NCBI GenBank assembly: GCA_027577595.1
Contig: JANBRJ010000150.1
Coordinates: 1-23,719, forward strand
Reading direction: 5' to 3'
Length of the DNA stretch: 23,719 nucleotides
DNA from: Coemansia sp. RSA 487
Lineage: Eukaryota > Kickxellomycota > Kickxellomycetes > Kickxellales > Kickxellaceae
The notes beneath the pieces were generated by a model. That model was given only the letters and a program-made list of their open reading frames with translations. It did no database searches and was not told the origin of the DNA. Below are positions 1 to 23,719 of the stretch, piece after piece; position 1 is the first letter of the stretch; the number at the start of each line of letters is the position of its first letter. The position numbers and the translations under genes are program-made.

Positions 1-44
1 TTTTACTTTTGATATATTTATTGTTTCTCTGTAACAAAACAAGC

Positions 45-298
45 AGGGACCCGGGATGGATAACAAGGAGTAAAGAGGTACGTTTACTTTTTATTCTTCA
101 GCTAGATAAAAAATAATAATCAGTAAAAATGCATTGCCTTTCGAGAAAGGCAATGTCTAAGAAAATGGTGCCCTTTATATGTAACAGCTCTCTGTTATGT
201 ATAGTGCACCATTGCAATGTCCACAATTAGCGGTTGACCCAACCCATTTGAAAAGATCAGCCTTTCATATAACAGCACACTAGTGTGACATTCTTTTA
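45..298 (-). repeat. Repeat A, left copy (inverted partner at 22326-22573)
   Basis: Read on the minus strand, this segment aligns by eye with 22326-22573 read on the plus strand. Shared landmarks in order are a CACTAGTG-like core, GTGCACTA, a palindrome built on GTAACAG, and a second palindrome built on CATTGCCTT. A CTAG-containing stretch and a GGGTCC-like end follow. Both copies can fold two stem-loops at matching places; here they are at about 177-202 and 132-155. The alignment has many substitutions and small indels, so the copies are old. No coding content was seen. Confidence 0.7.
132..155. repeat. Perfect 11-bp stem palindrome in repeat A
   Basis: The arm CATTGCCTTTC (132-142) is followed by GA and then its exact reverse complement (145-155). 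The matching position of the right copy, 22472-22497, keeps a similar hairpin with a 5-nt loop and one bulged base, so the fold is a shared property of the element. Confidence 0.75.
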
Positions 299-521
299 AT
301 CGTAGCATAACACCAAATTATGATAAACTTGTACCATTTGTAGAAGCAGCAGGTATGAATTGTTGTATCTTCGTGTTTTATAAAATAACAAAGAGCTAAA
401 GAACTAACATTTAAAGGTTAAACAGAAAAACATTGGCTACCCATTGTATTATTGCTCATGGAAGCAAATCAGTTGTTCTAGCCAGAATACCATCCACAAC
501 TATCAGATGCTAGCTCTTTTG

Positions 522-650
522 TATGAATGAAAGTATATTATAAAAACTGAAGAAGCGACCAAGAGAAGAAAGTACCTGTCTACCTGCGATAACATGGCAT
601 GCTGTTAAATAATGGTAAACATACATCCGGTAATTAGATTCTGTGTCACA
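522..650 (+). repeat. Repeat C, copy 1
   Basis: This segment is a direct repeat of 1874-2003. Both begin with TATGAAT, share AAGTATATTATAAAAACT, and run through a nearly identical stretch around GACATGGCATGCTGTTAAAT (copy 1 has AACATGG) to ATCCGGTAATTAGATT. The middle is more divergent. No coding potential was recognised. Confidence 0.8.
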
Positions 651-763
651 CAGAAATTTTATAAAACATAATAAAATTGTGATTGTTGTGGTGTTTGTAT
701 GGCTACGAAAGCCAGGCTATTCATGAAAAATGAAGACAAGGAATTTTAGTTCCGTCAAGGCTT

Positions 764-880
764 TTATTTGTAACATACATATTTATGGACACGTTGTGGC
801 TGTGGATTTCCACAATCTGGATTACAATAGATACAGTTAAACCCTTGTGTTAAAAGCAATTCTTTATCATTCTGCTCCAT
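764..880 (-). CDS. Small C2HC zinc-finger reading frame 1 (possible exon or remnant)
   Basis: A 38-codon frame starts at an ATG at 880 and ends at TAA at 764. It contains LLLTQGFNCIYC and a pattern C-x2-C-x12-H-x3-C (Cys12, Cys15, His28, Cys32). The frame at 1540-1662 has the same spacing and the same leading motif, LLTxGFNC. That shared spacing is the reason for calling it, because either one alone would look like chance. It could be a micro-protein, an exon of a larger gene, or debris of a zinc-finger-bearing transposon. No conserved family is recognised and function is unknown. Confidence 0.4.
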   Translation of the reverse strand: MEQNDKELLLTQGFNCIYCNPDCGNPQPQRVHKYVCYK

Positions 881-943
881 CTTGTTGGATATGTATTTGT
901 AAAGAAAAGCAACGTGCAGAATAAAAAGTCTGTCCAACCACTG

Positions 944-1302
944 TTACATTATTGACGCTAGGGCTGTTATATAGGAATATTCAGTATATTATTAAAAACA
1001 GAACTAAAGGTAACTGACAAATATGGTATGAATGCCAGACTATTGTGACAATCTGAAGCGATACTTTCGTGATTTCTAATCTAAAAGAACCCGATACACA
1101 GACATAAAAATCGTGCCTGCCAAACAACCAAACCGTTTTCTCCTAGTTTTATTCTTTTTATCAAATCAACACATCTCACTATTTATATAGCCATAGAGCC
1201 AAGAGTCGTGATAATATTTCCTTAAATCGCATATCAAGGATATGACATATCATATATCATATATCGTATGTCTTGGTGCTGTATGCAAAGTTGGTGTGAC
1301 AT
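944..1302 (+). repeat. Repeat B, left copy (direct partner at 22587-22816)
   Basis: This aligns directly with 22587-22816. Landmarks are TTACATTATTGAC, a CTGTTAxATAGGA stretch, GACAAATATGGTATGAATG, GAGCCAAGAGT, TGATAATATTTCCTTA and a TATCATATAT palindromic run before CTGTATGCAAAGTTGG. The left copy carries about 139 extra bases (1044-1182) that the right copy lacks. Confidence 0.8.
1044..1182. mobile_element. 139-bp extra segment inside repeat B, flanked by ACTAT
   Basis: Compared with the right copy of repeat B, the left copy has an extra segment bounded by ACTAT at 1039-1043 and again at 1178-1182. The right copy has a single GCTAT there. This looks like a 5-bp target-site duplication around a short non-autonomous insertion. 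Deletion from the right copy through short homology is an equal alternative. No coding content and no clear terminal inverted repeats were seen. Confidence 0.4.
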
Positions 1303-1539
1303 ATATTCTATGACTCAGGATGTTCTTCTACGTTTATATACTAGTATTCAAATTCCATGCTTGATATATTGTTAATCATTGTTAAATAATATTCATACTA
1401 AGAAAGTGGTACCTATTCCAAAGCTATAATGCTATCAAATTAAATAAAGTGAAGATAACAATTATTACCAATATATATGCAAATATAATATCAGAATGCA
1501 TAATCATTCCAATTCACCTACTTTGTTTTTATAATCACT

Positions 1540-1662
1540 TTACAGTATAATACAGCAACCACTTTTCCTGTATGGGCACCTAGGTTCATGGTAGTTTAGA
1601 GCACCTGGACTCCCCTGATTTACCTTACAATGTTTGCAATTAAATCCTTTAGTAAGCAACAT
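1540..1662 (-). CDS. Small C2HC zinc-finger reading frame 2 (possible exon or remnant)
   Basis: A 40-codon frame starts at an ATG at 1662 and ends at TAA at 1540. It contains LLTKGFNCKHC and C-x2-C-x12-H-x3-C (Cys9, Cys12, His25, Cys29), followed by PYRKSGCC. Its leading motif and finger spacing match the frame at 764-880, so the two are probably homologous. The frame stays open for a few codons upstream of the ATG, so an upstream exon is possible. No known family is recognised. Confidence 0.4.
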   Translation of the reverse strand: MLLTKGFNCKHCKVNQGSPGALNYHEPRCPYRKSGCCIIL

Positions 1663-1873
1663 ATTTTTTGTATCTTGTAGTAATTAACAGCTCAGGAATA
1701 TATTAGATGTGTGAAGCAAAATAACAAATGTAAAAGCGTCCACGTTTTAAGCTTTTATATCTGTCGCTTGTCACAAGTAGGTTTGCCATTACTTGGATCT
1801 TGCAGTGTTTGATAGCTCATATTTATTTTTCTCAACAAAAATTTTTACCTTATAAATAATAGATTACATTTAA

Positions 1874-2003
1874 TATGAATAAAAGTATATTATAAAAACT
1901 TAAGCCCCCAAACCAGAGGAGAAAAGTCCATCTATCTGTGATGACATGGCATGCTGTTAAATAGTGGTAAACATACATCCGGTAATTAGATTTCGTATCA
2001 CAT
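1874..2003 (+). repeat. Repeat C, copy 2
   Basis: This is a direct repeat of 522-650, about 1.35 kb downstream of it. The best conserved part is GACATGGCATGCTGTTAAAT through ATCCGGTAATTAGATT. The intervening DNA is not itself duplicated. Confidence 0.8.
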
Positions 2004-2803
2004 TACAGGCATGTGTGTTCATTTGCAGCAGGGAAATCGATTTGCATTCTTTTTATTATAGCTTTTGGTTCCAAAATTGCCCCAGGTTGGGGCAGTGTGG
2101 GAGAAAATACATACAATAAAGAAATATGAGAGAAAAGCTTTATATAATTAAGAAATTCAAAGGCTAACATACCCCCAACCCATATGGCCAACACATGTGA
2201 GATTATGGATTCACCTGCATGTATCATAGCTGCCAGCTCTTTGCTACCAATCCTTTACTCATAATATGGGGTTGTTCTTGCTTTTATTTTGTTGGTATTT
2301 CAACACAATTTAGCTTGTAATTACATATTGATGTGAATAGCGGTAGACAGGAACTTACCAATGCATATTTTACTGTCGCTGGCTTCAAAATCTTATGGAA
2401 ATTCTCTAGTACAAATTCATAGTGTTTATTAACAGTGAAGTTTCTTGGATAGTGTATTCATAAAGAACAACACATTTTGATTGATTCATGAAAATATAAG
2501 CAGTAGTGAAAATTAAATCTACACATTTATTGCATCTATTTAATAAATTACACAAATTGGATTCAGAAAAGGAAAGAAAAAAGTCACATCTTAGTTAAAT
2601 CCGAGAGCTAAAGAGGAAACATTTTATCTTTTAGAGTTCTTTCCTTTGAAAATTGCTTTATGCACATCATAAAGGATATTTCTTTGTGGTAATTCTGCAT
2701 GTATCTAAAATAAAGTAGGATAGAATTTAGACTAAGCAAGAATTTCCTTTTTTCTTTTTCGCCCATTCTAGTCCACTCTTTATTTTATTAACGTTATTAA
2801 ACA

Positions 2804-5800
2804 ATGACAAATATCGACCAAATTGAAGCTTGTCGCTTTTGCTTCGAAGAGGGCTCAGATGACAATCCGCTTTCCCATCCTTGCAAGTGTAGAGGAAGTA
2901 TAGGGTTTGTACATAAAACATGGTATTTATTTCTTGTTTTTTTAGCAATGTGCATTTCTTAAAAGAGAACTTATGCTTTACTAACTTGTTTTATGTTGTT
3001 TTTGTAGTCTAGATGAGTGGATAGATCATGCTAACAATAGGCAAGTAGCAGTAAAAGCTAAAAGTATTTATTGCTTACAATTTGGCTTGGTTACATTATA
3101 CTAATTTTATCAACTTTGTTGTATTGCCTATGTAGGGAATGCACTGTGTGTCAGCATCCTTTTGTGTATGCTGATATTCAAGACCTTGACTCTCTTAGAC
3201 AAAGCATAAATGTGGCAACCATCCAACAGGCAATTGCAACCATGGCCAAATGGGGTATATATGCAACGTATAGTAGCATAATGTTTGTGTTGGAATACAT
3301 ATTCTTGCCATACATTGTGTATTGGATGCTCTGTGGGTTTTTTTGGCTGGCATTTGGTATTTTGCCATCATCTGAACTTCAGCAATACCCTTGTTCATTT
3401 GGTTTGACTGCAAAGAGATTTGAACAGCCCATATCGTGGAAGCAGTGGGCTGAGAATTTCAAGCAGGGATATATGGAAAACAATGTTGTTTCATTTTCTG
3501 GGCTTTTGGATGGTGCAAACTACTCAATCTATGTGCTTTACAACATAGCCAATGCAGCACTTTCTATGGGTTTATGGATAGCTGGTAAACTAGCACTTGG
3601 TACAGTGTCTGAATTACAAAAGAATGATACCACTGAGACAGCTGCAGAGTTTTTGGCAAAGTCAGTAGAGGGAGGTATCATCCTTGCTGCTGCTATGGTA
3701 GGTAATTACGCTGTTTTGAATACTTTTAATTGGGCTAAAACAGTATTCAAAAATTTTGCTGGTGATAATGAATCAGCAGCATCAGCCCCTGAGACTCGTC
3801 ACCAAATTATCCAGCAACAGATACAGGAGCAACAAAGACTTTTCATGATTCAGATGGAGGAAGCAAATGATGACAATACTTGGGCTGAGTGGGTAGGTAG
3901 CTCTGTTAGCCATATTTTCAGCGATGATTTTATTATAACATTTGTTGTAAAGTGCATGGTAACGTTTATTCTATTACCACTTTTTATTGGGAGATTTGCA
4001 GTATTTGTTATGTCCAGATATTCCACAGTGCTTACATTTGGTGATAGCCATACTCTAAAGCTTATGAGTGAGGTAATAGAAACTATTGTGTGGATAGAAT
4101 TACCAAGTCTATTAAAACAATTCGTTGAGTATATTGGTATTGAAATTGTGATATTGATGACTCCAATTGTGATGCACATTTCAAAGCTTTTTGACATTGC
4201 TAACCCACTCGAATGGGCACATGACAGTATCATAAGTCTAGTTAAGAGTATGGCTCTAGAGAAAGTCCATAAATTGATAATACAAGTTGATTCAGGATCG
4301 AACATTTACAGTCGCCAGTTTACAATCATTTTAGGCTACGCGTGCATTATAACAGTAATTATTCAATGCTTCAATTTTGCTCCTAAGCAATTCCATGGAC
4401 ACAGGTGTTATTTGACTTTAAAGCATGCTGCGTATACCCTTTTTACCATTATAGCAGTAATATGTGATTATTTATCAAATATTGCAGTTGGGTATACATT
4501 CCGCCTGTTGCTTGTACCTATTCTCAGCAAAAATTCAGCATATAAATTGTTTGACTCAATGTTTACAAATCCATGGACTACAATAGCTCTTAATATGATG
4601 CTTGGTATGATTGTGACAATTGTACATAACCTTCAATTTCGAGTACTATGTCTTTTCCATCGTCCTGGCTTGCCTTGGAGCATAGTAATCAATGAAAATA
4701 TTGCTGACAAGATACAAAGCGCAGTCCGCAATAATAAGGTCCTTGGGAGCATAAGGCGGATATTTACAAGCGTTTTAATATTGGCCTTGTGTGGTCTGTT
4801 TGGCATGTCTGCACCATTGGCAGCAATAGCAAAACTTGTGCCTGGGCTCTTTCCAATAACTTTGGATGGATTTAGCCTATCGGTCAATGTGTACACAATG
4901 AATCTGTTTATTTGTGCATGCCTAGCATACATGGCATTGTATACACATATTAACTATTCAGTGTTTAAACTATGCACATATATCCAGCTACAGCTTGCAC
5001 ACATATTTAGGCTGTCAGAGTATGTTCTTGGAGAGCGCAGCATTGTGGATGAGGGTACATGGACAATCAAGGGCATTCCTTGGCTGTCTGTGCCTGTGGC
5101 ATATCTGTGGATGCCAAATGGCACAATAAATGACACATTTGCTTCAATTCCATTTGAATATAGAAATGATAATACCAAAATACAAGAGGCTATAGATTTG
5201 GCACTGGCGGATAAATACCCATATTTGTCATTTACACTTGATGGCACAATCTACAAAGTTCCATGGACAAACGCTGTAAAGAAAACACCAGGTGTGTCAA
5301 TTGAGAAGAGAGTGGATAGCAGGGATGATTGCACTGATGAGGAAGATTACCATGTAGTATATATGCCTTTAGATAGATTAGAAAAGAGAAGCATGTTCGG
5401 TTTTGTCAGCATTGTCACCTTCCAAGCACAATTGCTTTGTTTGCTAGCCATGGCATTGGTCATTGGTAGATGCATTTGGATAGTTGATGGGATACAAGGA
5501 AACAAGCCGGCAGCCTTTTATTTTGGTCTAATCCTCATAATGGCATTTGCTACTACTGCAGGTGCATTTATGGCAAGATTCGGAGATGGATTTAATCAAA
5601 TTTTTGCACGATTGCACAAGATTGTATTGAGTACATGCAGCATGGTAGCCATCAGTCTAGCGTTCTTCACTGTTGTTCCATTGCTGGTTGGCAAGGTTTC
5701 CAGACTTTACTTGTCCACAATTTATACGTATTACTATGCGGGAGGTGATTCATTGCCAGATCAGCAGGTGGCACATTTTTGGGAAATGACCAACATCAAT

Positions 5801-6223
5801 CTGATCGATCTACTAGCATCTGCAATCCTTGTAGCTGTTATAAGAGCATTGACATCAGGCGAGGATGTAGTTGATGAAATGCTTGACGTATTTGACCATA
5901 GTCTGGATGAGATAAAGATTTGGGCAACTGTTAAGATCCTAGCACTACCAGTTGTTGCTCCAGCACTTGCTCTGTGTGTACTTCCCTATGCATTGGTTGT
6001 CAAGGACATGAGTCGAGCCAACACTTTGACTGTAGAAGCATGCCAGCTGGTTTTAGAGTTCAAGGACATCTCATTGCTTGCCAAGAACTGCCGAATCATT
6101 GTGTTTGCTGCAGCAATCGCACTATTTGTATATGTGATCATCAGATTGTTCCGAACCACACATAGCACAGTTCGCAATAGAATGGTTAGAGATAATCAGC
6201 AGCTGGTCAACTATAACGAATAA
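2804..6223 (+). CDS. SSM4: Doa10/Ssm4 (MARCH6) family RING-CH ubiquitin ligase
   Basis: Spliced model: exons 2804-2922, 3008-3040 and 3136-6223, giving 1079 residues. The N-terminus forms a complete RING-CH domain: Cys10, Cys13, Cys27, Cys29, His37, Cys40, Cys53 and Cys56, with the conserved Trp44. Both splice choices are fixed by this pattern, since Cys40 is completed across intron 1 and Cys53 follows intron 2. The rest is a long polytopic membrane protein with many hydrophobic helices. The C-terminal tail contains NQQLVNYNE, resembling the conserved C-terminal element of the family. Doa10 proteins sit in the ER and inner nuclear membrane and ubiquitinate misfolded or short-lived proteins for ER-associated degradation. 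The length lies between the human (about 910) and yeast (1319) members. Codon use is distinctly AT-rich compared with the gene next door. The stop lies only 51 bp from that of the convergent HELLS gene. Confidence 0.93.
2923..3007 (+). other. Intron 1 of the Doa10 gene (GT-AG)
   Basis: The 85-nt intron has donor GTATTT, a TACTAAC branch site at 2979-2985 and acceptor TTGTAG. Splicing joins TG to T to form the Cys40 codon, followed by LDEW, the expected RING-CH sequence. Confidence 0.9.
3041..3135 (+). other. Intron 2 of the Doa10 gene (probable GC-AG)
   Basis: The 95-nt intron has donor AG|GCAAGT, a TACTAAT branch site at 3099-3105 and acceptor ATGTAG. The reading frame needs a phase-2 donor, and the nearby GT sites (for example 3045) give the wrong phase. 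The GC donor has the consensus of GC-AG introns and restores R-E-C-T-V-C, the last zinc-ligand pair of the RING-CH domain. Confidence 0.8.
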
Positions 6224-6274
6224 CAATAATTTTTTTGTAGTGATAACTTGAGTTTTGATTTAAATTAAAGAAAT

Positions 6275-8542
6275 TCAGCTTTCGTCCTTGGCGTTGCTGG
6301 TAGCCAGAATATCATTTTGCTCATCGACAATGTGCTCGAGTTCTTCAAACCTGGAAGATGGTTTCGCAGCCTTCTGGTATGCCTCCAGCGACCTATCAGT
6401 AAGCAGGCGGATCTCATCGTCATCAAGAATGGCATCCTCTGGAACTCTATCCTGGGGAGCTAATGCATCAAGGATACGTTTGATTCCAAGCTGGTCTTTC
6501 TCAACAAGTTCGGTATCATCGCTGCTGAGAATATATGCGACATCTTGCACAGAAACTTCATCGTCACCAGAAGAGGGACGGCCCAAGCCCTTGAATCTTT
6601 TTTCATGGATAACCAGCTTTTCAAGCTTGCGCTTGGTACGGGCGCGCTTAATCATGGCATTTTCGCAGCTGCCAGCAATGGCCAACCGGTATATAATAAC
6701 AGGTCGCTTCTGGCCAATGCGGTGGACACGGTCCTGGGCTTGCAGATCCTGCTGTGGGTTCCAATCGGAATCGAAAATGACCACGGTATCAGCAGACGTT
6801 AGGTTGATGCCTAGCCCACCGGACCTAGTAGTCAAGAAGAATAGAGGGATCTCGGGATTCGTGTTGAAGCGTACGATGGCGTCCTGGCGGTCCGTTTGAC
6901 CTACAGATCCATCGATTCTACAGAAATCCCATTGCCGGAGCTCTGCGTAGCATTCGAGGATATCAAGCACGCGAGCAAACTGAGAGAAAATAAGTACACG
7001 GTGGCCCTTTGAGAACAAAACAGGTAAAAGGCGGTCGAGGACAAGAAGCTTGCCCGAGGCACGAACTATTTGTTCATCAATAAGATACTCGGATTCGGGA
7101 TCTTCGGGGTGCTTGACGGGGAAGTCGAAGATGAACGGGTGCTGGCATACCTTGCGCTGCTGCATAAGACGGAAATTAAGGTTCATTTGGCGCACGCGTG
7201 AAGGGGTTGCGATGTCTTCAGTCGCAGTGCTGTGCCTTTTGCTAGTGGCATTGATGACCTCGAGCTCTTCGTTATCCTTGTCGTAGTTGTCATCGTCGTC
7301 ACCATCTTCTTCAACGGCAGTTTTCTCGGTGGCTGGTGTGCCGGGCATTGAAGGCGTCGAGATAGCAGGCTTTGCCATCTTTGTTTCGAGGAAGCCGCGT
7401 AAATCGGGGCCACGAACGGCCTGGTAGTACTCGAATTGTAGCGGAGCCATGGGGCACGAGATCAGATACTCGCGCTTGGGAGGCAAAAATTTTTCAACGT
7501 CGACCTTAAGACGGCGCAAAAGGAAGGGCTGCAAGATCTGGTGCAGCTTGGCTACAACGCGCGAAGACGATTCATGATTTGCTGCTTGCCCCTCCTCGTG
7601 ATCCACTTGGCCAATGCCGCCCAAGTCGAACCATTCCTGGAAGCTATCGAGATCATCAAAGATGTCGGGCAGCAGGAAGTTGAGAAGCGACCAGAGCTCG
7701 GCTAGCGAGTTTTGCAGCGGCGTGCCAGTCAACAGGAGGCGATTGGCGCTCTGGTACGACTTCAGCTCCCTGACAAGCTTGCAGTTCAAGTTCTTGATGC
7801 GATGGCCCTCATCGACAATAATGAACTTCCATGCGAAGCGCTGCAGCGCTTGGCGGTCGCGCATCGATATCTCGTACGTAGTGACAACGACAGGGAAGCT
7901 GCGGTCCAGACGCCGCAAATGCTTCTTGCGCAGATCGCGTCTTTCTTCGGGGGTTCCATGGTACAGGAGCACGGGAGTGCCCGGGGCAAAGCGGTAGAAC
8001 TCGGAGACCCAGTTGGAAAGCGTCGATAGAGGCACGACGACAAGAAAGGGACCCCATACCTGCCTCTCCCGAAGGAAGCAAAGGAACGCTATCGTCTGCA
8101 GCGTCTTTCCAAGTCCCATTTCGTCGGCCAAAATGCCATTCAGGCCGTTCTCGTACAGCGACGCTAGCCATTCCATGCCCTCTAGCTGGTAATCACGCAT
8201 CACACCGCCGCTGATGCTGCGCGGCTGTCTAGGAGACACATGCTCGCCATTGATAACACGCTCGTCCTCTTCGTCCTCTTCAGCTGGAGCTGTGCTGTCG
8301 TCGATAGAGATCTTTGCACGCTTGCGCTTATGCCCCACGTCGCGCTTTTCATCGCGCTTTGCTTCGAGCTTTGTGGCCACAAACGATGCGTATGCTGCGG
8401 ATTTCTCGAGCAAAAAGTCAAGACGCTGCAAACGCACAGCAGCCTCGCTATTGGGTTCCTCGTACTGAGCCATCGCCTTTTCGCGGAGCACCCGCAAAAC
8501 GCCCTTTTGGTTTGGGTTAACGGGACTAGCGTCTTGGGTCAT
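6275..8542 (-). CDS. HELLS: LSH/HELLS (Ddm1, Irc5) family SNF2 chromatin remodelling ATPase
   Basis: An intronless 755-residue protein. A basic stretch HKRKRAK at 71-77 looks like a nuclear signal, followed by an acidic patch. The SNF2 ATPase begins near residue 112 with motif I EMGLGKT (141-147), the box DEGH at 244-247 (the LSH form, where many SNF2 proteins have DEAH) and LLTGTPLQN near 270. The helicase C lobe includes GKLLVLDRLLP near 497, TRSGGLGINL near 572 and motif VI QAQDRVHRIGQ at 601-611. An acidic, low-complexity insert lies at about 395-450 between the lobes. Segment by segment the sequence follows human HELLS and yeast Irc5, including FLLPDIFDDL and HRIKN. The family moves nucleosomes and supports silencing, DNA methylation or recombination, depending on the lineage. 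The gene is tail-to-tail with Doa10 and head-to-head with the gene at 8823. Confidence 0.9.
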   Translation of the reverse strand: MTQDASPVNPNQKGVLRVLREKAMAQYEEPNSEAAVRLQRLDFLLEKSAAYASFVATKLEAKRDEKRDVGHKRKRAKISIDDSTAPAEEDEEDERVINGEHVSPRQPRSISGGVMRDYQLEGMEWLASLYENGLNGILADEMGLGKTLQTIAFLCFLRERQVWGPFLVVVPLSTLSNWVSEFYRFAPGTPVLLYHGTPEERRDLRKKHLRRLDRSFPVVVTTYEISMRDRQALQRFAWKFIIVDEGHRIKNLNCKLVRELKSYQSANRLLLTGTPLQNSLAELWSLLNFLLPDIFDDLDSFQEWFDLGGIGQVDHEEGQAANHESSSRVVAKLHQILQPFLLRRLKVDVEKFLPPKREYLISCPMAPLQFEYYQAVRGPDLRGFLETKMAKPAISTPSMPGTPATEKTAVEEDGDDDDNYDKDNEELEVINATSKRHSTATEDIATPSRVRQMNLNFRLMQQRKVCQHPFIFDFPVKHPEDPESEYLIDEQIVRASGKLLVLDRLLPVLFSKGHRVLIFSQFARVLDILECYAELRQWDFCRIDGSVGQTDRQDAIVRFNTNPEIPLFFLTTRSGGLGINLTSADTVVIFDSDWNPQQDLQAQDRVHRIGQKRPVIIYRLAIAGSCENAMIKRARTKRKLEKLVIHEKRFKGLGRPSSGDDEVSVQDVAYILSSDDTELVEKDQLGIKRILDALAPQDRVPEDAILDDDEIRLLTDRSLEAYQKAAKPSSRFEELEHIVDEQNDILATSNAKDES

Positions 8543-8822
8543 GGTTCCAGGAGAAGAAAAATGGCTTGGAAAACAAGTTTCAAATGAAATATTGTTTGTT
8601 TACGATATGATTGGGAAGGGAGGGGGGAATGGAAGGAGAGGAGAGGAGAGGAGAAGAGAGAGGAGAGGAAAGAGGAAAGATACTGTTTGCTTTGGTTTGC
8701 TTTGCATTGCTTTGCTGTGAAGCAGGTCGATTTTTTTTTTTTTGATCCCCTCCCTTGACTTTTTTGATCTGGCCAAAAAAAAAAGCCTCCCCTCTTCTCT
8801 TCTTTCCTCCGTCTTTATTTAA
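8543..8822. promoter_or_regulatory. Divergent promoter with a polypurine tract
   Basis: This 280-bp spacer separates two genes transcribed away from each other. It holds a 50-nt uninterrupted purine run at 8631-8680 built from GGAGA-like units. A TTTGC-repeat stretch follows at about 8687-8717, then T-runs and a pyrimidine-rich tract at about 8785-8815 just before the downstream start. No clear TATA box is seen. Such strand-asymmetric tracts are common at nucleosome-poor fungal promoters. Confidence 0.55.
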
Positions 8823-9365
8823 ATGAGCTTGAATCAGACTGTTTCGTTACTAAGCAAGTGGACAGCGGTCCATTCTCGGATCCGTGCACGGGTAGCAGAG
8901 GCACAGGTGCTGCAGCAGTCGATGGCCATGGCCAGCAGCGAGCCACGGCTATTGGGGATACAAGCAGCCAAGCTCAACACTGTGGTTACTGAGATATGCG
9001 CACAAGTACCAGTTCTTTACAAAGTGCTCGAGGCATACCACCCAGCACAAGACATAAAGGAGGAGGGGGAGGAGGGGGAGGAAGACGATGCAATGGCGGT
9101 GGTTCTGGGACTGGCTGGAGCACAGGCCAAGGCAACAGCCGATCGGGCGTTCAAGACCTGTCTTGGCGATATGGACCAGTGGCACAGGCTTTGCAAAGCG
9201 TATTCGGTAGATATGGAGATTGATGTGGATGAGTTTTTGGCGAAAACAAGCGCCTGTGGCGCAGACTCCTCTGCTATGCTTGCAGAAATCAAGGCGCGGT
9301 TGGAGCTGCTTGCGCAGGATCGGCGTGCCAAAGCTGCGGAGGAAGAAAGTCGCCATCTAATGTAA
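8823..9365 (+). CDS. Unrecognised 180-residue coiled-coil-like protein
   Basis: An intronless frame with an ATG in a good context (AAATGA). The protein is mostly predicted helix: residues 1-75 are rich in heptad-like Leu/Val/Ile, an acidic EEGEEGEEDD linker lies near 80-90, and two further helical segments end in an Ala/Glu/Arg-rich tail. No catalytic motif, signal peptide or membrane segment is visible. The overall look is that of a small structural subunit, for example of a cytoskeletal or kinetochore complex. A dynactin p24-like protein was considered but no diagnostic match was seen, so no function is assigned. Its codon use matches the GC-richer neighbours, and it ends 97 bp before the UNG1 start in the same direction. 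Confidence 0.7.
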   Translation: MSLNQTVSLLSKWTAVHSRIRARVAEAQVLQQSMAMASSEPRLLGIQAAKLNTVVTEICAQVPVLYKVLEAYHPAQDIKEEGEEGEEDDAMAVVLGLAGAQAKATADRAFKTCLGDMDQWHRLCKAYSVDMEIDVDEFLAKTSACGADSSAMLAEIKARLELLAQDRRAKAAEEESRHLM

Positions 9366-9462
9366 AAACAAGTTGACTCTCCCCCCTTTTTCTTTCCTTC
9401 TTTCTTGTTTTGTATACAATATATTTTGTTCTAGTTCATTCCCAGCTTTAATTCAAACAAGT

Positions 9463-10386
9463 ATGCCAAAGATAGCCACCGAAAAGAGCGACGCCGCGGG
9501 GAAGCGCAAGACAATCGACTCGTACTTTAACCCGACCAAGAAGCAAGCAAGCAAGGGCAGCAGCAGCGAAAAGTCGGCAAAGCCAAGCCGTTCATCCACA
9601 CCCTCGGCATCCAAGGGAAATGGCAAAGGAAAGGAGACGATGGTCAAGAAGCAGGTGCCAAAGGATCACCCAGAGCTGAAGCTGGAATACGAAACCATCG
9701 ATCCTTCGTGGCTCGAGCACTTGGAACGCGAATTCACCAAACCCTATTTCACCAAGCTGAAGCGGTTTCTTCAGGAACAGGCGGACCAGGGCAAAACGAT
9801 CTTTCCCCTGGCACGCGACGTATACTCATGGTCGCGCTATGCGCCGCTTGATAAAGTGCGCGTGGTGATTCTCGGCCAAGACCCGTACCACGGACCCGGC
9901 CAGGCGCACGGGCTGGCATTCAGCGTGCGTCCGCAGGTGAAAACCCCTCCGTCGCTGGCCAATATGTACAAGGCGCTGGCCCGCGACTACCCGGAGTTCC
10001 AAAGACCCGCGCATGGGTACTTGAGGGGCTGGGCGCAGCAGGGCGTGCTTCTTCTCAATGCGGCGCTAACCGTCGAGTGCCACAAGGCCAACGCGCATGC
10101 GAACCGTGGGTGGGAGCAGTTCACGGACCGTGTGGTCTCCCTAGTCAACGAGCACAACAAAAACGTGGTGTTTATGCTGTGGGGCTCGTATGCGCAGAAA
10201 AAGGGCGCGCATCTGGATAAGACCCGCCACTGCGTATTGACTACTGTGCATCCGTCGCCGCTGAGCGCCAGCCGTGGGTTCTTTGACGCTGCGCATTTCA
10301 GACGCGCCAACGAGTATCTTGAGTCGCATGGGCTGGATGCAATCGACTGGTCGTATTTGCCAGCTGAGGAGAAAGACACAATATAG
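9463..10386 (+). CDS. UNG1: Uracil-DNA glycosylase, family 1
   Basis: A 307-residue protein that removes uracil from DNA to begin base-excision repair. All family-1 motifs are present. They are the water-activating loop GQDPYHGPGQ with catalytic Asp140 (138-147), the PPSLANMYK Pro-rich loop (162-170), LLLNAALTVE for uracil binding (197-206), FMLWGSYAQKKG (237-248) and the minor-groove loop HPSPLSASRGFF with His263 (263-274). The first 75 residues are Lys/Ser-rich and disordered. RKTIDSYF at 15-22 sits where human UNG2 has its PCNA-binding PIP box, although Arg replaces the usual Gln. The frame is open upstream to 9373, but that stretch begins with TTG and encodes pyrimidine-tract translation, so the first ATG at 9463 is chosen. 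No mitochondrial presequence is evident for this start. It is convergent with PDA1, with a 111-bp gap. Confidence 0.95.
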   Translation: MPKIATEKSDAAGKRKTIDSYFNPTKKQASKGSSSEKSAKPSRSSTPSASKGNGKGKETMVKKQVPKDHPELKLEYETIDPSWLEHLEREFTKPYFTKLKRFLQEQADQGKTIFPLARDVYSWSRYAPLDKVRVVILGQDPYHGPGQAHGLAFSVRPQVKTPPSLANMYKALARDYPEFQRPAHGYLRGWAQQGVLLLNAALTVECHKANAHANRGWEQFTDRVVSLVNEHNKNVVFMLWGSYAQKKGAHLDKTRHCVLTTVHPSPLSASRGFFDAAHFRRANEYLESHGLDAIDWSYLPAEEKDTI

Positions 10387-10497
10387 TTAGTTAATTTTGC
10401 CCAGCAGCAGAAAATAGTTCCCTTTTCGGATTTCCAGATAAAGAAAGATAAAGCTAAATAACCCACCCCCCTAAGCGGGGGTCGGTATAAAGAAGGC

Positions 10498-11820
10498 CTA
10501 GTTGTAGTGGTGGGTCTCCTCAGGAACGCGACCGCGCAGGTATGCCACGCCAGAGCCCTTGACATAGATGTCATCCCACAACTCATGGGAGGCAGGCTCA
10601 GGAATAGCCTTCGCCTTTGCCAGCGCGCCGTCAATGAGGTTCTTGGCCTCCTTGTCGATTGCCTTCAGATCGGCCTCGGTGGCAACGCCGGTCTCGATGA
10701 GTCGCAGCTTGTACCCGGTGATCGGGTCGGAGGTGGACCGCATGTGCTGCACCTCCTCACGCGTGCGGTAGGTGGTTCCGGGGTCGGACATCGAGTGTCC
10801 GCCGTAGCGGTACGTCTTCATCTCGATAACCATGGGCCCCTTTCCAGAGACTGCAAACTCGCGCGCATACGCGATGGCCTGGCGCACAGCCAGAACGTCC
10901 ATCCCGTTGACGCGGATGCCCGGGATGTACTGGCCCCTCGTGTAGTAGTCGGTGTTGGCAGCAGCGCGCGCCGCGGCGGTTCCCATCCCGTACTTGTTGT
11001 TCTCGCACACAAAGATCACAGGCAAGTCCCACAGCTTGGCCATGTTGAACGACTCGAATACCTGTCCCTGGTTGGCCGCGCCGTCGCCGTAGAGAGCCAC
11101 CGTGCACGACTGCGATTCGTTGTACTTTTGCGCAAACGCAATGCCTGCTCCCAGAGGCACCTGCGCTCCAACGATTCCGTTGCCGCCGTAGAAGTTGGGC
11201 GCATACATATGCATCGATCCGCCCTTGCCCTTGGATACTCCGTCACGGCGCCCCATAAGCTCCGCAAGGATCCCCACCGGAGACCCGCCGCGCATGTAGG
11301 TGAATCCATGGCACCGGTACGCAGTGATGATGGCATCCTCCTTGGTCAGCGCGCCCTCCACTCCGACCGGCACCGCCTCCTGGCCCGTGCACAGGTGGCA
11401 GAACCCGCGGATCAGCTTGTGCTTGTACGACGAATCCGCCGCCATCTCCAGTCTGCGCACTGTTTGCATCGACTGGTACAGCGCGATCGCATCGGCCTTG
11501 CTAAGCGTCACCGACGATGCGGGCGTATCGATGTTGTAGCCCTCGAATGTGCCGTCGGCGAAATCAAAAGTCACAGACTCGGACGAAGACGACATGAAGC
11601 GGCGTGGAGCCATTGCCGAGGTCTATTGGCTTTTTTGATTGTGTGAGAGAGGGAGAGAGAGAAAAAAAAAAGAGTGCGTTTTTAGTATTCTGCCGTGTGC
11701 GAGATTCTACTTTTCATGAGTGCATCATTTTGGTGAGTTGCTAATTACTGGGCTTACCCTGAGAAGGACCCTCGATTGCGGGTGTGCTTTGAGCGACCTT
11801 GCGAAAGCGGTACGAAGCAT
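10498..11820 (-). CDS. PDA1: Pyruvate dehydrogenase E1 subunit alpha, mitochondrial
   Basis: Spliced model: exon 1 at 11820-11758 and exon 2 at 11622-10498, giving 395 residues. Exon 1 encodes MLRTAFARSLKAHPQSRVLL plus R, a classic Arg-rich mitochondrial presequence; it joins TSAMAPRRFMSS, and cleavage near RRF or FMSS would be typical. The enzyme decarboxylates pyruvate with thiamine diphosphate in the matrix, together with E1-beta. Visible motifs are RGFCHLCTGQEA, the cofactor motif GDG (200-202) through Asn205 to ENN (228-230), and YRYGGHSMSDPGTTYR. In mammals and yeast that last loop carries the serine phosphorylated by PDH kinase, here Ser298 or Ser300. An exon-2-only model starting at 11613 would lack most of the presequence. 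A long open frame on the opposite strand is a codon-bias shadow. Confidence 0.95.
11623..11757 (-). other. Intron of PDA1 splitting the mitochondrial presequence
   Basis: On the minus strand the donor is AGG|GTAAGC at 11757 and the acceptor is CCAATAG ending at 11623. The intron is 135 nt long and phase 0. A TACTAAA branch-like site lies at 11687-11681, followed by a strong pyrimidine tract (T and CT runs at about 11646-11673). The join is in frame, and the combined N-terminus is a convincing presequence. Confidence 0.88.
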
Positions 11821-12974
11821 CTTTAATCGTAGCAGAAGATAAATTCAAACAAAGAGCGATTTAAACAAGGACTAGAAAGAAGGATGGGGGAAGGGAAAGA
11901 CTAGATTTGCAAAAACACAAAGATAAATGTCGGCTGGGATTGGCTTTATTATTAAATAGCCAGAGCTTCTCTTCAAAAGGCGAATGGCGGGTATTTTCCG
12001 TAGTGCTTTTTTTTTATCTCGCGCACTATTATTATAGTGGTGCGGGAAGATCAGTGGGAAAAAAAACGAAAAATAAGCGCCGCGTGGAAAATTATCCATG
12101 GCTTCTTCATAATATCAGTTCTTGCTGTTAATGCCCGCCTAGCTGATTTGATCAGTAGCTCTGATTTAGAAATCACAAGATTGTTAAACTTTTGAGAATA
12201 TAAGGAGCAACTGCGGAACTCCTATTGCCCGTTGGGGGAACCAATTGTTAGTCCCTCAAACATGATGTAATTGACGGTGTAACTGACCGCCGTTTTCCGC
12301 GATACTCGGGGTTAATATACTTGTCGGGTGGGGTCTCGCTATAGGGGTGCAATCTTCGCATGTGTTGGTGGCCGAGCGCCTCCAATCCTTCCATAAACGG
12401 AGGGAGGGAAAGGAGTCTTTATCGCATTTTTTTTGTATTTAGCTGGTCAGTTCAGTTCACACGTGAACAATGGTTATGCGCTTTTGGCATACGGACAAAA
12501 AAGTACGCCTCATTTCATGGGTTTTTCGTCTGATTGGGGGGGAGGCACAGGATTGGGAACAGCGAGCAAAATTGCCGGAACTATAGCTATGGAACAATCT
12601 TTAATTATTCTAGGAATGACTTGTTGAAACGTAGTTTGTCTAGAACCTCTATTTTTTCGATTCGCTCTGGATTATTTGCATTTGAATGGATAATGGGTAT
12701 GTATAGTTTTTTTTCCATTTAAATGTCGCTTGTGTTCCTCTTTAGATTTCTCCTCTTGCCACCCACTGTATCCCATCTTTATTTATTCCTGTATTATCGT
12801 CTTTGAGATATTTCAAGACTAGAGTGTCTGGCCCTCTTCCCCCCCCTGGATATTAAAATTTCTTTATTACTGCCTTTTTCTTTATTCAAAAAGAAAAAAA
12901 GGGCACGATTTCCCTTTTCTGTAACAATATTCTTTCTCCCTGTAACACAAAAAAAATATATTTTTTTAAAACTG
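11821..12974. other. Intergenic region between PDA1 and the first transporter gene
   Basis: This 1.15 kb separates divergent genes and should carry both promoters. It is of mixed composition with T-runs; the last 130 bp before 12975 are pyrimidine-rich with C6-C8 and T-run tracts. A CCTCC...GGAGG inverted repeat lies near 12379-12410. No tRNA, no convincing small-RNA boxes and no long coding frame were found. A 36-codon ATG frame at about 12517-12627 has no supporting feature. Confidence 0.5.
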
Positions 12975-14504
12975 ATGTTGTTTCCTGCACCTACCTTTAT
13001 ACGTCGGGTGCTCAATCGCCCCGCCACCGTGCTAGCCAGCACGGATACACCGACTCCGCCTCTGGCTGTGGACGACAATATGGCCAATATCGGCCCAAGC
13101 TCCGACTCGATCGCCCAAGCCAACAATGACGACATTTCAAGCGATTTCGTCGAAACATCGTCAATTGAAAAGGGAATGCCCTTGGAAGAAGCAACTCCTG
13201 AAAAGGACGCTATCCAAGATATTGTCGACCTTGAAAACCAGGCGCTAAGCGAAGAGCAGCAGCTTCAGCAGCAAGCGGGGGAAGCGCATTTGCCGCGAAA
13301 TGCCGGCTTTCTGCGCTCGTTCTCCAACGTTGTATGTATCATCATCGGAACCGGGTGTCTGCAAATCCCGTACGCGTTTGCGAAAACAGGGTGGATTGGC
13401 GTTGTTATCATTGTTCTGTCGGCCTTTATCGGGTCATACACGGGCATCCTCACGATTCGCTGCCTTTACTACCAACCCGGTGTGCGCCTCCATTCGTTCC
13501 CTCAAATAGGACGTGCTGCGTTTGGCCCATGGGGCCAGTACATCACCCAGTTCTTCAACTACCTGTATTCTCTGGGCACCACATGCCTATACATCATCCT
13601 GTCCGGCCAATTCATCCACAGCCTGCTGGTAACGCTGGGCGTTGGCGTGAGCCAGAAAGTGTGGATGATCATTGTCGCCATCGTCATGTGGATCCCTGTG
13701 GCTATTCTGAAAGAAATGTCTGAGGCCGCAGTGTTGGCCATCTTCGGACTGATTGCATCTATTGTCGTGATCATTATCTCCACCGTTATGTCATTGATTG
13801 ACCCATACACAGAGATGCATCCGACAGAGCCTGTGCCGGGTCACGACATTGCCATAGGCATTGGCATCCCCGTCGCACTGTCGTCCATTGTGTTTAGTTT
13901 TGCCGGGTCCGTTGTATACCCGCATGTCGAGGCATCGATGAAGAAGCCGCGCCAGTGGCCAAACGTCGTGTTTGCATCGATGGCCTTTTGCGCTGCAGCG
14001 TACCTTCTTATTGGAATTACCGGCTACTGGGCTTACGGCGACCAAGTGGTTTCGCCAGTCCTGGACTCTATCCCAACCGGCGCACCTGCAACGGTCGCTA
14101 AAATCATGATCACTTTGCATGTCATCATCGCTGCGCCTATCATGCTGCTTAGCTTCTATCTTGAGGTCGAGAAGCAGTGGGATATCACTGCGGAGCGCCT
14201 GGGCAAGAAGCGCGAATTCACCATCCGCTTGATCTATCGTTCTGTGGTGGTAGCCATCGTGTGCGGGATCTCGCTTGCAATCCCTTACTTTTCAGACTTC
14301 CTGAGCCTTATCAGCTCCCTGGCGTGCGTCACTATGTTTGCTATCATCCCGGTTGTCTGCTACCTAAAGCTATATGGCCACCGCGTGGCCCCGTGGTACG
14401 AAAAGATCTGGATGGTGCTTGTTTTGGCTATTGGCGCAGTTGCATGTATCTGGGGAAGCATCGACGCTATAAAGTCGCTGATTAAAGACACAAAGAGCGG
14501 CTGA
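12975..14504 (+). CDS. AAAP-family amino acid transporter, copy 1
   Basis: A 509-residue intronless membrane protein of the amino acid/auxin permease superfamily (Pfam Aa_trans type, related to fungal vacuolar Avt proteins). Residues 1-105 are hydrophilic, with acidic and Gln-rich parts, and likely cytosolic. The transporter core starts at LPRNAGFLRSF (106-116), and the first helix contains CIIIGTGCLQIPYAFAKTGW. About ten or eleven hydrophobic helices follow. Conserved-looking landmarks are the long FPQIGRAAFGPWGQY loop, SFAGSVVYPHVEASMKKPRQ and GITGYWAYGDQV. The family moves amino acids with protons across vacuolar or plasma membranes; substrate and location cannot be read from the sequence. 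It is followed 597 bp later by a close paralogue in the same orientation. Confidence 0.88.
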   Translation: MLFPAPTFIRRVLNRPATVLASTDTPTPPLAVDDNMANIGPSSDSIAQANNDDISSDFVETSSIEKGMPLEEATPEKDAIQDIVDLENQALSEEQQLQQQAGEAHLPRNAGFLRSFSNVVCIIIGTGCLQIPYAFAKTGWIGVVIIVLSAFIGSYTGILTIRCLYYQPGVRLHSFPQIGRAAFGPWGQYITQFFNYLYSLGTTCLYIILSGQFIHSLLVTLGVGVSQKVWMIIVAIVMWIPVAILKEMSEAAVLAIFGLIASIVVIIISTVMSLIDPYTEMHPTEPVPGHDIAIGIGIPVALSSIVFSFAGSVVYPHVEASMKKPRQWPNVVFASMAFCAAAYLLIGITGYWAYGDQVVSPVLDSIPTGAPATVAKIMITLHVIIAAPIMLLSFYLEVEKQWDITAERLGKKREFTIRLIYRSVVVAIVCGISLAIPYFSDFLSLISSLACVTMFAIIPVVCYLKLYGHRVAPWYEKIWMVLVLAIGAVACIWGSIDAIKSLIKDTKSG

Positions 14505-15101
14505 ATTCATAATTTCGTTTAGACAACTCCCCCTATCTCTACTTTCTGTTTTGTACTATTATCGCTTTCGAATTTTTTTGATATTGCCAAGCGTTTATCT
14601 TTTAAAAAAAAAGCACGTGTTACTTTTTCTGCCAGAGATATGAAATGGAATTACGCAGCTAAATGCTAGTCTTTTTCCTTTTTAGGGCAATGATCCGTTT
14701 TAGTTTTCAGATTCGCGGTTTCCATATTTGGTAATCTATTATTGCGAAAGATATATCATATGTGCAGAAAAGTTTTTCTCACAGTCATAATTGGCTATCA
14801 GCAGCTATTGAATGGAAACAGCTCTGTTGACGCTAAATTCGACTGGTCCCCCCCTTTTTTTAAACGATTGACATTTCACCCCTCCACCCCTCCTCTCTCT
14901 CTTTCTCTCTCTTCACACCCCCTTGATTGCCATGACTGGCTCTGGCTTATATTCTAAACGGAACGCTTTTCGTTGCCATTGGGCTGCTCCTATAAAAACG
15001 AGCCGATTGCAAGTTCCTCGTTTCTTTTGCTTTTCTGATTAATCCATTCTCCAGGGTTTTCTTTTTTTCTCTTCAAATATTGACTTTTTTTTTAGGGCAA
15101 G
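14505..15101. promoter_or_regulatory. Intergenic region and promoter of transporter copy 2
   Basis: This 597-bp spacer contains a pyrimidine-rich CCCC/CTCT stretch at about 14847-14930. An inverted CCAAT box (ATTGG) lies at about 14978, and a TATA-like TATAAAA at 14991-14997 is 105 nt before the ATG. The leader ends in a T-rich tract, TTTAGGGCAAG. The same 10-mer TTTAGGGCAA also occurs at 14681-14690. No gene was recognised here. Confidence 0.55.
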
Positions 15102-16592
15102 ATGACTTTCGCGACTGCTTTTATACATCGGGTGCTCAATCGCCCCACCACTGTGCCGCCATCCAGCACTGATGCACAACCGCATGCCGGTAATATCGGC
15201 CCAAACACTGACTCGATTGTCCAAGCCAATAACTACATCTCAAGCGACTTTGTCGAAACACCATCATCAAGAGAAAAGGGGATACCTGTGGACTATGCGA
15301 CGCCCGAGAAGGATTCAATCCAAGATATCGCTGAATTTGAGAACCAAGCACTAAGCGACGGACAAGAAGCGGCACAGTTGCCGCGCAATGCCGGGTTTCT
15401 GCGCTCATTCTCAAGCATCGTGTGTATCATCATTGGCACAGGGAGCCTGCAAATTCCCTATGCGTTTGCGAAAACCGGATGGATTGGTGTCATTTTCGTG
15501 GTTCTGTCGGCGCTCATTGGCTCTTACACTGGAGCACTTACCATCCGCTGCTTGTACTACCAGCCTGGCATGCGCCTTCATTCGTTTCCTCAAATAGGGC
15601 GTGCTGCGTTTGGACCGTGGGGCCAGTACGCTGCCCAGTTCTTCGCCTCCTTGTATTCGCTGGGAACCACGTGCCTGTACATTATCCTTGCGGGCCAATT
15701 CATTCACGGGCTAGTGATTACACTGGGTGTCGGTCTGAGCCAAAAGGTGTGGATGGTCATTGTGGCTGTCATCATGTGGATCCCTGTGGCTATTATGAAG
15801 GAAATGTCCGAGGCTGCGATCCTGGCCATTTTCGGGCTGCTTGCATCTGTCGTTGTCATTGTTATCTCCACCGTCATGTCGCTGGTCGACCCATACACAA
15901 AGATGCATCCTGCCGATCCTGCGCCAGACCACAGCATCGCCATTGGCATCGGCATCCCTGTTGCGCTGTCATCCATTGTCTTTAGCTTTTCGGGAAATGT
16001 TGTATACCCGCATGTCGAGGCATCGATGAAGAAGCCGCGCCAGTGGCCAATGGTCGTGCTTGCGTCGATGGTTTTTTCAGCGGCCGCATACCTCCTCATT
16101 GGAATTACCGGCTACTGGGCTTACGGCGACCAAGTGGTTTCACCGGTTCTCGATTCGATCCCAACAGGAGCACCAGCAACGGTTGCCAAGATCATGATTA
16201 CTTTGCATGTCATCATTGCTGCTCCCATTTTGTTGCTGAGCTTTTACCTGGAAATCGAGAAGCAGTGGAATATCACTGCAGAGCGCCTTGGGAAAAAGCG
16301 CGAGTTCATAATCAGGCTGGCTTACCGCTCCGTGGTGGTTGCCATTGTATGTGGGATTTCGCTTGCAATCCCTTACTTTTCGGACTTCTTGAGTCTTATC
16401 AGCTCTCTGGCATGCGTAACCATGTATGCCATCATCCCTGTAACTTGCTACCTAAAGCTATACGGCCACCGCGTGGCTCCATGGTACGAAAAGATCTGGA
16501 TGGCCTTTGTTCTAGCAATCAGCGCCGTTGCGTGCGTCTGGGGAAGCATTGATGCTATACGGTCACTTATCAAAGACGCTCAAGGAAATTAG
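15102..16592 (+). CDS. AAAP-family amino acid transporter, copy 2
   Basis: A 496-residue intronless paralogue of the protein at 12975. The core helices are about four-fifths identical by eye. The N-terminal hydrophilic part keeps the frame FIHRVLNRP near its start but is shorter and more diverged. The same landmarks recur: CIIIGTGSLQIPYAFAKTGW, FPQIGRAAFGPWGQY, VVYPHVEASMKKPRQWP and GITGYWAYGDQVVSPVLDS. Start and stop align with copy 1, so both look intact. Two blocks of 52 and 44 bp are identical between the copies, including every silent site, which suggests local gene conversion. The tandem arrangement points to an unequal-crossover duplication, possibly with divergent regulation because the promoters differ. 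Confidence 0.88.
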   Translation: MTFATAFIHRVLNRPTTVPPSSTDAQPHAGNIGPNTDSIVQANNYISSDFVETPSSREKGIPVDYATPEKDSIQDIAEFENQALSDGQEAAQLPRNAGFLRSFSSIVCIIIGTGSLQIPYAFAKTGWIGVIFVVLSALIGSYTGALTIRCLYYQPGMRLHSFPQIGRAAFGPWGQYAAQFFASLYSLGTTCLYIILAGQFIHGLVITLGVGLSQKVWMVIVAVIMWIPVAIMKEMSEAAILAIFGLLASVVVIVISTVMSLVDPYTKMHPADPAPDHSIAIGIGIPVALSSIVFSFSGNVVYPHVEASMKKPRQWPMVVLASMVFSAAAYLLIGITGYWAYGDQVVSPVLDSIPTGAPATVAKIMITLHVIIAAPILLLSFYLEIEKQWNITAERLGKKREFIIRLAYRSVVVAIVCGISLAIPYFSDFLSLISSLACVTMYAIIPVTCYLKLYGHRVAPWYEKIWMAFVLAISAVACVWGSIDAIRSLIKDAQGN

Positions 16593-17161
16593 ATTCGTTT
16601 TGCTCAAAAAATTTTGTTGCTTTTCCGTGCCGTTGTATTATTACTGTCGCTATCACATTTTATAGAGCTTTTTATTGATCTCCTTTACTTGGCTAAAGCC
16701 TGCTATAAGCGGAAGGTGCAATGATTTTGTACACCCTCTCTTGCATTATTCTGGGGGGAGGAGGTCTCTATACTAGGTAGTCGTTTATCACGGAAAATGA
16801 CATGCACAAATGTTTGTCCAATTCTTTCCTTTTTCGTCCTGAAAATCGCTTTCTCTATCGCTTGAGCTGTTTCCCCACACCCACTAAAAATAAAAGAACG
16901 AGCAGCAAGGTGGGGGGTATCTGATGCATCGTAATTGAAACTAATTTTGTCAGTGCCATTGAGAGGCCATGTACTTTAAGACAAAAAATCATCTGATTTG
17001 AGGTGTGCCGTTCTAGAACGCCGTTGCCTGCTTGTCAAATAAAAATGACGTAATATGTTTCTCTGTCTATTGATTAAAAAAATCAGACACGACAAGACGC
17101 GGGATAATATAATCAACGAATAATATATTCCTCCGCTTCGCATTTCCAAAAATAAATAACT
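16593..17161. other. Intergenic region after transporter copy 2
   Basis: About 570 bp without a recognisable gene. It contains the 3' end of the transporter transcript, a GGGGGGAGGAGG purine block near 16754-16765 and AT-rich sequence leading to the tRNA. Nothing else was identified. Confidence 0.5.
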
Positions 17162-17167
17162 AAAAAA
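17162..17167 (-). terminator. Pol III terminator of the tRNA-Leu gene
   Basis: A T6 run on the minus strand starts two bases past the tRNA discriminator base, as expected for RNA polymerase III termination. Confidence 0.75.
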
Positions 17168-17168
17168 T

Positions 17169-17248
17169 TGAACAGAGTGGGATTCGAACCCACGCCCCGA
17201 AAGACTGCGGCCTAAACGCAGCGCCTTAGACCACTCGGCCATCTGTCC
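17169..17248 (-). tRNA. tRNA-Leu (anticodon UAG)
   Basis: An 80-nt gene on the minus strand. The acceptor arms GGACAGA and TCTGTTC pair with one G-U, and the discriminator is A. The A box TGGCCGAGTGG and B box GGTTCGAATCC are intact. The anticodon stem CTGCG/CGCAG encloses the loop TTTAGGC, so the anticodon is UAG, reading CUA-type leucine codons. The long variable arm (CTTTCGGGG region) and A73 are typical of tRNA-Leu. No intron is present and CCA is not encoded, as expected for a eukaryotic nuclear gene. Confidence 0.95.
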
Positions 17249-17302
17249 ATTTTTCTTAACCCAAAGGCTTGTCGAAGTTCTGAGAGCTAACAAGCTATGC
17301 CA

Positions 17303-17440
17303 TCCGCATGCTTTCTTTTGAACATAAAGTTCTGACAAAAGATGCGGAAAGCGATGTACCATATTTTCCATCTCCATGCCCCCTGCTTTTTCAACAGAGA
17401 AATCAGATGTTTTCCGCATCTAAAAATAGGTTGTCCGCAT
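17303..17440. promoter_or_regulatory. Cluster of four TCCGCAT motifs upstream of the CYSTM genes
   Basis: The 7-mer TCCGCAT occurs at 17303-17309, 17413-17419 and 17434-17440 on the plus strand. It also occurs as its reverse complement ATGCGGA at 17342-17348. Three copies extend to TCCGCATC. Four copies in 138 bp is far above chance. The region lies between the tRNA and the TATA box of the first CYSTM gene, so a role as a transcription-factor site for that gene is plausible. The factor is not identified. Confidence 0.5.
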
Positions 17441-17632
17441 CTCATCAAATGGGGGCTGTGACTTTAATTGGTCGGCTGACTGTCCCGCAGCCATCTCACA
17501 CTGACCGCACTGTGACGACACACTGGGGTTGGGGGTAGAAACAAAAAATAGAAGACTGAACAAAAGAGGAAGGCGTGTGGTGGGACCTTTTGTTGCTCGG
17601 CTTTGGCGATTCCATTCACTGCAAAGTTTGCA

Positions 17633-17640
17633 TATAAAAG
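17633..17640 (+). promoter_or_regulatory. TATA box of CYSTM gene 1
   Basis: TATAAAAG lies 128 nt upstream of the start codon at 17769. An inverted CCAAT (ATTGG) is found further upstream near 17468. A strong consensus TATA box suggests a highly regulated, inducible gene. Confidence 0.6.
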
Positions 17641-17768
17641 AGCTGACCATTTTCCTCCGTTCCAGACATTCATGCTACTCTTTCTCTCTTACTTTTTATT
17701 TGTTTCGCAATAATAGTACATATAACCTTTTACATCGTATCGTCATTATTATCTACTCTTTTCAAAGC

Positions 17769-18005
17769 ATGACTAACAACATCAGCCCACCGCAGGAGCC
17801 CCAATTGGCTGCAGGACAACAGGCATATGCTATGGAGACACCTAATTACACAGCGTCGTACAGCACAGAAGGCATCAACAAGGACGGAGCAACCGCACAA
17901 GAACAAGACCCTGATGCATTGAGACTAAGGGGTGGAGGAGGATGCTGCGAAGGAATTTGCTGGGGTATTTGCGCCTTCTTTACCTGCGAAATCTGCTGCT
18001 GCTAA
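17769..18005 (+). CDS. CYSTM-like small Cys-rich protein 1, with LRLRGG motif
   Basis: A 78-residue protein. The N-terminal 50 residues are polar (Gln, Thr, Ser, acidic) with no Cys. Then comes LRLRGGGG (51-58), followed directly by a Cys-rich hydrophobic tail, CCEGICWGICAFFTCEICCC (59-78), with eight Cys. The layout matches the CYSTM class, tail-anchored modules found across eukaryotes and linked to stress or metal tolerance. LRLRGG is the exact C-terminal hexapeptide of ubiquitin, placed just before the membrane module. The start at 17769 is the first ATG after the TATA box and is favoured over longer open reading upstream, which lacks an ATG in the leader. It is first of three such genes in a row. 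Membrane insertion and palmitoylation are inferred. Confidence 0.8.
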   Translation: MTNNISPPQEPQLAAGQQAYAMETPNYTASYSTEGINKDGATAQEQDPDALRLRGGGGCCEGICWGICAFFTCEICCC

Positions 18006-18155
18006 TATATAAGGGCTCCTTTTCTGTTCCATTCCATTTTTTTCTTTTTATACCAACTTTAACTTTCAGTAGAAAAATATAAGTAAAATAAACCACCCCA
18101 TCTATTTGGTTGGATCTATCTTTTGCACTCTTTTCGTTTTGTATAATCAGTAAAC

Positions 18156-18317
18156 ATGCTTGGACGAGGAGCAGTCGTTCCTGGCGCCAGAAGGCACTAC
18201 CACAGGCGCTACCACAGGCACCACCACCACCCCCACCCAGTAAGACGCGCCTGCGGTTGCTGCGACTGTCTAGTGGGGCTTTTGGCTACAATCTGTTGCC
18301 TGGAGGTTTGTTGCTGA
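18156..18317 (+). CDS. CYSTM-like small Cys-rich protein 2, histidine-rich
   Basis: A 53-residue protein in a frame that is easily missed. After MLGRGAVVPG it has an Arg/His/Tyr-rich segment (residues 12-30) containing eight His, four of them consecutive. It ends with a Cys-rich hydrophobic tail, ACGCCDCLVGLLATICCLEV plus CC (32-53), with eight Cys. The His-rich head beside the CYSTM-like tail suggests possible metal binding. A CAGTAAG at about 18238 resembles a splice donor, but reading straight through gives the Cys-rich tail, so no intron is placed. It lies 150 bp after gene 1 and 313 bp before gene 3, same strand. No exact family match is claimed. Confidence 0.7.
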   Translation: MLGRGAVVPGARRHYHRRYHRHHHHPHPVRRACGCCDCLVGLLATICCLEVCC

Positions 18318-18630
18318 ATCCCGGAGACCTGCGGAAGACGTTTTTATTGGCTGTTCGGAACACAATGTGCTGAAACAATTTAAAAGCATGTGGCTCACAC
18401 GCCTTGGCGCATCCACACTTTTTCATTTTTTTGCTCTCCTCTTTCATTTGCACTCTCCCTCTCCCCACCATACGTGGAGTCTTTTTTTTTTTTGAAATAA
18501 AGCTCTCGTTCCTATCTTTTTTGCTTCGCTTCTTTTTCTCGCTTTTGTTTTTAGTCTTTATTAATGCAGCTTTTCTTATCTCTATTTGTATAGACACTTT
18601 TTTTTTCTTTTTCTTTGCAAATAAACGAGC
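18318..18630. promoter_or_regulatory. Spacer between CYSTM genes 2 and 3
   Basis: This 313-bp, T-rich spacer contains an AATAAA polyadenylation-like signal at 18496-18501. Long pyrimidine tracts before the third start codon probably form its core promoter and leader. No other gene is seen. Confidence 0.45.
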
Positions 18631-18912
18631 ATGGGCTATAACAACAACAGCGGTTACTACGGCAATGGATACAGCCAGCCGCCACCCCCACAAGGAAACT
18701 ATTATGGCGGTCAATACTACGGTCAGCCGCAAGGAGCTCCACCACCTCAGCAGCAACCGTACGTCGTGTATGAAACACAGCCGCGCTACCAACAGCAACA
18801 GCGACCATATGGCGGCAGCGGCGGCGGGGCTGGAGCCGGCGCAGGCTTTTGCTGCGGTCTTCTCGCCTGTTGCGCATTAGAAGAGATATGCTGTTTGTGC
18901 GACGCTTGCTGA
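18631..18912 (+). CDS. CYSTM-like small Cys-rich protein 3, Pro/Gln/Tyr-rich
   Basis: A 93-residue protein with the classic CYSTM layout. The low-complexity head is rich in Gly, Tyr, Pro, Gln and Asn (PPPPQGNYYGGQYYGQ, QPRYQQQQRPYG). A Gly/Ala linker follows, then a Cys-rich hydrophobic tail, FCCGLLACCALEEICCLCDA plus C, with nine Cys at the very end. In known CYSTM proteins the head is cytosolic and the tail associates with the plasma membrane, with proposed roles in stress resistance and metal handling. The start is the ATG at 18631 just after a T-rich leader. AATAAA at about 18959 could be its polyadenylation signal. Confidence 0.85.
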   Translation: MGYNNNSGYYGNGYSQPPPPQGNYYGGQYYGQPQGAPPPQQQPYVVYETQPRYQQQQRPYGGSGGGAGAGAGFCCGLLACCALEEICCLCDAC

Positions 18913-18947
18913 CATCCTTTTACTTATCTCTCCTTCTTTTTTCGTTC

Positions 18948-19241
18948 TTAATTGTTGAAATAAAATGCGTAACAAATGTATCGCGTGTCATCTGATATGT
19001 TGAAAATCACACTTGCAAATGGAAAATCGAAAAAAGGGTTGCGTAAATCAAACGTTTCAATGCGATCTCCCGCATAAACGTGCCAATCATATTTTGTCTT
19101 TGGTACATTTGCATTGTTAGACGTTGCTAGGCATTGTTGGGAACCAGCGAGCATCATCCAGTTCTCTAGTTTTGTTGGGTTTGTTGTTCCACTGGCGTTG
19201 GAAAGCATACAAAGACGCATGTCCATGTGATAAAAACCCAT
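18948..19241 (-). CDS. Possible small gene of unknown function
   Basis: A 97-codon frame on the minus strand, with its ATG 115 bp from the divergent RED/IK start and its stop 36 bp from the end of CYSTM gene 3. Composition looks protein-like: three Trp, spread charges, balanced codons. Segments such as YDWHVYAGDRIETFDL followed by NPFFDFPFASVIF suggest an alternating beta-strand pattern. No signal peptide, membrane helix or known motif was seen. It fills an otherwise empty gap. Chance is still possible, because the frame also covers the probable 3' end of the CYSTM transcript. Confidence 0.35.
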   Translation of the reverse strand: MGFYHMDMRLCMLSNASGTTNPTKLENWMMLAGSQQCLATSNNANVPKTKYDWHVYAGDRIETFDLRNPFFDFPFASVIFNISDDTRYICYAFYFNN

Positions 19242-19356
19242 TGATGGCTGTTATAGCTTTGGATGATCAAGAAAAAGTAAGCGAAAAAGAAGCAAAAGGG
19301 TAAGCTCAACTATCAAACCATTTATAATTTGTGTACCTTTGTATATTTTTGGGTTT

Positions 19357-20136
19357 ATGAAAATGGATTCGGATAGCAACAGCAACAACAGCGATGCCAT
19401 GGAAATGCCCGGGCTTTCGCAGTCTGATTTCCGAAAACTCTTATCTCAGACTACAAACACACAGAAACGGCAAAAACGGACTCGCCAGCAAAAGGATAAA
19501 GAAAAGCAACCAATGCAGCCGGCTCGCAAAAGGTATCGCGATAGAGCAGCTGAGCGTCGGGGTGGCATAGACGAAAATGGACACGAAGCAAGCTCCATGA
19601 CGTACGAAGAAAGTAAGTTTCTTGGCGGTGATATAGAGCGCACGCATCTTGTCAAAGGGTTGGACTACCTGCTGCTCGAAAAGAATCGCACCAAAGAGAA
19701 TGACTCTGGAGGCGGGCCAGAGAATACCGCTCCCGAGAACAAAGCTAATACGGAGCTTGGACAGCGCGTGCTGCTGACAGCATGCCGCTTTCGTCAGTCT
19801 TTGTCGGACCATGACAATAGCAATGTTGAACCCAACGATCTCTTTGCACCGGGCCGGATGTACTTTGAATTCGACACGAGTGCATCATGTGCAATAACAG
19901 TCCACATTCGAAGCCAAGAAGAGATTGCACATTATTTAGAGATCACATCAGCTCGAGCGTCGACGACGATTCCAGAAAGCGACTGGCTTGTGCTGTCCAA
20001 AGTCATTGCAGCAATAGCAAAGCCGACGATGGCCGTTCCAGATAAGGCACCCACTGAAACAAGCAATCAACAGCGAGAAAACATCCCGGTGGTCGTCGAC
20101 AATGAAGATGATATATTTGAAGATGCTGGTGTCTAG
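19357..20136 (+). CDS. IK: RED/IK-like spliceosomal protein (compact form)
   Basis: A 259-residue protein. It carries the RED N-terminal signature: SQSDFRKLL (21-29), a Lys/Arg/Gln-rich stretch, YRDRAAERR (60-68), and ESKFLGGDIERTHLVKGLDY (85-104) followed by LLLEK. In animals and filamentous fungi RED (IK) binds SMU1 and acts in the spliceosomal B complex just before activation. Human RED is about 557 residues with Arg/Glu repeats; here the repeat region is absent. The spacer between YRDRAAERR and ESKFLGGD is also short. The C-terminal half (about 130-259) is poorly recognisable and ends in an acidic NEDDIFED tail. Upstream frame codons before 19357 start with TTG, so the first ATG is used; the ATG at 19363 is an alternative. 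Confidence 0.85.
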   Translation: MKMDSDSNSNNSDAMEMPGLSQSDFRKLLSQTTNTQKRQKRTRQQKDKEKQPMQPARKRYRDRAAERRGGIDENGHEASSMTYEESKFLGGDIERTHLVKGLDYLLLEKNRTKENDSGGGPENTAPENKANTELGQRVLLTACRFRQSLSDHDNSNVEPNDLFAPGRMYFEFDTSASCAITVHIRSQEEIAHYLEITSARASTTIPESDWLVLSKVIAAIAKPTMAVPDKAPTETSNQQRENIPVVVDNEDDIFEDAGV

Positions 20137-20583
20137 CATCAATCCAGTTTGAAAACATGGCCAAACCTATCCACTTGAACCAGAGAAGCTGTTAAGCAAT
20201 TGCTACACACTACACAGCCAAAAGAGACACATAAGAAGACGCCTGGCCTACGACAAGCGTTGTACTGCTATTATTCGAACGGCAAAAATGTTTATTACCC
20301 ACTTTTTCGCTTATTCTCCCACACAAAAGGGGCTATAAAGAAGAAGAGAGGCTCTATTAGCAAAAGAAATAGTACGTAAAGTCAGCTCTGAACATGTGGC
20401 CTTGCATTTGCATGTATATTATCCATTGTACATGCTTCGCTTTTGTCAAAAGAATTAAAAGAAGTTTACGAGCATTTCCCAAAATTTTATAAACGTTTAT
20501 TTCGTGAATTAAAGTGGATGGGTTGTTTTTTTTCACAACCATCTTTTTTTTAATTTCGCACTATAATAATCATTTACTTGACA
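20137..20583. other. Intergenic region after RED/IK
   Basis: 447 bp holding the RED/IK 3' region and the promoter of the next gene. A hairpin, GGTTGT / ACAACC around a T-rich loop, lies at about 20520-20540, 45 bp before the next start codon. Composition shifts to AT-rich here. No other gene is seen. Confidence 0.45.
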
Positions 20584-21264
20584 ATGGCTGAATTCACTGG
20601 CATAGAAGAACAAGAGTTAAAAGAAGTGGCTAAAAGACTAGCTGTTGATTCTCGCTCAAAGGTTGAAAAGTACCCGCTCTTCTGGATAATTTCCAATTGG
20701 GGCTTTTGGTATCATCTTATCTTTTACTTTATTGCAGCAGGATTCACTGTCGGCGTTCTTGTCATGTACATGATGGGTCAGAGTAGAACAACTGACTGTG
20801 GTTATCAAGGTTCCAATGGTATTGGAGCTGTTCCCTACGTTTGCCGTGTCATTAACATATTGGCACTTTTTGTTGTGGGCGTCTTTCTTTCAACGGATAA
20901 AATAAGTTCTGCGCTGAAAAAGAGCAAATATTTTAACAAGTTTGCTGGGGGAAACGACGCCGCTGGAAACAATGAAGAAAATATATTTATACATGGAACC
21001 AAATCTAAATTCTTTCGCATATTTACAGTAGCCTTGCTACTGATAATGGTGTGTGCTAGTGTAGCCAATGATGTATACACTTGGAGATTATTTTCTGGAC
21101 TCAGCGGTGACCAAATAACACAAGCTGCAAGCATCAAGGCATTCCTCGGTGTCGCATGTGGGCTAATGCTTACGTTTTGCTTGGTACATATAACATGCTA
21201 TCCTGGTCGGAGGCGTACTCTCAATGATGCTGAAATACAGCATATAGTTACAAAGTTTATTTAA
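20584..21264 (+). CDS. Unrecognised four-helix membrane protein
   Basis: A 226-residue frame starting at the ATG at 20584. Four hydrophobic segments lie at about 42-64, 86-104, 144-162 and 186-204. The first 40 residues are charged and polar, a loop holds Cys72 and Cys87 on one side of the membrane, and a polar linker (105-143) lies between helices 2 and 3. A basic tail, YPGRRRTLNDAE, closes the protein. The even helix count puts both ends on the same side, probably cytosolic. No diagnostic tetraspanin (CCG) or transporter motif was seen and no function is assigned. Codon use is AT-rich, like Doa10 and unlike the central genes. Confidence 0.75.
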   Translation: MAEFTGIEEQELKEVAKRLAVDSRSKVEKYPLFWIISNWGFWYHLIFYFIAAGFTVGVLVMYMMGQSRTTDCGYQGSNGIGAVPYVCRVINILALFVVGVFLSTDKISSALKKSKYFNKFAGGNDAAGNNEENIFIHGTKSKFFRIFTVALLLIMVCASVANDVYTWRLFSGLSGDQITQAASIKAFLGVACGLMLTFCLVHITCYPGRRRTLNDAEIQHIVTKFI

Positions 21265-21590
21265 TCACAAATATATAATGTTGGATACAATTTGTTCTGG
21301 ATAAAGCAAAAATAAATAGGCTTCATACAAGTGCTTTTTAAAAAGAAGCAGCTAATTATATTTGAAAGGACACTTTAATTAAGCAATTTTATTCTGGGGA
21401 AACACCATAAAAAAGCATCCGTTTTCTAAGCACAAAAGCTTTTAGTTGCAGCTATTTTCCACTTGTTTGACAAATAAATTGGTTTGGATGCCTGTTGCCC
21501 AAGTGTTTATTGTTTCTTTTATTTTACTATTCTCCAGACATTCAATTTCTTTTATATTTACCAGATTCTCCTAGCTATAACATTCTGACA

Positions 21591-21683
21591 ATGTCAGATG
21601 GCGGAAAACAAAGCACGCCAAAGCACCCGCCCGTAAAAAAAAGCCCAAGGGCAAAAAAAGAACTACAGTTGACAAGGATTTAA
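21591..21683 (+). pseudogene. Short frame MSDGGK..., basic micro-protein or broken small gene
   Basis: A 30-codon ATG frame, MSDGGKQSTPKHPPVKK and then a basic tail. After the A8 run at about 21634 a different frame reads sensibly (KPKGKKRTTVDKDLIAKLNK and a few more codons) to a stop at 21733. The gene may therefore be broken at the homopolymer, or the read may carry an indel there. The start resembles that at 22083 (M-x-D-G-G-K), and the leaders also look alike. Function is unknown; the basic, Pro-rich character recalls nuclear basic proteins only loosely. Confidence 0.35.
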
Positions 21684-21971
21684 TTGCTAAACTTAATAAA
21701 GAAGCATTTGCATATCTGTGTCAAAGAAATTAAGCCAGAAATAGATTTAATTTGGAATCGATGGTGCTGGCAAGAAAATACTGAATTTTAATATCCACAA
21801 ATTTGTGGATTAAACCAGGATTGAATGAGATACTGGGCAGAATCCAATTATTATTTTGCTGTAAAGTCCTCTGTTTTTGTAGGGTAGCCCAAATTTATCC
21901 TGAGAAGCATATTAAAGTCTCAATAGCCCCAGCATAAGCGTCATAATTACAAGCATTTTTTGCTTGCATGA

Positions 21972-21980
21972 TATATAAAT
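21972..21980 (+). promoter_or_regulatory. TATA box before the second MxDGGK frame
   Basis: TATATAAAT lies 103 nt upstream of the ATG at 22083, the same order of distance as at the CYSTM gene (128 nt). A pyrimidine-rich leader follows. This supports transcription of the short frame. Confidence 0.45.
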
Positions 21981-22082
21981 ATGCCTGCATGTTCCTTGCC
22001 TAGTTTTCCAAGGTTCAGTTCCTCCAGCATCCTTCACATTTATCCTCATTTATCTACTACCCTTCATTATAATATACTTATA

Positions 22083-22184
22083 ATGGCAAACGACGGGGGA
22101 AAATCTGCATCAAATGCCCCAAAGCCAGCTGGGCCAAATGAGCCAAAGATACAAGGCTGCACCAATGGCACCAAAAGTAGGTAG
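22083..22184 (+). CDS. Short frame MANDGGK..., possible micro-protein or first exon
   Basis: A 33-codon frame that starts MANDGGKSASNAPKPAGPNE and ends shortly after a GTAGGT that could be a splice donor (at about 22175), so this could be a first exon. The resemblance to the frame at 21591 (M-x-D-G-G-K-x-S) and the well-placed TATA box suggest a duplicated small gene. No known family is recognised. Confidence 0.35.
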   Translation: MANDGGKSASNAPKPAGPNEPKIQGCTNGTKSR

Positions 22185-22302
22185 CTTGCACTGATGGCTG
22201 AATAAAATACTGTCACAACGGATGATAGGTAAGAAAAATACAATTTCAAAGCCTCATGTTGATAGGAAAAGTATAATAGTAAGAAATTTAACTGAAATAA
22301 AC

Positions 22303-22323
22303 TATATATATATATATATATAT
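22303..22323. repeat. TA dinucleotide microsatellite
   Basis: A pure run of about ten TA units directly abuts the outer end of repeat A's right copy. Confidence 0.9.
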
Positions 22324-22325
22324 TG

Positions 22326-22573
22326 CAAGAGTATTTGTCACGCTAGTGTAGTTGTCATATACAAGGCAAGCCTATGACAATGGATTTGCACAGCCACTAA
22401 ACGTTAACAATGTAATAGTGCACTACACGTAACGGCTCTCTGTTACATATAGGGGCAGCATTTCCCGTGGGCCATTGCCTTCTGAAGGAAGGCATGGATT
22501 TTTTCTTTTATCTAGTTTGAAAACAAGATATCTATAAATTACTCTGTGTTATTTTATCCTGGGTCCATGGTAA
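22326..22573 (+). repeat. Repeat A, right copy (inverted relative to 45-298)
   Basis: It carries the same ordered landmarks as the left copy read in reverse, including GTGCACTA, the GTAAC/GTTAC palindrome around CTCT (about 22428-22448) and the CCATTGCCTTC hairpin (22472-22497). Between the two copies the stems are kept while the CTCT loop of the first hairpin appears flipped. Several differences are C-to-T or G-to-A type at CpG or TpG positions. Confidence 0.7.
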
Positions 22574-22586
22574 ACCCGTCACAGTA

Positions 22587-22816
22587 TTACATTATTGACT
22601 CTAGGACTGTTACATAGGAGTATTCAATAATATATTATTAAAAACATAACTAAGGATAGCATGACAAATATGGTATGAATGTCAGGCTATTTATATAGCT
22701 GTTGAGCCAAGAGTTATGATAATATTTCCTTACATCCCATGTCAAGAATATGACATATAGTATATCATATATCATATGTCGTATGTCTTGTTGCTGTATG
22801 CAAAGTTGGCATGACA
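22587..22816 (+). repeat. Repeat B, right copy (direct partner at 944-1302)
   Basis: It aligns with the left copy along its full length except for the 139-bp segment missing here. The TATCATATAT palindromic run is slightly expanded. It directly follows repeat A in this block, whereas about 650 bp separate A and B at the left end. Confidence 0.8.
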
Positions 22817-23127
22817 CGTAAGCAGAGACAAAGTCACAATTAAAATAAATGAACTTTAGTGATTGTATGGAAGTTATTACAACGTTTTTCCAAGTAGAAC
22901 TAAAGCTCCCTCTTGTTTATTCAATAAAACAATAGCTTTTATAGCCGTACAAAACGCTATTTAGATAATTAGGAAGCATATATCGTATGATTTCTAACAA
23001 TATGATCGACTCAACGCAAGTCAGATATATTGCGATTCGGCTCTGCTATTTGCAAACTGAATCGTTATCACAAATCCAGTATAAAATGTTGGGGAAAGCG
23101 ACCGTCCTGCCATTTGCTCTACAATCG

Positions 23128-23136
23128 TATATAAAG
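23128..23136 (+). promoter_or_regulatory. TATA-like box before the Lys/Gln-rich fragment
   Basis: TATATAAAG lies about 105 nt upstream of the in-frame ATG at 23241. The spacing resembles that of other TATA-bearing genes here, but the box also falls inside an open frame, so its role is uncertain. Confidence 0.3.
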
Positions 23137-23240
23137 CCTTAAATTTTGCCACTCTCTTCAACGAGATAAGCCTCCTAGGCAAGAACAAGGCAAAGAAGCA
23201 GAAGCAGAAGCAGAAGGCCCAGAAACAGCAGGTCGAGTAT

Positions 23241-23342
23241 ATGAAGAATCGTCATACTGCAGAGGAAGAAGCCAGCGTCCGTCGCAAGAAGAAGCGCAAG
23301 TCGTTCTTTTGTCGCGAGGACCAGGATGAAAGGCCACACTAA
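23241..23342 (+). CDS. Lys/Arg-rich C-terminal coding fragment or micro-protein
   Basis: The frame from the ATG at 23241 gives 33 residues, MKNRHTAEEEASVRRKKKRK and then SFFCREDQDERPH, ending at TAA 23340-23342. The same frame is open upstream to about 23085 and is clearly biased there (KNKAKKQKQKQKAQKQQ) but has no ATG. This could be the last exon of a spliced gene with an acceptor near 23090-23165, a relic of a larger gene, or a short gene using the 23241 start. Function is unknown. Confidence 0.4.
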   Translation: MKNRHTAEEEASVRRKKKRKSFFCREDQDERPH

Positions 23343-23461
23343 CCCTCTTAGATCCTGGTTATATACCAAACAAATAGCCTGTTTAGACTCTGCTTTATTT
23401 CCTTTTTAAGTATTTTCATGATTCATAAAGTACTGTTTGGATGAGAATAATGTCAAAACGT

Positions 23462-23719
23462 CTACTGGTTTGGAGCTGTTCCGCTGCCCTGTGCTATAGC
23501 TCGTTGCATACATAAATCCTCAGATGCTTCTGTGGCAGCTCGAATAGCCTTCAAAAGATCATCCACAATTTCCTTTTCATATGCTTTGCGAACAGTAAGA
23601 GGATCGGGCTTGGGCTGTTTGCTGGAGGATTGGCCGCCCTGTAGGTCGTTCAGTATATCTGCAATTGCCAGAGCATACGAATATGGTGTCGCTATATCCC
23701 CCGTATCGAAATAGGCTCC
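23462..23719 (-). CDS. C-terminal 85 residues of an unrecognised protein (partial)
   Basis: An open frame runs from the window edge at 23719 to TAG at 23464-23462 on the minus strand. The protein end reads GAYFDTGDIATPYSYALAIA, then DILNDLQGGQSSS, a short Lys/Pro linker, and a helical tail with KEIVDDLLKAIRAATEASED before a polar end. It looks like a genuine C-terminus: two amphipathic helices joined by a flexible Ser/Lys/Pro linker. No ATG is in the window, so the start lies beyond it. I do not recognise the family. Confidence 0.65.
   Translation of the reverse strand, partial: GAYFDTGDIATPYSYALAIADILNDLQGGQSSSKQPKPDPLTVRKAYEKEIVDDLLKAIRAATEASEDLCMQRAIAQGSGTAPNQ

What the first reader, a model, noticed from the sequence alone, without database searches (positions are those of the whole stretch)
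17769..18912. Tandem trio of CYSTM-like micro-proteins with unrelated heads
Three consecutive same-strand genes (78, 53 and 93 residues) each end in a hydrophobic tail with eight or nine Cys, but their N-terminal parts share nothing: polar with LRLRGG, His/Arg-rich, and Pro/Gln/Tyr-rich. The tails and the order are seen directly. CYSTM modules (Venancio and Aravind family) are known mostly as dispersed genes linked to stress and metal tolerance. A local cluster with swapped heads suggests a small functional system, for example a set that co-assembles at the membrane through the Cys tails, or a head-shuffling family. The middle gene is short enough that standard annotation would probably miss it.
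Basis: partly seen in the sequence, partly recalled or inferred. Interest (0 to 1): 0.8.

Follow-up and report, generated by a model that had tools for sequence, protein, structure and literature searches.

The report
Tandem trio of cysteine-tailed mini-proteins
Three neighbouring tiny genes each end in a cysteine-packed, membrane-loving tail behind quite different front parts; they look like a small local cluster of stress-type membrane anchors, a kind already known, with an unusual mix of heads.

Summary
Three + strand ORFs (17769-18005, 78 aa; 18156-18317, 53 aa; 18631-18912, 93 aa) each have exactly 8 Cys, all within the last 22 residues. None of the other 105 window ORFs of 40 aa or more has more than 5; 0 of 9061 ORFs in 100 shuffled windows reach 7. 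The heads share nothing detectable. The CYSTM label is only partly supported: gene 1 scores 12.4 bits against Pfam CYSTM (cut-off 25.2; 0 of 30 tail shuffles hit it), but its 22-residue tail alone, and genes 2 and 3, give no hit. All three tails hold [DE][ILVM]C[CF], as does the end of Arabidopsis CYSTM1. Genes 1 and 2 may be old tandem duplicates. Tandem CYSTM trios and heteromers are in print for Arabidopsis (PMC8049917), and a highly variable linker before the tail is part of the family's description (PMC10217909), so a new 'head-shuffling system' is not needed. No fungal genome could be searched, so conservation, synteny and transcription of gene 2 are untested. Best reading: a local cluster of CYSTM-like membrane-anchored stress or metal micro-proteins.

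The parts
17633..17640 (+). TATA box (TATAAAAG) 136 nt before the gene 1 ATG
   Evidence: chance of at least one in shuffles of 17420-17768 is 0.030
17769..18005 (+). gene 1: 78-aa protein, polar acidic head with LRLRGG (residues 51-56) and tail GCCEGICWGICAFFTCEICCC
   Evidence: Pfam CYSTM 9.2 bits whole protein, 12.2 and 12.4 bits as 36- and 40-aa fragments, no hit for the last 22 residues alone
18006..18013 (+). TATA box (TATATAAG) directly after the gene 1 stop codon, 150 nt before the gene 2 ATG
   Evidence: chance of at least one in shuffles of the 150-nt spacer is 0.073; a minus-strand box (TATAAAAA, 18052) lies in the same spacer
18004..18155 (+). gene 2 promoter and 5' region, aligns collinearly with 17631-17768
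   Evidence: p 0.005 (400 shuffles, best of 15 pairs of upstream stretches compared); 4 of 4384 other windows score as high one way, 0 of 4391 the other
18156..18317 (+). gene 2: 53-aa protein, His/Arg-rich head (8 His, net charge +7 from Arg/Lys) and tail GCCDCLVGLLATICCLEVCC
   Evidence: codon usage does not support it
18631..18912 (+). gene 3: 93-aa protein, Pro/Gln/Tyr/Gly-rich head (with QPYVVYETQ) and tail FCCGLLACCALEEICCLCDAC
   Evidence: no TATAWAWR box within 300 nt upstream

Best explanation
The locus is a small local cluster of three separately transcribed CYSTM-like micro-protein genes. Each product has a free cytosolic head and a C-terminal Cys-rich hydrophobic tail that anchors it in a membrane, probably the plasma or vacuolar membrane. 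The tail may insert as a short helix, be S-acylated, or both; its thiols and acidic residue would bind metal, buffer redox, or pair with other tails. Genes 1 and 2 probably arose by tandem duplication of one unit (TATA box to stop codon), after which the heads diverged or were replaced; gene 3 has the P/Q/Y-type head of some yeast CYSTM proteins (recalled) and shows no link by descent. Likely role: heavy-metal or related stress tolerance at the membrane. Shown: ORFs, tails, chance level. Suggested: CYSTM kinship, duplication of genes 1 and 2. Inferred: expression, membrane, role.
For: Tails far above chance. A 40-aa fragment of gene 1 hits Pfam CYSTM at 12.4 bits and 0 of 30 versions with shuffled tail hit it; a 14-residue piece of a genuine Arabidopsis CYSTM tail scores 14.2 bits in such a scan, so scores below the cut-off are to be expected for short pieces. 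All three tails have [DE][ILVM]C[CF], as does the AtCYSTM1 end LAAMCCCCALDICF; joint chance in tail shuffles 0.0003, but the motif was chosen after seeing the tails, and the less biased test gives 0.011. TATA boxes at -136 and -150. 5' DNA of genes 1 and 2 similar (p 0.005) and tail DNA similar (p 0.007; 0.029 with codon shuffles); unit 1 against unit 2 scores 31, above all 4320 and 4296 other windows, whose best are 29 and 28.5. Yeast CYSTM proteins rise under Mn, Co, Ni, Zn and Cu, and one lies in plasma and vacuolar membranes (PMC10217909).
Against: No protein reaches the Pfam cut-off; the last 22 residues of gene 1, and genes 2 and 3 in every form tried, give no CYSTM hit. None has 3-4 consecutive Cys ahead of the acidic residue. 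Alignment to the AtCYSTM1 tail is not significant (p 0.77, 0.46, 0.10), and a hand-made CYSTM core pattern is met by genes 2 and 3, not 1, and by 13-20% of shuffles. Codon usage does not support gene 2. The 5' similarity is the best of 15 pairs tested; 3' DNA shows none (p 0.06 to 0.46); part of the tail DNA alignment is out of frame. No STRE, HSE or YAP element upstream of the genes (the one AGGGG lies inside gene 1). The two yeast proteins were not induced by H2O2, and their knock-out effects were called not significant. No conservation evidence.
Confidence: 0.55

Rival explanations
1. A co-assembling functional system: the three tails form mixed oligomers in one membrane, and the unlike heads (acidic, His/Arg-rich, P/Q/Y-rich) give the complex different binding partners. 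(A stronger form of the best explanation, not exclusive of it.)
For: Adjacent, same strand, all tails 8 Cys; heteromers reported for Arabidopsis CYSTM/PCM proteins (PMC8049917); two yeast members were suggested to act as a complex (PMC10217909).
Against: No interaction, co-expression or conserved order could be tested; tandem duplication alone would explain adjacency of genes 1 and 2; tails share little beyond composition.
Confidence: 0.15
2. Soluble metal-chelating peptides (metallothionein-like), with Cys clusters, and in gene 2 His as well, binding Cu or Zn; no membrane anchoring.
For: C-x-C-C-x-C and the 8-His head in gene 2; unfavourable octanol sums for the tails.
Against: The tails are hydrophobic (best 19-residue Kyte-Doolittle means 1.53, 2.07, 1.88), with uncharged cores such as CLVGLLATICCL; Pfam at E up to 10 gives CYSTM for gene 1 and no metallothionein for any, though its filters drop weak matches.
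Confidence: 0.12
3. Only genes 1 and 3 are genes; the middle ORF is a decayed duplicate or an unexpressed frame.
For: Codon usage of gene 2 is poor: full score -0.175 (88 of 96 background ORFs as high), and 4 of its 5 other frames have higher synonymous scores. It is short, and its tail DNA alignment to gene 1 contains compensating gaps.
Against: 8 Cys in the tail and the [DE][ILVM]C[CF] end are unlikely in a random frame; TATA box 150 nt upstream; A at -3; 60% GC against 29% and 38% in the flanking spacers. The codon test is weak: 2 of 9 training genes score below the background mean, and 2 of 5 other frames also beat gene 3's own.
Confidence: 0.2

Closest known systems
CYSTM family (PF12734; Venancio and Aravind 2010, paper not held, known here through PMC10217909 and PMC8049917)
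   Same: Small protein, variable stretch before a C-terminal hydrophobic Cys-rich tail with an acidic residue near its end; gene 1 weak Pfam match.
   Different: Below the Pfam cut-off (gene 1) or no match (genes 2, 3); Cys singles or pairs rather than 3-4 in a row before the acidic residue; Cys also after it.
Arabidopsis PCM1-3 and PCM4-6 tandem arrays (PMC8049917)
   Same: Three CYSTM genes side by side, twice in one genome; products of 71-82 aa; homo- or heterodimers reported for several members.
   Different: The PCM genes form a group of high DNA similarity; here the heads have no detectable similarity.
S. cerevisiae Mnc1 (YBR056W-A), YDR034W-B, YDL012C, YBR016W, YDR210W (PMC10217909)
   Same: Fungal CYSTM tail-anchored proteins; two of them shown to rise under heavy metals; gene 3's P/Q/Y-rich head resembles the YDL012C type (recalled, not compared).
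   Different: Their systematic names place them at separate loci (reading of the names, recalled); no His-rich head is described in the two parts of the paper read.

Membership tests
CYSTM (PF12734) | Pfam score at or above the curated cut-off of 25.2 bits | tested here: not met
   gene 1 9.2 to 12.4 bits, none for its last 22 residues; genes 2 and 3 no CYSTM hit at E up to 10
CYSTM (PF12734) | score above that of composition-matched shuffles | tested here: inconclusive
   gene 1: 0 of 30 tail shuffles hit CYSTM (HMMER filters drop weak matches); genes 2 and 3 have no score to compare
CYSTM (PF12734) | C-terminal TM helix with 5-6 Cys followed by an acidic residue (as given in PMC10217909) | tested here: inconclusive
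   8 Cys each, and an acidic residue followed by [IV]CC in all three; hydropathy ambiguous; single-sequence AlphaFold models of genes 2 and 3 too poor to judge (mean pLDDT 53.7 and 54.6); gene 1 not modelled
CYSTM (PF12734) | 3-4 consecutive Cys ahead of the acidic residue | tested here: not met
   single C before E in gene 1, CC-L-E in gene 2, CC-A-L-E in gene 3 (sequence)
CYSTM (PF12734) | N-terminal cytoplasmic beta-strand element | tested here: inconclusive
   gene 3 has QPYVVYETQ by eye, but its poor model shows no strand; the poor gene 2 model shows none either
CYSTM (PF12734) | tail-anchored, membrane-localised, stress-induced | not testable with these tools
   needs RNA-seq and tagged proteins
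metallothionein-like peptides | match to a metallothionein model | tested here: not met
   no metallothionein family among Pfam matches at E up to 10 for the three proteins
ubiquitin-like fusion (gene 1 LRLRGG) | ubiquitin-like domain before LRLRGG | tested here: not met
   no ubiquitin-family match at E up to 10

The most novel reading that the evidence does not exclude
A head-diversifying locus: one promoter-plus-tail cassette was copied in tandem while the coding head between them was replaced, giving a set of membrane anchors that pair through Cys tails and display different heads (acidic with a ubiquitin-like LRLRGG junction, His-rich metal-binding, P/Q/Y-rich). In gene 1 the LRLRGG-GG-CC junction could even let a ubiquitin-type protease free the head from the tail.
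Probability: 0.1. Interest if true: 0.65.

Novelty: new variant of a known kind. Interest (0 to 1): 0.38.

Why it matters
CYSTM-type proteins have no agreed molecular mechanism (stated in PMC8049917). A compact trio with the same tail type and three quite different heads is a natural experiment: swapping heads and tails in a laboratory yeast would tell whether tail or head sets partner, membrane and metal. It would also show whether genes of about 50 codons with such tails are missed by annotation.

Tried and rejected
Relatives: no hit for gene 1 in viral contigs or genome contigs, gene 3 in viral contigs, gene 2 in viral contigs or the second transporter in viral contigs. These are viral and prokaryotic collections, so this says nothing about fungi. 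NCBIfam: none for the three. PDB by sequence, gene 3 only: none at E up to 1. RNA families at gathering scores: only the tRNA.

Structure: single-sequence AlphaFold of genes 2 and 3 gave poor models, with a helix at residues 42-52 of gene 2 and 87-90 of gene 3; no fold search was made.

Splicing: no GTRAGT or GTRWGT donor on the + strand in 17420-19356, so no sign that these are exons of a larger gene; other donor forms were not scanned.

Gene 3 as a third duplicate: upstream DNA against gene 1 p 0.15 and against gene 2 p 0.24; tail DNA p 0.055 and 0.72; 33 of 4384 other windows match gene 1's 5' DNA as well as gene 3's does, and 7 and 270 of 4416 match the tails as well: not supported. DUF2076 for gene 3 (13.3 bits, cut-off 38) rejected as a composition match in the low-complexity head. 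The ubiquitin-precursor reading of LRLRGG is kept only as a remote idea.

CYSTM control: the genome search with PF12734 rang in 0 of 14 control genomes, so it says nothing. Literature: seven searches with CYSTM terms or yeast CYSTM gene names listed 30 of 248, 20 of 71, 15 of 27, 5 of 5436, 10 of 10, 3 of 3 and 12 of 4631 papers; in these listings I saw no title or opening of an abstract that describes a tandem CYSTM cluster in a fungus. Papers opened: PMC10217909, parts 1 and 2 of 4; PMC8049917, 12 passages and section 22; PMC10030403, passages; PMC11133566, one passage; PMC13205671, passages. The rest were seen as listings only.

Full report
What is there. Three ORFs on the + strand at 17769-18005, 18156-18317 and 18631-18912 encode 78, 53 and 93 residues. 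Each has exactly 8 Cys, all in the C-terminal tail: GCCEGICWGICAFFTCEICCC, GCCDCLVGLLATICCLEVCC and FCCGLLACCALEEICCLCDAC. The heads are polar and acidic with LRLRGG (gene 1, net charge -4), His/Arg-rich (gene 2, 8 His, net +7) and Pro/Gln/Tyr/Gly-rich (gene 3, net +1). Each ATG is the first after an in-frame stop.

Chance. Among 108 window ORFs of at least 40 aa, these three have 8 Cys in the last 22 residues and no other has more than 5. In 100 dinucleotide shuffles of the whole window (9061 ORFs) none reaches 7; in 1000 shuffles of 17420-19356 (6525 ORFs) none reaches 7. Three side by side on one strand is therefore not chance.

Are they genes? GC rises to 51, 60 and 57% in the ORFs against 29 to 43% in the spacers and flanks. 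A codon table from nine window genes gives fair synonymous scores for genes 1 and 3 (10 of 96 background ORFs score as high for each) but not for gene 2 (26 of 96; 88 of 96 on the full measure). The test is weak: two of the nine training genes score below the background mean, and of the five other frames 1, 4 and 2 score higher than the frame of genes 1, 2 and 3. TATAWAWR boxes stand 136 nt before gene 1 and 150 nt before gene 2, none within 300 nt before gene 3. Chance in shuffles of each stretch is 0.030 and 0.073. Such boxes occur 19 times on the + strand of the window, ten of them beyond position 21900, and one on the minus strand (18052) lies in the spacer between genes 1 and 2. Of 12 window genes checked, three (genes 1, 2 and the second transporter) have a box within 300 nt upstream. 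All three ATGs have A at -3. No GTRAGT or GTRWGT donor lies in the region. Gene 2 is probable, not shown.

Kinship of the tails. Beyond Cys composition, protein similarity is marginal: 3-way p 0.03, gapped pairs 0.06 to 0.51, ungapped pairs 0.12 to 0.43. All three tails hold [DE]-[ILVM]-C-[CF] (EICC, EVCC, EICC), as does the published Arabidopsis CYSTM1 tail (DICF; DNA in PMC13205671, translated). Joint chance in shuffles is 0.0003, but the motif was picked after seeing the tails; a less biased form (a shared reduced 4-mer with an acidic residue) gives 0.011, and any shared reduced 4-mer gives 0.12. Direct alignment to the CYSTM1 tail is not significant (p 0.77, 0.46, 0.10), and a hand-made core pattern, met by genes 2 and 3 and not by gene 1, is met by 13 to 20% of shuffles. 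Genes 1 and 2 also share the spacing CC[DE]-x12-[DE][ILVM]CC with an uncharged middle; gene 3 does not.

Pfam CYSTM. Gene 1 scores 9.2 bits whole, 12.2 bits as a 36-aa fragment and 12.4 bits as a 40-aa fragment. None of 30 copies of that fragment with the tail shuffled hits CYSTM. Its last 22 residues alone give no hit, so the match leans on the linker too. The cut-off is 25.2. A 14-residue fragment of the genuine Arabidopsis tail scores 14.2 bits. Genes 2 and 3 give no CYSTM hit in any form tried. They are therefore described as CYSTM-like and not filed as members.

Origin. DNA from the TATA box to shortly before the ATG is collinearly similar between genes 1 and 2 (p 0.005, 400 shuffles; the best of 15 pairs among six upstream stretches), and so is tail DNA (p 0.007 with dinucleotide shuffles; 0.029 with codon shuffles). 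DNA downstream of the genes shows no clear similarity (p 0.19, 0.06, 0.46). Against real windows, unit 1 with unit 2 scores 31, above all 4320 and 4296 other windows, though the best of these reach 29 and 28.5. The 5' comparison is reached by 4 of 4384 windows one way (one place) and 0 of 4391 the other, and the tail comparison by 0 of 4416 one way and 2 of 4416 the other. Windows overlap, so these are not independent counts. As a caution, the upstream stretches of the two amino-acid transporters nearby, which are 80% identical in protein, show no such similarity (p 0.81), and part of the tail DNA alignment is out of frame. Tandem duplication of genes 1 and 2 with later divergence or replacement of heads is the simplest reading, suggested and not proved; gene 3 shows no such link.

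Mechanism. By analogy with CYSTM proteins, the tail would anchor the protein with its head in the cytosol. For the family, proposed actions are metal chelation, redox change or altered membrane properties through thiols and the acidic residue, and pairing between members (PMC10217909; PMC8049917). Two yeast members are induced by Mn, Co, Ni, Zn and Cu but not by H2O2; one lies in plasma and vacuolar membranes, the other inside the cell; knock-out effects in excess Mn were called not significant (PMC10217909). A Pneumocystis CYSTM gene appears among genes tested by RT-qPCR for copper response (PMC11133566, one passage). Anchoring here is not clear-cut: Kyte-Doolittle means of 1.53 to 2.07 favour it, octanol sums of +1.3 to +2.6 do not; a lipidated short tail would fit both (inference). 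AlphaFold without relatives was uninformative.

Known or new. Tandem CYSTM trios exist in Arabidopsis, heteromers are reported, and a highly variable linker is part of the family's description. New here, as far as the listings and passages seen go, is the mix of unrelated heads, one of them His-rich, on one tail type at one locus, in what is probably a fungus. That assignment is inferred from the gene set (RED, MARCHF6-like, SNF2, E1 dehydrogenase) and was not tested. No fungal genome collection was open, so conservation and synteny, the decisive tests, are undone.

Noticed in passing
12975-14504 and 15102-16592: Two tandem amino-acid transporter genes (Aa_trans), 80% identical proteins, while their upstream DNA shows no similarity.
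   Followed up: partly
17168-17249, - strand: tRNA-Leu gene about 0.5 kb upstream of the trio; ARAGORN printed no anticodon letters.
   Followed up: no
2804-6223, + strand: RING-variant ORF (2804-2962, 42.1 bits) followed by a 993-aa ORF with a weak MARCHF6 C-terminal match (25.7 bits, cut-off 28.8): probably one spliced Doa10/MARCHF6-type ubiquitin ligase gene.
   Followed up: partly
21593 and 22084, + strand: Two short frames with similar beginnings (MSDGGKQS and MANDGGKSAS, read by eye), about 0.5 kb apart, perhaps first exons or gene relics; an ORF holding the second was scanned in Pfam without a match.
   Followed up: no
10585-11646, + strand: A 353-aa open frame lies antisense over the E1 dehydrogenase gene (10498-11613, -), probably a by-product of that gene's high GC3 of 0.79.
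   Followed up: no
1540-1662, - strand: 40-aa ORF ending in GCCIIL, a possible prenylation-type end (recalled motif); no Pfam match at E up to 0.01; may be an exon.
   Followed up: no
17600-17620 and 18401-18419: Similar stretch upstream of genes 1 and 3 (GCTTTGGCGATTCCATTCACT and GCCTTGGCGCATCCACACT), a possible shared regulatory site; the overall alignment is not significant (p 0.15).
   Followed up: no
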